From Winogradskyella jejuensis (lineage in GTDB: Bacteria; Bacteroidota; Bacteroidia; Flavobacteriales; Flavobacteriaceae), in contig NZ_FQWS01000002.1 of NCBI RefSeq assembly GCF_900129745.1, forward strand, positions 62,001 through 126,000: DNA of 64,000 bases, in the 5' to 3' direction. Under the pieces are notes generated by a model. That model was not told the DNA's origin. It searched no databases and saw only the letters and a list, made by a program, of their open reading frames with translations. Position 1 is the stretch's first letter; each line of letters opens with the position of its first letter. Shown one piece after another: positions 1 to 64,000 of this stretch. The position numbers and the translations under genes were made by a program.

Positions 1-686
1 ATAAATACATCGCCCTTCGAGATTAACTCAGGATTTTTGATAGTGAATTTATAAGCCGGTTGCGTGATGCCGTTTTCACTACTCTTGTAAAATTCTAGAG
101 CATTATGGCTTAAAAAATCGAATAGCGTCGGTCTGTAAGTTTTAGAGTTTTCTACCTCGTTTAACAAGGCTTTGTATTTTTCTAAAGGTTCTTGTTGAAG
201 CACCAATCCACTTTGCAAAGAACGTTGGTAATAGTGATGAACTTCGGCAAATAGTGTTTCTAAGTCCCAAGTTCTAAAATCGTCAGCGACTTTCTCAGAT
301 GTTTTAGAACGGTTGTAAAATTTATAACGATTGTTTTGGTAGTATTGCCAGTAGAGTTTTGCCAATAAATTTTCTAGGATATGTTTTGTTACAACATCTT
401 GAGATTCAATTTCGGTTTTAAAATTTTCAATAATTTTAAGTTGTGAATCTTCTTCAAGGATTTGCAAATACTTGCTTTGGTACAATAAAGATTTTACAAT
501 TTGAATACTATTCTTTTCTGACTTTGCTTTTTTAAATATATTATCTACAGCTTCAGAAGCCGATTTGGTTAAGCCTTCAGTTTCTAACTTCTCTACAGCA
601 GCCCAATCAGAATCGTAATTAGTGTTCTGAGCTGTTGAAAATGAAGAAAAACAAATGAATATCAAGGCAATTATATGGTATTTCAT
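1..686 (-). CDS. Alpha-2-macroglobulin family protein, N-terminal part (runs off the window)
   Basis: The reading frame is open from an ATG at 686 down to the window edge (228 codons visible). It begins with a Sec signal peptide (MKYHIIALIFICFSSFSTAQ) and continues with a helical, charged segment typical of the N-terminus of very large flavobacterial alpha-2-macroglobulin/MG2 proteins (for example the FDFLSHNALEFYKSSENG stretch). Family members are extracytoplasmic protease-trapping or envelope-protecting proteins of about 1800-2000 residues, so only the first tenth is seen. The catalytic thioester region, if present, lies outside. The family call is by remembered resemblance of this N-terminus; the signal peptide and open frame are seen directly. 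Confidence 0.75.
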   Translation of the reverse strand, partial: MKYHIIALIFICFSSFSTAQNTNYDSDWAAVEKLETEGLTKSASEAVDNIFKKAKSEKNSIQIVKSLLYQSKYLQILEEDSQLKIIENFKTEIESQDVVTKHILENLLAKLYWQYYQNNRYKFYNRSKTSEKVADDFRTWDLETLFAEVHHYYQRSLQSGLVLQQEPLEKYKALLNEVENSKTYRPTLFDFLSHNALEFYKSSENGITQPAYKFTIKNPELISKGDVF

Positions 687-860
687 ATTAATTAATTTTA
701 CAGCAAAATACCTTCAAAAGGTATTCCAAAAAAGACACAATGCGTCACTTTTAGTTTTGCTTGAGTGAAGTTAGCAATTTTATGAGGGAATTGGTGTGTA
801 AGAAATTTAAAATATTTCCGACTTTAAATTTATACTTCAAATTGTATTTTAGCAGTTCAA

Positions 861-1811
861 ATGAGATACATTTTTCTTTTTTTAAGCTTCCCATGTCTTC
901 TTTTAGGGCAAACACCTAAAGAAGACGCTTCTAATTATATAGCTCAAAAGCAGTATGTAAAAGCTCAGAGATTAATGATGGATTATGTTTTGGAACATCC
1001 ATCAGATAAAGAAGCTATAGAGTTGCTTGCTGATGCATACGGCTATCAAAAAAAATGGGACGAAGCTATTGAGCACTATGAATTACTCAAAGACTTAGAA
1101 ACTAATAATGCTAACTATCATTATAAATATGGAGGCGCTTTAGGGATGAAAGCTTTGACTATGAGCAAGCTCAGAGCTCTTGGTAGTATTGGCGACATAA
1201 AATCTTCTTTTTTAAAAGCTGCGGAGTTAGACCCTAAACACATTGATACACGTTGGGCATTAGTTGAACTTTACATGACCTTGCCTGGAATTGTAGGTGG
1301 AAGTAAAAAGAAATCTTTGAAGTATGCTAATGAGCTTGAGGCGTTGTCAAAAGTTGATGGATATCTTGCCAAAGGCTATATCTATGAGTATGATGACGAG
1401 CCAGAACTCGCCGAAAAGTATTATAAAATGGCAGTAAAGGTTGGTGGTTCTGTAACCTGCTACGAAAAGCTAACCAATCTATACGAATCACAGAATGAGC
1501 CTGAAAAAGCTATCGAGACTATAGAGGCTTCTCAGGATAAGCACAAACGTAATGCACTGCATTATCAATTAGGTAAAGTTTCTGCAGATTATAATATTCA
1601 ACTAGATAAAGGAGAGCAATGTTTGCTTCAATACATAAAAAATTATACTTCAGCAGATGGCGTGCCATTAGAATGGGCTTACTATCGTTTGGCACAGATT
1701 TACAAGCATAAAAAAAACTCAAAAAAAGCGCTAAATTATATAGATAGAGCGCTTTCTCTTCGTTCTGACTTTAAGCAAGCTTTAAAGGAAAAAGCTGCAA
1801 TTTCAAAATAA
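861..1811 (+). CDS. Secreted tetratricopeptide-repeat protein
   Basis: This 316-residue protein has an N-terminal signal peptide ending around GQTPKE. Its body is built almost wholly of TPR-like helical pairs, with recurring A-x-(E/K)-x-Y and alternating W/L-G-Y-A spacings (for example DEAIEHYELLKDL near residue 66, ELAEKYYKMAV near 182 and KALNYIDRALSL near 290). TPR arrays are scaffolds for protein binding, and the signal peptide places this one in the periplasm or envelope. A TATTTTAG sequence just before the ATG resembles a relaxed Bacteroidota -7 box. It stands alone, divergent from the alpha-2-macroglobulin gene and 116 bases before the TetR gene. The specific partner is unknown. Confidence 0.8.
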   Translation: MRYIFLFLSFPCLLLGQTPKEDASNYIAQKQYVKAQRLMMDYVLEHPSDKEAIELLADAYGYQKKWDEAIEHYELLKDLETNNANYHYKYGGALGMKALTMSKLRALGSIGDIKSSFLKAAELDPKHIDTRWALVELYMTLPGIVGGSKKKSLKYANELEALSKVDGYLAKGYIYEYDDEPELAEKYYKMAVKVGGSVTCYEKLTNLYESQNEPEKAIETIEASQDKHKRNALHYQLGKVSADYNIQLDKGEQCLLQYIKNYTSADGVPLEWAYYRLAQIYKHKKNSKKALNYIDRALSLRSDFKQALKEKAAISK

Positions 1812-1891
1812 TATTTTTTTTTCATTTTAGGTCGTCTTGTTTAGGTTAATAGTAATAATACTTAAACATTTGTTAATTATTCGCAAAGGTG

Positions 1892-1904
1892 ATAGTATTA
1901 CTAT
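1892..1904 (+). promoter_or_regulatory. Candidate operator upstream of the TetR gene
   Basis: A 13-base palindrome, ATAGTA-T-TACTAT, lies 23 bases before the regulator's start codon. A weaker AGTA...TACT inverted pair is present at 1851-1862. TetR-family repressors usually bind palindromes in their own promoter. The assignment is inferred from position only. Confidence 0.4.
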
Positions 1905-1927
1905 TAAATTCGCGTTTTAAATAATTA

Positions 1928-2608
1928 ATGATGAAAAATTTACTCTCCAGTATTAAGATTTCAGTGCCAGAGAAGATATTTCTGAAAGACCCTGAGTCTT
2001 CGGATTTAGGAAAGCGCATTATAGAACATAGTATATTGTTAATTGATGAGATTGGTTTCGATAATTTTACATTTAAAAAATTGGGAACTAAAATTGGCTC
2101 TAACGAGAGTTCTATATACCGATATTTTGAAAGTAAACATAAGCTACTACTATACTTAACATCATGGTATTGGGCTTGGATAGAATATCAATTAGTGTTT
2201 TCCACGTCTAACATTCCTAATCCTGAAGAGCGATTGCTTAAAGCTATAGAAATAGTAACGCAAACGATTAAAGAGGATTACGATTTCTCTCATGTTAATG
2301 AGGTAAAGCTTAATCAAATCATCATTAATGAGTATTCTAAATCCTATCTAACAAAAGAAGTTGATAGCGAAAACAAAGAAGGCTATTTTGAAGTCTATAA
2401 GCGTTTAATTACGAGACTTAGAGATATGATTTTGAATATTAATCCTGAGTATAAATTTGCGTCTAGTATTTCTAGTACTATAGTAGAAGGCGCTTTACAT
2501 CAACATTTTCTTAAAGACCATTTTAAATCTATTACTGATTGTAGCGAAAAAGTTACACCAACTAAATTCTTTCAAGATTTAACGATTAACGCTATTAAAC
2601 CAAAATAA
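1928..2608 (+). CDS. TetR/AcrR family transcriptional regulator
   Basis: This is a 226-residue DNA-binding regulator. The TetR helix-turn-helix is visible at about residues 48-75 (FTFKKLGTKIGSNESSIYRYF), with the characteristic (I/S)YRYF after the recognition helix. It is followed by a ligand-binding helical domain rich in Trp and Tyr. The domain begins about 25 residues later than in typical TetR proteins because of an N-terminal extension. The start has two consecutive ATG codons (1928 and 1931). It is the first gene of a tight cluster with an ABC exporter, HlyD and TolC proteins (3 bases to the next gene), so it most likely controls that export system. The ligand is unknown. Confidence 0.88.
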   Translation: MMKNLLSSIKISVPEKIFLKDPESSDLGKRIIEHSILLIDEIGFDNFTFKKLGTKIGSNESSIYRYFESKHKLLLYLTSWYWAWIEYQLVFSTSNIPNPEERLLKAIEIVTQTIKEDYDFSHVNEVKLNQIIINEYSKSYLTKEVDSENKEGYFEVYKRLITRLRDMILNINPEYKFASSISSTIVEGALHQHFLKDHFKSITDCSEKVTPTKFFQDLTINAIKPK

Positions 2609-2611
2609 GAT

Positions 2612-4273
2612 ATGCTTCAAGAAAAACCACTTTTAACCCCATGGCAACGTTTCATTGGGTTACTTAAGCTTGAAAAAAAAGATTTATTTCAAGTGATATA
2701 CTATGCTGTTTTCTCTGGATTAATAGGCTTAACCCTGCCTCTAGGAATTCAGGCTATTATAAACTTAATCCAAGGTGCCCAAGTAAGTACATCATGGATA
2801 GTACTTGTTAGTTTAGTGACTATTGGTGTAGCTTTTGTTGGAATTTTGCAACTTATGCAAATGCGTATAATTGAGACTATTCAACAGCGTTTGTTCATGC
2901 GAGCATCTTTTGAGTTCACCTATCGTTTTCCAAAAATTAGGATGGATGAGCTACATAACTACTATCCGCCGGAGTTAGCAAATCGATTTTTTGATGTGCT
3001 CACAGTGCAAAAGGGTTTGGCAAAACTGTTGATAGACGTACCAACGGCTGTGCTACAAATTGTATTTGCGCTTGTTTTACTGTCATTTTACCATCCGTTT
3101 TTTATAGCATTTGGTGTATTGCTTATAGCGCTCATATATATTGTATTTAAATATACAATCCAACGTGGTATGGACACGAGTTTAAAGGAGTCTAAGAAAA
3201 AATATATCGTAGCCCATTGGATTCAAGAAGTGGCTAGAGCTATCATGAGCTTTAAAATATCAGGTAAAACATCTTTGGCCATTGACAAAAATGATAAGCT
3301 AGTCGAAGATTATTTAATAGCGCGAGAAAGTCACTTTAAGATATTAATTATTCAATTTATCCAAATGATTGGGTTCAAGGTTTTAGTTACTGCTGGACTT
3401 TTACTAATTGGTGGTTTACTTGTGCTTAATCAAGAAATGAATATTGGACAGTTTGTCGCGGCAGAAATTATTATTCTTTTAGTCATCGGGTCAGTAGAAA
3501 AATTGATTCTAGGTTTAGAATCTTTTTATGATGTACTAACCTCTTTAGAGAAGATGGGTCAGGTAGTAGATAAAAAAATCGAATCTCAAGATGGTGAAGA
3601 AGTCAGAGTCGATAAAGATTTTAATATAGAGTTAGAAAAAGTATCCTATGTTGTACCAGACAGAAGTTTGCCAATTCTTAATGATGTGTCATTAAAAATT
3701 AATTCTAAAAGTAGAATTTTAGTAAAAGGTGAGAGTGGCTCAGGAAAATCCACACTAATTAGAATACTTTCTGGAATCTTTAGACCAACTACAGGTCGTA
3801 TTTTCTTGAATGATACAGCTGTTAACAATCTAAAATTAAATAGTTACAGAGCACATTTAGGATTGGTGTTAAGTGATGAGACACCTTTTGAAGGCAGTAT
3901 TAGAGAGAACTTAACTCTTGGAGACGAGTCAATAACCCAACAGAAAATAGAAGAAATTTTATCTATTGTCGGTTTAGTTGATTTCTTAAAGGAAACAGAA
4001 TTAGGTTTAAATACCGTGATTTATCCAGAAGGACGACAGATTCCGTTTACAGTTACCAAAAAAATCATGTTAGCAAGAGCGATTCTTAAAAAACCTAATA
4101 TGATGATTTTAGAAGAACCTCTAGAGCATTTTGAAGCGCAAGAGACAAAACGAATTATCAAATACCTCACAGATGCAAGCCATCCTTGGTCTTTAATTGT
4201 TGTAAGTTTTAATCCAGAGTGGTCAGATAGCTGTACTCAAATCTTAAACCTAAGTAAAGGTCAAATCGTTTAA
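2612..4273 (+). CDS. ABC transporter (exporter type) with degenerate nucleotide-binding domain
   Basis: This 553-residue fusion has an ABC exporter membrane domain (about six hydrophobic segments between residues 25 and 310) and a C-terminal ATPase domain (340-553). Walker A is intact (GESGSGKS, 373-380) and an aromatic A-loop is present (VSYVV). The other motifs deviate. The Q-loop glutamine position reads LSDE, the LSGGQ signature is replaced by IPFTVTK (about 477-483), Walker B ends LEEP rather than LDEP, and the H-loop histidine position is Phe (VSFNP, 533). ATP is probably bound, but hydrolysis by this protein alone is doubtful. It has no C39 peptidase domain. Three bases separate it from the TetR gene and 11 from the HlyD gene, so it is the inner-membrane part of a type I secretion or efflux machine. 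Confidence 0.87.
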   Translation: MLQEKPLLTPWQRFIGLLKLEKKDLFQVIYYAVFSGLIGLTLPLGIQAIINLIQGAQVSTSWIVLVSLVTIGVAFVGILQLMQMRIIETIQQRLFMRASFEFTYRFPKIRMDELHNYYPPELANRFFDVLTVQKGLAKLLIDVPTAVLQIVFALVLLSFYHPFFIAFGVLLIALIYIVFKYTIQRGMDTSLKESKKKYIVAHWIQEVARAIMSFKISGKTSLAIDKNDKLVEDYLIARESHFKILIIQFIQMIGFKVLVTAGLLLIGGLLVLNQEMNIGQFVAAEIIILLVIGSVEKLILGLESFYDVLTSLEKMGQVVDKKIESQDGEEVRVDKDFNIELEKVSYVVPDRSLPILNDVSLKINSKSRILVKGESGSGKSTLIRILSGIFRPTTGRIFLNDTAVNNLKLNSYRAHLGLVLSDETPFEGSIRENLTLGDESITQQKIEEILSIVGLVDFLKETELGLNTVIYPEGRQIPFTVTKKIMLARAILKKPNMMILEEPLEHFEAQETKRIIKYLTDASHPWSLIVVSFNPEWSDSCTQILNLSKGQIV

Positions 4274-4284
4274 ATAAAAGTATT

Positions 4285-5637
4285 ATGTTAAACATTTCTC
4301 GTAACCCATTAAATAAAGATGTAGATTTAAGTCACTTCAAATCTGCAAGTCATGTATTTAATAAAGATTATTACAAGTATTGGAGACGATTTTTAGGAGG
4401 ATTTGCTATCGTTTGTTTTATTATACTTTTTTTACCGTGGACTCAAAATATTTCGGGTCGAGGTAAAGTAACGTCACTTACGCCAGAGCAGCGTCCACAG
4501 ACCATACAATCCCCAATTCCTGGAAGTATACAACAATGGTATGTGCGCGAAGGTGATCAGGTAAAGAAAGGTGATACCATTATGAAAATTGCCGAAATCA
4601 AAAGTGAGTATTTCGATCCTAATCTTGTACAGCGAACAGAAAAGCAAAGACAAGCAAAATCTTTTTCTGTTGAGTCTTATCAAGGAAAGGTAAAAGCGCA
4701 AAATGTTAGAATTGGTGCACTTGTAAGAGAAAGGAAGCTAAAGCTAGAAATGGCTGAGAATAAAATTTTACAAGCGCTTCAAAAAGTAAAAGCTGATAGT
4801 ATAGATTTGGTAGCCGCAAGAACCAATCTAAGCATTGCGCAAACAAAATATAACCGAGCAGATTCATTATATCAAGATGGATTTACGGCATTAAAACGTG
4901 TAGAAGACGCAAGAGTTAAGTTGCAAGAAACTCAGGCAAAAGAAACCTCTCAAGAAGCTAAACTTTTAGTTAGTAAAAACGAAGTGATTAATGCAAGGTT
5001 AGATATTGCCCGCATTCAGGCAGAATATGCAGACAAGATTTCTAAAGCCGAGAGTGAAAAATTTTCAGCATTATCTAATCAATTAGACACAGAAGCCCAA
5101 GTGCAAAAATTAGAAAATGAAGTCTCAAACTATACCATACGAAATGGATTACTATATGTTACTGCGCCCTATGATGGATACATACAAACTGCGCTTCGTG
5201 GTGGTATTGGGCAAACTTTCAAAGAAGGCGAAGAGCTAGTAGGTATTATCCCAGAAAATGTTGACTTAGCTGTAGAGACTTTTGTAGAGCCTATAGATTT
5301 ACCATTAATTCATAAAGGTGAAAAAGTACGTGTGCAATTCGATGGATGGCCTGCAATAATTTTTAGTGGATGGCCTAATGTGTCTTACGGAACTTATGGT
5401 GCTGAGGTTGTAGCTGTAGAGCGTTTTATTAGTCCAAACGGAAAATTTAGAGTTCTACTCAAGCCTGACCCAGAAGACCATGCTTGGCCAAAAGATGTGC
5501 GTCCAGGTTCGGGTGCATTTACAATGGCGTTGTTAGAAGATGTGCCAATTTGGTTTGAGTTATGGAGGCAGCTTAATGGTTTTCCACCAAATTATTATCA
5601 GCCTATAGATACGGCAAAAAACACTAAAAAGAAATAG
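4285..5637 (+). CDS. HlyD-family membrane fusion (adaptor) protein
   Basis: This is a 450-residue periplasmic adaptor of a tripartite exporter. One N-terminal transmembrane helix is seen at about residues 37-55 (GGFAIVCFIILFLPW). A biotinyl-lipoyl-like half motif follows (IPGSIQQWYVREGDQVKKGD), then a long alpha-helical hairpin from about 120 to 285 rich in Gln, Lys and Ala. The second lipoyl half (VTAPYDGYI) and beta-barrel region come after it. The adaptor would bridge the ABC protein upstream to the TolC protein four bases downstream. The order TetR-ABC-HlyD-TolC in one direction supports a single transcript. The substrate cannot be read from the sequence. Confidence 0.9.
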   Translation: MLNISRNPLNKDVDLSHFKSASHVFNKDYYKYWRRFLGGFAIVCFIILFLPWTQNISGRGKVTSLTPEQRPQTIQSPIPGSIQQWYVREGDQVKKGDTIMKIAEIKSEYFDPNLVQRTEKQRQAKSFSVESYQGKVKAQNVRIGALVRERKLKLEMAENKILQALQKVKADSIDLVAARTNLSIAQTKYNRADSLYQDGFTALKRVEDARVKLQETQAKETSQEAKLLVSKNEVINARLDIARIQAEYADKISKAESEKFSALSNQLDTEAQVQKLENEVSNYTIRNGLLYVTAPYDGYIQTALRGGIGQTFKEGEELVGIIPENVDLAVETFVEPIDLPLIHKGEKVRVQFDGWPAIIFSGWPNVSYGTYGAEVVAVERFISPNGKFRVLLKPDPEDHAWPKDVRPGSGAFTMALLEDVPIWFELWRQLNGFPPNYYQPIDTAKNTKKK

Positions 5638-5640
5638 CAG

Positions 5641-7044
5641 ATGCGATATCTTATAGTACTCATTTTAGTCGGTTTCTGTTTTGTTGGGCATGCTCAGTCA
5701 GATAGCCTAGCCAATATTTTACGTTTTGATGAATATTTGGGTTATGTCAAGAAATTTCATCCTATCGTTAAGCAGGCTGAGTTAGTTATTGACGAAAGTC
5801 AAGCCAAGCTTATGAAATCTCGTGGCGCTTTTGACCCTAAGATTGATGTAGATTACGATAGAAAGAAGTTTAAAGGCACAGAGTATTTCGATAAATTGAA
5901 TGGTACCTTTAAAATACCTACTTGGTTTGGTATCGAGCTTAAAGCAAATTTTGAAGAAAATTCGGGAGATTTCTTAAATCCTGAAGCTTTTGTGCCAGAA
6001 GATGGCTTGTATTCTGCAGGAGTTTCCGTGCCTATTGCACGTGGATTACTCATCAATGATAGAATGGCATCATTAAAACAAGCGCGGTTATTTAGAGAGC
6101 AAGCTAAGGCAGATAGAGATATCTATGTCAACAACATCTTATTCGAAGCTTCTAAAGTGTACTTTAAGTGGCTAATGGCTTATAATGAGCTCAGGCTTTT
6201 TGAAAACTTTCTGACCAATGCCGAGTTGCGCTATCGAGGTATTTTAAGAGGTGTGGAATTGGGTGAAAACGCACAAATAGATGCAACAGAAGCCAGAATT
6301 GCATTGAATAATCGAAAGCTGAGTTTAGAGCAAGCACGTATAAAAATGCTTAAGGCTTCATTAGAATTATCAACCTTTTTGTGGTTAGATAATAACATAC
6401 CCGTAGAATTGCAGCCTAATGTAATTCCAGATGTAGATACAGAGCCTATTGTTGATGCTACTTTCGATATAAATCAATTACGAAATGTTGAAGTCATCAT
6501 CGATGAGCACCCAAAACTCTTATCATTAGACTACAAACGTCAAAGCCTAAATGTAGAAAAACGTCTCAAAGCAAATATGTTGTTGCCGAGAGTTGATTTG
6601 GAATACAATTTCTTAACCGAAACACCAGATATAGGTCGTTCTTTTAATACTGCTGAATACAAAGGAGGACTTAATGTAAGTATGCCTTTGTTTTTAAGAA
6701 AGGAAAGAGGCGATTTAAAATTGGCAAAAATTAAATTAAGAGACACAGAGTTTGAAATCGATGCCACTCGTGTTAATCTTCAGAATAAGATTAATGGTTT
6801 AAAACAAGAGTTGGATTCTTATGTGACTCAAAACGAAATTACCGTTCAAATGGTTACAGATTATCAGCAAATGCTGATTGCCGAAGAGCGTAAGTTTCAA
6901 TTAGGAGAAAGCTCTTTGTTTTTAGTGAATTCTCGTGAGTCCAAACTTATCGAAGGGCAATTGAAGGCTATCGAAATTCAGAATAAGTTTTTTAATACCA
7001 AGGCAAAGCTATTTAATAGTTTAGCAGTTAACCCTGAGCTTTAA
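5641..7044 (+). CDS. TolC-family outer-membrane efflux protein
   Basis: This is a 467-residue protein with a cleavable signal peptide (MRYLIVLILVGFCFVGHAQ) and two related halves of long coiled helices with beta strands, as expected for the TolC outer-membrane/periplasmic channel. Typical features are the (V/A)NN(I/L)-(L/F)FEASKVYFKWL helix in the first half and NTAEYKGGLNVSMPLF followed by the second helical hairpin. It completes the TetR-ABC-HlyD cluster and would be the exit duct. No terminator is apparent after its stop, and the next gene has its own promoter. Confidence 0.9.
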   Translation: MRYLIVLILVGFCFVGHAQSDSLANILRFDEYLGYVKKFHPIVKQAELVIDESQAKLMKSRGAFDPKIDVDYDRKKFKGTEYFDKLNGTFKIPTWFGIELKANFEENSGDFLNPEAFVPEDGLYSAGVSVPIARGLLINDRMASLKQARLFREQAKADRDIYVNNILFEASKVYFKWLMAYNELRLFENFLTNAELRYRGILRGVELGENAQIDATEARIALNNRKLSLEQARIKMLKASLELSTFLWLDNNIPVELQPNVIPDVDTEPIVDATFDINQLRNVEVIIDEHPKLLSLDYKRQSLNVEKRLKANMLLPRVDLEYNFLTETPDIGRSFNTAEYKGGLNVSMPLFLRKERGDLKLAKIKLRDTEFEIDATRVNLQNKINGLKQELDSYVTQNEITVQMVTDYQQMLIAEERKFQLGESSLFLVNSRESKLIEGQLKAIEIQNKFFNTKAKLFNSLAVNPEL

Positions 7045-7049
7045 ATAAT

Positions 7050-7077
7050 TGACGTAAAGATGACGTTAACTTGACGT
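7050..7077 (+). promoter_or_regulatory. Three TGACGT direct repeats with 11-base period
   Basis: TGACGT occurs at 7050-7055, 7061-7066 and 7072-7077, each exactly 11 bases apart, i.e. about one helical turn. The array ends 23 bases before a TACATTTG promoter box and lies directly upstream of a helix-turn-helix gene. It looks like a cooperative operator for that regulator; the binding protein is inferred. Confidence 0.5.
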
Positions 7078-7100
7078 AACAACCAGATATGTCTAAGATA

Positions 7101-7108
7101 TACATTTG
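7101..7108 (+). promoter_or_regulatory. Bacteroidota -7 promoter box (TACATTTG)
   Basis: This is a perfect TAnnTTTG match 24 bases before the ATG at 7133. It overlaps a possible TTG start at 7106, which therefore cannot be the true start if transcription begins from this box. Confidence 0.55.
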
Positions 7109-7132
7109 CTGAAACAAAAAATAAGATTCAAA

Positions 7133-7798
7133 ATGAAAACAAAAGATTTGGCAAAAAACTTAAGAGAATTAAGAGCTCTTCGTGGGATGTCTCAAGAATA
7201 TTTAGCTGATGAATCAAGAGTCAGCTTGCGGACAATTCAAAGAATTGAAAATAATGAATCAGAACCAACAGGTGAAACGATTAAAAGAATAGCAATCGCT
7301 TTAGATGTTGAATTAGCTGATTTAATTGGTTCAGATTTAATTGTTGAAACAAACGATATGAGAGCTACTATTGTTTTTCTAAAAAAGCAGCTTTCAAAAA
7401 CCAATAAAAAATCAGAAATCAAAACGTTTGAAACATTTATAGAACTTTTGGAAAAGTTAAAAGAGAAGGATTTAACTCCTCAGCAGATAGAAGGTATAGA
7501 AAGTTATATAAAATATTTAGAGCTTGAAAAAATACCGTCGTTTAGTAATGAAATGTTCAAAAAGAAACTTACTAAATTTAAGAGGTATTTAAAAGATAAA
7601 TTACGTTTCGTTCCAAATGGTTATTATACAACTTGGGCAGCTAGTTTCGCATTAGCTTTTGCGGTTGGTTTTAGTGTTCAAAGTAAAATAGATTATAGTA
7701 TCAAAATAGGAGTAATTTCTGTAGCTTTATTAGTAATCTGTTTTGGAATATTTCTAGATTTTAAAATGAAAAAACAAGAACGTTCGTTTAGTTTTTAA
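7133..7798 (+). CDS. XRE-family helix-turn-helix regulator with two C-terminal membrane segments
   Basis: This 221-residue protein has an HTH_3 (Cro/C1) domain at residues 1-60 (LRELRALRGMSQEYLADESR, then SLRTIQRIENNES). A charged helical linker follows, and then two hydrophobic helices (about 165-185 and 192-212) ending in a basic tail. Membrane-tethered XRE regulators of this layout are common in flavobacteria. ATG 7133 is preferred over the in-frame TTG at 7106, because a TAnnTTTG promoter box overlaps the TTG. The TGACGT triple repeat just upstream suggests autoregulation. What it senses at the membrane is unknown. Confidence 0.85.
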   Translation: MKTKDLAKNLRELRALRGMSQEYLADESRVSLRTIQRIENNESEPTGETIKRIAIALDVELADLIGSDLIVETNDMRATIVFLKKQLSKTNKKSEIKTFETFIELLEKLKEKDLTPQQIEGIESYIKYLELEKIPSFSNEMFKKKLTKFKRYLKDKLRFVPNGYYTTWAASFALAFAVGFSVQSKIDYSIKIGVISVALLVICFGIFLDFKMKKQERSFSF

Positions 7799-7863
7799 AA
7801 CTATTTAGGATATAAAACTGTTTATTGATTCTGTTTTTTTTCTCATCTCTAAAGTCTAAGTTT

Positions 7864-7871
7864 TATATTTG
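7864..7871 (+). promoter_or_regulatory. -7 promoter box TATATTTG immediately before mpl
   Basis: This exact TAnnTTTG match ends only four bases before the mpl ATG at 7876. Transcription would start at or very near the A of the start codon, giving a leaderless or nearly leaderless message. Confidence 0.5.
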
Positions 7872-7875
7872 AACT

Positions 7876-9228
7876 ATGAATGTACATTTTATAGCTATTG
7901 GTGGCGCTGCAATGCACAATTTGGCCATCGCTCTTCATAATAAAGGATACAAAGTCACAGGAAGTGACGATACTATTTTCGACCCTTCAAAATCTCGATT
8001 AGAAGCTAAATATTTACTGCCTGAAGAGTTTGGCTGGTTTCCAGAAAAAATCACCTCAGATTTAGATGCCATTGTACTCGGCATGCATGCCAAAGCTGAT
8101 AATCCTGAGCTGCTAAAAGCACAAGAATTAGGCTTAAAAATTTATAGTTATCCCGAATTTTTGTACGAGCAATCCAAAGACAAAACGCGAGTGGTTATTG
8201 GAGGAAGTCACGGAAAGACAACCATAACCTCTATGATTTTGCATGTGATGCATTACCACGATAGAGATGTAGATTATATGGTTGGTGCGCAATTGGAAGG
8301 TTTTGATGTCATGGTAAAACTCACCGAGGATAACGATTTTATTGTTTTAGAAGGTGACGAGTATTTAAGTTCGCCAATAGATAGACGACCAAAATTTCAT
8401 TTGTACAAACCCAATATTGCCTTGTTAAGTGGTATTGCTTGGGACCATATTAACGTATTTCCAACTTATGAAAATTATGTGGAGCAGTTTAGCATCTTTG
8501 TAGATAGCATAGTGCGTGGCGGAAGCATAAATTATAATGAAGAAGATGCAGAAGTAAAACGTGTTGTTCAAGCGTCTGAAAATCAAATACGAAAATTACC
8601 TTACCAAACGCCTGAGTACACTGTTGAAGATGGCGAAACACTTTTAGAAACTCCCGAAGGTCCAATGCCAATTGAAGTTTTTGGTGCACATAACCTTAAT
8701 AATTTAGCTGGCGCCAAATGGATTTGCCAGCATATGGGCATTGATGAAGATGATTTTTACGAAGCCATTTCTACCTTTAAAGGCGCGAGTAAACGTTTAG
8801 AAAAAATAGCCGAATCTAAAACAGCTGTAGCTTATAAAGATTTTGCGCATTCGCCAAGTAAAGTAAAAGCCACAACCGAAGCTGTAAAAGTACAATACAA
8901 AGACAAAGAATTACTGGCTTGTTTAGAATTACATACTTATTCTAGCCTTAATGCAGAGTTTTTAAAAGAATACAAAGGCGCATTAGACACTGCCGACAAA
9001 GCTGTCGTGTTTTACTCACCGCATGCCGTAGAAATTAAAAAACTTGAGGAAGTCTCACACCAACAAATTGCGGATGCTTTTGAGCGTGATGATTTAATTA
9101 TTTATACCAATCCACAAGATTTTAAAGACTTTTTATTCTCACAGAATTTTGAAAATAAAGCCTTATTGTTAATGAGTTCAGGTAATTATGGAGGTTTGGA
9201 TTTTGATGAGGTGAAAGGGTTGTTTTAA
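7876..9228 (+). CDS. mpl: UDP-N-acetylmuramate:L-Ala-gamma-D-Glu-meso-DAP ligase (murein peptide recycling)
   Basis: This is a 450-residue Mur ligase of the Mpl subgroup, which reattaches the recycled tripeptide to UDP-MurNAc. It starts with the Mpl/MurC-type Rossmann motif (HFIAIGGAAMHNLA; MurC proteins have GIGG-x-GM). The ATP-binding P-loop is GGSHGKTT at 109-116, and the later conserved blocks are LEGDEY, GIAWDHINVFPTY and AHSPSKV. The length matches the family. Its stop lies 10 bases from the convergent dienelactone hydrolase gene. Mpl is the recycling enzyme rather than the essential MurC because the N-terminal and DHxN blocks are of the Mpl type; this subgroup call is from family knowledge. 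Confidence 0.9.
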   Translation: MNVHFIAIGGAAMHNLAIALHNKGYKVTGSDDTIFDPSKSRLEAKYLLPEEFGWFPEKITSDLDAIVLGMHAKADNPELLKAQELGLKIYSYPEFLYEQSKDKTRVVIGGSHGKTTITSMILHVMHYHDRDVDYMVGAQLEGFDVMVKLTEDNDFIVLEGDEYLSSPIDRRPKFHLYKPNIALLSGIAWDHINVFPTYENYVEQFSIFVDSIVRGGSINYNEEDAEVKRVVQASENQIRKLPYQTPEYTVEDGETLLETPEGPMPIEVFGAHNLNNLAGAKWICQHMGIDEDDFYEAISTFKGASKRLEKIAESKTAVAYKDFAHSPSKVKATTEAVKVQYKDKELLACLELHTYSSLNAEFLKEYKGALDTADKAVVFYSPHAVEIKKLEEVSHQQIADAFERDDLIIYTNPQDFKDFLFSQNFENKALLLMSSGNYGGLDFDEVKGLF

Positions 9229-9238
9229 TGTTTTGTCA

Positions 9239-10123
9239 TTATTTCAAATGCTTCTTAAAAAAAGCAATAGTACGTTCCCAAGATAAATTCGCAGCTTCTT
9301 TGTCGTAACGTGGTGTTGTATTGTTGTGAAAACCGTGGTTGACCTCTGGATAAATATAAGCCGTATGTTCTATATTATTTGCTTTCAAAACTTCTTCAAA
9401 CGCTGGCCAACCCGCATTAACACGTTTGTCTAACTCACCATATTGGAGGAGTAGAGGAGCTTTAATTTTTTTAGCATCTTCAGCTTCAGGTTGTCTACCG
9501 TAATAAGGCACTGCAGCTCCTAAGTCTGGTAAGCGTACGGCCATCATATTAGAAATATAGCCACCAAAACAAAAACCTACAACGCCAACCTTGCCTGTGC
9601 AATTTTCGTGATTTTTCAAATGATGATACGCGGCGATAAAATCTTCGAGCATTTCGTTTCGGTCACGTTTTTTTTGCATGGCTCTACCATCGTCATCATT
9701 TCCAGGATAACCACCCAAAGGTGATAAGGCGTCTGGAGCTAAACTTATAAAGCCTTCTTTAGCGGTGCGTCTCCCTACATCTTCAATGTATGGATTAAGT
9801 CCTCGGTTTTCGTGAACAACAATAACACCTGGTAATTTTTTAGCGCCTTTTGGCTTAGATAACAAACCTTTTATTGTTCCGCCTCCTTTTGGAGAATCGT
9901 AAGTGATGTAATCAGAATCTAAAGTTGGGTCATCTGGTTTTACAAGTAAAGCGTCCACATAATTAGGAGACATAAAACTGAGCAAGGATGATACGGTTAA
10001 GCCACCAACGGCATAGATGCCTAGTTTTTCAATAAATTGTTTGCGGTTTAATTTGTTATGCGCATAATCGTCATACAAATCAAATACATCTTGGTTGATA
10101 TCTTCTTTCTTAAGGTCTTTCAT
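9239..10123 (-). CDS. Dienelactone hydrolase family protein with N-terminal extension
   Basis: This is a 294-residue alpha/beta hydrolase. The cysteine nucleophile elbow GFCFGG is at 183-188 (Cys185), with Asp232 in GELDKR and His263 in VNHGFH. These form the Cys-Asp-His triad of dienelactone hydrolases. An N-terminal helical stretch with one hydrophobic segment ([16 protein letters not shown], about 36-51) precedes the domain, so the enzyme is probably exported or membrane-anchored. The preceding NRKQFIEKL is like the start of Tat-type secreted hydrolases, but no twin arginine is present. Substrate unknown; related proteins hydrolyse lactones and small esters. Confidence 0.87.
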
Positions 10124-10198
10124 AATGATGCTGAAAAAGTAAATTAATTGCTTGGTAGTAAGTTACGAATTTTAGAGCATCTATTTGATAGGTAAACC

Positions 10199-10498
10199 TT
10201 ATTGATGCTCTACTTTCTCAATCATATCTCTAAACAAGTTAAGTAAAAAAGGCAGTTTTTTAATATCACCTGCAGCCGTGAATTTTTGGTTTTCAATTTT
10301 TACGCCGTACCAATCTTGTTTTCTGTTTTCATTTAATATCCATTTTACTTCAAGATTTGAGATTGAGGTTTTAGAGATATCAATTTCGACTTCCCAACCA
10401 GGGTTGTCTATGTTGGTAATTTGAATAATTTCGTTTTTTTCCCAAGTGCCATCACAATTATTAGCAAACCAATCTTGTATCCAGTCTATAATATCCAT
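10199..10498 (-). CDS. Imm53-like immunity protein (orphan)
   Basis: This is a 99-residue cytoplasmic protein with the pattern of the Immunity protein 53 family: an N-terminal DWIQDWFANNCDGTWE block, the NPGWEVEIDI strand and a C-terminal DWYGVKIENQKF strand. Imm53 proteins are usually found next to polymorphic toxins and neutralise them. No toxin-like gene is visible here. The neighbours are a dienelactone hydrolase and a PLP enzyme, and a 119-base inverted-repeat element lies just upstream. It may be a retained or acquired orphan antitoxin. The family assignment is from memory of the motif. Confidence 0.72.
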   Translation of the reverse strand: MDIIDWIQDWFANNCDGTWEKNEIIQITNIDNPGWEVEIDISKTSISNLEVKWILNENRKQDWYGVKIENQKFTAAGDIKKLPFLLNLFRDMIEKVEHQ

Positions 10499-10522
10499 TA
10501 ATTATTTTTATATAGTGAAATT

Positions 10523-10641
10523 CGTCAATTCGAGTGAATTTTACGATTGCTAATGAGTAAAGTTTGTATAGAGAATAGAATTTTGCTTTGACTTTAGTTC
10601 TCGATACAATTTCTCTTGTCTCGAAATCACTCGAACTGACG
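10523..10641. repeat. Inverted-repeat element, 15-base arms
   Basis: CGTCAATTCGAGTGA (10523-10537) pairs with TCACTCGAACTGACG (10627-10641), matching at 14 of 15 positions across an 89-base interior that contains TTCTCGATACAATTTCTC. Similar TTCGAGTGA/TCTCGATAC units are familiar as dispersed non-coding repeats in flavobacterial genomes. It fills the gap between the Imm53 gene and the PLP enzyme and leaves no room for another gene. Confidence 0.6.
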
Positions 10642-10644
10642 TTA

Positions 10645-12489
10645 TTATATGTTATCAATAAATTCTTGAAATACCGCTTTGTGACGTTTTAAATCCATAT
10701 GACCAGAAAGTGCCACACGAGCAATGTAATCTTTATCACCTTCTTTGGTGGTACCTTGTGTTGAGGTTGCAGGAATCGTCCAATAACAGCCTTTTAATTG
10801 TCCATAGCTTACACAGTATTTACTTTCATTAGGGATTTTGGTAATCATCATATTGATGAGTTTGTGATTAAGTTGTCGTTTGTAAGCTTCTCTTTCTTCT
10901 TCTGTATCTCCTTTTGTAGGTAAGTCTAAAGAAAAAACAGATGGTGTAAAACCACGTGCAGCGAGTTCTTCACTCACAAAATTGATTTTGGCTTCAGGAA
11001 GTTTTTCACTTATATAGTCTACAAATTCGCGTGTATTCTTGTATGCATCATCAATTCTTTGATTCATTGATGGCATTTGTTCTGCCAAAACCTCATACTG
11101 AAAATCGGTAGCTTCATTATCGCAAAGTGACAAATGAATGGCAATTTTCTCCATAAGTTGTTCAGAATTTTTATTGCCCACGCAATAACCAGCGGTGCAT
11201 TTTCCACCACTTGGAAACTTGGAGCCACTAGCATACGATAATGCTTTACCAGATGCTAAGATTTCGCCGTCTTTTAAAAACTGAATATTTGGGCAGAAGG
11301 TTTGGTCTAAAATAAAAACAGATGAAATAGCTTTAGCGCCAGAGTCTGTTTTTCGGTCTTTAGCCAAGACCGCTTTTAACTCCTCTAAGTCCGGAACTTC
11401 AACTCTTGGGTTCGTCGGAATTTCTGCAATGATATATGGTATGGCATCTTGTTTGGCAATAGCATCTAAAACCATTTTTAGGCTGCTTACCATATCGTTA
11501 TCTCCATCGACTTCTAGGTCAACAATTTCTACATTTTCATTACATGCCACAACACGTCTAGCTTGGTCGTTTGTACCGCCATAGCAATTTGTTGGTACAA
11601 TAAATTTTATGGCTTTGCCTCGGTGGTTTTGTTGCGCATCGTCAATCAATCCCATCATAATCGCATATTGTATAGACAATCCGCTTGAACCAACTAAAGG
11701 TTGTCCTGTTGTTGCAGTGATGGTTTTGATAGACTCTAAAACACGTTTTTTATTCGCTTCGCGATTATTGTTTGGCCTTTTTATAGTAGAATTTTCAACT
11801 AAAGCATTCAAAGCAACCAAGGTATTTTGTGGCGTCATGGCAATGCTTTCCCTACGTCTCACATGCTGAATTTCCGAAACGTAGTTTTTGTTTTGTTCGC
11901 CATTAATTAAAATAACGCTGCCTAAATCTTCATAAAGATTTATATAAAAATCAATATTTGGGTTGAGATGATTTGCACTGATTGCATCTTCACTAGAAAC
12001 ATAAATAATGCTGCCATTAAATTCAGGTATAGCATCTATGTTCTCTATTTGTTTTATTTCAAAATTATAACCGTAAACGCGTTTTATAATTTCAGTATTA
12101 AAGTTATCTGGTAGCTCTTTTTGGTAAGTGATTAGCGTATTTTTATGTTCCAGCAAGTTCTTTCTAAGCACAGCGAGAATTGGCATAGCTAGAGACAAAA
12201 AACTAATCACATGACTTGGGTGGACATTATGAATTTTGGAAATGGCCCATTCAAAAATAGAAGACAATGGGTGACCTAATCTAATATAGTCGTAAGCTGT
12301 TGGTAGCGTTTTGAGTGCTGATGCTTCAGAGTTATTGTTATTGAACAATATTTCGAATTGATTAATAAAATCGGTTTTTGCCAATTTTTCATTGTAGATA
12401 TCTAACCTATGCGTGGTTAAATTCAGCCAATCTGAGGGCATATTTTTTAATACGCCTTTTATATAATTCTGGATATTTTGGTCTTGCAT
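10645..12489 (-). CDS. Cys/Met-metabolism-type PLP-dependent enzyme, long form
   Basis: This 614-residue protein has a C-terminal two-thirds resembling fold-type I PLP enzymes of the cystathionine synthase/lyase group. The probable Schiff-base lysine lies in YASGSKFPSGGKC, preceded by FILDQTFCPN (cofactor-contacting Asp) and IIAEIPTNPRVEVPDLE. The N-terminal 230 residues are an additional domain of unknown function. Standard cystathionine gamma-synthases are about 390 residues, so this is a distinct large subgroup seen in Bacteroidota. The reaction is probably on a sulfur amino acid or related side chain, but the sequence does not settle which. It is transcribed away from the collar protein gene. 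Confidence 0.75.
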   Translation of the reverse strand: MQDQNIQNYIKGVLKNMPSDWLNLTTHRLDIYNEKLAKTDFINQFEILFNNNNSEASALKTLPTAYDYIRLGHPLSSIFEWAISKIHNVHPSHVISFLSLAMPILAVLRKNLLEHKNTLITYQKELPDNFNTEIIKRVYGYNFEIKQIENIDAIPEFNGSIIYVSSEDAISANHLNPNIDFYINLYEDLGSVILINGEQNKNYVSEIQHVRRRESIAMTPQNTLVALNALVENSTIKRPNNNREANKKRVLESIKTITATTGQPLVGSSGLSIQYAIMMGLIDDAQQNHRGKAIKFIVPTNCYGGTNDQARRVVACNENVEIVDLEVDGDNDMVSSLKMVLDAIAKQDAIPYIIAEIPTNPRVEVPDLEELKAVLAKDRKTDSGAKAISSVFILDQTFCPNIQFLKDGEILASGKALSYASGSKFPSGGKCTAGYCVGNKNSEQLMEKIAIHLSLCDNEATDFQYEVLAEQMPSMNQRIDDAYKNTREFVDYISEKLPEAKINFVSEELAARGFTPSVFSLDLPTKGDTEEEREAYKRQLNHKLINMMITKIPNESKYCVSYGQLKGCYWTIPATSTQGTTKEGDKDYIARVALSGHMDLKRHKAVFQEFIDNI

Positions 12490-12655
12490 ACTTTGGATGT
12501 CTAATGGTTTTCAAAGATATAATTTTAGAACTTTTTAATGTTCTAGATATGAAGCTATTTTGTCATTCTGTGAAGAATTCGATTATGTTTTTAATATGGT
12601 TTTTTAAGAGACTTACCATATTTGTATATTTAGGAGAATTCTAAATCTTTTAAAA

Positions 12656-13069
12656 ATGAAAAAACTACTATTAATCGCTATTCTATTTACTTCATTGAGT
12701 TATACAAATGAAGCCTCTGCTCAAGACGCTATGTTAGGTGAAATAAGACTCTTTGCAGGAAATTTTGCACCAAGAGGTTGGGCACTTTGTGAAGGTCAGC
12801 TGTTGTCTATATCGTCGAATTCAGCTTTATTTTCTTTACTAGGTACTTATTATGGTGGTGATGGCCGTACGACTTTTGCTTTACCAGATTTAAGAGGTCG
12901 TGTTCCGGTATCGCCTGGGACTGGACCTGGACTTTCGCCAGTGAAGCTCGGTCAAAAAAGTAATGGTAAATCCGTAAATGAGGGTGACTCTGGAAATGCA
13001 AAAACGCAATCTACGTTGGGTCTCAATTATATTATATGCCTTCAAGGTTTCTACCCTTCGAGGAGTTGA
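12656..13069 (+). CDS. Secreted phage tail-collar domain protein, compact form
   Basis: This 137-residue protein has a signal peptide (MKKLLLIAILFTSLSYTNEASAQ). A tail-collar domain follows with the hallmark blocks GEIRLFAGNFAPRGWALCEG, FSLLGTYYGGDG, FALPDLRGRVPV and the C-terminal LNYIICLQGFYPS. These are the microcystin-dependent-protein/tail-fibre motifs. The usual middle segment containing a MPxHxH motif is missing, so the protein is about 40 residues shorter than typical relatives, although both ends are intact. Such stand-alone secreted collar proteins occur in Bacteroidota outside prophages; their function is not known. Confidence 0.85.
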   Translation: MKKLLLIAILFTSLSYTNEASAQDAMLGEIRLFAGNFAPRGWALCEGQLLSISSNSALFSLLGTYYGGDGRTTFALPDLRGRVPVSPGTGPGLSPVKLGQKSNGKSVNEGDSGNAKTQSTLGLNYIICLQGFYPSRS

Positions 13070-13126
13070 AAAACATTTTTAATAATTATTATAAAAAGGA
13101 AATGTTTGAAGTCTTAATTTTCAACT
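13064..13126. terminator. Possible bidirectional terminator between convergent genes
   Basis: AGTTGAAAA (13064-13072) pairs with TTTTCAACT (13118-13126), with an inner AAACATTT/AAATGTTT pairing (13071-13078 with 13100-13107). It lies over the ends of the collar gene and the convergent lipoprotein gene. The stem is AT-rich and imperfect. Confidence 0.35.
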
Positions 13127-13716
13127 TGATTAGCAAACTCTTCAAACATTTCCTGTAGCTCAAAGAATTTTTCTTCCGTTTCAGTAAGAAAATGAAATGT
13201 TACTAGCTTGCCATTTACTTTTGAGTAAATACTTTTTTGAAATGCAATAGTATCGCTGTTATTAGTTGTAAAACTATAATTGATATACTTTTCGTAATAT
13301 TCACCGAATATATCTTCATAATAATCATCGATTGAGCATTTTAATATAGTACTGTCTTTCCTCATAGATTTAATTTCGTTAAGGAGACAATATTTGTATA
13401 AGTTATTGTTATTCAATTTTGCAATTTTTAAAGTGTCTGTGTCATAGAAGACTATTAACTTATTTAAGGGATTATTGTTTTCAATAATACCAAGAGTGAA
13501 TTTCCCTGGTGCTTGTTTGAAAGTCATTGAATCTAGAATGGTTTCTCTGCGTTTTTTTGCACCATAAATTAAGTATTTATTTTCGTAGTACACTTTAGTG
13601 CTCTTAGTAACTGAATCATTGCTTGTTGAATGAATATTGACTGAATTCCATTTTTCTTTTTTACATGAAATAACTATAAACAGTATAATGAGATATTTAA
13701 ATAGATTTGATTTCAT
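13114..13716 (-). CDS. Hypothetical lipoprotein
   Basis: This 200-residue protein starts with a lipoprotein signal peptide: a hydrophobic segment then the lipobox VISC, Cys18, followed by KKEK. It is therefore lipid-anchored after cleavage. The mature part is polar, rich in Asn, Lys and Tyr, with no recognised domain; the C-terminal helix (EEKFFELQEMFEEFAN) is acidic. It is convergent with the collar protein gene and 25 bases after the PaiB-like gene on the same strand. No function can be assigned. Confidence 0.7.
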   Translation of the reverse strand: MKSNLFKYLIILFIVISCKKEKWNSVNIHSTSNDSVTKSTKVYYENKYLIYGAKKRRETILDSMTFKQAPGKFTLGIIENNNPLNKLIVFYDTDTLKIAKLNNNNLYKYCLLNEIKSMRKDSTILKCSIDDYYEDIFGEYYEKYINYSFTTNNSDTIAFQKSIYSKVNGKLVTFHFLTETEEKFFELQEMFEEFANQVEN

Positions 13717-13741
13717 TAAAGACTAAAAATTCGGTTTACTT

Positions 13742-14332
13742 TTAAAACACTTTATCCAAAAATTGCTCTATGCTTTCTTGATTGGCTCTCATTAATTCTG
13801 CTCTAGCAGCTCTTATATCTTTAGGGTTTTTGTCTTGTGAGAGTTTAAATTTGCCTTCCCAATGGGTGATGTCAATTTCAAACATTTCAATATAGTTTAA
13901 ATTTCTGTCTAACCTAGGATTGTCTGGTTCTAAAACGTATTTGTGGTCTGGAGCTTCTAAGAACTCGGTCATAGTAATTAATGACTGTTTTAAAGCAGCT
14001 TTACTTTCTATACCTTTTACTTTACCCTTAAGATGTACTTTAATGTAGTTCCAAGTAGGTAGCTGAGTGGTTGTGTAAACACTAGGGGAAATGTAACATT
14101 CTGGTCCGGAGAATAAAATAGTTACATCATTATTGTCTTTTAGCAATTGAGCTTGTGGATTGTAAATATCGATATGCCCAATGAGTTTGTCTTTTTCGTA
14201 AACTAATGGTAAATATGTTATTAGCGGTTGATTATCTTTTACTGATATTACAGTCGCCAACGGATAGGTTTTAATGACCTCAATCATGTGATTGATGTCA
14301 TTATCTTGGTGATGTTTTGGTGGATACTTCAT
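13742..14332 (-). CDS. FMN-binding negative regulator family protein (PaiB-like)
   Basis: This 196-residue protein belongs to the PaiB family, which has a split-barrel FMN-binding fold related to pyridoxamine-phosphate oxidases. It starts MKYPPKHHQDND, the usual PaiB N-terminus (MY-P-HF-ED). Further family blocks are YPLATVISV, LPLVYE, GHIDIYNPQ, CYISPSVY, PTWNYIKVHLKG and the C-terminal KFKLSQDKN. The ATG at 14332 is chosen over an upstream in-frame ATG because it matches the family start and overlaps the stop of the DUF1569 gene in the TAATG arrangement, implying translational coupling. PaiB of Bacillus represses sporulation and protease genes; here a flavin enzyme or sensor role is equally possible. 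Confidence 0.85.
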   Translation of the reverse strand: MKYPPKHHQDNDINHMIEVIKTYPLATVISVKDNQPLITYLPLVYEKDKLIGHIDIYNPQAQLLKDNNDVTILFSGPECYISPSVYTTTQLPTWNYIKVHLKGKVKGIESKAALKQSLITMTEFLEAPDHKYVLEPDNPRLDRNLNYIEMFEIDITHWEGKFKLSQDKNPKDIRAARAELMRANQESIEQFLDKVF

Positions 14333-14775
14333 TATACGCCAAACTGTCTTAAATGATGGTCTAAATGTTTGTATTGCATTTTGCCCCATTGGTCTTTGGT
14401 AAGTTTTCCAAATGCAGGATGCGGTTGCCAATCTTTTCTTTCGCGCTGCGCATTTAATTCATTAATAAGGGAAATAATTTCTGTTTTCTCAGCTTCAAAA
14501 TTCTTGTCTTCCGTAATTTTAAAACCTGGGGCAGTTGGCATATTTTTTCGCCACGGCTTATCGCTATACATTGATTTTTTAAACAAAAGATTAATTAACC
14601 AATTTGGTTTTACACCGTAATCCTCTTTTTCTAAAATAATGTTCAATGGCATCTGGCAATGATGAAGCATCTGCCCTGGATTCATCTTTCCCCACTTTGC
14701 TTTTGTATCTTCGCTTAGACTGTTTATTCGTGTTGAGATTTCCTCATAAACACCATCTTCAAAAAATGATTTCAT
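14332..14775 (-). CDS. DUF1569 (DinB-like) domain protein
   Basis: This is a 147-residue protein of the DUF1569 family, with a four-helix DinB/YfiT-like fold. Visible blocks are KWGKMNPGQMLHHCQMPL (metal-ligand-type His pair), PTAPGFKI, HPAFGKLTKDQWGKMQYKHLDHHLRQFGV. The three His positions fit the metal site of DinB-like proteins. Its stop overlaps the next start by one base (TAATG). The job is unknown; relatives include thiol-dependent transferases. Confidence 0.85.
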   Translation of the reverse strand: MKSFFEDGVYEEISTRINSLSEDTKAKWGKMNPGQMLHHCQMPLNIILEKEDYGVKPNWLINLLFKKSMYSDKPWRKNMPTAPGFKITEDKNFEAEKTEIISLINELNAQRERKDWQPHPAFGKLTKDQWGKMQYKHLDHHLRQFGV

Positions 14776-14836
14776 GTTGAGTAGAATTAATTGATTTAAA
14801 TTGACATCGGAATTTACAATTTTTTATCTTTAGAGC

Positions 14837-15538
14837 ATGTCAGAATCTTCAAATTCATTTTCTATAAAGCAATGGTCGCAAGACGATCAGCCTAGAGAAA
14901 AATTAAGAGATAAAGGTAAGTCTTCACTAAGCGATGCAGAACTAGTAGCTATACTTATTGGCTCTGGTAGCCGAGATGAAAGTGCGGTAGATTTAAGTAA
15001 ACGAATTTTGGCAAGTGCAGGAAATAACTTAAACGCTTTAGGCAAACTGTCCTTAAAGCAATTACAAGAATTTAAAGGTATTGGTGAAGCAAAGGCAATT
15101 ACTATTGCTGCGGCATTAGAATTAGGGCGTCGACGAAAATTAGAAGAAGCGTTAAAGCAAGAAAAAATAACAAGTAGTCGAGATGTGTATGATATCATGC
15201 AACCTATTATTGGTGAATTGCCTCATGAAGAATTTTGGATACTTTACCTTAATAATTCTAATAAAGTTTTACAAAAGCAACAATTGAGCAAAGGTGGTAT
15301 TACCGGGACAATGGTAGATGTACGTTTGGTACTTAAACATGCCTTAGAAGTTGGAGCAGTAGCTCTAGTTTTGTGCCATAATCATCCTTCAGGGACATTA
15401 AAACCAAGTGAGGCAGACCGTCTAATTACTAAAAAGCTAAGTGCTGCGGCATTGAGTCTAGATATTAAAGTTTTAGATCATTTGATTATAACCGAAACTG
15501 CATATTTTAGCTTTGCTGATAAAGAAATGATGCCGTAA
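14837..15538 (+). CDS. radC: RadC family JAB/MPN-domain protein
   Basis: This is a 233-residue protein. The N-terminal helix-hairpin-helix region is at about 20-95 (LSDAELVAILIGSG, then LQEFKGIGEAKAITI), and the C-terminal JAMM metalloprotease-like domain has H-x-H-P-S-G...D (LCHNHPSGTLKPSEAD). The full zinc ligand set is present. It is named for an old DNA-repair link that is disputed, and its true role is unclear. The stop overlaps the next start (TAATG), so it is co-transcribed with the deacetylase-like gene. A TATCTTTA sequence upstream is a relaxed -7 box. Confidence 0.9.
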   Translation: MSESSNSFSIKQWSQDDQPREKLRDKGKSSLSDAELVAILIGSGSRDESAVDLSKRILASAGNNLNALGKLSLKQLQEFKGIGEAKAITIAAALELGRRRKLEEALKQEKITSSRDVYDIMQPIIGELPHEEFWILYLNNSNKVLQKQQLSKGGITGTMVDVRLVLKHALEVGAVALVLCHNHPSGTLKPSEADRLITKKLSAAALSLDIKVLDHLIITETAYFSFADKEMMP

Positions 15539-16836
15539 TGCTATTAGTATACACTCATAAAATCACACCACGTTTAACTTATACGTTCAAGCATTTATGC
15601 AAGCGCATACTAGGAATAGAGGTGGCTTTTACTTCAAAAATTGAAGATTTTATTGCTCACGACTCTATAAAAATGTCTTATACAAAGCAGCCTTTAAGTA
15701 ATGAGATTTTTGTAAGAAGTCATAGCTTACTTTTTGAGCAAGGCTTATCGGATTTAGACATTAGTGTTAATCAATGGGACGACACCAAAGGCTTTTTTGC
15801 GACGGGAGAGCGAAGCGATTTGCCGTATGATATTTTTGCAGCTTCATTTTATCTTTTGAGCAGATATGAAGAGTATTTGCCTCATGTAAATGATGATTAT
15901 GGACGATTTTTAGCATCAGAAAGTTTGGCCAAAAAAGAAGGATTTTTAGATGAGCCTGTAGTAGATATTTGGGCTTATAAACTCAGGGATATTCTAAAAG
16001 AACGCTTTTCAGATTATCAATTTCCAAAGCGAGAATATAAGATAGCTCCAATAATAGATATACCTAGTGCATACAAGTATCGGTACAAAGGTTTGCTCCG
16101 GACTATTGGGGGAATTTTTGGAGACATTTTTAGATTTAAGTTTAAGCAATTTTATGAGCGTTCGTCTGTTTTACTAGGTTTTCAGAAAGACCCTTTTGAT
16201 ACCTTTAATTGGCTTATAAATAGACAAAAAAGTATCGAATTTAAGTTTCACGTATTCTTTTTAATAGGAGACTATTCAACATATGATAAAAATATAAGCA
16301 TAAATAAACGGGGCTTTATATCTCTCATAAAATCTATTGGAGATTATTGCAATATAGGACTCAAAGCCTCTTACTTTGCCTTAGATGATTTTGAAATATT
16401 AAAAAAAGAAAAGCAAAAGTTGGAGCAAGTTACCAATGTAAACTTATTGGCTATAAGGAATTCGCATTCTAAACTAAATTTACCTTTTACTTATCGTAAC
16501 GCAGTAGAGCTTGAAATACCTCAGGAACATACTATGGGCTATGTGAACGAACTAGGTTTTAGGGCTGGTACATGTACTCCTTTTTTGTTTTACGATTTAG
16601 ATTACGAAGTGCAAACACCATTACAAGTACATACATACCACTGTATGGATTTTGCATTGTTAAAATATGAGTCACAACTTGATAAAGAACAGCATCTCGA
16701 ACGTTTTATTTCAAATATTAAAAAGGTAGATGGCACATTTAGTCCTGTTTTTCATAACTATTCTTTGGGTAATGATGAAAAATGGAACGGATTTAGAGAG
16801 CTTTTTAACTTAGTATTAAATTCTGCAAATGCATAA
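15538..16836 (+). CDS. Polysaccharide deacetylase-like protein (Bacteroidota type)
   Basis: This is a 432-residue protein with the N-terminal LLVYTHKITPRLTYTFKHLC block that starts a Bacteroidota family annotated as polysaccharide deacetylase or DUF7033. Middle blocks include YDIFAASFYLLSRYEEYLP and PVVDIWAYKLRDIL. The C-terminal part has FHVFFLIGDYSTYDKN, RNSHSKLN and the GFRAGTCTPFLFYDLD segment, which resembles the end of a carbohydrate esterase barrel. Complete metal-binding motifs of classical NodB enzymes are not obvious. It is translationally coupled to radC and overlaps the HAD gene by 8 bases. Confidence 0.7.
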   Translation: MLLVYTHKITPRLTYTFKHLCKRILGIEVAFTSKIEDFIAHDSIKMSYTKQPLSNEIFVRSHSLLFEQGLSDLDISVNQWDDTKGFFATGERSDLPYDIFAASFYLLSRYEEYLPHVNDDYGRFLASESLAKKEGFLDEPVVDIWAYKLRDILKERFSDYQFPKREYKIAPIIDIPSAYKYRYKGLLRTIGGIFGDIFRFKFKQFYERSSVLLGFQKDPFDTFNWLINRQKSIEFKFHVFFLIGDYSTYDKNISINKRGFISLIKSIGDYCNIGLKASYFALDDFEILKKEKQKLEQVTNVNLLAIRNSHSKLNLPFTYRNAVELEIPQEHTMGYVNELGFRAGTCTPFLFYDLDYEVQTPLQVHTYHCMDFALLKYESQLDKEQHLERFISNIKKVDGTFSPVFHNYSLGNDEKWNGFRELFNLVLNSANA

Positions 16837-17515
16837 CAACATAAAACACATTTTCTTTGATTTAGACCACACCTTATGGGATTTTGATAAAAACTCAGGA
16901 TTGACATTTGGTAAGATTTTTGATATTCATAAGGTGAATGTCGAGTTAGATGTATTTCTGAATTCTTATGAGCCTATAAATTTTAAGTATTGGAAACTTT
17001 ACAGAGAAGAAAAGGTAACCAAGTCTGAGTTGCGGTACGGAAGATTAAAAGATGCTTTTGATGAAATTAGAGTAGATGTTTCTGATGAATTGATACATCA
17101 TCTCTCTGAAGACTACATCAATTACCTAACAACTTTTAATCATGTGTTTGAACATACGCATCATGTTTTAGAATATTTACAGGATAGTTATGAGTTGCAT
17201 ATAATAACTAATGGATTTGAAGAAGCGCAAGAGAAAAAACTCAAAGCTTCAAATCTTAGACAATATTTCAAGACAGTTACAAACTCAGAAATGGTAGGTG
17301 TAAAAAAGCCAAATCCGAGAATATTTAATTTTGCTTTAGAAATGGCGAATGCCAAACCAGAACACAGTTTAATGATTGGAGATAATATAGAGGCAGATGT
17401 GCAAGGTGCCATTAACATTGGGATGCAATCGGTTTATTTTGATTATAGCAATTCTAATAACCAAGAAAACTATAAAAGAATAACAAATTTGATTGAGCTT
17501 AAAGATTTTCTTTAA
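16829..17515 (+). CDS. YjjG-family noncanonical pyrimidine nucleotidase (HAD superfamily)
   Basis: This is a 228-residue HAD hydrolase. Motif I is FFDLDHTLWDFD (nucleophile Asp at about residue 11), motif II is IITNG, motif III is the Lys in GVKKPNPRIF, and motif IV is MIGDNIEADVQGA. The helical cap between motifs I and II and the DHTLWDFD variant match the YjjG group, which dephosphorylates non-canonical pyrimidine nucleotides. The substrate is inferred from the family. It overlaps the upstream gene by 8 bases. Confidence 0.85.
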   Translation: MHNNIKHIFFDLDHTLWDFDKNSGLTFGKIFDIHKVNVELDVFLNSYEPINFKYWKLYREEKVTKSELRYGRLKDAFDEIRVDVSDELIHHLSEDYINYLTTFNHVFEHTHHVLEYLQDSYELHIITNGFEEAQEKKLKASNLRQYFKTVTNSEMVGVKKPNPRIFNFALEMANAKPEHSLMIGDNIEADVQGAINIGMQSVYFDYSNSNNQENYKRITNLIELKDFL

Positions 17516-17564
17516 TAGTCTATTGAAGCACAATACTTATATTTACCCGATTAAAATTATAGAA

Positions 17565-18461
17565 ATGTCAAAAAAAATAGTCATCACCGTTTTAGTTCTT
17601 TTTATAGCAATATCATCATTTGCGCAATCTAGTATCAACGACTACAAATATGTCGTTGTACCGTTGCAGTTTGATTTCTTAAAAGGAAAAGATACTTACA
17701 GAACAAGTACGCTACTACGTTACTTGTTTAAAAAAGAAGGTTTTGAGGTTTATTTTGACGAAGAAGAACTTCCAAAAGAATTGTTCAATGATAGGTGTTT
17801 AGCCTTATATGCAGATGTTATAAAATTGTCTGGTCTTTTGAGGAATAAAGTACAGATAGAATTGAAAGATTGTCGAGGTAGTCAAGTTTTACTATCTCAA
17901 GAAGGTTCAACCAAAATAAAGGAATATAACAAAGCGTATCCTGTTGCTATTAAAGAAGCTTTTAAAAGTATTGAGTTCTTACAATACAAATATAATCCTT
18001 CTGATTATGTAGGTTCTAAAGCAAAAGTGATTTCTAAAGTAGAAAGCATTAAAGAAGATAACAAAGAAGCCGAACAAGCTAAAGCTGAAGTAGAGCGTTT
18101 AAAGAAAGAAGTCGAAAATCTAAAAAAGCAGAAAGCTCTTGCTGATGCTAAAACTAAAGAGGAAGCAGAAAAAAAGTCTTCTGAAATAAAACAGAAAGAG
18201 AAGCAAAAAATGGAGGTTACTAAAACCGAAACATTAGAAAGTTCTAAGCCTAAAAATTTATCAGATGTGCTATATGCTCAACCTCTAGATAATGGGTTTC
18301 AGTTAGTAGATGCTTCTCCAAAAGTAGTTATGGTTATTATAAAAACTGCTGCACCAAATGTATATACAGTTAAAGGTAAAGATGCTATAGTTTTTAGAGA
18401 AGGAGATATTTGGTTTTATTCAGAAAACGATACCAAAAAAGCACTGAATATCAAGTTTTAG
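17565..18461 (+). CDS. Secreted hypothetical protein with charged coiled coil
   Basis: This is a 298-residue protein when started at ATG 17565, which begins a clean signal peptide (MSKKIVITVLVLFIAISSFAQ). An in-frame ATG at 17493 lies inside the preceding gene and is rejected. After a globular N-terminal part (VVVPLQFDFLKGKDTYRTST) there is a Lys/Glu/Ala-rich coiled coil (about residues 165-225) and a short C-terminal domain (LYAQPLDNGFQLVDASPKVV). This layout is familiar in flavobacterial genomes but has no known function. It ends 4 bases inside the convergent rarA gene. Confidence 0.75.
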   Translation: MSKKIVITVLVLFIAISSFAQSSINDYKYVVVPLQFDFLKGKDTYRTSTLLRYLFKKEGFEVYFDEEELPKELFNDRCLALYADVIKLSGLLRNKVQIELKDCRGSQVLLSQEGSTKIKEYNKAYPVAIKEAFKSIEFLQYKYNPSDYVGSKAKVISKVESIKEDNKEAEQAKAEVERLKKEVENLKKQKALADAKTKEEAEKKSSEIKQKEKQKMEVTKTETLESSKPKNLSDVLYAQPLDNGFQLVDASPKVVMVIIKTAAPNVYTVKGKDAIVFREGDIWFYSENDTKKALNIKF

Positions 18462-19735
18462 TAGCCGTACTTGTCTTTCCATAGTTGTTTTAAAAATTGA
18501 CGTTGTGCGTTTTCTCTAGGGTTATTACCTGGGCTGTAAAGTTGCGTCTTTTTTATTTCTTCAGGTAAAAACTCGTGGTCAGCAAAGTTGTTTTCGTAGC
18601 TATGTGCATATTTGTAATTGTCTCCGTAACCAATATCTTTCATCAATTTTGTGGGTGCATTTCTTATGGAAAGTGGTACAGATAAGTCTCCTGTTTCTCT
18701 AACGAGATGTTGGGCTTTTTTTATTGCTTCATATGCAGCATTGCTTTTAGGAGAACATGCAAGATATGTAGCGCATTGACTGAGAATTATTCTAGATTCT
18801 GGATTGCCAATTACTGACACAGCTTGAAATGTGTTATTAGCAATGACTAAAGCTGTAGGGTTGGCATTACCTATATCTTCACTTGCTAAAATTAGTAAGC
18901 GTCTAGCAATAAATTTTACATCTTCACCACCTTCAATCATTCGAGCTAAATAATATACAGCCGCATTAGGGTCGCTACCTCTAATTGATTTTATAAAAGC
19001 CGAAATAATATCGTAATGCTGTTCTCCAGTTTTGTCATATCGAGCCGTGTTATTCTGTACTTGATTTAAAACCACGTCATTTGTAATAATGATTTTGTCA
19101 TCTACAAAGGAAGCAACTATAAGTTCAAAAATATTTAATAGTTTTCTAGCGTCACCTCCAGATAGACGCAAGAGTTGTTCGGTTTCTTTTAGTTTAATTT
19201 TCTTTTTTGAAAGAGTTTCATCTTCTTTCATCGCTCGATGCAAGAGTTGTTCTAAATCTTCTTTGCTAAATGAATTTAAAATATAGACTTGGCAACGTGA
19301 TAGCAGTGCGGGAATTACCTCAAAACTAGGATTTTCTGTTGTTGCTCCAATTAATGTCACCCAGCCTTTTTCTACAGCTTCGAGTAATGAATCTTGTTGA
19401 GATTTGCTAAATCTATGAATCTCATCTATGAAGAGAATGGGGTTTTTGGCCGTAAATAAACCGCCACTTTTTTTAGCTTTGTCTATAACATCTCTTATGT
19501 CCTTTACTCCAGAATTTATAGCACTAAGTTTAAAGAAAGGACGTTCAGATTCATTAGCAATAATATTAGCTAAGGTAGTTTTTCCAATACCTGGAGGTCC
19601 CCATAAAATTAGAGAGGGTAAAACACCGCTTTTTATTTGTTGATAGAGTGGGCCATCTTTTCCGACTAAATGTGTCTGACTTATATAATCATTCAATGTT
19701 TTTGGGCGAAGACGTTCAGCTAGTGGTGTATTCAT
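18458..19735 (-). CDS. rarA: Replication-associated recombination protein RarA (MgsA) AAA ATPase
   Basis: This is a 425-residue clamp-loader-like AAA+ ATPase acting at stalled forks. Visible features are the N-terminal [22 protein letters not shown], Walker [10 protein letters not shown] (about 45-53), Walker [10 protein letters not shown], sensor 1 [11 protein letters not shown] and the C-terminal tetramerisation domain with [12 protein letters not shown] and [11 protein letters not shown]. Length and motifs are those of a full-length RarA. The gene runs convergent to the coiled-coil secreted protein, overlapping it by 4 bases. Confidence 0.95.
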
Positions 19736-19790
19736 GCTCTAAAATTACTAAATCAGCGTGACAATATTTCATAAAATAAATACTTGGCTC

Positions 19791-19818
19791 TAAATTTGAA
19801 ATGTAACTCCTAAATTTG
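19791..19818 (+). promoter_or_regulatory. Two TAAATTTG promoter boxes 20 bases apart
   Basis: CTAAATTTGAA occurs at 19790-19800 and again at 19810-19820, each holding a perfect TAnnTTTG -7 box (19791-19798, 19811-19818). The second ends three bases before the rhomboid ATG, the first leaves a leader of roughly 20 bases. Confidence 0.5.
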
Positions 19819-19821
19819 AAC

Positions 19822-20556
19822 ATGGCGCAGCAACAGTTTAGATATTCAAACTCAGTAATAGTATTTCCTCTATTGCTTGTGTTTTCGATTTGGTTGGTCT
19901 TTTGGTATCAAGTTAGGATTGATTCAGGGATTAGGTATTTTGGTATTTATCCTCAAAAGATAGAAGGGCTTTTAGGGATATTTACAAGCCCGTTTCTTCA
20001 TTCTGGCTTAAGTCATTTATACAACAATTCTATTCCTTTGCTAATACTCTCAATGGCGTTGTTTTATTTCTATAATAAAATAGCTTGGCGTGTATTGTTT
20101 TTTGGGATGTTAATTTCTGGATTACTCACATGGGTCATAGGTAAATCTGGAAACCATATCGGAGCAAGTGGTGTCATTTACATGCTGGTAAGTTTTATTT
20201 TTTTTAAAGGAATTATTGCTAAGCATTATAGATTAATAGCATTATCTCTAATTATTATCTTTTTATATGGAAGTATGATTTGGTATGTGTTTCCTATAAA
20301 AGATGGGATGTCTTGGGAAGGACACTTAGGTGGTTTGATAACTGGTTTTTTGTTGGCTTTATTCTTTAAGAGCAAAGTCGCTAAGCCTGAAAAATATCTA
20401 TGGGAAACGGAAGCTTATAATGAAGAAGATGACCCCTTCATGAAGCATTTTGATGAGGATGGAAATTTTATTGAAATTTTACCAGAAGATGAAAATGAAG
20501 ACGAAAGTACTACCCAAAGAGAAATCAATTATATCTATAAAGAATCTGAAGAGTAA
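19822..20556 (+). CDS. Rhomboid family intramembrane serine protease
   Basis: This is a 244-residue multi-pass membrane protein. Its rhomboid core motifs are SHLYNN (His65), the catalytic GASG (Ser116) and the partner GHLGGLITG (His168), with about six hydrophobic helices. A soluble acidic tail follows residue 190. It cleaves membrane-protein substrates inside the bilayer; the substrates are unknown. The ATG at 19822 is preferred to an in-frame TTG at 19816, because the TTG is part of a TAnnTTTG promoter box. The gene is convergent with rlmB, with 3 bases between stops. Confidence 0.92.
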   Translation: MAQQQFRYSNSVIVFPLLLVFSIWLVFWYQVRIDSGIRYFGIYPQKIEGLLGIFTSPFLHSGLSHLYNNSIPLLILSMALFYFYNKIAWRVLFFGMLISGLLTWVIGKSGNHIGASGVIYMLVSFIFFKGIIAKHYRLIALSLIIIFLYGSMIWYVFPIKDGMSWEGHLGGLITGFLLALFFKSKVAKPEKYLWETEAYNEEDDPFMKHFDEDGNFIEILPEDENEDESTTQREINYIYKESEE

Positions 20557-20559
20557 CTG

Positions 20560-21294
20560 CTACACTCTTTGTCTTACAGCTTCGTATAAAAAAGCACCAC
20601 AAGCAACCGAAACATTTAAAGATTCAATTTCTCCAAGAATGGGTAATTTCGCATGCTCATCTACAGCCTTCAAGACGGAAGGATTTATACCTCGACCTTC
20701 AGAGCCCATGATAATGGCGCAAGGTGTTTTTAAATCTACATCGTAGATTAAGCTTTTTGCTTTTTCTGTAGCTGCTATAACTTTAATACCTGAGGCTTGC
20801 ATATGAAAAACGGCATCTTTAATGTGGTCAACTTTACAAATAGGAATTTTAAAAACCGCACCAGCACTTGTTTTAATGGCATCTCCATTAATAGGAGCAC
20901 CACCTTTTTTCTGAATTATAATCCCTGAAACGCCTGTACATTCAGCAGTACGAACAATAGCGCCAAAATTTCTAACATCACTTAGTTGGTCTAATAGAAG
21001 GAATAGAGGGGTTTTTCCAGATTCAATTACCGACATTACTAAATCTTCTATATCATGAAAAGCCACAGGAGATATTTGTGCTACTGCGCCTTGGTGGTTT
21101 CCTTTAGATAAACGATTAAGTTTTTCCACAGGCACATAAGAGCTATTTATTTTTGCTTGTCTCAATACCTGTTCTAACTCGTTGAATAATTCACCTCTTA
21201 GTCCTTTCTGTAAAAAAACCTTATCGATTTGTTCTCCTGAGTTGACGGCTTCAATAATAGCGCGTAATCCAAATATGGTTGTTTCGTTTTTCAT
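20560..21294 (-). CDS. rlmB: 23S rRNA 2'-O-ribose methyltransferase (TrmH/RlmB family)
   Basis: This is a 244-residue SPOUT methyltransferase. The N-terminal substrate-binding domain (TTIFGLRAIIEAVNSG) is followed by the knotted AdoMet domain with LLLDQLSDVRNFGAIVRTAE, IIMGSEGRGI and LNVSVACGAFLYE. These are the three TrmH-family motifs. It most likely methylates G2251 of 23S rRNA. The start at 21294 is chosen: the longer in-frame version from 21327 would read through the hairpin terminator of the preceding gene. Confidence 0.9.
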   Translation of the reverse strand: MKNETTIFGLRAIIEAVNSGEQIDKVFLQKGLRGELFNELEQVLRQAKINSSYVPVEKLNRLSKGNHQGAVAQISPVAFHDIEDLVMSVIESGKTPLFLLLDQLSDVRNFGAIVRTAECTGVSGIIIQKKGGAPINGDAIKTSAGAVFKIPICKVDHIKDAVFHMQASGIKVIAATEKAKSLIYDVDLKTPCAIIMGSEGRGINPSVLKAVDEHAKLPILGEIESLNVSVACGAFLYEAVRQRV

Positions 21295-21303
21295 ATTGCA
21301 AAA

Positions 21304-21334
21304 ATAAAAAAACCACCCTGTAAACAAGGTGGTT
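21304..21334 (-). terminator. Intrinsic terminator of the arylsulfotransferase-like gene
   Basis: AACCACC/GGTGGTT forms a 7-base stem, extended by TGT/ACA past one mismatch, at 21311-21334. On the minus strand it is followed by a run of T (A run at 21304-21310 on the plus strand). It sits 24 bases after the stop at 21358. Confidence 0.8.
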
Positions 21335-21357
21335 CTTCTGTTTTTAAATTAGTAGTG

Positions 21358-23001
21358 TTAGTTTTTCAATATCTTTTTGCTAATCGATTTTCCTTGACTA
21401 TAAACTTTTACAAAATAAACACCCTTATCTAGAGAAGATAAGTTTATAGAACTCTCACTTGTAGGCTCTAATATTTTGCTACCCGTAATATTGTAGATTT
21501 CTATTTTGTCAATTGTATTAGTTGAATTAATGTTTAGGTAATCTTGAGTTGGATTTGGGTAAACACTAAAGTCAACGAATTCAAATGTATCAGAGTCTAG
21601 AGCTGCTTGACAGGCTGTTATATCTGGATTGTTTTCAATTGGAGGGCCAGGTGATAAATCTCTACCATCAAAAGCACTGTAAGATGTACTGTATTTAGTT
21701 GCTCTAAAAGCAAAATTTGTAGGTGGTATTGGGTCGCCTTGGTCATAAACTGTGCCATCTCCATTACTTACAGGAGATGCATATTCCCAAACAATATTAT
21801 TGCTACTGTCAATTTCAAAAAAGAACCCTTCTCTTCCTTCGCAAATAAGAATGTTACCATTTGGTAATTGTCTGCCGCTACTTACAATAGCTGAATAAAA
21901 CTCGGAATCTGAAGTGGGAGCAGTCTCAGGATATCTAAAAAAAGCATCATTTGGGCCATATGCTGTTCCTGCAGTATAAGTGTAATTTCCTAAATTGTCT
22001 ACAGGAGGATCAATCATTAATACTTCAGAATACAGAGGTGTTCTATCTAATCCATTATTAAAAAGCATTATTTTTCTCTGATTTGGTAATCCAGTAGGAA
22101 TATAATAAGGCGTGTGTTGTCCAAATAATTTTCTATCACCAGCTGTGCCTTGGTCGTAAGCTTGAGGGTTTCCCCATCTGTATAAAATATCACCAGCAGG
22201 ACCAGCAGCTTCAGAAGTCGTAGTGTTATGATCTATTACCCAAATTTCACTCAATCTTCGCGTACTTATTACAATTTGGTCAAATTCTGCATCATACTGT
22301 ATGGCATTGATATGAAGCCAATTATTTTCTGCAGGCCATCCATTTAAAAAGTTGACATCAACTTTTCCAGGATTATCAGCAACGACACCGAAATTATCTT
22401 TTGTGTTATCCAAGCCTTGAATCAAATGGTCTTTTACATTCCATTCCCATACCACGTTAGCTGAATAGCCACTACTTGGTCCGCCAATACCAACAGGCTC
22501 GACCTCATATATTCTTTCGTTATATAATTCACCATCATCTAGTAAGCCTGAGTCTCTACCAGCTTGTATAGCTTCAGCTTGAGTCATTACTGTTGCTGAT
22601 AATATCAATATATTACCATTTGGCATCGGAAAAACATCATGATGTTGTCTTGATGCGTCTGAACTATCAATGTAAGACCAAATTAGATTTCCATCCCAAT
22701 CAAATAATTCTATTATGCCTCCATTTCCTGGCAGGGTCACAGGATTAGTTCCTTGTACAAATCTTCCTGTTCTTAAGAGATTGCCATTTGGTAAAAGATA
22801 AACAGAGTTTCCAGGGAGATAAGAACTGTTCCAAGAATTCACAACCTCACCACAATTACTAATTAAAAATGCTTTTTGATGAGTAGAAAACAAAGTGTAG
22901 CCTTCATACACATCTGGGGTAACAGATATTGTACCTATTGTGTTTTGTGATGTTGAGAAGTAGGCTGTGAAAATAAAAAGTATGAGTAGTCGTTTCTTCA
23001 T
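21358..23001 (-). CDS. Aryl-sulfate sulfotransferase-like protein with T9SS sorting domain
   Basis: This is a 547-residue secreted protein. After the signal peptide (MKKRLLILFIFTAYFSTSQ) comes a beta-propeller-like region with repeated (L/M)PNGN(L/I)L turns (LLPNGNLL, PMPNGNIL, QLPNGNIL) and the HHDVFPMPNGN motif of arylsulfotransferase-family proteins. The last 75 residues are a type A T9SS C-terminal domain (FSVYPNPTQDYLNI ... SLDKGVYFVKVYS ... KKILKN), directing export through the type IX system. Catalytic competence is not certain from motifs alone. The second ATG (23001) is chosen because it begins the signal peptide. A hairpin terminator follows. Confidence 0.88.
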   Translation of the reverse strand: MKKRLLILFIFTAYFSTSQNTIGTISVTPDVYEGYTLFSTHQKAFLISNCGEVVNSWNSSYLPGNSVYLLPNGNLLRTGRFVQGTNPVTLPGNGGIIELFDWDGNLIWSYIDSSDASRQHHDVFPMPNGNILILSATVMTQAEAIQAGRDSGLLDDGELYNERIYEVEPVGIGGPSSGYSANVVWEWNVKDHLIQGLDNTKDNFGVVADNPGKVDVNFLNGWPAENNWLHINAIQYDAEFDQIVISTRRLSEIWVIDHNTTTSEAAGPAGDILYRWGNPQAYDQGTAGDRKLFGQHTPYYIPTGLPNQRKIMLFNNGLDRTPLYSEVLMIDPPVDNLGNYTYTAGTAYGPNDAFFRYPETAPTSDSEFYSAIVSSGRQLPNGNILICEGREGFFFEIDSSNNIVWEYASPVSNGDGTVYDQGDPIPPTNFAFRATKYSTSYSAFDGRDLSPGPPIENNPDITACQAALDSDTFEFVDFSVYPNPTQDYLNINSTNTIDKIEIYNITGSKILEPTSESSINLSSLDKGVYFVKVYSQGKSISKKILKN

Positions 23002-23073
23002 ATCAGCTAGCATTTTTTTGCAAACCTAATGATTTTTTTAGATTTATAATCCAGTGCAGGAAGAATTGATATG

Positions 23074-24762
23074 TTAAAACGAAGTAGTTAAACTCACATG
23101 AATTTTAGAATCGGATAATTTAAAAGGTACATTCTCAGTTTTACCGCTAGAATAGTTTAGTTTGAATAACCCTGCTTTGGTTAATAAGCCAAGACCAAAT
23201 CCAAAACCAAATAGCTTGTTCTTTGTGTTTATTAGGTCATTTTCAAAATAAGCAGCATCAATAACTGAATGCACATATATTGTATTGCTTAATCGATACC
23301 TATATTCTGTATTTATGACTCCAAATAAATTGGCGACCAAGCTGTTTTCTTCGAACCCTCTGATAGAGTTTATACCTCCAAAACGATAGAGCTCATTATC
23401 TAAATAATTATCCGAGTTAAGGCTTGCTCCAGTAAGTCTTAAAAAGAAGCTATTTCTTTTATTGAGATTAAAGATTTTATAAGTTTCAATAGTGTAAGCG
23501 TTTTGTTGAATCTCATTTCCGTTTTGAGTCCTGTTTCCAAAGTTGGTGCTAATGTCTAGCCAAAAATTAATCGGAAAAAGAGGGTCGTAATATTGAGGTT
23601 TAATGTAGTTGTATCCTAATTGATAATAGTTTGAGTTATAATCTTCGATTAATGTAGAGCTTGTATTAAGTAAGTCGCTCGAAATAGTGCTGCCAATGCC
23701 AGCACTTAATCTGTGATTTGGATTTATTTGATAATTAAGTCGAACTTGCTGTCTTGTGGTTGAGAAGGTGGAATCTTTTCTAAAGATGTTTAAGTTAATG
23801 TCTAAACCTATTGGAGAACCAAATAAATAAGGAGCATTAAGTTTTACATCAAATGTTTGCTGGTCTATCTCATCACTTTTGTAAAAAAGTCTCAAAGACT
23901 CCCCATAATTCAAGTTGTTAATTAATCTCAAATCAACATAACCATCAAAGTCTATTCGGTTTGTGTTCTCGTTAGTTCCAAAGCCTAGATAACCATCAAA
24001 ATTATTACTCTTTGTTTTTTCAGTATATAGATAGAGAATAGTAGAGTCGTTTGTAAATAAAACCTCAGGAGCTTTTATTTCTTTTGCAAACCTTAAATTT
24101 TGAAATTCTTCAGTTTTTGCTTTTATCTCTTCAAGGTTAAAAGACTGACCAGTCTTAAGCTTTAAAAATCGTTTGAGATATGATTTTGGAAATTTCTCGT
24201 AGCCTTTTACTACAATTTTATCAATACGTCTTTTTTGGTTGGTTTTAGTGAATAAATCCGCTGTGATTAAATCGGTATTTTCTTTTCGGATGTTTTGTAG
24301 TTGTAATGTAGAAAATGGGTCGCCTTGTTCTGCTATTCTTTTATTTAGAAGCTTTAATGTGTTTTCTAGGTTTTCAATAGTAACTTCAAAATAATTAGAT
24401 TCAACTTTCACGTCAATGACGCCGAGAAGCTCTGCGTCAAAATCTGAATCAAAAGAAATCCTGACAGTATTTAATTTTACACCTATATATAGGTATGCAT
24501 AAAATAGTGTATCGTTTTGCTTTTCAATTTTTTCAATCTTAGTGTCAATAAAACCTCTTCTAATAAGTTTGTTTTTAATTGAAGATACTTCGGTTTCGAG
24601 CTCTAAATAGTTAGGGAAGCTTTTGGTATAACCAATAGAATCTATTTCTTTTGTAGCCAATTCAGATTCACCATTAATTTTTAGAACTAAATTTTGCGCG
24701 TAACAAAACGGATTGAATATAAATCCTATAATGAGTAAAACAAACAAAAACTGTTTCTTCAT
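23074..24762 (-). CDS. POTRA-domain outer-membrane beta-barrel protein (Omp85/TamA-like)
   Basis: This is a 562-residue protein with a signal peptide (FVLLIIGFIFNPFCYAQ). Its N-terminal half carries POTRA-like repeats (for example RIDKIVVKGYEKFPKSYLKRFLKLKTGQSFNLEEI split over residues 180-215). The C-terminal half is a predicted beta barrel with alternating hydrophobic strands and the Omp85-type RFGGINSIRGFEENS (the G-x-S/N-x-RG(F/Y) lid-loop motif). It ends with an aromatic residue (TTSF), as barrel proteins do. It may take part in outer-membrane insertion or translocation of proteins. It is shorter than BamA (usually above 750 residues), so BamA itself is unlikely. Confidence 0.85.
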   Translation of the reverse strand: MKKQFLFVLLIIGFIFNPFCYAQNLVLKINGESELATKEIDSIGYTKSFPNYLELETEVSSIKNKLIRRGFIDTKIEKIEKQNDTLFYAYLYIGVKLNTVRISFDSDFDAELLGVIDVKVESNYFEVTIENLENTLKLLNKRIAEQGDPFSTLQLQNIRKENTDLITADLFTKTNQKRRIDKIVVKGYEKFPKSYLKRFLKLKTGQSFNLEEIKAKTEEFQNLRFAKEIKAPEVLFTNDSTILYLYTEKTKSNNFDGYLGFGTNENTNRIDFDGYVDLRLINNLNYGESLRLFYKSDEIDQQTFDVKLNAPYLFGSPIGLDINLNIFRKDSTFSTTRQQVRLNYQINPNHRLSAGIGSTISSDLLNTSSTLIEDYNSNYYQLGYNYIKPQYYDPLFPINFWLDISTNFGNRTQNGNEIQQNAYTIETYKIFNLNKRNSFFLRLTGASLNSDNYLDNELYRFGGINSIRGFEENSLVANLFGVINTEYRYRLSNTIYVHSVIDAAYFENDLINTKNKLFGFGFGLGLLTKAGLFKLNYSSGKTENVPFKLSDSKIHVSLTTSF

Positions 24763-24867
24763 AAAATTTGTAAGGTGAATAGTTTAGTTAGACAACGTAA
24801 AAATACAGTTAAATGTATAGTGTTATATTGAGTATTAAATTTTCTTCGCAAAATTAATTGTCAACTA

Positions 24868-24898
24868 TTTGAATAATAAATATATATTTCTACCTTTG
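24868..24898 (+). promoter_or_regulatory. Promoter of the rpsL ribosomal cluster
   Basis: TTTG (24868-24871), a 19-base spacer and TACCTTTG (24891-24898) form a textbook Bacteroidota -33/-7 promoter. It is followed by GCAGCCC and then a CCCTC/GAGGG hairpin (24902-24917) at the presumed 5' end of the message, about 25 bases before rpsL. Confidence 0.8.
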
Positions 24899-24942
24899 CA
24901 GCCCTCAAAAGAGAGGGTTAACAAAAATTTATATAGAAATAT

Positions 24943-25317
24943 ATGCCAACAATTTCACAATTAGTACGAAAAGGAAGAGCCAAAATAACCAAGAAGAGTA
25001 AATCGGCTGCTTTAGATTCGTGTCCTCAAAGACGTGGTGTATGTACTCGTGTTTATACAACGACACCTAAGAAACCAAACTCAGCAATGCGTAAGGTAGC
25101 AAGGGTTCGTTTAACAAACGGAAACGAGGTTAATGCATACATCGGTGGAGAAGGTCACAATTTACAAGAGCACTCGATAGTATTGGTTAGAGGTGGAAGG
25201 GTAAAAGATTTGCCAGGTGTTAGATATCACATCGTTCGTGGTGCCTTAGATACAGCAGGTGTTGCTGGAAGGACTCAACGTAGATCTAAGTATGGTGCAA
25301 AACGCCCTAAGAAGTAA
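24943..25317 (+). CDS. rpsL: 30S ribosomal protein S12
   Basis: This is a 124-residue decoding-centre protein. The invariant loops [11 protein letters not shown] (Lys43) and [13 protein letters not shown] (Lys88) are wild type, which is the state expected for streptomycin sensitivity. The C-terminal [10 protein letters not shown] tail is complete. It is the first gene of the supercluster behind a strong promoter, 22 bases before rpsG. Confidence 0.98.
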
Positions 25318-25339
25318 TTTAAAACTTTAAGAAGAAGAC

Positions 25340-25816
25340 ATGAGAAAAAGACAAGCGAAAAAAAGACCGCTTTTACCAGACCCAAGGTTTAATGACCAGT
25401 TGGTAACACGTTTTGTAAACAACATGATGTGGGATGGTAAGAAGTCTGTGGCGTTTAAAGTGTTTTACGATGCAATTGATATCGTAGAAGAAAAGAAAAC
25501 AGATGACGAAAAAACAGCATTAGAGCTATGGAAAGATGCTTTATCTAACGTTATGCCTCACGTAGAAGTACGTAGCCGTAGAGTAGGTGGTGCAACATTT
25601 CAAATTCCAATGCAAATTCGTCCAGACCGTAAAGTTTCTACTGCAATGAAGTGGTTAATAGGTTACGCTCGTAAAAGAAACGAGAAATCTATGGCACAAC
25701 GTTTAGCTTCAGAGATTTTAGCGGCTGCTAAAGAAGAAGGTGCTGCTGTTAAGAAAAGAGTTGATACTCACAAGATGGCAGAAGCAAACAAAGCATTCTC
25801 ACACTTTAGATTTTAA
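25340..25816 (+). CDS. rpsG: 30S ribosomal protein S7
   Basis: This is a 158-residue primary 16S rRNA-binding protein that nucleates the 30S head. Family blocks [17 protein letters not shown]-like (residues 20-36), [16 protein letters not shown] and NKAFSHFRF are intact. Six bases separate its stop from fusA. In other bacteria S7 autoregulates the str operon; no equivalent site was recognised here. Confidence 0.98.
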
Positions 25817-25822
25817 TAAGAA

Positions 25823-27949
25823 ATGGCAAGAGATTTAAAATTTACAAGAAATATAGGTATTGCGGCACATATTGATGCTGGAAAAACTACCACTACAGAG
25901 CGTATCCTTTATTATACAGGTGTTTCTCATAAAATTGGTGAGGTTCATGATGGTGCAGCAACAATGGACTGGATGGAGCAAGAGCAAGAAAGAGGTATTA
26001 CAATTACTTCTGCTGCTACAACTTGTACATGGAACTTCCCGTTGGAGAATGGTCAGCCTACTAACGAAACTAAAGGATATCATTTTAATATTATAGATAC
26101 TCCTGGTCACGTTGATTTTACGGTTGAGGTAAACCGTTCTTTGCGTGTATTAGATGGTTTAGTATTCTTATTTAGTGCGGTTGATGGTGTTGAGCCACAA
26201 TCTGAAACTAACTGGAGACTTGCAGATAACTACAAAGTGCCACGTATTGGTTTCGTAAATAAAATGGACCGTCAAGGCTCTAACTTTATGAACGTATGTC
26301 AACAGGTAAAAGATATGTTAGGGTCTAATGCAGTGCCAATTGTAATGAACATTGGTGACGAGATAGATTTTAAAGGTATCGTTGATTTAGTAAAGAACCG
26401 TGCCATTGTTTGGCATGACGAAACACAAGGAGCAACATTTGATGTTATTGATATTCCTGAAGAATTAAAAGAAGAGGCTGCAGAATTAAGAGGTAAGCTT
26501 ATTGAAGAGGTTGCTGCTTATGATGAGAATCTGTTAGAAAAGTATATGGAAGATGAAGATTCTATCACAGAAGACGAAGTGCATGCTGCGCTTAGAGCTG
26601 CTGTAATGGATATGTCTATCATTCCTATGATATGTGGTTCTGCATTCAAAAATAAAGGTGTACAGTTCTTATTAGATGCTGTGTGTCGTTATTTACCTTC
26701 TCCTGTGGATAAGGAAGGTATTGCAGGTATAAATCCTAACACTGATCAAGAAGAGATTCGTAAGCCAGATGTAAAAGAGCCATTTTCAGCATTAGCATTT
26801 AAAATTGCTACAGACCCTTTTGTAGGTCGTTTAGCATTCTTTAGAGCTTATTCTGGTCGTTTAGATGCAGGTTCATACATTCTTAATAACCGTTCAGGTA
26901 AAAAAGAGCGTATCTCTCGTATCTACCAAATGCACTCTAACAAACAAAACGCTATCGAATATATCGAGGCAGGTGACATTGGAGCGGCAGTTGGATTTAA
27001 AGATATCAAGACTGGTGATACTATGTCTGATGAAAAGCATCCTATCGTATTAGAATCTATGGACTTCCCAGATCCAGTAATTGGTATCGCGGTTGAGCCT
27101 AAGACTAAGGCAGATGTTGATAAATTAGGTATGGCTTTATCAAAACTTGCTGAAGAAGATCCAACATTTACAGTACGTACTGATGAGGCATCAGGCCAGA
27201 CTATTATCTCTGGTATGGGTGAGCTTCACTTAGATATCATTGTAGATCGTTTAAAGCGTGAGTTCAAAGTTGAGGTTAACCAAGGTCAACCACAAGTAGA
27301 GTACAAAGAAGCTATTACTCAAGCTGCTGATCACAGAGAGGTTTATAAAAAACAATCTGGTGGTCGTGGTAAGTTTGCTGATATCGTATTCACGGTTGAG
27401 CCAGCTGAAGAAGGAAAAGTAGGTTTAGAGTTTGTATCTGAGATTAAAGGTGGTAACGTTCCTAAAGAATTTATCCCTTCTATTGAAAAAGGATTCAAAA
27501 TGGCAATGGTTAATGGTCCATTAGCAGGTTACGAAGTTGATGCGATGAAAGTTACATTAAAGGATGGTTCTTACCATGATGTAGATTCTGATCAGTTATC
27601 GTTCGAATTAGCTGCTAAATTAGGATTTAAGAATGCCGCTAAAGCTGCTAAAGCCGTAATTATGGAGCCAATCATGAAGCTTGAAGTTATCACTCCAGAA
27701 GAAAACATGGGTGATATCGTAGGTGACTTAAACCGTCGTCGTGGCCAAGTGAGTGACATGGGTGATAGAGCTGGTGCTAAAACTGTAAAAGCTACAGTGC
27801 CATTGTCTGAAATGTTTGGCTATGTAACTACATTAAGAACATTATCTTCAGGTAGAGCAACATCAACTATGGAATTCTCTCACTATGCTGAGACTCCATC
27901 AAATATATCAGAAGAAGTAATCAAAGCAGCAAAAGGCGTAGAAGCTTAA
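25823..27949 (+). CDS. fusA: Elongation factor G
   Basis: This is a 708-residue translocation GTPase that drives tRNA-mRNA movement and ribosome recycling. The G domain shows G1 [14 protein letters not shown]2 RGITITSA, G3 [11 protein letters not shown] and G4 NKMDR. Domains II-V follow at normal length, with domain IV containing [16 protein letters not shown]. It is the canonical copy by position between rpsG and rpsJ. No tuf gene follows, as is usual in Bacteroidota clusters. Confidence 0.98.
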
Positions 27950-27967
27950 GCTTAAAACTAAAAGAAA

Positions 27968-28273
27968 ATGAGTCAGAAAATTAGAATAAAATTAAAGTCT
28001 TACGATCATAATTTAGTTGACAAGTCTGCTGATAAGATTGTAAAAACAGTAAAAAGTACAGGTGCTGTTGTAACGGGTCCAATCCCATTACCAACGCACA
28101 AGAAAATTTTCACTGTGTTACGTTCACCGCACGTAAACAAGAAGTCTAGAGAACAATTTCAATTAAGTTCTTACAAGAGATTATTAGATATTTACTCTTC
28201 ATCTTCTAAGACGATTGATGCATTAATGAAGCTTGAATTACCAAGTGGAGTTGAAGTTGAAATCAAAGTGTAA
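27968..28273 (+). CDS. rpsJ: 30S ribosomal protein S10
   Basis: This is a 101-residue 30S head protein, also the NusE factor in transcription antitermination. Motifs are [18 protein letters not shown] at the start, [28 protein letters not shown] split over 45-75, and the C-terminal [11 protein letters not shown]. It lies 18 bases after fusA and 121 bases before rplC; that spacer holds a perfect hairpin. Confidence 0.98.
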
Positions 28274-28329
28274 TTTGAACTAAACATGTCCTGAGCTGCG
28301 AGCGATGGAAAAACGGAAAAAATACAATT

Positions 28330-28356
28330 CAAGGCTGAAACGTATTTTCAGCCTTG
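28330..28356 (+). promoter_or_regulatory. Perfect 11-base hairpin between rpsJ and rplC
   Basis: CAAGGCTGAAA (28330-28340) and TTTCAGCCTTG (28346-28356) pair fully across a CGTAT loop. There is no T run after it (AGTTTAAAC follows), so it is more likely a processing, attenuation or autoregulatory element than a simple terminator. Confidence 0.6.
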
Positions 28357-28394
28357 AGTTTAAACAAGAATTAATAATTAAATAAATAATAAAT

Positions 28395-29012
28395 ATGTCT
28401 GGGTTAATTGGAAAAAAAATCGGTATGACCAGCATCTTCGACGAGAATGGAAAAAACATTCCATGTACTGTTATCGAAGCTGGGCCATGTATCGTTACCC
28501 AAGTCAGAACTGAAGAAGTGGACGGTTACAGTGCGCTTCAACTAGGTTTCGATGACGCGACAGAAAAAAGCGCTACTAAAGCAGACCTAGGTCATGCTAA
28601 AAAAGCGGGTACTTCTGTAAAGCGCAAAGTTGCTGAGTTCAAAGGTTTTGATGCGGAGTACAAGTTAGGTGATGCAATCACAGTAGAGCACTTTATCGAA
28701 GGAGAATTTGTTGATATAGCAGGTACTTCAAAAGGTAAAGGTTTTCAAGGTGTTGTAAAGCGTCACAATTTTGGAGGTGTAGGTCAAGCAACGCATGGTC
28801 AACACAACCGTTTAAGAGCTCCTGGTTCTATTGGTGCAGCTTCTTATCCTGCGAGAGTATTCAAAGGAATGAAGATGGCCGGAAGAATGGGTGGAGAAAC
28901 AGTAAAAGTTCAAAATTTAAGAGTTTACAAAGTAGTTCCGGAAAAGAACTTACTTGTAGTTAAAGGTTGTGTTCCAGGACACAAAAACTCTTATGTAATT
29001 ATTCAGAAGTAA
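28395..29012 (+). CDS. rplC: 50S ribosomal protein L3
   Basis: This is a 205-residue early-assembly 23S rRNA protein whose loop reaches the peptidyl-transferase centre. Seen: [20 protein letters not shown] at the N-terminus, the [16 protein letters not shown] and [15 protein letters not shown] loop, and [13 protein letters not shown]. It shares one base with rplD (TAATG), indicating coupled translation. It is preceded by the 121-base spacer with a strong hairpin. Confidence 0.98.
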
Positions 29013-29641
29013 TGAAGGTAGCAGTTTTAGATGTAAACGGAAAAGATACGGGTAGAAAAGCTGAGCTTTCTAAAGACGTATTCGCTATTGAACCAAATAA
29101 TCACGCTGTATATTTAGATGTAAAGCAATACTTGGCTAACCAAAGACAAGGAACGCACAAAGCTAAAGAACGTGCAGAAATTACTGGGAGTACACGTAAG
29201 ATTAAAAAACAAAAAGGAACAGGTACAGCACGTGCAGGTTCTATTAAGTCTGGTGTATTTAAAGGTGGTGGACGTATGTTTGGTCCAAGACCAAGAAATT
29301 ACGGGTTTAAACTTAACAAAAATGTTAAGCGTTTAGCACGTAAATCGGCCTTATCAATCAAAGCAAATGACAAGTCAATAGTTGTGTTAGAGGACTTTAA
29401 CTTCGACACACCAAAGACAAAGAATTTTGTTAATGTATTGAAAGCCTTAGAGGTAGAAAACAAAAAAACACTGTTTGTATTGGGTGACTCAAATAATAAT
29501 GTATATTTGTCGTCGCGCAATTTAAAACGCTCTGAAGTTGTAACTTCTTCAGAATTAAGCACTTACAAGATAATGAACGCTAATAAAGTTGTTCTATTAG
29601 AAGGTGCATTAGAAGGAATTGAATCGAATTTAAATAAATAG
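29012..29641 (+). CDS. rplD: 50S ribosomal protein L4
   Basis: This is a 209-residue exit-tunnel protein. The start at 29012 overlaps the rplC stop and begins [15 protein letters not shown], the family N-terminus; a longer in-frame version from 28967 is inside rplC and is rejected. The tunnel loop [16 protein letters not shown] and [15 protein letters not shown] are present. In proteobacteria L4 represses its own operon; whether it does so here is unknown. Confidence 0.98.
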
Positions 29642-29648
29642 AACACCA

Positions 29649-29939
29649 ATGAGTATCTTAATAAAACCGATAATCACTGAAAAAGCCACCATGCAAAGCG
29701 AGGTGCTTAACGCGTATGCGTTCGAAGTGAATACAAAGGCGAACAAGGTAGAAATCAAAAAAGCTGTTGAAGCAGCTTATGGCGTTTCTGTTGAAAAAGT
29801 TCGTACAATAAATGTCCGTCCAGATAGAAGAACTCGTTACACAAAAACGGGTATTCAACATGGTAAAACAAATGCTGTTAAAAAAGCAATTGTACAACTG
29901 GCGGAAGGTGAAACAATAGATTTATACGCTAACATGTAA
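29649..29939 (+). CDS. rplW: 50S ribosomal protein L23
   Basis: This 96-residue protein lies at the tunnel exit and is the docking site for trigger factor and SRP. Seen: ILIKPIITEKATMQSE and the YAFEVNTKANKVEIKKAVE block, followed by the RPDRRTRYTKTG loop. It starts 7 bases after rplD and ends 10 bases before rplB. Confidence 0.97.
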   Translation: MSILIKPIITEKATMQSEVLNAYAFEVNTKANKVEIKKAVEAAYGVSVEKVRTINVRPDRRTRYTKTGIQHGKTNAVKKAIVQLAEGETIDLYANM

Positions 29940-29949
29940 TTAGACATCA

Positions 29950-30777
29950 ATGTCAGTAAGAAAATTAAAACCGATTACATCAGCCCAGCGATTTAGAGTA
30001 GTAAATGGATTTGACGCCATAACTACTGATAAGCCGGAGAAAAGCTTGCTTGCTCCGAAAAAAAGGTCTGGTGGTAGAAACAGTCAAGGAAAAATGACTA
30101 TGCGCTATATAGGTGGTGGTCATAAGAAAAAGTATCGTATCATCGATTTCAAGCGTAACAAAACTGGAATTCCAGCAGAAGTTAAGTCAATTGAGTACGA
30201 TCCAAACAGAACAGCATTTATTGCATTACTTAATTACCAAGATGGTGAGAAGCGTTACGTTATCGCTCAGAATGGTTTACAAGTAGGGCAAAATATTGTA
30301 TCTGGTCAAAACGGAGTAGCTCCTGAAATAGGGAACGCAATGCCATTGAGTGAAATACCATTAGGAACAATTATCTCTTGTATAGAGTTACGTCCTGGTC
30401 AAGGTGCTGTAATGGCCCGTAGTGCTGGTGCATTTGCTCAGTTGATGGCAAGAGATGGGAAATTTGCTACCGTTAAGTTACCATCTGGTGAAACAAGAAT
30501 GATTCTTGCTAATTGTATGGCAACTATAGGTGTTATTTCTAACTCAGACCATCAATTGTTAGTGTCAGGTAAAGCTGGTAGAAGCAGATGGTTAGGTAGA
30601 CGTCCAAGGACAAGACCAGTAGTAATGAATCCAGTTGATCACCCAATGGGTGGTGGTGAAGGTAAGTCTTCAGGAGGTCACCCAAGATCAAGAAACGGTA
30701 TTCCTGCTAAAGGTTATAGAACACGTTCTAAGACTAAAGCGAGTAATAAGTACATTGTAGAACGTAGAAAGAAATAA
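29950..30777 (+). CDS. rplB: 50S ribosomal protein L2
   Basis: This is a 275-residue universal protein needed for subunit joining and peptidyl transfer. Diagnostic segments are [19 protein letters not shown], the [22 protein letters not shown] region and the C-terminal [20 protein letters not shown] loop (with its functional histidine), then the [17 protein letters not shown] tail. Its length matches the family. Confidence 0.98.
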
Positions 30778-30790
30778 TTAAGAAAGTAGT

Positions 30791-31069
30791 ATGGCACGTT
30801 CATTAAAAAAAGGACCTTACATCCATTATAAGTTAGAAAAGAAAGTTGCAGAAAATGTAGCTTCAAACAAAAAGACAGTTATCAAAACTTGGTCTAGAGC
30901 ATCTATGATTTCTCCAGATTTCGTTGGTCAAACTATAGCTGTACATAATGGTCGTCAATTCGTTCCAGTATATGTTACTGAGAACATGGTAGGTCATAAG
31001 TTAGGAGAATTTTCACCAACAAGATCATTCCGTGGTCACGCTGGTGCTAAAAATAAAGGTAAAAAATAA
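30791..31069 (+). CDS. rpsS: 30S ribosomal protein S19
   Basis: This is a 92-residue 30S head protein that contacts S13 and A-site tRNA. Seen: [42 protein letters not shown] (split) and [18 protein letters not shown]. It is five bases before rplV. Confidence 0.98.
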
Positions 31070-31074
31070 GAATC

Positions 31075-31482
31075 ATGGGAAGTCGTAAAAAACAAATGGC
31101 AGAAGCCATTAAGGCTGAGAAGAAGCAAGTTGCTTTCGCTAAGCTAAATAACTGTCCTACATCTCCACGCAAGATGCGCTTAGTTGCAGATTTAGTAAGA
31201 GGTGAAAAGGCTGATAAAGCGCTGCAGATTCTTAGATTTAGCCAAAAAGAAGCATCTCGTCGTTTAGAGAAGTTGTTATTGTCTGCTATTGCAAACTGGC
31301 AAGCTAAAAATGAAGATGCAGATATTGAGGAAGCTAATTTATTTGTAAAAGAAATTAGAGTAGATGGTGGTACAATGTTGAAGAGACTACGTCCTGCACC
31401 TCAAGGAAGAGCACATAGAATTAGAAAAAGATCTAACCATGTAACAGTTGTGGTAGATTCATTAAACAAAACACAAAGCTAA
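31075..31482 (+). CDS. rplV: 50S ribosomal protein L22
   Basis: This is a 135-residue protein lining the exit tunnel and contacting all 23S domains. It has the conserved [17 protein letters not shown] and the tunnel beta-hairpin region ending [21 protein letters not shown] short N-terminal extension ([18 protein letters not shown]) precedes the core, as in other flavobacteria. It is nine bases before rpsC. Confidence 0.97.
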
Positions 31483-31491
31483 GATAGAGAT

Positions 31492-32214
31492 ATGGGACAA
31501 AAGACAAATCCAATCGGAAATCGTTTAGGTATTATCAGAGGATGGGAATCTAACTGGTACGGTGGTAATGACTATGGAGATAAGTTAGCCGAAGACGATA
31601 AGATTAGAAAGTATGTTCACGCTCGTTTATCTAAGGCAAGTGTGTCAAGAGTGATTATTGAGCGTACGCTTAAGCTTGTAACCGTTACTATCACTACTGC
31701 AAGACCTGGTATTATTATCGGTAAAGGCGGTCAAGAGGTAGACAAGTTAAAAGAAGAGCTTAAAAAAATTACTGGTAAAGAAGTTCAGTTGAACATCTTT
31801 GAAATTAAGAGACCTGAGTTAGATGCGTATCTAGTAGGAGCTTCTGTTGCTCGTCAGATTGAAAGTAGAATTTCATATAGACGTGCAATTAAGATGGCTA
31901 TTGCTGCGGCAATGCGTATGAATGCAGAAGGAATCAAAATTCAAATTAGTGGTCGTCTTAACGGAGCTGAAATGGCACGTTCTGAGCACTACAAAGAAGG
32001 TCGTATTCCATTATCTACCTTTAGAGCAGATATCGATTACGCTTTAGTTGAAGCACACACGACTTACGGTCGTTTAGGTGTAAAAGTTTGGATTATGAAA
32101 GGTGAAGTTTATGGAAAAAGAGAACTTTCTCCATTAGTAGGCCTTTCTAAACAAAAAGGAAAAGGTGGACGTGGCGGTGCCAAAAAAGGCGGAAACCAAC
32201 GTCGTAGAAAGTAA
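31492..32214 (+). CDS. rpsC: 30S ribosomal protein S3
   Basis: This is a 240-residue mRNA-entry-site protein. The N-terminal [13 protein letters not shown], the KH domain with [16 protein letters not shown], and the C-terminal [18 protein letters not shown] are clear. The tail ([17 protein letters not shown]) is Gly/Lys-rich and basic. Confidence 0.98.
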
Positions 32215-32237
32215 TTTTTTAAAGTAAAGAAAAGAAA

Positions 32238-32657
32238 ATGTTACAGCCTAAAAGAACAAAATTTCGTAAGCAGCAAAAAGGACGCATGAAGGGTAACTCT
32301 GGAAGAGGTCATTTGTTATCAAATGGAACTTTCGGTATCAAATCCCTAGATTCATCGTTCATTACTGCACGTCAAATAGAAGCAGCGCGTATTGCCGCTA
32401 CTCGTTACATGAAGAGAGAAGGGTCGTTATGGATTAAAATATTTCCAGACAAGCCTATCACAAAGAAACCTCTTGAAGTACGTATGGGTAAAGGTAAAGG
32501 TGCTGTAGAATATTGGGCAGCAGTTGTAAAACCAGGTCGCGTTTTATTTGAAGTAAGTGGTGTACCATTAGACGTAGCACAAGAAGCATTACGTTTAGCA
32601 GCACAAAAACTTCCAGTAAAAACTAAGTTTATCATAGCTAGAGATTACGAAGCTTAA
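32238..32657 (+). CDS. rplP: 50S ribosomal protein L16
   Basis: This is a 139-residue A-site protein needed for late 50S assembly. Seen: [19 protein letters not shown], the [16 protein letters not shown] segment, then [18 protein letters not shown]. The conserved arginine loop (site of hydroxylation in E. coli) lies in [16 protein letters not shown]. It ends 11 bases before rpmC. Confidence 0.98.
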
Positions 32658-32668
32658 TAAAAAATATT

Positions 32669-32860
32669 ATGAAGCAATCAGAAATTAAACAGCTATCTAC
32701 AGCTGAGTTACAAGAAAAACTTGGTGAAACTAAGAAGAGTTATACAGACCTTAAAATGGCTCATGCTATATCTCCGTTAGAGAATCCTATCCAGTTACGT
32801 AACGTAAGACGTACCGTAGCAAGATTAGCGACTGAGTTAACAAATAGAGACAATCAATAA
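32669..32860 (+). CDS. rpmC: 50S ribosomal protein L29
   Basis: This is a 63-residue two-helix protein beside the tunnel exit near L23. The pattern EIKQLSTAELQEKLGETKKSY followed by NPIQLRNVRRTVARLATEL is diagnostic (the two blocks are given separately here). It is the usual neighbour between rplP and rpsQ. Confidence 0.96.
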   Translation: MKQSEIKQLSTAELQEKLGETKKSYTDLKMAHAISPLENPIQLRNVRRTVARLATELTNRDNQ

Positions 32861-32877
32861 TTGTATTCTGCTGAAAG

Positions 32878-33135
32878 ATGGAAAAAAGAAATTTAAGAAA
32901 AGAACGTATAGGAGTTGTTACAAGTAACAAGATGCAAAAATCAATTGTTGTATCTGAGGTGAAAAAAGTAAAGCACCCTATGTATGGTAAATTCGTTTTG
33001 AAAACAAAGAAATATGTTGCTCATGACGAAACAAACGACTGCAATATCGGAGATACTGTGAAGATCATGGAAACAAGACCTTTAAGTAAGTCTAAATGTT
33101 GGAGATTAGTAGAAATAATTGAAAGAGCGAAGTAA
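32878..33135 (+). CDS. rpsQ: 30S ribosomal protein S17
   Basis: This is an 85-residue OB-fold 16S rRNA-binding protein of the 30S body. Seen: [41 protein letters not shown] and [17 protein letters not shown]. It has two bases to rplN, suggesting coupled translation. Confidence 0.97.
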
Positions 33136-33137
33136 TT

Positions 33138-33506
33138 ATGGTACAACAAGAATCAAGATTAAAAGTAGCTGATAACACAGGAGCAAAGGAAGTATTAACT
33201 ATCCGTGTTCTTGGTGGTACAAAAAGACGTTACGCGTCAGTTGGTGATAAGATTGTAGTTTCAGTAAAAGCTGCTACACCAAATGGTAACATTAAAAAAG
33301 GAGCTGTATCTACAGCTGTTGTTGTGCGTACGGCTAAAGAGGTTAGACGTCCTGACGGATCATACATCCGTTTTGATGATAACGCATGTGTTTTATTAAA
33401 CCCACAAGGTGAGATGAGAGGTACACGTGTATTTGGACCAGTAGCAAGAGAGCTTCGTGACAAACAATTCATGAAAATTGTATCATTAGCACCAGAGGTG
33501 CTTTAA
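33138..33506 (+). CDS. rplN: 50S ribosomal protein L14
   Basis: This is a 122-residue intersubunit-bridge protein and the docking surface for the silencing factor RsfS, whose gene is at 52.1-52.4 kb in this window. Signature: [30 protein letters not shown]-like [16 protein letters not shown] and the C-terminal [20 protein letters not shown]. Full length. Confidence 0.98.
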
Positions 33507-33520
33507 TACATTAAGAAAAA

Positions 33521-33832
33521 ATGACAAAGCTTAAAATAAAAACTGGAGATACTGTACAAGTTATTGCTGGAGACCATAAAGGCTCAGAAGGTAAAGTCCT
33601 TAAAGTATTAAAAGAAAAGAATAAAGCCATCGTTGAAGGTGTAAATATGGTGAAGAAACACACTAAGCCAAGTGCACAAAGTCCTCAAGGTGGTATCGTA
33701 GAGAAAGAAGCAGCTATCCACGTTTCAAACTTATCTTTACTAACAAGTAAAGGTGAAACTACTAGAGTAGGTTACAAAATGGATGGTGACAATAAAGTGA
33801 GGTTTTCTAAAAAATCTAATGAAGTAATTTAG
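33521..33832 (+). CDS. rplX: 50S ribosomal protein L24
   Basis: This is a 103-residue assembly-initiator protein with a KOW domain: [20 protein letters not shown] and [14 protein letters not shown], then [15 protein letters not shown]. It ends two bases before rplE. Confidence 0.97.
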
Positions 33833-33834
33833 TT

Positions 33835-34386
33835 ATGGCTTACGTTGCAAGATTAAAACAAGAGTATAAGGACAGAGTTGTCGCTGCTCTTACAGAAGAA
33901 TTTGGTTACAAAAATGTAATGCAAGTACCTAAGCTTACTAAGATAGTTATATCTAGAGGTGTTGGTGCTGCTGTTGCAGATAAAAAATTAGTTGACCATG
34001 CAGTAGAAGAATTAACTAAAATTTCTGGACAAAAAGCTGTTCCTACTTTATCTAAAAAAGATGTTGCATCTTTTAAGTTACGTAAGGGTATGCCAATTGG
34101 TGCTATGGTAACACTTAGAGGTGAGCAGATGTATGAGTTTTTAGACAGATTAGTAACTTCATCTTTGCCACGAGTTAGAGATTTCAACGGAATCAAGGCT
34201 AATGGTTTTGATGGTCGTGGAAACTATAACTTAGGAGTTACAGAACAAATTATCTTCCCAGAAATCGATATTGATAAAATCAATAGAATCTCTGGTATGG
34301 ATATTACTTTTGTGACTACCGCAGAGACAGATAAAGAAGCTAAATCACTTTTAACAGAACTAGGATTACCTTTTAAAAAGAATTAA
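33835..34386 (+). CDS. rplE: 50S ribosomal protein L5
   Basis: This is a 183-residue 5S rRNA-binding protein of the central protuberance. Seen: [41 protein letters not shown] (in two halves), [18 protein letters not shown] and [14 protein letters not shown]. It ends two bases before rpsN. Confidence 0.98.
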
Positions 34387-34388
34387 TT

Positions 34389-34658
34389 ATGGCTAAAGAA
34401 TCAATGAAAGCCCGCGAGGTTAAGCGATCTAAAACAGTAGCTAAGTATGCCGCTAAACGTAAAGCTTTAAAAGAAGCTGGAGATTACGAAGCATTACAAA
34501 AGTTACCAAAAAACGCTTCTCCAATTCGTCAACATAATCGTTGTAAGCTTACTGGACGTCCAAAAGGATACATGAGACAATTTGGAATTTCTCGTGTAAT
34601 GTTCAGAGAAATGGCTAATCGAGGGTTAATTCCAGGTGTTAAAAAGGCAAGCTGGTAA
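34389..34658 (+). CDS. rpsN: 30S ribosomal protein S14, zinc-independent type
   Basis: This is an 89-residue protein of the long S14 form. The C-terminal signature [19 protein letters not shown] is present, but only one cysteine remains, so it has no CxxC zinc ribbons and does not need zinc. A 79-base spacer, larger than its neighbours, follows before rpsH. Confidence 0.97.
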
Positions 34659-34737
34659 TTAAAAAGAATTATAAATTGGTTTCAGGTTTGGTTTTTAAGA
34701 GTTAAAAACTGAATACCGTTACCGCAAATTAATAACT

Positions 34738-35136
34738 ATGTATACAGATCCAATAGCGGATTATCTTACGAGAGTTAGAAATGCAGTAAAAGCTAACCAC
34801 AGAGTGGTAGAAATCCCTGCATCTAACTTAAAGAAAGAGATAACCAAAATATTATTCGACCAAGGATATATTTTAAGTTACAAATTCGATGACTCTACTG
34901 CTCAAGGTTCAATTAAAATTGCCCTTAAGTACAACAAAGACACTAAAGAGTCAGTAATTAAAAAAATTCAAAGAATCAGTAAACCAGGTTTACGTAAGTA
35001 TGCTGGAGCTAACGAAATGCCAAGAGTCCTTAACGGTCTAGGTATTGCAATTGTTTCTACTTCTCATGGAGTAATGACAGGTAAACAAGCGCAAAGAGAA
35101 AACGTTGGTGGAGAGCTTTTATGTTACGTTTACTAA
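34738..35136 (+). CDS. rpsH: 30S ribosomal protein S8
   Basis: This is a 132-residue 16S rRNA-binding protein and the repressor of the spc operon in E. coli. Seen: MYTDPIADYLTRVRNA at the start and the C-terminal VSTSHGVMTGKQAQRENVGGELL (in two pieces), with GLGIAIVSTS. Its start follows the 79-base spacer after rpsN. Confidence 0.98.
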   Translation: MYTDPIADYLTRVRNAVKANHRVVEIPASNLKKEITKILFDQGYILSYKFDDSTAQGSIKIALKYNKDTKESVIKKIQRISKPGLRKYAGANEMPRVLNGLGIAIVSTSHGVMTGKQAQRENVGGELLCYVY

Positions 35137-35149
35137 AAACAGGAATATT

Positions 35150-35692
35150 ATGTCAAGAATAGGTAAAAACCCAATTTCAATTCCTGAAGGTGTAACTGTA
35201 GAAGTTAAAGATAACGTTGTAACTGCAAAAGGTAAGTTAGGCGAATTAACTCAAGAGTTTTCAGGTGTTGATATCAGGATTGAAGATGCTACAATAACAT
35301 TAGAGCGTCATTCAGAAAAGAAAGAACACAAATCTAAACACGGTTTGTACAGAGCCTTAATCGCTAACATGATTGAGGGTGTGTCTAAAGGATGGACTAA
35401 AGAATTAGAATTGGTAGGGGTAGGTTATAGAGCCTCTAACCAAGGACAGAAGTTAGACTTAGCTTTAGGTTTTTCACACAATATAGTTATGGATATTGCC
35501 CCAGAAGTTAAAATTGAAACAGTTTCTGAAAAAGGTAAGAATCCAATCGTAAAATTAACGTCTCATGACAAGCAATTGGTAGGGCAAGTAGCGGCTAAAA
35601 TCCGTGGCTTCCGTAAGCCAGAGCCTTACAAAGGTAAAGGTGTTAAGTTTGTTGGTGAGGAAATCAGAAGAAAAGCAGGTAAATCAGCTTAA
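35150..35692 (+). CDS. rplF: 50S ribosomal protein L6
   Basis: This is a 180-residue protein near the sarcin-ricin loop. The start at 35150 gives the family N-terminus [15 protein letters not shown]; a longer in-frame version reaching into rpsH is rejected. The C-terminal domain has the conserved [20 protein letters not shown]. Confidence 0.98.
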
Positions 35693-35702
35693 TAGTAAGG
35701 TT

Positions 35703-36059
35703 ATGGCATTAACAAAGAACGAAAGAAGACAAAGGATAAAAAACAGAATACGTAAGATTGTATCTGGTACTGAAGCTAGACCAAGATTATCTGTTTTTAG
35801 AAGTAATAAAGAAATTTATGCTCAAATCGTAGATGACGTGACTGGTAAAACTATCGCTGCTGCATCTTCAAGAGATAAAGATGTAAGTGGTGCAAAAGGT
35901 AATAAAACCGAAGTTGCTGCTTTAGTTGGTAAAGCAATTGCTGAAAGAGCATTAAAAGCTGGTGTTGAAACTATCTCTTTCGATAGAGGTGGATACTTAT
36001 ACCACGGTAGAGTAAAATCATTAGCAGAAGGTGCTAGAGAAGCAGGACTTAAATTTTAA
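35703..36059 (+). CDS. rplR: 50S ribosomal protein L18
   Basis: This is a 118-residue 5S rRNA-binding protein. The start at 35703 gives [18 protein letters not shown], with [20 protein letters not shown] and [20 protein letters not shown] after it. An upstream in-frame ATG inside rplF is rejected. It ends six bases before rpsE. Confidence 0.97.
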
Positions 36060-36065
36060 GACATT

Positions 36066-36590
36066 ATGTATCAAAAATATAAAAACGCAGAGCTAGTAAA
36101 ACCAGGAGGTTTAGATTTAAAAGATCGCTTGGTAGGCGTACAACGTGTTACTAAAGTAACAAAAGGTGGTAGAGCATTTGGTTTTTCTGCTATTGTAGTA
36201 GTTGGTGATGAAGCAGGAGTTGTAGGACACGGTTTAGGGAAATCTAAAGATGTAGCTACAGCAATTGCAAAAGCAGTAGAAGATGCTAAGAAAAACTTAG
36301 TAAGAATACCTATTATTAAAGGTACTTTACCACACGAGCAAAAAGGTAAATTTGGTGGTGCTAGAGTAAACATTATCCCAGCTGCACCTGGTACAGGAGT
36401 TATTGCTGGTGGTGCTGTAAGAACAGTTCTTGAAGCCGTAGGTGTACATGATGTATTATCTAAGTCTCAAGGATCATCTAACCCTCATAATGTGGTAAAA
36501 GCAACTTTTGATGCTTTATTACAATTAAGAGATGCAGGTGCTATTGCTAAAGAAAGAGGTATTTCACTTGAAAAAGTATTTAACGGATAA
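36066..36590 (+). CDS. rpsE: 30S ribosomal protein S5
   Basis: This is a 174-residue accuracy-related 30S protein. Seen: [36 protein letters not shown], and [20 protein letters not shown]. The N-terminus is short but complete for Bacteroidota. Confidence 0.98.
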
Positions 36591-36603
36591 TCATTAGGAT
36601 AAG

Positions 36604-36783
36604 ATGGCAAAGATTAAAGTAAAGAAAGTTAAGAGTGCAATTAACCGTAGCAAAAGACAAAAGCTAACATTAGAAGCTTTAGGTCTTAGAAAAATCGGGC
36701 AAGTTGTAGAGCACGATGCCACACCAAATATCCTTGGTATGGTTAAGAAAGTTGAACATTTAGTTTCTGTAGAGGAAGCTTAA
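36604..36783 (+). CDS. rpmD: 50S ribosomal protein L30
   Basis: This 59-residue protein begins MAKIKVKKVKSAINRSKRQK and continues LEALGLRKIGQVVEHDATPN, which is the L30 pattern, ending VSVEEA. It is easy to miss because of its size. It is 13 bases after rpsE and 17 before rplO, the expected position in the spc set. Confidence 0.96.
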   Translation: MAKIKVKKVKSAINRSKRQKLTLEALGLRKIGQVVEHDATPNILGMVKKVEHLVSVEEA

Positions 36784-36800
36784 AAAATATAACTTAACAG

Positions 36801-37253
36801 ATGGATTTAAGTAATTTAAAACCTGCAGAAGGTTCAGTAAAAAGACAAGGAAAACGCGTTGGTCGTGGTCAAGGTTCTGGTAAAGGTGGAACTGCAACAC
36901 GTGGTCATAAAGGGGCTAAGTCACGTTCTGGTTATTCTAAGAAATTAGGATTTGAAGGTGGTCAAATGCCATTACAACGTCGTGTGCCTAAGTTTGGTTT
37001 TACTAACATTAACAGAGTAGAGTATCAAGGTGTAAACTTGGATACATTACAAGAGTTAGTAGAAGCAAAGAAAATTAAAGATACTGTTGATTTTGATACA
37101 CTAGTAGAATTAAGATTGGCTCGTAAAAACGAGTTGGTTAAAATTTTAGGACGTGGAGAATTAAAAACAAAATTAACAGTTAAAGCTCATAAATTTACTG
37201 CGTCGGCTAAAGCTGCTATTGAGGCTGCTGGTGGTGAAGCTGTAACTTTATAA
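36801..37253 (+). CDS. rplO: 50S ribosomal protein L15
   Basis: This is a 150-residue late-assembly protein with the Gly-rich N-terminus (GKRVGRGQGSGKGGTATRGH) and GGQMPLQRRVPKFGFTNI. The C-terminal domain is normal (VKAHKFTASAKAAIEAAGGE). It ends 10 bases before secY. Confidence 0.97.
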   Translation: MDLSNLKPAEGSVKRQGKRVGRGQGSGKGGTATRGHKGAKSRSGYSKKLGFEGGQMPLQRRVPKFGFTNINRVEYQGVNLDTLQELVEAKKIKDTVDFDTLVELRLARKNELVKILGRGELKTKLTVKAHKFTASAKAAIEAAGGEAVTL

Positions 37254-37263
37254 GACATATATA

Positions 37264-38610
37264 ATGAAAATAATAGATACATTAAAAAACGTCTGGAAAA
37301 TTACAGAGCTTAAGGATAGAATAATTTTAACTCTTGGGTTATTATTAGTTTACCGTTTTGGAGCGCAAGTAGTTTTACCAGGTATTGATGCAACGCAATT
37401 AGGTGGTTTACAAGACACAACTGATGGTGGTATTTTAGGTTTATTAAATGCCTTCACAGGTGGAGCTTTTGCAAATGCATCTGTATTTGCTTTAGGTATC
37501 ATGCCTTATATCTCAGCTTCTATTGTAGTTCAGTTAATGGGAATTGCAATTCCTTATTTACAGAAGCTTCAAAAAGAAGGTGAAAGTGGCCGTAAAAAAA
37601 TCAACCAAATTACGCGTTGGTTAACTATAGCTATTTGTTTAGTACAAGCACCTGGTTATCTAGTAAGTTTGCCAAGTTTAGGAATTCCTTCAAGCGCCTT
37701 TTTATTAGGTACAGGAGGTATCTTCTACTTTTCATCAATAGTAATATTAGTTACGGGTTGTGTTTTCGCAATGTGGTTAGGAGAGAAGATTACAGATAAG
37801 GGTATTGGTAATGGTATATCATTATTAATTATGGTAGGTATTATTGCTACTTTACCTCAATCGTTCTTACTTAATGCAGCTTCTAGAACAGAAGGTAATG
37901 GTGGATTTATGCTCATATTAATCGAATTGGTAATATGGTTTTTAATCATATTAGCATCAGTACTATTAGTTATGGCCGTACGTAAAGTACAAGTACAATA
38001 CGCTCGTAGAACTGCTTCAGGCGGTTTTGAGAAAAACGTATTTGGTTCACGTCAGTTTTTACCATTAAAACTTAATGCATCTGGTGTAATGCCAATCATC
38101 TTTGCGCAAGCTATTATGTTTGTTCCTGGTTTAATTGGTGGTTCATCTTGGTTAAAAGATACTGACGCAGGTCAGTGGATGCAAGCTAACTTTTCTGATA
38201 TCTTCGGATTTTGGTACAACTTAGTATTTGCACTTTTAATTATTGTATTTACATATTTCTATACTGCTATTACTGTTCCTACGAACAAAATGGCAGACGA
38301 TTTAAAACGTAGTGGTGGTTTTATACCAGGGATTCGTCCAGGTAGCGAAACTTCAGAATATTTAGACAAAATTATGTCTCAAATTACCTTACCAGGTTCT
38401 ATTTTCTTAGCATTAATTGCTGTGTTCCCAGCATTTGTAGTTAAGTTAATGGGCGTACAACAAGGTTGGGCTTTATTCTTTGGAGGTACATCACTATTAA
38501 TTATGGTTGGAGTTGCAATAGACACGATGCAACAGGTAAATTCTTACTTGTTGAACAAGCACTATGACGGTTTGATGAAATCAGGTAAAAATAGAAAAGC
38601 AGTAGCATAA
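37264..38610 (+). CDS. secY: Protein translocase subunit SecY
   Basis: This is a 448-residue core channel of the Sec translocon with ten membrane helices. SecY hallmarks include the N-terminal [18 protein letters not shown], the [16 protein letters not shown] helix, [13 protein letters not shown] and the cytoplasmic loops KVQVQYARR and [21 protein letters not shown], which bind the ribosome and SecA. It sits in its usual place, between rplO and infA; no adk or map gene intervenes. Confidence 0.98.
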
Positions 38611-38620
38611 TATTTATACA

Positions 38621-38836
38621 ATGGCAAAACAAGCAGCAATAGAGCAAGACGGTACAATTATAGAAGCATTATCTAATGCTATGTTCCGTGTAGAATTAGA
38701 AAATGGTCATATTGTGACTGCACACATATCTGGTAAAATGCGTATGCATTACATTAAGTTGTTACCAGGAGATAAAGTAAAATTAGAAATGAGTCCTTAC
38801 GATTTAACTAAGGCTCGTATAACTTATAGATACTAA
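38621..38836 (+). CDS. infA: Translation initiation factor IF-1
   Basis: This is a 71-residue OB-fold factor that blocks the A site during initiation. Seen: [39 protein letters not shown] and [13 protein letters not shown]. It has the Bacteroidota lead [10 protein letters not shown]. Ten bases after secY. Confidence 0.98.
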
Positions 38837-38858
38837 TAGTATTTAAAAATCAAAACAG

Positions 38859-38975
38859 ATGAAAGTAAGAGCATCAGTTAAAAAGAGAAGTGCCGATTGT
38901 AAATTGGTACGTAGAAAAGGGAGACTTTACGTAATTAACAAAAAGAACCCTAGGTTTAAACAAAGACAAGGATAA
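38859..38975 (+). CDS. rpmJ: 50S ribosomal protein L36, zinc-free type
   Basis: This 38-residue protein starts [20 protein letters not shown] and ends NPRFKQRQG. The classical L36 zinc ribbon (three Cys and one His) is lost: only one Cys remains and the His position is Phe. It is thus a zinc-independent paralogue type. A 118-base spacer follows before rpsM. Confidence 0.96.
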
Positions 38976-39004
38976 ACACTAAAAAGTTTAGTTATTAGAC
39001 TGAA

Positions 39005-39050
39005 ATGAATCTGTTCGAAATCGATTGGTTTAGGATTCTAACAACTAAAA
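39005..39050 (+). promoter_or_regulatory. Leader element copy A before rpsM
   Basis: This 46-base segment matches the segment at 39501-39546 before rpsK at 37 of 46 positions, including the identical 12-mer GTTTAGGATTCT. It is followed by a GTACTGAC/GTCAGTGC hairpin (39054-39077, one G-T pair). Its role is unknown. Confidence 0.55.
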
Positions 39051-39093
39051 ACCGTACTGACAAAAAAGCGTCAGTGCTAAAACTAAAACAAAT

Positions 39094-39468
39094 ATGGCAA
39101 GAATTGCAGGTGTAGACATACCAAAACAAAAAAGAGGAGTGATCTCTTTAACTTATATCTATGGAATAGGTAGAAGTCGTGCTAAAGAAATTTTAGAAAC
39201 TGCTAAAGTTGATCAAAGCACAAAAGTACAAGATTGGACAGATGACCAAATCGGAGCTATCCGTGAGGCTGTAGGAACTTTCAAGATTGAAGGTGAATTA
39301 CGTTCTGAAACTCAATTAAACATTAAGCGTTTAATGGATATTGGATGTTACAGAGGTATCCGTCACAGAGCTGGTCTTCCGTTAAGAGGTCAACGTACTA
39401 AGAACAACTCTCGTACAAGAAAAGGTAGAAGAAAAACGGTTGCTAACAAAAAGAAAGTAACTAAATAA
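39094..39468 (+). CDS. rpsM: 30S ribosomal protein S13
   Basis: This is a 124-residue 30S head protein forming bridges to the 50S. Seen: [33 protein letters not shown], and [20 protein letters not shown] with a basic tail. Its long leader shares sequence with that of rpsK. Confidence 0.98.
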
Positions 39469-39500
39469 TAAAAGACAGTAGTCATTAGTAATTAGGTTAG

Positions 39501-39546
39501 ATGGATCTGTTTGAAATGTAAAAGTTTAGGATTCTCAAAACTAAAA
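39501..39546 (+). promoter_or_regulatory. Leader element copy B before rpsK
   Basis: This is the counterpart of the element at 39005-39050, in the same orientation and 24 bases before the rpsK start. The shared blocks are ATCTGTT, GAAAT, GTTTAGGATTCT and AACTAAAA. The absence of a -7 promoter box suggests an RNA-level or relic role. Confidence 0.55.
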
Positions 39547-39569
39547 GCTAACACTAGAAACTAAAAAAT

Positions 39570-39953
39570 ATGGCAAAGTCAAGTACAAAAAAACGTAAAG
39601 TAATTGTTGATGCAGTTGGTGAAGCTCACGTAACAGCATCTTTTAATAATATCATTATTTCTTTAACAAACAAAAAAGGTGACGTAATATCATGGTCATC
39701 TGCTGGGAAGATGGGTTTTAGAGGTTCTAAAAAGAACACGCCTTACGCTGCTCAATTAGCTGCAGAAGATGCTGCGGGAGTTGCAAAAGAAGCTGGTTTA
39801 AAGAAAGTAAAAGTATATGTAAAAGGTCCAGGTAACGGTCGTGAGTCTGCTATCAGATCTATACACAATGCAGGTATCGAAGTATCAGAAATTATTGATG
39901 TTACGCCTTTACCACATAACGGTTGTCGTCCTCCAAAGAGACGTCGCGTATAA
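39570..39953 (+). CDS. rpsK: 30S ribosomal protein S11
   Basis: This is a 127-residue platform protein contacting E-site mRNA. Seen: [40 protein letters not shown] and the C-terminal [18 protein letters not shown]. It is preceded by a 101-base leader with a repeated element and followed by two hairpins and a promoter before rpsD. Confidence 0.98.
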
Positions 39954-39963
39954 TACAATCTAA

Positions 39964-39992
39964 CTTCGTTCAGGTTTTCCAACCTGTTGAAG
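39964..39992 (+). promoter_or_regulatory. Hairpin after rpsK
   Basis: CAGGTT/AACCTG with a TTCC loop, extended by CTTC/GAAG across an internal loop. It is the first of two hairpins between rpsK and rpsD. Confidence 0.45.
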
Positions 39993-40007
39993 ATTAAAAA
40001 TATATAC

Positions 40008-40042
40008 ATAAACTAACGTCAAAATGTTTGGCGTTAGTTTAT
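40008..40042 (+). terminator. Terminator or attenuator-like hairpin between rpsK and rpsD
   Basis: ATAAACTAACG (40008-40018) pairs with CGTTAGTTTAT (40032-40042), extended inwards by TC/GG, over a 9-base loop. A T-rich stretch follows (TTTATGTATTTTTG), which is also part of a promoter. Confidence 0.55.
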
Positions 40043-40056
40043 TTTATGTATTTTTG
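40027..40056 (+). promoter_or_regulatory. Internal promoter for rpsD-rpoA-rplQ
   Basis: TTTG (40027-40030), an 18-base spacer and TATTTTTG (40049-40056) followed by CA match the Bacteroidota promoter consensus. It overlaps the 3' arm of the hairpin before it, 100 bases upstream of rpsD. Confidence 0.65.
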
Positions 40057-40155
40057 CAAACTGAAAAATAATAACAAGTATCACCGAGAGGCAGACGGTT
40101 TAGAAGGATAAGCTTAAGACCTTAATTCTACAATCACTCTCAAAACAAATTAGAA

Positions 40156-40761
40156 ATGGCAAGATATACTGGTCCTAAAACTAAAATCGCTCGTAAATTC
40201 GGGCAACCAATTTTCGGAGACGATAAAGCTTTCGAAAAAAGAAATTATCCTCCAGGACAGCACGGAAATAACCGTCGTCGTGGAAAGAAATCTGAATACG
40301 CAATCCAATTAGCAGAAAAGCAAAAAGCGAAGTACACTTACGGAATCTTAGAGCGTCAGTTCAGAAATATGTTCAAAAGAGCAACAGCTGCACAAGGTAT
40401 TACAGGTGAAGTATTATTACAATTATGTGAGTCTCGTTTAGATAACGTGGTTTACAGAATGGGTATAGCTCCAACACGTAGTGCTGCACGTCAGTTAGTA
40501 TCTCACAGACACATAACAGTAAACGGTGAAAAGGTAAACATTCCTTCTTACCAATTAAAAGCTGGTGATGTTGTAAGTGTAAGAGAAAAGTCAAAATCAT
40601 TAGAAGCTATTCAAAATTCATTAGCTAATTCTAGCAATGTTTACGAATGGATTACTTGGAACAACGATACAAAACAAGGTACTTATGTTTCTGTACCAGC
40701 ACGTATCCAAATTCCTGAGCAAATCAACGAGCAATTTATCGTTGAACTTTACTCTAAATAA
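40156..40761 (+). CDS. rpsD: 30S ribosomal protein S4
   Basis: This is a 201-residue 16S rRNA-binding assembly initiator. Seen: [20 protein letters not shown], the [19 protein letters not shown] loop, the S4 domain [10 protein letters not shown] and [20 protein letters not shown]. It lacks the N-terminal zinc cysteines (zinc-free type). It has its own promoter region upstream. Confidence 0.98.
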
Positions 40762-40859
40762 TCAATTAATAATCATATTGGTATTTAGCCAAAGGGTTTA
40801 CAGGTCTTCTTCAAACTTATAGACCGCGCAACTAAATAACAATTAAAACGAAGAAAAAC

Positions 40860-41852
40860 ATGGCAATATTAAATTTTCAGAAGCCTGACAAAGTAATCAT
40901 GATAGATTCTAATGAGTTCGATGGAAAATTCGAATTCAGACCATTAGAGCCTGGTTATGGTTTAACAGTAGGTAATGCTTTAAGACGTGTATTATTATCT
41001 TCTTTAGAAGGTTTTGCAATCACTTCTGTAAGAATAGAAGGTGTAGATCACGAGTTTTCTACAATTTCTGGTGTAGTCGAAGATGTAACTGAAATGATTT
41101 TGAACTTAAAGCAAGTTAACTTTAAGCGTCAGATTGATGAAGTTGATAACGAAACGGTTACAATTTCTATCTCAGGTCAAGAACAAATTACTGCAGGTGA
41201 TTTCCAAAAGTTTATCTCTGGTTTCCAAGTATTAAATACAGACTTAGTTATCTGTAACTTAGATCCAAAGGTTAATATTAACATGGAAATTACAATTGAA
41301 AAAGGTAGAGGTTATGTACCAGCAGAAGAAAATAAAAAAGCTTCTGCACCAATAGGTACTATCTTTACTGACTCAATTTACACACCTATAAAAAATGTAA
41401 AATACGGAATCGAGAACTTCCGTGTTGAGCAAAAAACGGATTACGAAAAATTAGTTTTCGAAATTCAAACAGACGGTTCAATTCATCCAAAAGATGCATT
41501 GACTGAAGCAGCAAAAATACTAATCCACCACTTCATGTTATTCTCTGATGAGCGTATCACTCTAGAGGCGGACGAAATTGCACAGACGGAAACTTATGAT
41601 GAAGAATCACTTCATATGAGACAGCTATTAAAAACTAAGTTAGTTGATATGGATCTTTCTGTACGTGCACTTAACTGTTTAAAAGCTGCAGAAGTAGATA
41701 CTTTAGGAGACTTAGTGTCTTTCAATAAAAACGATTTAATGAAATTCAGAAACTTTGGTAAGAAGTCTTTAACTGAGCTTGAAGAACTTGTAAACGTTAA
41801 AGGTCTTAACTTCGGAATGGATTTAAGTAAATACAAATTAGATAAAGATTAA
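40860..41852 (+). CDS. rpoA: DNA-directed RNA polymerase subunit alpha
   Basis: This is a 330-residue assembly platform of RNA polymerase. The N-terminal domain has [20 protein letters not shown] and the C-terminal domain has two HhH-like motifs ([33 protein letters not shown]). Its normal length implies that activators can contact the C-terminal domain as usual. It lies 98 bases after rpsD and 69 before rplQ. Confidence 0.98.
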
Positions 41853-41921
41853 TTATAAACTCCTTTATAATTTGCTCCTCAAAAGAGTGTTGTAGCAAGA
41901 TAGAGGTTTAAAACAAAAGTC

Positions 41922-42395
41922 ATGAGACACGGAAAAAAATTCAATCATTTAGGTCGTAAGACAGCGCATAGAAAAGCGATGTTAGCTAATATGGCATGTT
42001 CTTTAATAGAGCACAAGCGTATTAACACAACTGTTGCAAAAGCAAAAGCTTTAAAGCAGTATGTTGAGCCAATGATTACTAAGTCTAAAGAAGATACAAC
42101 GCATAACAGACGTATTGTGTTTTCTAAACTAAGACAAAAAGAAGCTGTTGCAGAATTATTTAGAGATGTAGCTGCAAAAGTAGGTGACCGTCCAGGTGGT
42201 TATACAAGAATCATCAAATTAGGAAACCGTCTTGGTGATAATGCTGATATGGCAATGATTGAGTTAGTAGATTACAACGAGATTTACAACGCTGGTAAAA
42301 CAGCTAAGAAAACAACTCGTAGAAGTAGAAGAGGTGGTAAAAAAGTTGGTGCAGCTGCTCCAGTAGAAACTAAGGCTACTAACGAAGAAGAATAA
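41922..42395 (+). CDS. rplQ: 50S ribosomal protein L17
   Basis: This is a 157-residue tunnel-exit protein: [20 protein letters not shown], then [42 protein letters not shown]-terminal extension rich in Lys, Arg, Ala and Glu (about 35 residues) goes beyond the E. coli length, as is common in flavobacteria. It is the last gene of the supercluster and is followed by a strong terminator. The 11-mer CCTCAAAAGAG in the spacer before it also occurs in the rpsL leader. Confidence 0.97.
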
Positions 42396-42510
42396 AAATG
42401 CAAGTAAGAAAGCAAATAGATTGTAAATTCAATATTGATATTACTTTTAGACAGCTTTCTTCATTTTATAAACCTCGATTATCGAGTGTTGATAAACATT
42501 AAATAATATA

Positions 42511-42544
42511 AAGGATAAACTGTTTCAGTTTATCCTTTTTTTTT
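42511..42544 (+). terminator. Terminator of the ribosomal supercluster
   Basis: AAGGATAAACTG and CAGTTTATCCTT form a perfect 12-base stem with a TTT loop (42511-42537), followed by a run of T to 42544. It lies 115 bases after the rplQ stop. Confidence 0.9.
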
Positions 42545-42557
42545 GGAATTTTGCGAT

Positions 42558-42578
42558 GCACCGAGCGAAGTCAAAGTG
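42558..42578. repeat. Short dispersed-repeat fragment
   Basis: GCACCGAGCGAAGTCAAAGTG resembles the GAGCGAAGTCGAAGTG unit found scattered through flavobacterial intergenic DNA. Here it lies between the terminator and carA. The genome-wide copy number cannot be judged from one window. Confidence 0.35.
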
Positions 42579-42623
42579 AAATAGAAAGAAAAACTATATA
42601 AAACTAACAACACAGCACAACAA

Positions 42624-43724
42624 ATGAAATACAAGCAAAGAAAAAAAGCCCTAATCTTACTTGCAGATGGAACCATTTTTTATGGTAAATCTATTGGTAA
42701 AGAAGGTACTGCATTTGGAGAAGTATGTTTTAATACAGGTACTACAGGCTACCAAGAAATTTTTACCGACCCATCTTATTTTGGGCAATTAATGGTCACT
42801 ACCAATGCACATATCGGTAATTATGGTACAAAAGATTCTGAAGTAGAATCAGATTCTGTAAAGATTGCAGGTTTAATTTGTAAAAATTTCAGCTTTGAAT
42901 ACTCGCGTCCTGCAGCAGATAGGTCTTTAGAAGATTTTTTTGAAAAGAATAATACGTTGGCCATATCAGATGTAGATACTAGAGCTCTAGTAAGCTACAT
43001 AAGAGATAATGGCGCTATGAATGCTGTCATCTCTACTGAGGTTGATAATGTTGAAGGTCTAAAAAAACAATTAGCAGAGCAACCAAGTATGAATGGTTTA
43101 GAGCTGGCGTCTAAAGTTTCGACTAAAGCGCCTTATTTCTATGGAAATGAAAATGCTACTTATAAAATTGCTGCATTAGATATTGGCATCAAAAAGAATA
43201 TTCTCCGAAACCTAGCCCAGCGTGATGCTTACATCAAAGTATTTCCTTACAACGCAAAGTTCGAAGAACTAGAAGCATTCAATCCTGATGGCTATTTCTT
43301 GTCTAATGGTCCTGGTGATCCAGAGCCTTTAGTTGAGGCCCAAGATGTAGCAAAGCAAATCATAGCCAAGAATAAGCCGTTATTCGGTATCTGTTTAGGG
43401 CATCAAGTCATAGCATTAGCAAATGGAATTTCAACTTATAAAATGCACAATGGTCACAGAGGTATTAATCATCCAGTAAAAAACTTATTAACTGGTAAAG
43501 GAGAAATCACTTCTCAGAATCATGGTTTTGCTATAAACAGAGAAGAAACAGAAGCACATCCAAATATTGAAATTACACACGTACATCTTAATGATAATAC
43601 CGTAGCCGGAATTAGGATGAAAGATAAGAATGTGTTTTCTGTTCAGTACCATCCAGAAGCTAGTCCAGGACCAAACGACTCCATCTATCTTTTTGATGAG
43701 TTTATAGAAAACTTAAAGAAATAA
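42624..43724 (+). CDS. carA: Carbamoyl-phosphate synthase small subunit
   Basis: This is a 366-residue glutamine amidotransferase subunit that supplies ammonia to CarB for arginine and pyrimidine synthesis. The N-terminal domain has LADGTIFYGKSIG and GEVCFNTGTTGYQEIFTDPS; the class I amidotransferase domain has LSNGPGDPEP, the catalytic Cys in FGICLGHQVIA, and QYHPEASPGP with the His/Glu dyad. carB is not adjacent. A terminator follows. Confidence 0.97.
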   Translation: MKYKQRKKALILLADGTIFYGKSIGKEGTAFGEVCFNTGTTGYQEIFTDPSYFGQLMVTTNAHIGNYGTKDSEVESDSVKIAGLICKNFSFEYSRPAADRSLEDFFEKNNTLAISDVDTRALVSYIRDNGAMNAVISTEVDNVEGLKKQLAEQPSMNGLELASKVSTKAPYFYGNENATYKIAALDIGIKKNILRNLAQRDAYIKVFPYNAKFEELEAFNPDGYFLSNGPGDPEPLVEAQDVAKQIIAKNKPLFGICLGHQVIALANGISTYKMHNGHRGINHPVKNLLTGKGEITSQNHGFAINREETEAHPNIEITHVHLNDNTVAGIRMKDKNVFSVQYHPEASPGPNDSIYLFDEFIENLKK

Positions 43725-43734
43725 TTCTTGAAAG

Positions 43735-43770
43735 AATGGCAACAAAATCAATATTCTGTTGCCATTTTTT
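43735..43770 (+). terminator. Terminator after carA
   Basis: AATGGCAACA (43735-43744) and TGTTGCCATT (43757-43766) form a 10-base stem with a 12-base loop and a T run to 43770. Confidence 0.88.
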
Positions 43771-43842
43771 AGTTGCGAAAACATTTTCGTAGATATTAAT
43801 CGCAATACTGACTTTTGTCAGAAAATCAGGCAGCTTTTTTCG

Positions 43843-43850
43843 TAAATTTG
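43843..43850 (+). promoter_or_regulatory. -7 promoter box of eno (TAAATTTG)
   Basis: This is a perfect TAnnTTTG box 79 bases before eno. The nearest TTTG upstream (43814-43817) is 25 bases away, longer than the usual spacing. Confidence 0.6.
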
Positions 43851-43866
43851 ACAAACAAGTTTGTCA
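43849..43866 (+). promoter_or_regulatory. 18-base palindrome over the eno transcription start
   Basis: TGACAAAC-AA-GTTTGTCA overlaps the end of the -7 box, exactly where transcription should begin. A related half-site TTTTGTCA is at 43813-43820, and a TACTGAA/TTCAGTA hairpin (43867-43885) follows. This arrangement suggests a repressor operator. Confidence 0.5.
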
Positions 43867-43872
43867 TACTGA

Positions 43873-45222
<1,350 letters not shown>

Positions 45223-45248
45223 ATATATACTTCTAATACTCACTTTAT

Positions 45249-45284
45249 AAAGCGATTACCGAATTAAGGTAATCGCTTTTGTTT
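45249..45284 (+). terminator. Terminator after eno
   Basis: AAAGCGATTACC (45249-45260) and GGTAATCGCTTT (45268-45279) form a perfect 12-base stem, followed by TGTTTT. Confidence 0.88.
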
Positions 45285-45336
45285 TCAATAGAAAGTAAGA
45301 ATACTGTAATTGTTAAAACGATTGTAAATACCGTTC

Positions 45337-45364
45337 CGAAATCGATGTAGATTTCGTAATTTTG
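45337..45364 (+). promoter_or_regulatory. gltA promoter box with adjoining inverted repeat
   Basis: TAATTTTG (45357-45364) is a perfect -7 box 34 bases before gltA. Directly upstream, CGAAATC/GATTTCG (45337-45343 and 45350-45356) form a 7-base inverted repeat across a 6-base centre, where a regulator could bind over the spacer region. No clear -33 TTTG is visible. Confidence 0.5.
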
Positions 45365-45398
45365 TATTCCTTTTAATAAAGATAAATCACACAGATAT

Positions 45399-46685
45399 AT
45401 GTCAGATAAAGCGATATTAGAAATTGGTGGGGAGAAATACGAGTTTCCATTAATTACCGGAACAGAAAATGAAGTAGCCATTGATGTTAAAGCACTTAGA
45501 GGTTCTACAAAAGGTGTTATTACATTAGACCCAGGATATAAAAATACAGGTAGCTGCGAAAGTGCTATTACATTTTTAGATGGTGAAAAAGGGATTTTAA
45601 GATATCGTGGATATTCTATTGAGGAATTAGCAGAAAAGGCAGATTTCTTAGAAGTGGCTTATTTGTTGATTTTTGGCGAATTACCAAACCAAGAGCAGTT
45701 AGATAAATTTCATGCAGATATCAAGTCGCATTCTGTTGTAGATGATGACGTTAAGAAAATTATTGACGCTTTTCCTAAGTCAGCTCATCCAATGGGTGTG
45801 TTATCTTCATTAACTAGTGCGTTAACCGCTTTTAATCCTTCTTCTGTAAACGTAGATTCTGAAGAAGAGATGTACAACGCTATCGTCCGTATATTAGGGA
45901 AATTCCCAGTCTTAGTAGCTTGGACTATGCGCAAAAAACAAGGTTTGCCGCTAGATTATGGGGATGATAATTTAGGGTATGTAGAGAATGTTCTTAAAAT
46001 GATGTTTAAGAGCCCGAACAAAGACTATGAGCAAAACGATATTTTAGTTAATGCTTTAGATAAATTATTAATCTTACACGCAGACCATGAGCAAAACTGT
46101 TCTACATCTACAGTAAGAATTACAGGTTCATCGCATGCCGGATTATTTGTATCGCTTTCTGCGGGTATTTCTGCGCTTTGGGGACCATTACATGGTGGGG
46201 CTAACCAAGCTGTGTTAGAAATGCTTGAAGCTATTAAAGAAGATGGTGGAGATACAAAGAAATATATGGCTAAAGCAAAAGATAAGAGCGACCCTTTCCG
46301 TTTAATGGGCTTTGGTCACCGAGTGTACAAGAACTTTGACCCAAGAGCTAAAATCATTAAAGTAGCTGCAGACGAAGTATTAGGAGATTTAGGTGTTGAA
46401 GACCCAATCTTAGATATAGCAAAAGGACTTGAAAAAGAAGCCTTAGAAGACAAGTATTTTGTAGATCGTAAATTATATCCAAATGTAGATTTCTATTCAG
46501 GTATTATTTATCGTGCTATGGGTATTCCAGTAGAGATGTTTACAGTAATGTTTGCATTAGGTCGCTTACCAGGCTGGATTGCACAATGGAAAGAAATGCG
46601 CATGCGTAAAGAGCCAATTGGTCGTCCAAGACAGCTATATACTGGCGAAACATTAAGGGCGTTTACGCCAATCGAAAAAAGATAA
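45399..46685 (+). CDS. gltA: Citrate synthase (type II hexameric-like)
   Basis: This is a 428-residue TCA-cycle entry enzyme. Seen: GVITLDPGYKNTGSCESAIT and GILRYRGYSIEELAE near the N-terminus, and the catalytic region with HADHEQNCSTSTVR, PLHGGANQAVLEM, MGFGHRVYKNFDPRA and RPRQLYTG. The N-terminal beta domain and total length are those of the gram-negative-type enzymes. A hairpin terminator follows directly. Confidence 0.97.
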   Translation: MSDKAILEIGGEKYEFPLITGTENEVAIDVKALRGSTKGVITLDPGYKNTGSCESAITFLDGEKGILRYRGYSIEELAEKADFLEVAYLLIFGELPNQEQLDKFHADIKSHSVVDDDVKKIIDAFPKSAHPMGVLSSLTSALTAFNPSSVNVDSEEEMYNAIVRILGKFPVLVAWTMRKKQGLPLDYGDDNLGYVENVLKMMFKSPNKDYEQNDILVNALDKLLILHADHEQNCSTSTVRITGSSHAGLFVSLSAGISALWGPLHGGANQAVLEMLEAIKEDGGDTKKYMAKAKDKSDPFRLMGFGHRVYKNFDPRAKIIKVAADEVLGDLGVEDPILDIAKGLEKEALEDKYFVDRKLYPNVDFYSGIIYRAMGIPVEMFTVMFALGRLPGWIAQWKEMRMRKEPIGRPRQLYTGETLRAFTPIEKR

Positions 46686-46696
46686 AAAGCAAAAAC

Positions 46697-46726
46697 AAGC
46701 TTCATAAGAAATTATGGAGCTTTTTT
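46697..46726 (+). terminator. Terminator after gltA
   Basis: AAGCTTCATAA (46697-46707) pairs with TTATGGAGCTT (46712-46722) over a GAAA tetraloop with one G-T pair, then a T run. It ends before the next start at 46755. Confidence 0.85.
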
Positions 46727-46754
46727 GTGTCTTAACATCACTATATTTAGTTTA

Positions 46755-47666
46755 ATGAAACTCAACATACAAAACGAAACTTCTAGGCTTAGAGCTGTAA
46801 TTTTAGGAACTGCTGAGAGTAACGGTCCAACTCCAAAAGTGGAAGACTGTTACGACCCAAAGAGTAGGCTTCACGTATTGGCAGGTACTTATCCCAAAGA
46901 GGAAGACATGGTTAAAGAAATGGAAGCTGTAGCAGAAGTTTTAAAAAAGTATGATGTTACAGTTTATCGCCCAGAAGTTTTAGAGAATTATAACCAGATT
47001 TTTGCTCGCGATATTTCTTTTGTTATCGAAGACAAAATTATAATTGCTAATATTTTACCCGACCGTAAGTTCGAGGTTGAGGCTACAGAGTATGTTTGGA
47101 GTACCGTTGCAAAAGAAAAACGAATTATCCTTCCAGATGAGTGCCATGTAGAAGGTGGTGATGTAATGCCTTGGAACGAATATATTTTTATCGGCACCTA
47201 TACAGGCGAGGATTATCCAGATTATATTACGGCTCGTACCAATATACATGCAGTAAAAGCCATACAAGACTTATTTCCGCATAAAAAAGTAAAGGCTTTT
47301 GAATTGCGTAAATCTAATACCGACCCAAAAGAAAACGCTTTGCATTTAGATTGCTGTTTTCAGCCAATAGGTAAGGATAAAGCTATTATTCATAAAAACG
47401 GTTTTTTGGTTGAAGAAGAATACCAATGGTTGGTTGATTTCTTTGGAAAAGACAATGTCTTTGAAATCACCAAAGACGAAATGTATGATATGAATAGTAA
47501 TATCTTCTCCATCTCTGAAGCTGTGATTATCTCTGAGCAAAATTTTACACGTTTAAATACATGGTTACGTGAGCAAGGTTTTACGGTTGAAGAAGTCCCT
47601 TATGCGGAGATTGCTAAGCAAGAAGGTTTACTACGTTGTAGTACTATGCCCTTGATTAGGGAGTAA
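46755..47666 (+). CDS. Amidinotransferase / dimethylarginine dimethylaminohydrolase-like protein
   Basis: This is a 303-residue member of the guanidine-modifying (pentein) superfamily. Catalytic features are FARDISFVIED, EGGDVM (about 133-138), His197 in LHLDCCF and Cys295 in LLRCSTMPL. These form the Cys-His-Glu/Asp centre for hydrolysing or transferring guanidino groups. The ATG at 46755 is chosen because the longer version begins in the gltA terminator. The exact substrate (arginine, dimethylarginine or similar) is uncertain. A second pentein, CtlX, lies 9 kb away, suggesting arginine/citrulline metabolism. Confidence 0.85.
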   Translation: MKLNIQNETSRLRAVILGTAESNGPTPKVEDCYDPKSRLHVLAGTYPKEEDMVKEMEAVAEVLKKYDVTVYRPEVLENYNQIFARDISFVIEDKIIIANILPDRKFEVEATEYVWSTVAKEKRIILPDECHVEGGDVMPWNEYIFIGTYTGEDYPDYITARTNIHAVKAIQDLFPHKKVKAFELRKSNTDPKENALHLDCCFQPIGKDKAIIHKNGFLVEEEYQWLVDFFGKDNVFEITKDEMYDMNSNIFSISEAVIISEQNFTRLNTWLREQGFTVEEVPYAEIAKQEGLLRCSTMPLIRE

Positions 47667-47672
47667 TCTATT

Positions 47673-47939
47673 TTACTTCCCGTACAAAAAGTAATGATTT
47701 ACCAAATCTATATAGTGTTGTTTGGCTTCATCTTGGGAGATGTCTTGTACTTGAAATAAGGCATTGGTCTTAAAAGCGTTAATAATTTGCTTTTTACTAC
47801 TTGGTCTGCCGTAGTCGTTAGTCGCTTTTTTGTAGTAAGCATAAAGACGTAATAAAAAGTCAGCAGGAAATGGGTCCGTATGGTCGTTAATCCGTTTTAC
47901 GGCATCTTCAAATGCTATATCTAATTCACTTTTATCCAT
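47673..47939 (-). CDS. Acyl-CoA-binding protein
   Basis: This is an 88-residue four-helix ACBP. Diagnostic residues are LDIAFEDAVKRI, the FLLRLYAYYKKATNDYG block (Tyr and Lys contacts to the CoA), AFKTNALFQ and AKQHYIDLV. It would shuttle long-chain acyl-CoA in the cytoplasm. Prokaryotic ACBPs are scattered. Here it overlaps the end of psd by 8 bases, so it is part of the phospholipid gene cluster. Confidence 0.9.
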   Translation of the reverse strand: MDKSELDIAFEDAVKRINDHTDPFPADFLLRLYAYYKKATNDYGRPSSKKQIINAFKTNALFQVQDISQDEAKQHYIDLVNHYFLYGK

Positions 47940-48588
47940 TCATTTCTGCAATCACAGACTCACCACCTTTAACCTTTTGGTTTAAAGTGACTTTAATGTC
48001 TGCATCCAAAGGTAAAAATAAATCAACTCTCGACCCAAATTTTATAAATCCAGAATCCGCACCTTGTTTTGCAGTATCGTCTACTATGGCATAGTTGACA
48101 ATACGTTTGGCTAAAGCTCCAGCAATTTGCCTGTATAAGACTTTTCCAAAGCCTTCGTTCTCTACAACAACAGTTGTACGCTCATTCTCTTCGCTAGCTT
48201 TTGGATGCCAAGCCACTAGATACTTGCCAGGATGGTATTTACTATAGGTTACTTTACCTGCAATAGGATAACGCGTTACGTGTACATTTACGGGAGACAT
48301 AAATACAGATACTTGTATACGCTTGTCTTTAAAGACTTCTTTTTCAAAGACTTCTTCTATAACCACAACCTTACCATCAACTGGCGATAAGGCTTGCTTT
48401 TCATTAGGATTTGTAAAACGCTTTGGATTTCTAAAAAACTGAAGGATAAGCACAAAAAACACCAAAACGAGTAGCATTAGTGATTTTCGTAACCACTCTA
48501 AAGAAACAAAATAATCGATAGTAAAAATTGCAGTAACCACAATAACTAACGTAATGAGTATTATTTTATGGCCTTCTTTATGAAACAT
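47932..48588 (-). CDS. psd: Phosphatidylserine decarboxylase (short, proenzyme type)
   Basis: This 218-residue protein makes phosphatidylethanolamine from phosphatidylserine. Two N-terminal hydrophobic helices (about 8-50) anchor it. Catalytic-domain blocks are LSPVDGKVVVIEE, FMSPVNVHVTRYPIAG, YHPGKYLVAWHPKASEENER and the self-cleavage region KFGSRVDLFLP, where Ser becomes the pyruvoyl group. The length is that of the small bacterial/archaeal type. It overlaps cdsA upstream by 11 bases and ACBP downstream by 8. Confidence 0.92.
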   Translation of the reverse strand: MFHKEGHKIILITLVIVVTAIFTIDYFVSLEWLRKSLMLLVLVFFVLILQFFRNPKRFTNPNEKQALSPVDGKVVVIEEVFEKEVFKDKRIQVSVFMSPVNVHVTRYPIAGKVTYSKYHPGKYLVAWHPKASEENERTTVVVENEGFGKVLYRQIAGALAKRIVNYAIVDDTAKQGADSGFIKFGSRVDLFLPLDADIKVTLNQKVKGGESVIAEMNG

Positions 48589-49402
48589 AACTTAAAATTC
48601 TTAGAAATAAATATATAAATGGTGCTGCAAAGATAATACTATCTAAGCGGTCTAACAGACCTCCATGTCCGGGCATTATTACGCCACTATCTTTTACATC
48701 AGCTTGACGCTTAAATTTTGATTCAATTAAATCGCCCAAAGTACCAAAAACACTAACAATAATGGCTAAAATAAGCCAGCTTGTAAAACCTAATGTTTCG
48801 GTGTAGGTAGCAATAAAATAACTAGAAACACAAGCGAAAAATAAGCCGCCTAAAAAACCTTCTACAGTTTTCTTAGGAGACACACTTGGGAATAATTTTT
48901 GACGTCCAAAATTCTTACCTACGAGGTATGCAAAACTATCGTTAACCCAAACCAAAATAAAACTACCTAACAGTAAAAAAGGCGTAAATGTATTAAGGTA
49001 ATTAGCGATAAGAAGCATAAAAACAAAACCACTAGATAAATAAAAGGTTGTAGCGATGTAGCGTTTTGATTCAAACAACGGAATCTTCTTTTCTGTAAAC
49101 AAATCTTTGATTAGAAATAGGTTAACAAAAATGGTAATAACTAGTAGTATTTGTATAGCTTCATTGGTGCCAGTGTTGGATGTATGAATCATACACCAAT
49201 ACCAAAAGCCAAAATATAACGCCGTGAAAATTATAGCTGTTAATGGAAATGCTTTTAGCTTAATGAGTTTATTAAATTCGGCTAAAGAAACTAAACCAAA
49301 AACAAAGAGTACAACAAGTAGGGCGTTTTGCCAATACATTGAGACAATAAGCAGTGATACATAAAGAAGGCCAGAGATGGCACGGGTTAAAAGTTCCTTC
49401 AT
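48578..49402 (-). CDS. cdsA: Phosphatidate cytidylyltransferase
   Basis: This is a 274-residue integral membrane enzyme making CDP-diacylglycerol, the branch-point of phospholipid synthesis. It has about eight membrane helices. The family signature is complete near the C-terminus: SKFKRQADVKDSGVIMPGHG followed by GLLDRLDS. SPKKTVEGFLGG is also seen. Its gene abuts the LUD gene (start at the next base) and overlaps psd, an efficient coupling of substrate-producing steps. Confidence 0.95.
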   Translation of the reverse strand: MKELLTRAISGLLYVSLLIVSMYWQNALLVVLFVFGLVSLAEFNKLIKLKAFPLTAIIFTALYFGFWYWCMIHTSNTGTNEAIQILLVITIFVNLFLIKDLFTEKKIPLFESKRYIATTFYLSSGFVFMLLIANYLNTFTPFLLLGSFILVWVNDSFAYLVGKNFGRQKLFPSVSPKKTVEGFLGGLFFACVSSYFIATYTETLGFTSWLILAIIVSVFGTLGDLIESKFKRQADVKDSGVIMPGHGGLLDRLDSIIFAAPFIYLFLRILSYVS

Positions 49403-50011
49403 TTATAAGTCTTCTAATAGCAATAAATACAAATTCTTAGCACTACTTCCGTAGGTTAAAAAGTCTTTATCTTCATTAGTTTTAAAATGCTTTATGGTCG
49501 TAATATTTGTAGGAATTTTTGATTTGTTATTGTTTTTAATGCCTTTTAAACCTTCGCCTATGTTTTCAACCAATTGACTTGTGGTAGCATAGACTACAAA
49601 ATTTGCTGGTAATTCTTTAAGCTTCTTTTCGGCAATTTGCTTGGAAGAAATTAGAAGTGAGCCATCATCAGAAATTAAATGCTCACAAGTGGTGAAAAAA
49701 TAACTACTATCTGAAGTTTTCTTAGTGGTTTTAAGCTCAAATCCTTTGAATAAATCTTCTAATCTATCATCTAAGAGGAATACCTTTTTATCTTCCCACT
49801 TATTTTCGGCAATTATATTTTCGAAGCTATTGTATACCTCTTCAATATTCTCACAGTAGAGGAATTTTCCACCGTTAGCCTTAAAATTTATGGTAAAACG
49901 CTCATCTACAGGAAGCTTGATTTCGGGCATGTATTTGCTGCGCTCATCATTAGGAACTTTTTCTTCGGAACCGGGGGTTTTTCCTCCAAAAATTTTTCTG
50001 AATAAACTCAT
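49403..50011 (-). CDS. LUD domain protein (LutC/YkgG-like)
   Basis: This is a 202-residue protein with a C-terminal LUD domain (FFTTCEHLISDDGSLLISSK, LPANFVVYATTSQLVENIGE), as in LutC of the lactate oxidation complex. The usual LutA/LutB partners are absent. Its setting between ftsH and cdsA is instead a recurring arrangement in flavobacteria. A lactate-oxidising role is therefore unlikely to be its main job here. Confidence 0.85.
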   Translation of the reverse strand: MSLFRKIFGGKTPGSEEKVPNDERSKYMPEIKLPVDERFTINFKANGGKFLYCENIEEVYNSFENIIAENKWEDKKVFLLDDRLEDLFKGFELKTTKKTSDSSYFFTTCEHLISDDGSLLISSKQIAEKKLKELPANFVVYATTSQLVENIGEGLKGIKNNNKSKIPTNITTIKHFKTNEDKDFLTYGSSAKNLYLLLLEDL

Positions 50012-50058
50012 TTACAAATACGATTAATACGCGTCTTTAGTCAATTATTCCAAATATA

Positions 50059-50097
50059 AAAAAACTTAAACTAACTAAGGGTTAATTTAAGTTTTTT
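50059..50097 (-). terminator. Terminator-like hairpin after ftsH
   Basis: AAAAAACTTAAA (50059-50070) pairs with TTTAAGTTTTTT (50086-50097) over a 15-base loop. It would act on transcripts leaving ftsH (minus strand), with T-rich flanks on both sides. Confidence 0.65.
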
Positions 50098-50116
50098 CGT
50101 CGAATGGGAGTAAGGT

Positions 50117-52054
50117 CTATTCTTCTTCTTCAGAAACTAAAGTCGTTTTTTCAAACGGACGTTTTCCAAATATTTTTTCGAGGTTGTCTTTAAAAATAAC
50201 TTCTTTTTCTAATAGAACTTCAGCCAATTCAGTAAGCTTATCTTTATTCTCTTCTAAGATTCTTATCGCACGTTGGTATTGTTCTTCAATAATTTCAGAA
50301 ATTTCGTTGTCAATCAATACAGCGGTTTCTTCACTATAAGGTTTAGTAAAACCAGCTTGTTGTCCAGAAGAATCGTAGTAAGTCACATTTCCAACTTTAT
50401 CGCTTAGACCGTAAACAGTAACCATAGCTCTTGCTTGTTTTGTTACTTTTTCTAAGTCACTCAATGCTCCTGTTGATATTTTATCAAAGATGACTTTTTC
50501 AGCAGCACGTCCACCCATAGTAGCACACATTTCGTCAAGCATTTGTTCTGGTCTTACAATAAGACGCTCTTCTGGTAAATACCAAGCAGCTCCAAGTGAT
50601 TGCCCACGAGGAACAATAGTTACTTTAACCAGCGGTGCTGCATGTTCAAGCATCCAACTTACTGTAGCGTGACCAGCTTCATGAAAAGCAATAGCTTTTT
50701 TCTCGTCTGGTGTAATGATTTTATTTTTCTTTTCTAGTCCACCGACAATACGGTCTACTGCGTCTAAAAAATCTTGTTTATTAACTGCTTTCTTACCTTT
50801 ACGAGCAGCAATTAAAGCAGACTCGTTACATACGTTTGCAATATCTGCACCAGAGAAACCAGGAGTCTGTTTAGCCAGGAAGTCTACATCTAGGGTTTCT
50901 TCTTTCTTAAGCGGACGCAGATGCACTTCAAATATTTCTTTACGCTCTCTAACGTCTGGTAGGTCTACATAAATCTGTCTATCAAAACGTCCAGCACGCA
51001 TAAGAGCGCTATCTAAAACATCTGCACGGTTTGTTGCAGCTAATACAATAACATTTGTATTGGTACCAAAACCGTCCATCTCTGTTAAGAGTTGGTTTAG
51101 TGTATTTTCGCGCTCATCGTTAGAGCCAGAAAAATTGTTTTTTCCTCTAGCACGACCAATAGCGTCTATCTCATCAATGAATATAATTGAAGGCGATTTT
51201 TCTTTTGCTTGTTTAAATAAATCTCTTACACGAGATGCTCCAACACCTACAAACATCTCTACAAAATCAGAACCTGATAGAGAGAAGAAAGGTACTTTAG
51301 CTTCACCTGCTACAGCTTTTGCTAGTAAGGTTTTACCTGTTCCCGGGGGTCCTACAAGTAGGGCTCCTTTGGGGATTTTACCACCAAGAGAGGTGTATTT
51401 TTCTGGAAACTTTAAAAAATCTACAATTTCTTGCACTTCTTCTTTTGCACCTTCAAGACCAGCAACATCTTTAAATGATGTTTTGGTATCAGTTTTCTCG
51501 TCAAAAAGTTTTGCTTTAGATTTACCTATATTAAATATTTGTCCACCAGCACCGCCACCGCCACCAGAAGACATACGACGCATAATGAAAATCCATACGC
51601 CAATGATAAGTATAAATGGAAGTAGAGAAATTAGAAAATCGCCAAAGGCGTTATTCTCTATATCTGCGTTACGAGAAGTTGGTAGATTGTTTTTAGTAAT
51701 GATTTCGTCGATACGGTCTTCAAAATTACCTAAATCACCAAACTTTAATGTATAGTTTGGAATGTTACCTGACGGTAAAAATCCTTTAGAGCGAGCTGTT
51801 TTGTGAACATCTTTCTTGAGAGCTTCTTCAGTAAGATAGACTCTAGCAGTTTTAGTGTTACTAATAATAACCACTTCTTTTACATCACCTTGCTCAAGGT
51901 AATTGATAAATTCTGAAGTTTTTATTTCTTTAGAACTTTGAAAAGCACTACCTCCAAACAGCTGTAGTCCTAGAATTATAGCTATAACTATTCCATATAT
52001 CCAATATGGACTTACTTTAGGTTTTTTGTTTAAATTCTTATTTTCTTTTGCCAT
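50117..52054 (-). CDS. ftsH: ATP-dependent zinc metalloprotease FtsH
   Basis: This is a 645-residue membrane-anchored AAA protease for quality control of membrane and short-lived proteins. Membrane helices are at about 16-34 and 140-158. A Gly-rich linker (SSGGGGGAGG) precedes the AAA module. Walker A is GPPGTGKT at 235-242 and Walker B is IIFIDEID at 290-297. Zinc ligands are HEAGH at 458-462, and the SRH region follows TNRADVLDSALMRAGRFDR. The sequence appears fully functional. Its gene is 15 bases after rsfS on the same strand. Confidence 0.98.
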   Translation of the reverse strand: MAKENKNLNKKPKVSPYWIYGIVIAIILGLQLFGGSAFQSSKEIKTSEFINYLEQGDVKEVVIISNTKTARVYLTEEALKKDVHKTARSKGFLPSGNIPNYTLKFGDLGNFEDRIDEIITKNNLPTSRNADIENNAFGDFLISLLPFILIIGVWIFIMRRMSSGGGGGAGGQIFNIGKSKAKLFDEKTDTKTSFKDVAGLEGAKEEVQEIVDFLKFPEKYTSLGGKIPKGALLVGPPGTGKTLLAKAVAGEAKVPFFSLSGSDFVEMFVGVGASRVRDLFKQAKEKSPSIIFIDEIDAIGRARGKNNFSGSNDERENTLNQLLTEMDGFGTNTNVIVLAATNRADVLDSALMRAGRFDRQIYVDLPDVRERKEIFEVHLRPLKKEETLDVDFLAKQTPGFSGADIANVCNESALIAARKGKKAVNKQDFLDAVDRIVGGLEKKNKIITPDEKKAIAFHEAGHATVSWMLEHAAPLVKVTIVPRGQSLGAAWYLPEERLIVRPEQMLDEMCATMGGRAAEKVIFDKISTGALSDLEKVTKQARAMVTVYGLSDKVGNVTYYDSSGQQAGFTKPYSEETAVLIDNEISEIIEEQYQRAIRILEENKDKLTELAEVLLEKEVIFKDNLEKIFGKRPFEKTTLVSEEEE

Positions 52055-52069
52055 TCTTAGCGTTTCGTT

Positions 52070-52441
52070 TTATAAACTTGTTTCTATTTCTGTAGTTTTT
52101 GCATCACCCCATAAGCTTTCGATATCATAATATTCTCTGATATGCTTCTGAAAAACGTGTACAACTACATTAACGTAATCCATTAAAACCCACTCGGCAT
52201 TATCTGTACCTTCAATATGCCAAGGCTTATCTTTAATGGTTTTACTTACTTGTTTTTGGATGGAATTTACAATGGCATTGACTTGGGTGTTAGAAGTTCC
52301 CTCGCACACTATAAAGTAATCGCAAACTGTATTTTCTATTTCTCTTAAATCTAAAAGTATAATCTCTTTTCCTTTAACGTCTTCGATTCCGCTAATTATC
52401 GTTGTAATGAGCTGGTCGGCATTGCTATTTCTTTCCGTCAT
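52070..52441 (-). CDS. rsfS: Ribosome silencing factor RsfS
   Basis: This is a 123-residue RsfS/Iojap protein that binds L14 and blocks subunit joining when nutrients are short. Seen: GKEIILLDLREIENTVCDYF, FIVCEGTSNTQVNAIVNSI, HIEGTDNAEWVLMDYVNVVV and FQKHIREYYDIESLWGDA. It is upstream of ftsH and likely co-transcribed from the promoter box at 52462. Confidence 0.97.
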   Translation of the reverse strand: MTERNSNADQLITTIISGIEDVKGKEIILLDLREIENTVCDYFIVCEGTSNTQVNAIVNSIQKQVSKTIKDKPWHIEGTDNAEWVLMDYVNVVVHVFQKHIREYYDIESLWGDAKTTEIETSL

Positions 52442-52461
52442 TAAAATGTTTTAAATTTATA

Positions 52462-52469
52462 CAAAGTTA
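52462..52469 (-). promoter_or_regulatory. -7 promoter box for rsfS-ftsH (TAACTTTG on the minus strand)
   Basis: The plus strand reads CAAAGTTA, i.e. TAACTTTG in the direction of rsfS, 20 bases before its start. A TTTG lies 24 bases further upstream, slightly beyond the usual spacing. Confidence 0.55.
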
Positions 52470-52535
52470 TTACTTTTTTAGTTCTTGCTAAGTCAAATAC
52501 TCATAAGAAATCCATAAAATAATTCCTTTGATTTA

Positions 52536-53267
52536 ATGTACATAATCAAACTTGATGCCATCGACTCAACCAACTCGTACCTAAAGACTATAAGTCTTAA
52601 AAAGATGCCTAAAGATTTTACTGTAGTTGTTGCTGAAGAGCAGACTAATGGTAGAGGTCAAATGGGAACACAGTGGCAAGCGGAAGCGTCTAAAAACCTA
52701 ACGTTTAGTGTGTTTAAAGATGTTTCTTTTTTAAAGGTGTCTCATCAGTTTTGTATTAGTATGGCTGTAGCTCTAGGACTGTCCAAAGCATTAAAAGAAC
52801 TGCAAATACCAAAAATAAAGATAAAATGGCCTAACGACATTTTGTCAGAAAACAAGAAAATTGCAGGCATTCTTATAGAAAATGTCATAAAGAATAATAC
52901 GCTAGAAGGTTCTATTATTGGTATGGGTCTAAATGTTAATCAGAAGTTTTTTGACGATTTACCAAATGCATCTTCACTACATTTAATTACCGGGATTGTT
53001 TATAGTAAAGATGAAGTTTTACATAATATATTGAAGCATATTGAACATTACCTTAAGCGGCTTGAGTCTGGTGATTTAAACCTATTAAAGAAAGAATATG
53101 AAGCTGAGTTATTTCGCATAAAAAAACCATCAACTTTTAAGACTCCAACAAACCAAATATTTTCTGGTTTTATTGAGGGTATAACAGATGATGGTAAATT
53201 AAAATTGCTTCTTGAGGATGATGTGCACATGGCATACGACCTCAAAGAAGTAGAGCTTCTCTACTAA
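52536..53267 (+). CDS. birA: Biotin-[acetyl-CoA-carboxylase] ligase
   Basis: This is a 243-residue monofunctional biotin-protein ligase that attaches biotin to the BCCP subunit. Seen: LDAIDSTNSYLK, VVVAEEQTNGRGQMGTQW (biotinoyl-AMP loop), KIKWPNDILSENKKIAGIL, the catalytic lysine, and IIGMGLNVNQ. No N-terminal DNA-binding domain is present, so it is not a repressor. Divergent from rsfS and convergent with the SRPBCC gene, overlapping it by 4 bases. Confidence 0.95.
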   Translation: MYIIKLDAIDSTNSYLKTISLKKMPKDFTVVVAEEQTNGRGQMGTQWQAEASKNLTFSVFKDVSFLKVSHQFCISMAVALGLSKALKELQIPKIKIKWPNDILSENKKIAGILIENVIKNNTLEGSIIGMGLNVNQKFFDDLPNASSLHLITGIVYSKDEVLHNILKHIEHYLKRLESGDLNLLKKEYEAELFRIKKPSTFKTPTNQIFSGFIEGITDDGKLKLLLEDDVHMAYDLKEVELLY

Positions 53268-53659
53268 ACTGAAGCTGGCATATTTGTAGCCAAAGTTTCT
53301 AAAAATTTATTGATAGGGCCTTTTATCATCATGGCCATCATAGCATTAAACTCTCCAGAAAAATTAAGTTTTACTTCACTTTTATTAGGCTCAATTTCAG
53401 TGATATCTGCAGTTAAAGAAAAGTCTAATTTTCCACCAGCAGCTCCTAAAACAATTTTACTATTTGGTGTAGCTTCTTTCTTTTTTAGTACAATTTCTGG
53501 CATTCCTTTTAATGCAAATAAAAATTTGTCTGTATCCAAAACTTCAAATTTGCTAATATTTTCTGGCATTAGCTTTTCAAAATTCTTTACATCAGATAAA
53601 AAGTTAAAAGTATCTTCGGCAGATTTATCAACAGCCACTTTAGGTGATTCTAAATTCAT
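53264..53659 (-). CDS. SRPBCC/START-like domain protein
   Basis: This is a 131-residue single-domain protein of the SRPBCC lipid/ligand-binding fold: VDKSAEDTFNFLSDVKNFEKL is the typical start (given here as a 21-base-wide segment only in part), with LDFSLTADITEIEPNKSEVK strands and a C-terminal helix (IKGPINKFLETLATNM). Usually a small-molecule or lipid carrier. It is 28 bases downstream of pyrE on the same strand. Confidence 0.8.
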   Translation of the reverse strand: MNLESPKVAVDKSAEDTFNFLSDVKNFEKLMPENISKFEVLDTDKFLFALKGMPEIVLKKKEATPNSKIVLGAAGGKLDFSLTADITEIEPNKSEVKLNFSGEFNAMMAMMIKGPINKFLETLATNMPASV

Positions 53660-53687
53660 TTTATAATATTATTTTTTTCTTTGAGTA

Positions 53688-54332
53688 TCAATTAGCGTTC
53701 CATTCGCTAGGATTTGCATTCCAACGTGCTAAAATGTCTTGCTCTTCTTGGGTAATATATTTGGTGTCAAGGGCTTGTTCTAGGAGGTTTTCGTAATTTC
53801 CTAAAGTGTTTAGTTCAATGTCAGCTTTGCTAAAGTTTTGTTCCGCAACATCAAAACCATAGGAGAAAATAGCAACCATACCTTTGATATTAACTTCAGC
53901 AGCTTTTAAAGCCTCAACGGCATTAAGACTACTTTTACCAGTACTAATTAAATCTTCTACCACCACGACACTTTGGCCTTTCTCAATGTAACCTTCAACT
54001 TGGTTTTGTCTTCCATGTTTTTTTGCTTCAGGTCTTACATATACAAAAGGTAAGTTAAGATACTCGGCAACTAGTGCACCTATACCAATAGCGCCAGTAG
54101 CTACCCCAGCAATAACGTCTGGTTTGCCATACTTCTCTTCAATCTGTTTTGCTAAAGTTTCTCTCACGTAATTTCTTATTTGCGGATAAGATAGTACGAT
54201 ACGGTTATCACAATAGATGGGAGATTTCCATCCAGAAGCCCAAGTAAAAGGGTCTTTTGGTTGTAATTTAATGGCGTTAATCTGAAGTAATAACTCAGCG
54301 GTTTTCTTAGCGATGTCTTTGTTAAAAATCAT
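53688..54332 (-). CDS. pyrE: Orotate phosphoribosyltransferase
   Basis: This is a 214-residue PRTase converting orotate and PRPP to OMP. Seen: FTWASGWKSPIYCDNR, GVATGAIGIGALVAEYL, VRPEAKKHGRQNQVEG and the PRPP motif VVVVEDLISTGKSS. Length is normal. Its ATG lies four bases after a TAATTTTG box on the minus strand, suggesting a leaderless message, and a 17-base tandem repeat sits upstream. Confidence 0.96.
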   Translation of the reverse strand: MIFNKDIAKKTAELLLQINAIKLQPKDPFTWASGWKSPIYCDNRIVLSYPQIRNYVRETLAKQIEEKYGKPDVIAGVATGAIGIGALVAEYLNLPFVYVRPEAKKHGRQNQVEGYIEKGQSVVVVEDLISTGKSSLNAVEALKAAEVNIKGMVAIFSYGFDVAEQNFSKADIELNTLGNYENLLEQALDTKYITQEEQDILARWNANPSEWNAN

Positions 54333-54336
54333 GCAA

Positions 54337-54344
54337 CAAAATTA
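54337..54344 (-). promoter_or_regulatory. -7 box directly before pyrE (TAATTTTG)
   Basis: The plus-strand CAAAATTA reads TAATTTTG toward pyrE and ends four bases before its ATG (54332). Confidence 0.5.
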
Positions 54345-54363
54345 ATGAAATTTGAAGTGAGTT

Positions 54364-54396
54364 AAATTTTAATTCAAAATAAATTTTAATTCAAAA
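54364..54396. repeat. Two-copy tandem repeat, 17-base period
   Basis: AAATTTTAATTCAAAA occurs at 54364-54379 and again at 54381-54396, in the divergent control region between pyrE and the NUDIX gene. It may hold paired regulator sites. Confidence 0.55.
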
Positions 54397-54453
54397 ACCG
54401 TATTGTAAAAAAGAATACATTTACAATTCAGAAATTAAAAGTCAAACAGACTT

Positions 54454-55035
54454 ATGCATACTATTTTTGTTGGTGATAAACCTATTTACTTAACAACTGA
54501 GGTTGATAAAGAAAAGGATTTTAAAGTCTTTTTATTAAAATCGGTTGACCTACCAAAGGTGATTAGGATGCTTAACAGAACAGATTTAAAATCCGTTTAC
54601 CTTGTTGGTAAAAAAGAACATAAACTCCTCAAAAACTTCTTAAAAAAACTCCCAAATGTTATTGCGGGCGGCGGAAAGGTATACAATAGAGAAGGCAAAG
54701 TTTTATTTATTTACAGAAATAATAAATGGGATTTACCAAAAGGAAAAACCGAGAAAAAAGAATCTATTGAAGAGACAGCTATTAGAGAAGTTGAAGAGGA
54801 AACTAAGGTTAGTGGTTTAGAAATTACTAGGCCTTTACCAACAACTTACCATATCTTTAAGCGCAACGGTAGGTATAAAATAAAAATTACGTATTGGTTT
54901 GAAATGAAAACAGATTACGATGGTAAGCTAAAACCTCAAACCAATGAAGGTATTACTAAAGTAAAATGGTTAAGCGAAAAGAAAATTAAAAAAGCTATGG
55001 AGAATAGCTATGCCAATATTAAGCTTCTGGTCTAG
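54454..55035 (+). CDS. NUDIX hydrolase
   Basis: This is a 193-residue protein. The NUDIX box reads GKTEKKESIEETAIREVEEE then TKV; the core Glu residues (REVEEE) that bind metal are present, while the late Gly of the consensus is Lys. The preceding domain of about 65 residues (MHTIFVGDKPIYLTTE) is separate, and the C-terminal half completes the fold. It cleaves a nucleoside diphosphate linked to X, with substrate unknown. It overlaps the stop of the M14 peptidase gene by 4 bases. Confidence 0.88.
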   Translation: MHTIFVGDKPIYLTTEVDKEKDFKVFLLKSVDLPKVIRMLNRTDLKSVYLVGKKEHKLLKNFLKKLPNVIAGGGKVYNREGKVLFIYRNNKWDLPKGKTEKKESIEETAIREVEEETKVSGLEITRPLPTTYHIFKRNGRYKIKITYWFEMKTDYDGKLKPQTNEGITKVKWLSEKKIKKAMENSYANIKLLV

Positions 55036-56780
55036 TTTTTATTTTCTATTATTCTATAAATAGGATACTGCATATGCGCCTTTTCGTAATGTTCAGATTG
55101 TTTGTGAAGCCAATCTAACTGGGCATACCAATTATTTGAAAAATCTGGTTCTAAGCTTTTCTTTAGATTGAATTTTATTTGTAATCTTGGATTTTGCCTT
55201 AATAATAATTGTGCTTTATCTTCCCAAACGTATGGTGAAAATCCTTCTTTTTGCTGTAAAATAGTGTCAAAGAAATTCCAGTTAAAAAATGAGTCTGGAG
55301 CTTCTGGTTCAAGAGTTTCAAGAAGATATCGAATTCCTTTTTGGTTAGTTTTTACTAAATAATCACCAGCCATAAATTTTAATTCTGTTTCAGAGGTTTC
55401 TACTGTCGTATTATAATGCAAATAATGGCCCTCGTAAGGAGATTGGCGTGTTTTGTAATCGGAAATCTTATAAGATTGTACTAAGACTAGACTGTCTTTT
55501 TCAAGTGGAGTCATTTCAATGTTGTTCAACTTTAAACGCTCAATAACATGGTGCATCCCTTGAGGAATAATGTAAACTTTAGGAATAGTAACTTCAGTAG
55601 TTGCTTTAAAAAAGTTTTGATATTTTACTTCCTTTTCAAAAGGTTGAGAGCGGTCGTATTTCAAACGTTTAGCCCCAGTTAGTTGACTTTCTACTCTGTT
55701 ACCTTCAAAGCCTTTAAAATTTAAAGTTGAATATTTTGATGTATCAATCTGCCACTCTAAAGGATAAGTATCTCCAGCGGACCATGTCTTAGTTTGCTGC
55801 TTTCTTAAGTTTGAAATTTTATCACCTTGCTCTTCAGTAATCTCAACCATACTTTTCATAAGCTCATAGGTGCCTTCTACACGTTGCTTGTAAGGTTTTA
55901 GCATATGTGTTTCTACCATCATTCCTAATGTGTTGAATAAGGTTGTATAACCTGTAGAATATCTTGGCGAATCTTTAAACTGAGAAAAGCCACTTTCTGG
56001 TGTGCGATTAAAAACATTAACGTAAGGTGTTATGTCCCACTGTTTAGCTTCAAGTTTTTCTTCGAGTTGAGGCATCATTTCGGTATGCAAATAACTTCCT
56101 AAAACGCCTCCAAGCTTATTATGTTGTGTAAACAAATGTGTCAAAGTATACTGATAATCTGCTCCATTGCTTACATGATTATCTATAAAAATATCGGGTT
56201 GTACCAAGTGGTAAATTTTAGAAAATGTTTTTGCATTTTTAGTGTCTGTTTTTATAAAATCTCGATTAAGGTCATAATTACGCGCGTTACCCCTAAAACC
56301 GTATTCTTTTGGGCCATTTTGATTCGTACGTGTACCAGAATTTCTATTTAAACTACCACCAACATTATAAATAGGAATGGTGACCAAAACTGTGTGTTTT
56401 GGTGCTTCAATTGTTCCGTTGGCAATATCTCTAAAAAGTAGCATTGTTGCATCAATACCGTCTGACTCTCCAGGATGGATGCCATTATTAATAAGCATAA
56501 TACGATTCTCCTTTCGTAGCGATTCAAAATCAAAGACATTGCCTCGAGGACTCAGTGTAACGATATGAAGTGGCTTTCCAGAATCGGTTTCGCCAATAGC
56601 TTCAATATTAATATTATTATAGTTATCAGCTAGAACAGAGTAGTATGCTATGGTTTCCTCGTAAGTAGCTGTTTCTAATCCGTTACTTTTTTCGAAAGTT
56701 GTGGTGAAATCAAAATCTGTTTTTTTTGATTCTTGAGAACAAGAAACAATAATTATAAAGAGAATTAGGAGTTTTTTCAT
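55032..56780 (-). CDS. M14 family zinc carboxypeptidase lipoprotein
   Basis: This is a 582-residue lipoprotein: MKKLLILFIIIVSC is a lipobox signal with Cys14. The M14 domain has the zinc site NGIHPGESDG (HxxE), a later His in DIFIDNHVSNGADY, and the catalytic Glu in GMMVETHMLKP. A C-terminal domain of about 200 residues follows. The full zinc and catalytic sets are present, so it is probably an active periplasmic/surface carboxypeptidase. ATG 56780 is taken because it gives the signal peptide. Confidence 0.9.
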   Translation of the reverse strand: MKKLLILFIIIVSCSQESKKTDFDFTTTFEKSNGLETATYEETIAYYSVLADNYNNINIEAIGETDSGKPLHIVTLSPRGNVFDFESLRKENRIMLINNGIHPGESDGIDATMLLFRDIANGTIEAPKHTVLVTIPIYNVGGSLNRNSGTRTNQNGPKEYGFRGNARNYDLNRDFIKTDTKNAKTFSKIYHLVQPDIFIDNHVSNGADYQYTLTHLFTQHNKLGGVLGSYLHTEMMPQLEEKLEAKQWDITPYVNVFNRTPESGFSQFKDSPRYSTGYTTLFNTLGMMVETHMLKPYKQRVEGTYELMKSMVEITEEQGDKISNLRKQQTKTWSAGDTYPLEWQIDTSKYSTLNFKGFEGNRVESQLTGAKRLKYDRSQPFEKEVKYQNFFKATTEVTIPKVYIIPQGMHHVIERLKLNNIEMTPLEKDSLVLVQSYKISDYKTRQSPYEGHYLHYNTTVETSETELKFMAGDYLVKTNQKGIRYLLETLEPEAPDSFFNWNFFDTILQQKEGFSPYVWEDKAQLLLRQNPRLQIKFNLKKSLEPDFSNNWYAQLDWLHKQSEHYEKAHMQYPIYRIIENKN

Positions 56781-56863
56781 GATGTACATTCTTGTTTTTC
56801 AAACTTAGGCATTTTGAAGCAGAAAAACTTTCTGTAGTCCAAATTTCAGATTATAAAAATGAC

Positions 56864-56871
56864 TAATTTTG
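56864..56871 (+). promoter_or_regulatory. -7 promoter box of ctlX (TAATTTTG)
   Basis: This is a perfect TAnnTTTG box 21 bases before the ATG. It includes an in-frame TTG (56869), which therefore is not the start codon. Confidence 0.6.
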
Positions 56872-56892
56872 CATCACTTTATAAACAAATCT

Positions 56893-57825
56893 ATGCAACA
56901 AACAACAGATACTATTTTGATGATTCGTCCAGTAAATTTTAGGATGAATGAAGAAACTGCAGTAAATAATTACTTTCAGGAAGATTTAGATTTAAAAAAT
57001 GCTGAAATTAATAAAAAAGCGCAAGAAGAATTTGATGCGTTTGTTTACAAGCTTAGAGCTGTTGGGATTAATATTGTTGTAGAAAATGATGATGAATTAA
57101 TGGATACGCCAGACTCGATTTTCCCTAACAATTGGGTGAGTTTTCATAGCAACGGCGATGTGGCATTGTATCCTATGTTTGCAGAAAATAGAAGAAAAGA
57201 GCGCCGAGACGAAGTGTTTATAAGATTAGAGCAAGAAGGTTTTAAGATTGAAAATATTGTAGATTATACCTCCGCAGAAAACGAAGGTATATTTCTAGAA
57301 GGTACGGGAAGTTTACTTTTAGACCGTGTAAATAGTAAGGCCTATTGTGCTTTATCGCCACGAGCAGACGAAGATTTGTTTATTGAGTTCTGCGAAGATT
57401 TTGAATATACTCCTGTAGTTTTTACCGCTAACCAAACTGTGGAAGGTAAACGATTACCAATTTATCATACAAACGTTATGATGTGTTTGGCCGAGACTTT
57501 TGCAGTTATTTGTTTAGACACTATTGATGATAAAAAAGAACGTAAAAATGTAGTGAAGCATCTAAAGCAAGATGGTAAAGAAATCATATCGATTACCGAA
57601 GCACAAATGCATCAATTTGCAGGGAATATGTTACAACTAAGAGGCGAAAATAAGCAGCGCTATCTAGTGATGAGCGAAGCTGCCCATAAGAGTTTAACAG
57701 CTCAGCAAATAAAAGCTATAGAAAAACACTGTCCAATCTTATCAAGTTCTCTAGAAACCATAGAAACTTGTGGCGGTGGTAGCGCGCGTTGCATGATGGC
57801 TGAGGTGTTTTTACCTAAGACTTAA
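56893..57825 (+). CDS. ctlX: CtlX-type citrulline/arginine pentein hydrolase
   Basis: This is a 310-residue pentein protein of the CtlX family. Family blocks are MIRPVNFRMNEETAVNNYFQ, TPDSIFPNNWVSFH, LEGTGSLLLDR, IYHTNVMMCL (His192) and the catalytic Cys300 in GGGSARCMM. Its role is in breakdown or conversion of citrulline or a related ureido/guanidino compound. The ATG start follows a consensus promoter. It is paired functionally with the amidinotransferase-like gene after gltA. Confidence 0.9.
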   Translation: MQQTTDTILMIRPVNFRMNEETAVNNYFQEDLDLKNAEINKKAQEEFDAFVYKLRAVGINIVVENDDELMDTPDSIFPNNWVSFHSNGDVALYPMFAENRRKERRDEVFIRLEQEGFKIENIVDYTSAENEGIFLEGTGSLLLDRVNSKAYCALSPRADEDLFIEFCEDFEYTPVVFTANQTVEGKRLPIYHTNVMMCLAETFAVICLDTIDDKKERKNVVKHLKQDGKEIISITEAQMHQFAGNMLQLRGENKQRYLVMSEAAHKSLTAQQIKAIEKHCPILSSSLETIETCGGGSARCMMAEVFLPKT

Positions 57826-57826
57826 T

Positions 57827-59878
57827 CTACTCCGAAAGTGCGGCTTTTGGTAATTCAATAAAGAATTTACTTCCAATATTTGGAGTACTCTCTACCCAAA
57901 TACGACCGTTATTAAGCTCAACTAAATCTTTACAGATGGTAAGACCTAATCCAGTACCTTTTTCGTTTTCGGTTCCGATGGTTGTAAAGTTCTTTTTAGC
58001 GTTGAATAATTTTTTCTGATTTTCTTCAGAAATACCAATACCTGTATCTTCTACACAAATTAGAACCTTACCATTGTAGTCTTGGTTAGATACCGTGATA
58101 ACGTCACCTTTACCTGTAAACTTTACAGCATTAGTAATTAGATTTTGGATAACAATTTCGAGCATACTTCTGTCTGCGTAAACAAACTCACGGCGAGATT
58201 CGTCAATAAGAATAATACCTTTGTCATTAACTTTCTTTTCGATAAGTGATATCTTAATCTGAAAGATTTCTTGAATATTAAAAAGCTCTGGCTTTGGTTG
58301 CAAGTTCTGCATTTGCGATTTAGACCAGTTGAGTAAGTTAAATAATAGCGATGATGCATTGTTGGCATTTTCGCTTAATTCAGGAATTAACTCATTAAAC
58401 TCTTCTTTGCTAATACCTCCATCTTTCAGTAAATCTAAAAACGCTTTTATAGAGGAAATAGAATCTTTTAAATCATGAGATACAATAGAAAACAACTTAT
58501 CCTTTACTTGATTCACTTCTTCGAGCTGTGCATTTTTAAGAGCTAATTCCTTGTTTTCTTTTGCAAATTTCTTGTTGCTTTTTCCATCTTTAGAACTCTT
58601 GAGATAGCTAAATATTAATAATGCTGTAATAAACACCAATCCTGCTATTAAGCCATAAATTAATAATGTATCTTGCTTCTTTTGGTCTTCTTGTTCGGTA
58701 GTTGCTAAAGCTTCATTTTGTGCCTCTACAGCTTCTTTTTTCTCTATTAATGGAGGCGTGTCTTCAATAGTATCGTCTATAGAAGTTTCAGGAATTTTTA
58801 CTGCTGCTGCACGTTCTTTATCAAGTTTGTCCTTTAACGCATAGTATTGATTTTGCCAATTAAATGCATCTTCGTAAAATCCACGTTTAGAGTCTAAATC
58901 TGTATTGAGTTTAAGATTGTAGAGTAACTCCTCATCATCACCTAATTTTTTGGCGAGTTTTAAAGCTTCTAGAAGTTGATTTTCTGCTAGCTTTAGTCTT
59001 TTATTTTTAATGTTGAGTTCCCCAAATGCATTTAAGGATTTGAGTATGCCCAATTCATCTTTTTGAAATCTGCTATATCGCAATCCTTCTCTTAAATAGT
59101 CAGAAGCTTTATCTAAATCCTCAATAGCCAAATAGGATTTTCCAAGACTCGGTAAAACCGCTCCTCGGATATCTTTTTCGTCTGAGTCTAAGAGCGTAAG
59201 CATACGCTCATAATTATCTATGGAGCGTCTATAGTCATCATTGAGCGCATAGATTTGTCCAAGATTTTTAAGGGAAGACTTCATGCCTTCCATGTCGTCC
59301 AATTCTTCTCTAACGCTTAATGCTTTTTTATTGTATTGGAGTGCTTTGTCTAATTTACCAGTATTAAAATAGGCTTCAGCTAAGTTATTATAGGCTTTAC
59401 TTAAATCGTCTTTTAAATCTTTCTCTTCAAATATTGAAATGGCAGAAAGTGAGTTTTGAAGTCCTTTTTTATAGTTGCCTCTTTGTATTTCTATAACACC
59501 TAGATTATTGTTCACTTTAGCAATACCAAGTGTGTCATTTATTGTTGAGAAATACGAACGGGCTATTTCAAAATTGCTAACAGCATTACCTAAATCATCT
59601 TGCTCGCTATTAATTAATGCTTTGATGTAGTTTGTTTCCGCTAAACCTTTATCGTAATTAAGAGACTTAGAGAGCTCAGAAGTTTGGGCAATAAAAAGTA
59701 ATGCTTTTTTGTAGTCTTCTACTTTGTAGAGTTCATTGATAAGCAGCAATGATGTCTCTACTTTAGTAGAATCTTGGTTTTGATATGCTAAACGTACAGT
59801 AAGGCTGTCTATCTTTGCATTTTGGGCAAAGCTTATAACAGCAAACAGGCAGATGGCATAAATAATAAGTTGCTTCAT
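57827..59878 (-). CDS. TPR-domain sensor histidine kinase
   Basis: This is a 683-residue sensor with signal peptide (MKQLIIYAICLFAVISFAQ), six or more TPR units in the periplasmic region (residues about 50-370), and one membrane helix (LIYGLIAGLVFITALLIFSY). A HisKA domain (FSIVSHDLKDSISSIKAFLD, with the phospho-acceptor His) precedes the HATPase_c domain with NLITNAVKF (N box), VEDTGIGIS (G1) and GTGLGLTICKDL (G2). No response regulator gene is adjacent. The shorter start (59878) is chosen because it begins the signal peptide. Confidence 0.92.
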   Translation of the reverse strand: MKQLIIYAICLFAVISFAQNAKIDSLTVRLAYQNQDSTKVETSLLLINELYKVEDYKKALLFIAQTSELSKSLNYDKGLAETNYIKALINSEQDDLGNAVSNFEIARSYFSTINDTLGIAKVNNNLGVIEIQRGNYKKGLQNSLSAISIFEEKDLKDDLSKAYNNLAEAYFNTGKLDKALQYNKKALSVREELDDMEGMKSSLKNLGQIYALNDDYRRSIDNYERMLTLLDSDEKDIRGAVLPSLGKSYLAIEDLDKASDYLREGLRYSRFQKDELGILKSLNAFGELNIKNKRLKLAENQLLEALKLAKKLGDDEELLYNLKLNTDLDSKRGFYEDAFNWQNQYYALKDKLDKERAAAVKIPETSIDDTIEDTPPLIEKKEAVEAQNEALATTEQEDQKKQDTLLIYGLIAGLVFITALLIFSYLKSSKDGKSNKKFAKENKELALKNAQLEEVNQVKDKLFSIVSHDLKDSISSIKAFLDLLKDGGISKEEFNELIPELSENANNASSLLFNLLNWSKSQMQNLQPKPELFNIQEIFQIKISLIEKKVNDKGIILIDESRREFVYADRSMLEIVIQNLITNAVKFTGKGDVITVSNQDYNGKVLICVEDTGIGISEENQKKLFNAKKNFTTIGTENEKGTGLGLTICKDLVELNNGRIWVESTPNIGSKFFIELPKAALSE

Positions 59879-60335
59879 AAAGCAGTGACTACAACGCACA
59901 GTTTTATATTTAGTTTTGGCCAACTTTCTGAGAGGGATAGGAAAGATGTCTTCAGCAACTTTTCGCTTCGGACGTTTTAATTAATAGCAGACCAAAAATG
60001 ATTAAATGCAATTAGATTTGCTAATTTTTAAGATTTACGACCAAAAAATCAGACAAACTGATGGTTAAAAATCAAAAAAAATTAGACCAATCGACCAACA
60101 GCATAATTTTCGGCAGAATTACACTTTTATCGATGAAATGCACTATTAATGTAATCTACTGATTAATAAATACTTAAAAATAATAATTTAATAAAGTCTA
60201 GACAAATTCTTAGTTAAACTTTATGACTGTTTTTTGCAGAAATAATGTCTAATAATTAAACCCAATCAACGGTTATTATAAAATAATAAAAGGCCTATCT
60301 TTGCAGGCATTAAAAAAGGATAAAAACACTAACGT
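59879..60335. other. Long AT-rich intergenic region before argS
   Basis: The 457 bases between the kinase and argS hold no gene that can be supported. They contain four copies of GACCAA (59990, 60039, 60085, 60093), the last two only 8 bases apart, and the argS promoter box near 60296. No strong hairpin is seen. Confidence 0.55.
60296..60303 (+). promoter_or_regulatory. -7 promoter box of argS (TATCTTTG)
   Basis: A TAnnTTTG match followed by CAGG, 33 bases before argS. The GCA after TTTG recurs at the rpsL and rpsD promoters. Confidence 0.6.
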
Positions 60336-62114
60336 ATGAGTCTTCAAAATACATTAGAACTAAATGTAAAAGCAGCAGTTGCAGAACTGTTTGATGCTAA
60401 TTTAGAATCTGTAGAATTTCAAGCAACTCGGAAAGAATTTGCTGGGGATATTACTGTTGTGGTTTTTCCTATGTTGAGAGTAGTGAAAGGAAATCCAGTA
60501 GTTATAGGTGAACAAATTGGGCAGTTCTTAGTCGATAATGTGTCTCTGGTTAAGGGTTTCAATGTTGTAAAAGGCTTTTTAAATATTGAGATTGATGATT
60601 CACATTACATTAATTTTCTTGATGCTATAAAAAATAAGGAAGACTTTGGATATGCTGATTTAAAGGATAACAAAGCTGTCATGGTGGAGTATTCTTCTCC
60701 AAATACCAATAAGCCTTTACATTTGGGGCATGTTAGAAATGTATTGCTTGGTTATAGTGTTGCCGAAATATTAAAAGCTTCGGGCAAAAAAGTTTACAAA
60801 ACTCAGATTATTAACGATAGAGGTATACATATTTGTAAAAGTATGTTGGCATACGAAAGATTTGGTAATGGGGAAGTGCCTTCTGAAAATCTAAAAGGTG
60901 ATAAGCTTGTTGGAAATTATTATGTAGAATTTGACAAGGCTTACAAAACCGAAATAAAAAATTTAATTGCTCAAGGACAGACTGAAGCTGAAGCCAAAAA
61001 GAATGCTCCTATTCTTTTAGAAGCTCAAGATATGCTACGTAAATGGGAAGCAGGTGATGAAGATGTTGTAGCACTTTGGAAAAAGATGAATGGTTGGGTT
61101 TATGATGGTTTTGAAGCGACTTACAAAAATATTGGTGTAGACTTTGATAAATATTACTACGAAAGCCGAACGTACTTATTAGGAAAAGAATTTATTGCAG
61201 AAGGTTTAAAATCTGGAGTGTTTTTCAAAAAAGAAGATGGTTCCGTTTGGTGCGATTTAACTGAAGATGGCCTTGACGAAAAAATCGTTTTGCGTAGCGA
61301 TGGTACAGCTGTGTATATGACCCAAGATATAGGTACAGCAATCCAGAGAATTAAAGATTATCCAGATGTAGGTGGCATGGTTTACACTGTAGGTAATGAG
61401 CAAGATTACCATTTTAAGGTTCTGTTTTTAATTTTGAAGAAACTCGGATTCGATTGGGCTAAAAACCTATTTCATTTAAGTTATGGTATGGTAGATTTAC
61501 CTAGTGGAAAAATGAAGAGTAGAGAAGGAACCGTTGTAGACGCCGATGATTTAATTGAAGAAATGGCAACTACTGCTGAGGAGATTTCTAAAGAATTAGG
61601 TAAACTAGATGACTACTCAGAAGCTGAGAAAAAAGAACTCTATAAAGTTATTGGTCTAGGAGCCTTAAAGTATTATATACTTAAAGTAGATCCTAAAAAG
61701 CGAATTTTATTCGACCCAAAAGAATCTATCGACTTTCAGGGTAATACAGGCCCATTTATTCAGTATACTTACGCTAGAATTCAATCAATTTTAAGGAAGT
61801 TTAATTCTGAAGCTATTATAAACTTAGATAATATCGAAGTGTCTCTTTATGAAAAAGAGAAGCAATTACTAAAGCAACTAGAGCAATTTCCTACTATCAT
61901 CCAAAATGCGGCGGAACAACATAGTCCTGCGTTGGTTGCAAACTATACATACGATTTGGTTAAAGATTTTAATTCGTTTTACCAAAATGTATCTATACTT
62001 GGAGCAGATTCTGAAGCTGAAAAAACGTTTAGAGTTCTCCTTTCTAAAAAGGTTGGCGAAACTATTAAAAATGCATTCAACGTTTTAGGAATAGATGTTC
62101 CTGAGCGCATGTAG
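60336..62114 (+). CDS. argS: Arginyl-tRNA synthetase
   Basis: This is a 592-residue class I synthetase. Seen: SSPNTNKPLHLGHVRN with the HIGH-type HLGH at 129-132, the KMSK-type KMKSREGT (given as a short block) and the C-terminal anticodon-binding domain (GNTGPFIQYTYARIQSIL). Its N-terminal additional domain is the usual Add1. The stop is followed by the convergent DinB gene. Confidence 0.97.
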   Translation: MSLQNTLELNVKAAVAELFDANLESVEFQATRKEFAGDITVVVFPMLRVVKGNPVVIGEQIGQFLVDNVSLVKGFNVVKGFLNIEIDDSHYINFLDAIKNKEDFGYADLKDNKAVMVEYSSPNTNKPLHLGHVRNVLLGYSVAEILKASGKKVYKTQIINDRGIHICKSMLAYERFGNGEVPSENLKGDKLVGNYYVEFDKAYKTEIKNLIAQGQTEAEAKKNAPILLEAQDMLRKWEAGDEDVVALWKKMNGWVYDGFEATYKNIGVDFDKYYYESRTYLLGKEFIAEGLKSGVFFKKEDGSVWCDLTEDGLDEKIVLRSDGTAVYMTQDIGTAIQRIKDYPDVGGMVYTVGNEQDYHFKVLFLILKKLGFDWAKNLFHLSYGMVDLPSGKMKSREGTVVDADDLIEEMATTAEEISKELGKLDDYSEAEKKELYKVIGLGALKYYILKVDPKKRILFDPKESIDFQGNTGPFIQYTYARIQSILRKFNSEAIINLDNIEVSLYEKEKQLLKQLEQFPTIIQNAAEQHSPALVANYTYDLVKDFNSFYQNVSILGADSEAEKTFRVLLSKKVGETIKNAFNVLGIDVPERM

Positions 62115-62657
62115 CTAAAATTGACCCTTATATTTTAAGGCCTGTTTTATATGTGCTAAATGATGATTGCTATGCCAAGCATAGGTGCCGATTGTTTCTT
62201 CTAAAGAAAAGCGTTTGCCGTGCTCTGGATGAATAAACTCTCTTTTCAAATCGTTGTCATCAAAACTTCTAAGAAGTACACCAAGTTTATAATGTACACC
62301 TTTTAATATATGAATTGGCGCTTCAAGAGATTCTGAATAATCGATAAGTTTTGCCCAGCGGTCTTCAAAATATGGGCGAATTGTTGGCAAGTCTTCAGTT
62401 AAGGCGAGTTTAAACCTCGTAATGCTATTGATATGACTATCAGCACAATGATGTACAACTTGTTTTATTGTCCAGCCATCTGGCCTGTAAGCGTAATTGA
62501 GCTCTATCTCGTTAAGATGTTTTGTGGTCTCTTCAACAGTATCAGGAAAGCTTTCAATATCAGATATCCAACTTTTAATATGTTGTTTTGTAATTATTTC
62601 GGGTTTTATAAATTCTCCAATAGGATATTTTAGTTTTTGGAGTTCAGAGGTGTGCAT
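62115..62657 (-). CDS. DinB/YfiT-family metal-dependent protein
   Basis: This is a 180-residue YfiT-like protein, close to bacillithiol transferases: KYPIGEFIKPEIITKQHIKS, the RPDGWTIKQVVHHCADSH block and the AWHSNHHLAHIKQAL block. The His residues in the last two blocks form the metal site. It conjugates thiols to electrophiles in relatives; the thiol in this organism is not known. Start codon 62657 agrees with family starts. Confidence 0.9.
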   Translation of the reverse strand: MHTSELQKLKYPIGEFIKPEIITKQHIKSWISDIESFPDTVEETTKHLNEIELNYAYRPDGWTIKQVVHHCADSHINSITRFKLALTEDLPTIRPYFEDRWAKLIDYSESLEAPIHILKGVHYKLGVLLRSFDDNDLKREFIHPEHGKRFSLEETIGTYAWHSNHHLAHIKQALKYKGQF

Positions 62658-62707
62658 GAATTGTAGATTGATTTTAATATCTAAAAATAGAACTTTAAGA
62701 CAATTAG

Positions 62708-62738
62708 AAAAAATAAAAGACCGCCATTATGGCGGTCT
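62708..62738 (-). terminator. Terminator of the proteorhodopsin gene
   Basis: AGACCGCCA/TGGCGGTCT is a 9-base GC-rich stem with a TTA loop (62718-62738). An A/T run (A-rich on the plus strand from 62708) forms the U tract on the minus-strand transcript. Confidence 0.85.
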
Positions 62739-62768
62739 CTTACCGATTTACTAACTAATAAAATCTAA

Positions 62769-63503
62769 CTATGCCTCAGAAGTAGAACTTGATGCTACTG
62801 CAGCAGCATAGACCACTAAACCAAATCCTATTTTGTTTATAGCATCACCGATGTTGTAAATTACATCCATAGCTAAACCGCCAAAGATGCCATCATACCA
62901 ACCTGGAGTTCCTGCCATATATCCGATTGGATAAATTGCCCATCCTACAAGTACAAACCAACATAATGTTTTGTGTGCCTTGAGTACTGCACCACCTGCT
63001 TGTACCGCTAATTTCTTTGCTTGTCCTAACCAAATATCATAAACAATTACGAAATAGGCTATACCAGAGATTAATCCCCAAATCTGAGCTTGGTCTCTGT
63101 AAACAGCTTCACCTAAGTATCCTGTTACTAACATAACAACTGATAAAAAGATTAATCGCCACATTAGAGATTTTTTCGCTCCTGCGACTTTTAAGATGAG
63201 GTAAAACTCAACACACATTAATGGTACCGTTAATACCCAATCAACGTATCTGAAGAATGTAGGTGACTCAGCATTAGCTGCCCAGTAATCACGCATGTAC
63301 CAGTAGTGTACAGCTGCAATAAAGGTAATCAACCCAGAAACTAAGATTGAGGTTCTCCATTTTCTATCAAAACTATTCATTGATAAAAAGAAAAAGGCTG
63401 AGGCCGCCATCATTGCCATACATCCTACAAAAAATGTAAAGCCTACATAATCGTCAGTAGCAATTTTGCTTACGTCTCCGATTGCAAGTAATAAATTGTT
63501 CAT
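62769..63503 (-). CDS. Proteorhodopsin, green-light-type proton pump
   Basis: This is a 244-residue seven-helix retinal protein. Helix C has the DTE triad Asp88 (acceptor), Thr92 and Glu99 (donor), as in proton-pumping proteorhodopsin. The position corresponding to spectral tuning residue 105 is Met96, which gives green absorption. His66 is in AAVHYWY. The retinal lysine is Lys224, with Asp220 four residues before it (NIGDAINKIG). The N-terminal part (MNNLLLAIGDVSKIATDDYV) is as in flavobacterial forms. It lies in divergent orientation to blh, with 109 bases between. Confidence 0.97.
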   Translation of the reverse strand: MNNLLLAIGDVSKIATDDYVGFTFFVGCMAMMAASAFFFLSMNSFDRKWRTSILVSGLITFIAAVHYWYMRDYWAANAESPTFFRYVDWVLTVPLMCVEFYLILKVAGAKKSLMWRLIFLSVVMLVTGYLGEAVYRDQAQIWGLISGIAYFVIVYDIWLGQAKKLAVQAGGAVLKAHKTLCWFVLVGWAIYPIGYMAGTPGWYDGIFGGLAMDVIYNIGDAINKIGFGLVVYAAAVASSSTSEA

Positions 63504-63612
63504 AATATTTGTAATTAGTTATTTTGTTTAAGTAAATTTACAAAAGGTTAGACACATAATACATAAAATTTTGTGAAAATTTTTAAACAAACAATAATTT
63601 GAAGCCTGCATT

Positions 63613-64000
63613 TTGAGAAATATACAAAATTTTAATATCGTTTCTACCTTTCTATGCTTATGGCTAGCGGTCTATTTAACTACTAGTTTAGAGCAATACT
63701 TGGCGTGTTTCTTTATTCTTACTGTAGGATTAATGCACGGGTCTAACGATATAAAAATTATTAAGCGTGTATACAATAACAGTAGTATTAGTTATTACAA
63801 AACGCTCATTTTATATATAATGGTAGTGTTATTTGGAGCGTTAATGTTTTTTTTAATACCCAAAATCGCACTCATTTTGTTTATTCTAGTTAGTGGATTT
63901 CATTTTGGAGAGCAACATTTTCATGAGGTAAGATTTCAATATAAATGGATTAAGAAGTCATTATATGTAAGTTATGGGTGTGCAATAATATTTCTATTGT
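63613..64000 (+). CDS. blh: Brp/Blh family beta-carotene 15,15'-dioxygenase, N-terminal part
   Basis: This is a partial membrane protein, cut by the window end (129 residues visible). Seen: GLMHGSNDIKII (the early histidine motif) and SGFHFGEQHFHE, both characteristic of Blh enzymes that cleave beta-carotene to two retinal molecules. The start is probably the TTG at 63613, because a stop lies just upstream and no ATG is available; ATT at 63610 is the alternative. Its place beside proteorhodopsin matches its role in making the chromophore. Confidence 0.9.
   Translation, partial: MRNIQNFNIVSTFLCLWLAVYLTTSLEQYLACFFILTVGLMHGSNDIKIIKRVYNNSSISYYKTLILYIMVVLFGALMFFLIPKIALILFILVSGFHFGEQHFHEVRFQYKWIKKSLYVSYGCAIIFLL

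Follow-up and report, generated by a model that had tools for sequence, protein, structure and literature searches.

A TetR-controlled operon of Winogradskyella jejuensis encodes a tripartite exporter that, in our reading, is no longer driven by its own ATP hydrolysis and is most likely coupled to an ion gradient as SbmA is, an assignment to which we give roughly equal belief and doubt. The operon lies in a window of 64,000 nucleotides, the whole stretch of DNA analysed here. As judged from sequence comparison, the ATPase motifs in the family of its ABC permease have decayed, the nucleotide-binding domain (NBD) has been lost in a nested clade, and the membrane domain, the operon order and a charged membrane core have been retained. 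Because the ATPase domain is decayed, and absent in one branch, with the rest of the pump kept, the system probably has another energy source.

Organization of the locus

The genes lie on the forward strand in the order TetR, ABC exporter, HlyD and TolC (ORFs, 1928-7044), separated by gaps of 3, 11 and 3 nt, with a candidate operator in front of them:

1890..1906, no strand, candidate TetR operator, the palindrome TGATAGTATTACTATTA immediately 5' of the tetR start (inverted repeat)
1928..2608, + strand, TetR-type regulator, 226 aa (Pfam TetR_N, 31.7 bits)
2612..4273, + strand, type IV ABC-exporter-like permease with a degenerate ATPase domain, 553 aa (ORF, Pfam, motif alignment)
4285..5637, + strand, HlyD-family periplasmic adaptor, 450 aa (HlyD_3, 52.5 bits; Biotin_lipoyl_2, 41.3 bits)
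5641..7044, + strand, TolC-family outer-membrane channel, 467 aa (OEP, 136.6 bits)

ORFs and Pfam matches thus agree with the original prediction of a tight operon under TetR with intact HlyD and TolC partners. The ABC protein contains ABC_membrane (33.3 bits) and ABC_tran (77.9 bits) domains, both above the Pfam cut-offs, and its AlphaFold model (mean pLDDT 87.6) has a full ABC fold, with whole-chain structural matches to 6rai_B (Z 28.6, rmsd 2.7, 542 residues aligned) and 8dck_B (Z 28.5, rmsd 2.6, 544 aligned). By its domains and over the whole chain, it is a member of the ABC exporter superfamily with the type IV fold. Models of defence systems gave weak matches only to the ABC protein, around its P-loop; neither a tRNA nor an Rfam family was found in the 64-kb window.

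Of 170 regions upstream of family loci, 108 contain the motif AGTA.TACT and 89 the longer TAGTA.TACTA. In the genome of W. jejuensis the 15-base core of the candidate operator occurs a single time, upstream of tetR. A TetR regulator with such a candidate operator suggests that a small molecule both induces the system and is exported by it. Operator-like sites elsewhere in several relatives count against a dedicated operator: two genomes in which no homologue was found carry one site each, three have their sole exact site away from the operon, and two others have one additional site each.

Decay of the ATP hydrolysis motifs

Motif positions, given as residue numbers of the ABC protein, were obtained by alignment to solved exporters and to relatives:

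3620..4270, + strand, degenerate nucleotide-binding domain, residues 337-553 (motifs; ABC_tran match)
3728..3754, + strand, Walker A, 373-GESGSGKST-381, retained (Lys in 220 of 223 ATPase-bearing members)
3872..3874, + strand, Q-loop position, S421 in place of Gln (alignments)
4040..4054, + strand, signature position, I477-P-F-T-V481 in place of LSGGQ (alignments)
4112..4117, + strand, end of Walker B, E501 (Asp lost) and E502, still Glu at the catalytic position (alignments)
4208..4210, + strand, H-loop position, F533 in place of His (alignments)

The alignments confirm the earlier description, in which Walker A and the A-loop (Y346) are kept and the Q-loop Gln, signature, Walker B Asp and H-loop His are replaced; the retained catalytic Glu position, E502, had gone unmentioned. 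The protein therefore lacks the complete hydrolysis set of Q-loop, LSGGQ, Walker B Asp-Glu and H-loop. In an alignment of orthologues, all seven same-genus relatives whose locus was recovered lack these four features as well, and the complete set is found in none of the 223 unique ATPase-bearing members. Misread motifs or a frameshift are ruled out on these grounds, the alignments being ungapped and the relatives in agreement.

Among these 223 members, in which Flavobacteriaceae are over-represented and sampling is uneven, the aromatic A-loop is retained in 212, the catalytic Glu in 65, the Walker B Asp in 37, the H-loop His in 21, the Q-loop Gln in 19 and the S..G signature in 8. Eighteen members, mostly basal, keep both the Walker B Asp and the H-loop His; signature and D-loop residues are mostly lost. 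The replacement residues vary among relatives and form no fixed alternative set. Duplicates had been removed, and four of 332 sequences were left out as their anchor motif was not found. With the motifs lost across the family, normal ATP hydrolysis, whose removal had been predicted for a homodimer from the single protein, is very unlikely to have been retained.

Members without an ATPase domain

Among 395 genomes taken from across the phylum Bacteroidota, 97 carry a homologue. Besides the ATPase-bearing proteins, 84 unique members end just past the membrane domain. They form a single clade nested among the ATPase-bearing members (FastTree support 100). In another tree, which includes 17 of the 34 representatives without an NBD, the clade has an SH-aLRT support of 99, with one change of state. 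A further sequence that ends early outside the clade was treated as a probable frameshift and excluded from the NBD-less counts; its inclusion raises the changes of state to two. Where the flank is long enough, HlyD and TolC follow the permease directly in 120 of 122 derived NBD-bearing loci, 16 of 17 basal loci and 12 of 12 NBD-less loci. The NBD-less members look to be under purifying selection, with a median dN/dS of 0.084 over 106 non-independent pairs.

Conservation of the membrane domain

The following features of the membrane domain were delimited:

2633..3586, + strand, membrane domain, residues 8-325, the conserved part (identity comparison, invariant columns)
3023..3037, + strand, conserved charged K138 and D142, TM3 (conservation, predicted membrane core)
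3242..3262, + strand, coupling helix 2, residues 211-217, the region most relaxed in NBD-less relatives (model helix; largest entropy rise around the helix)
3377..3379, + strand, conserved intramembrane K256 (K/R), TM5 (conservation, predicted membrane core)
3464..3502, + strand, TM6 stretch with conserved E285, E296 and K297 (conservation, predicted membrane core)

Identity between 29 derived representatives is 0.466 in the transmembrane domain (TMD) and 0.298 in the NBD, the TMD being higher in all 406 pairs, and the eight basal representatives have nearly equal values (0.406 and 0.390; TMD higher in half of 28 pairs). In canonical exporters the order is reversed, at 0.228 versus 0.418, with the TMD higher in none of 183 pairs; 3 of the 23 outgroup sequences, being incomplete, were not used, nor were canonical pairs whose TMD identity was at least 0.62. 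Across 49 members of the Flavobacteriaceae type, 75 columns are invariant in the membrane domain versus 11 in the ATPase domain. When a tree of the ATPase domain is rooted on 20 canonical exporters, the family is monophyletic (100), and a node with a support of 99 includes 27 of the 29 derived and one of the 8 basal members.

The membrane domain has a median dN/dS of 0.025 (6 usable pairs). Together with the conserved operon, this low value bears out the earlier view that the system is maintained. For the degenerate ATPase domain dN/dS is about 0.08 (6 usable of 78 pairs). This value, well below 1, and the almost universal Walker A Lys indicate that nucleotide binding probably still matters in those members that keep the domain.

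The family, its NBD-less members included, conserves six charged positions of the predicted membrane core; in a set of 20 canonical exporters a single such position is conserved. When a common procedure was applied, four to six conserved charged core positions were obtained for the family and none for canonical groups that match it in divergence (n=11, n=9). The controls were the 37 of 40 sequences that passed, analysed in the two largest groups at each threshold; one and two conserved basic core residues were found in two groups of 6 canonical exporters, which counts against ion coupling. Charged core residues number 8.38 per protomer in the family, 7.85 in canonical exporters and 7.44 in NBD-less members, so that the number is about equal in the family and in canonical exporters and only conservation differs. 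These residues could be structural salt bridges, a further point against ion coupling.

Helices at residues 111-114 and 211-217 are present in the AlphaFold model. In NBD-less members coupling helix 1 is still conserved, and in 31 of 34 representatives Arg takes the place of K215 in coupling helix 2; both features could be usable by an outside ATPase.

Relation to known transporters

The window system shares its fold and its HlyD/TolC operon partners with type I secretion (LssB/HlyB/PrtD) and PCAT exporters, and HlyB/D and PCAT1 are among the best structural matches to the model. It differs from type I secretion ABC transporters in lacking the full ATPase motifs. Its best NCBIfam match, LssB TIGR03375, scores 186.5 bits where the cut-off is 693.1; TIGR01846 (145.3 against 725.55) and TIGR01842 (133.7 against 510.15) also fall short, as do the type I matches of the HlyD (95.9 against 208.65) and TolC (41.8 against 225.15) proteins. 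No C39 peptidase domain was found in Pfam scans of the window protein or of nine relatives.

SbmA is an importer and is not known to have an HlyD/TolC partnership. Pfam has a model of the SbmA/BacA family, to which no match was found for three NBD-less members (E up to 0.1) or for the window protein (0.001). SbmA is also absent among the best 50 matches of each structure search, which is uninformative either way. SbmA is proton-driven through conserved membrane glutamates, is proposed to derive from ABC transporters after loss of the NBD, lacks coupling helices and has additional N-terminal elements (PMC13316013). SbmA/BacA proteins (SLiPT) resemble the present family in having a type IV ABC membrane domain without an ATPase domain, a proposed full-ABC descent and conserved charged membrane residues (PMC13316013). 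Unlike them, the window protein still has a degenerate ATPase domain, absent from the 84 shorter relatives; its model has coupling helices, and several stages of ATPase loss survive within its family. The conserved acidic residues D142, E285 and E296 might correspond to the SbmA glutamate ladder.

Heterodimeric exporters such as TM287/288, TmrAB and TAP have lost some motif residues and kept ATP binding (PMC7756269). These exporters keep one canonical site, whereas a homodimer of the window protein would have both sites degenerate, and no partner subunit with a canonical site is co-encoded, the operon having no second ABC gene.

EmrAB-TolC is a proton-driven MFS pump with an HlyD-type adaptor. 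It would be a functional parallel, being tripartite with such an adaptor and no ATPase, but the inner-membrane part of the window system has an ABC and not an MFS fold. The energised components of tripartite pumps belong to the ABC, RND and MFS families according to the review PMC8277102. In searches of the PMC library, we found no description of this exporter family or of NBD-less ABC permeases linked to HlyD/TolC.

Energy source of the pump

In the mechanism that we propose, the permease would descend from an ATP-driven type IV ABC exporter whose own sites no longer use ATP hydrolysis. Energy would come from an ion gradient, most likely of protons, via K138, D142, K/R256, E285, E296 and K297, and the membrane domain would work by alternating access as in SbmA. 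Where Walker A is kept, as it is in the window protein, the ATPase domain would be a remnant that may bind ATP and serve as a structural or regulatory part. With slightly less assurance than we grant ion coupling itself, we propose that the ABC fold has passed from ATP-driven to ion-driven transport a second time, independently and here in a tripartite exporter: the charged membrane network may have come first, ATPase motif decay next, and loss of the ATPase domain with relaxation of coupling helix 2 last, all three stages being alive in Bacteroidota.

Nucleotide gating, one of the options originally raised, or a structural role of the domain is an unlikely but serious competitor. ATP bound at Walker A would gate a permease or a channel without hydrolysis, and the NBD-less clade would have lost a control layer. 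The retained Walker A Lys and aromatic A-loop, the low dN/dS of the ATPase domain and the full ABC fold of the model all fit such a role, which is possible for the Walker A keepers, the window protein among them. It cannot be the general mechanism, as one clade has kept the operon without the domain; moreover, most of the signature and D-loop residues that ordinarily assist in clamping ATP at the interface of two domains have disappeared, and the energy source is left unexplained. Slow hydrolysis with the replacement residues seems highly improbable: E502 and the 18 members with Walker B Asp and H-loop His speak for it, but the variability of the replaced positions and the clade that manages without an ATPase domain leave the earlier suggestion of unusual catalytic residues unsupported.

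Power supplied in trans, be it by an ATPase from another locus or through pairing with an intact full exporter, is improbable as well. The genome does encode other full exporters (two with LSGGQKQR, one with a DEAT Walker B), and the conserved coupling helix 1 of NBD-less members would suit an outside partner. Yet no ATPase gene was found in the operon, whether among the window ORFs or at the relatives' loci, and the best match to a free-standing ATPase in the window's genome reaches 48 bits. In 14 NBD-less genomes no free-standing ATPase exceeds 68.4 bits against the family ATPase domain; ordinary full exporters score higher and are its nearest relatives there. The relaxation around coupling helix 2 in the NBD-less clade likewise disfavours the separate partner once suggested. 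ABC-like neighbours at two loci (963 and 977 aa) were read as UvrA. At one locus a 282 aa ABC ATPase lies about 1.3 kb past the tolC end, beyond another gene, and none is labelled in the examined stretches of five others. A non-transporting scaffold or decaying relic is the reading we credit least, and very little: at E up to 1e-60, 9 of the 31 genomes searched within the genus lack a match, which indicates that the system is dispensable, but the low dN/dS values of the membrane domain and of the NBD-less members, the conserved operon and the conserved candidate operator stand against it.

Implications

The conversion of a primary into a secondary transporter has yet to be explained, with SbmA as the example found. 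The present family offers living intermediates, with near-canonical, degenerate and absent ATPase domains in the same operon setting, and the energy source is thus directly testable by comparing members. Where the fold is the sole basis, the label 'ABC transporter ATP-binding protein', or that of a type I secretion ATPase, could mislead on function in many genomes.

Organization of the operon and motif state of the ATPase domain

The window carries a tight operon, with intergenic gaps of 3 to 11 nt, in which every gene's domain was confirmed by Pfam:

1928–2608, + strand, TetR (ORF, Pfam)
2612–4273, + strand, ABC permease (ORF, Pfam)
4285–5637, + strand, HlyD (ORF, Pfam)
5641–7044, + strand, TolC (ORF, Pfam)

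Alignment of the ABC protein shows that Walker A (373–381) and the A-loop (Y346) are retained, and that the Q-loop Gln is replaced by S421, the signature by IPFTV (477–481), the Walker B Asp by E501 and the H-loop His by F533, with a Glu still present at the catalytic Glu position (E502). The original prediction, which had described the two retained elements and the four replacements, was correct.

At E up to 1e-60, 22 of the 31 genus genomes and 177 of the 299 genomes from the taxonomic family carry a homologue; a sample of 395 genomes from across the phylum gave 97 at E up to 1e-50. Relatives that carry names place the window within Winogradskyella or beside it. After duplicate removal, the 310 anchored members, among which Flavobacteriaceae are over-sampled, comprised 223 with an ATPase domain, 85 short ones that stop once the membrane domain is complete and 2 cut by contig ends. 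The ATPase-bearing members largely keep the Walker A Lys (220/223) and the aromatic A-loop (212/223), and few keep the Q-loop Gln (19/223), S..G signature (8/223), Walker B Asp (37/223), catalytic Glu (65/223) or H-loop His (21/223). An orthologue alignment, which the original prediction had proposed as a check, thus found the altered state to be family-wide, and the complete motif set is present in none of the 223. Motif loss is the state of the family and no local mutation.

Several loci differ individually. L103 (5614–7272, − strand) encodes a full-length ATPase domain without Walker A, with YEHPLFVRT where GxxGxGKST is expected. L067 (genome G473) has a stop codon within the homology match and L334 (genome G924) one shortly past the membrane domain, each possibly a frameshift or decaying copy. 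L093, L094, L104, L121 and L133 carry N-terminal extensions of roughly 150–250 residues before the membrane domain, which the window protein does not have and in which a Pfam scan placed no family above its cut-off.

Operon context, candidate operator and selection

Among loci with enough flank to be counted (12 of the 84 loci of NBD-less members, which end after the membrane domain), HlyD and TolC lie directly downstream in 16/17 basal (near-canonical, ATPase-bearing), 120/122 derived (also ATPase-bearing) and 12/12 NBD-less cases. A TetR gene near the permease, on either strand, accompanies 95/123 derived, 1/17 basal and 1/12 NBD-less loci.

A palindrome of the TAATAGTAWTACTATTA type lies just 5' of tetR in many relatives. 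It is a candidate operator and is found again ahead of the operon in numerous Flavobacteriaceae:

1890–1906, upstream of tetR, candidate operator palindrome (inverted repeat)

Of 170 regions lying ahead of an ORF of at least 170 aa that precedes the permease, 108 contain AGTA.TACT and 89 contain TAGTA.TACTA; some of these ORFs may not encode a TetR. In many of the 45 upstream regions listed, the palindrome continues into a TATATTTG box, which we take to be the Bacteroidota -7 element; the window's own sequence deviates there. The window's genome has a single copy of the 15-base core, at 1892–1906, so the regulator may serve only this operon there. Some relatives have palindrome sites elsewhere in the genome, in some cases without one at the operon.

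Both domains evolve with dN/dS far below 1, the ATPase domain more loosely (medians 0.083 versus 0.025 for the membrane domain), as estimated from the 6 usable of 78 pairs of close Flavobacteriaceae, mostly of the genus; most of the usable pairs have a dS close to 2. In the pair with the least saturation the values were 0.088 versus 0.012. For NBD-less members the median was 0.084 (106 non-independent pairs).

Loss of the ATPase domain

Of the short members, 84/85 form a single clade (support 100), drawn from three families: the first has 23 short members (L216–L238) in 65 matching genomes of 151 searched, the second at least 30 short matches (L246–L275) with 111 of 121 genomes matching, and the third 25 (L276–L300) in 100 matching genomes of 120 searched. 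The C-terminal ends of the 77 short members compared fall within about 20 residues of each other. HlyD overlaps the permease end in L110, and in L108, L109 and L111–L113 it overlaps it or starts at most 70 bases away, so no ATPase remnant is hidden there. Genome G910 encodes three members of the family (L306, L307, L335), of which two lack the ATPase domain and one has it.

In a tree of 92 members, including 17 of 34 NBD-less representatives and leaving out the coupling helix 2 columns, a single change of state was found. The NBD-less clade (SH-aLRT 99) is nested under nodes of 99, 99, 99, 100, 92 and 97, the nodes closest to it being weaker (84, 87, 36). Rooting on the near-canonical members implies that the ATPase domain was lost rather than gained. 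An ATPase-domain tree, with 20 canonical exporters from Bacteroidota as its outgroup, supports this root: a branch of support 100 sets the family apart, and one node (99) contains 27/29 derived and 1/8 basal representatives; the derived members L107 and L126 were placed among basal ones.

Conservation between the membrane and ATPase domains is inverted relative to canonical exporters. Identity in the derived family is 0.466 for the membrane domain and 0.298 for the ATPase domain (membrane domain higher in 406/406 pairs of 29 representatives), whereas canonical exporters show 0.228 and 0.418 (0/183 pairs); basal members are about equal (0.406 versus 0.390; half of 28 pairs of 8 representatives). 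Among 49 Flavobacteriaceae-type members, the membrane domain has 75 invariant columns and the ATPase domain 11. All invariant columns of a 17-member alignment fall in the membrane domain, a result partly automatic because three rows are NBD-less.

Membrane domain and coupling helices

The permease is predicted to be a standard type IV exporter; its monomer model (mean pLDDT 87.6) aligned along its full length with TmrAB, HlyB and PCAT1 in a structure search. Helix limits are from the model and helix names are ours:

10–20, elbow helix
22–54, TM1
60–108, TM2
111–114, coupling helix 1
119–158, TM3
163–209, TM4
211–217, coupling helix 2
221–272, TM5
278–319, TM6
from 339, ATPase domain

Overall diversity is lower among NBD-less members (mean membrane-domain identity 0.590 versus 0.483), so their column entropy is reduced at nearly all positions (median difference across windows −0.42 bits). 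The eight 20-residue windows with the highest differences, up to +0.30, all start at residues 202–209, around coupling helix 2; by ten-residue blocks, 148–157 rises slightly (+0.14), compared with +0.21 and +0.29 for 208–227. Conservation drops at R209 (93 to 15%) and at E206 (96 to 44%); K215 is retained, mostly as Arg, and coupling helix 1 is still conserved.

Six charged positions in the predicted membrane core, K138, D142, K/R256, E285, E296 and K297, are conserved in 97–100% of NBD-less and 78–100% of basal representatives. Canonical exporters mostly have different residues there, and one conserved charged core position. With one procedure applied throughout to canonical groups at matched divergence, groups of 11 and 9 had no such position and two groups of 6 had 1 and 2, all basic, against 4 to 6 in the family, acidic ones included. 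Core charges are not more numerous in the family (8.38 versus 7.85 in canonical exporters), so the distinguishing point is conservation, not abundance. From their spacing, K134, K138 and D142, four apart, would share a face of TM3, and E285 and E296, eleven apart, one of TM6.

Energy source

The original prediction had raised a separate ATPase partner as an option, but searching the window's genome with the whole ABC protein gave a best free-standing match of 48 bits, and the family ATPase domain found free-standing ATPases of at most 68.4 bits in 14 NBD-less genomes. The closest relatives of that domain there were full-length exporters, including second family copies in two genomes. These results argue against a dedicated ATPase in trans; a generic ATPase acting in trans on the permease is compatible with them.

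Known systems offer partial parallels. Degenerate-site transporters discussed in the review PMC7756269 combine one degenerate with one working site, a different situation from that of this family. The closest precedent is SbmA, which PMC13316013 describes as proton-driven, with a ladder of conserved glutamates and a proposed origin from ABC transporters minus the ATPase domain and coupling helices. Unlike SbmA, the window family is an exporter, judged from its partners, and preserves intermediate stages. A Pfam scan did not assign it to the SbmA family, its scores against type I secretion ATPase models are far below the curated cut-offs, and the two NBD-less members scanned matched no curated model above cut-off.

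Sequence comparison across the family shows that the ATPase domain decayed and was then lost, with the permease, adaptor, channel and charged membrane network kept. Transport very probably no longer relies on ATP hydrolysis by the permease itself. We rate it about as likely as not that the energy comes from an ion gradient, probably of protons, which would power export in place of the permease's own ATP hydrolysis.
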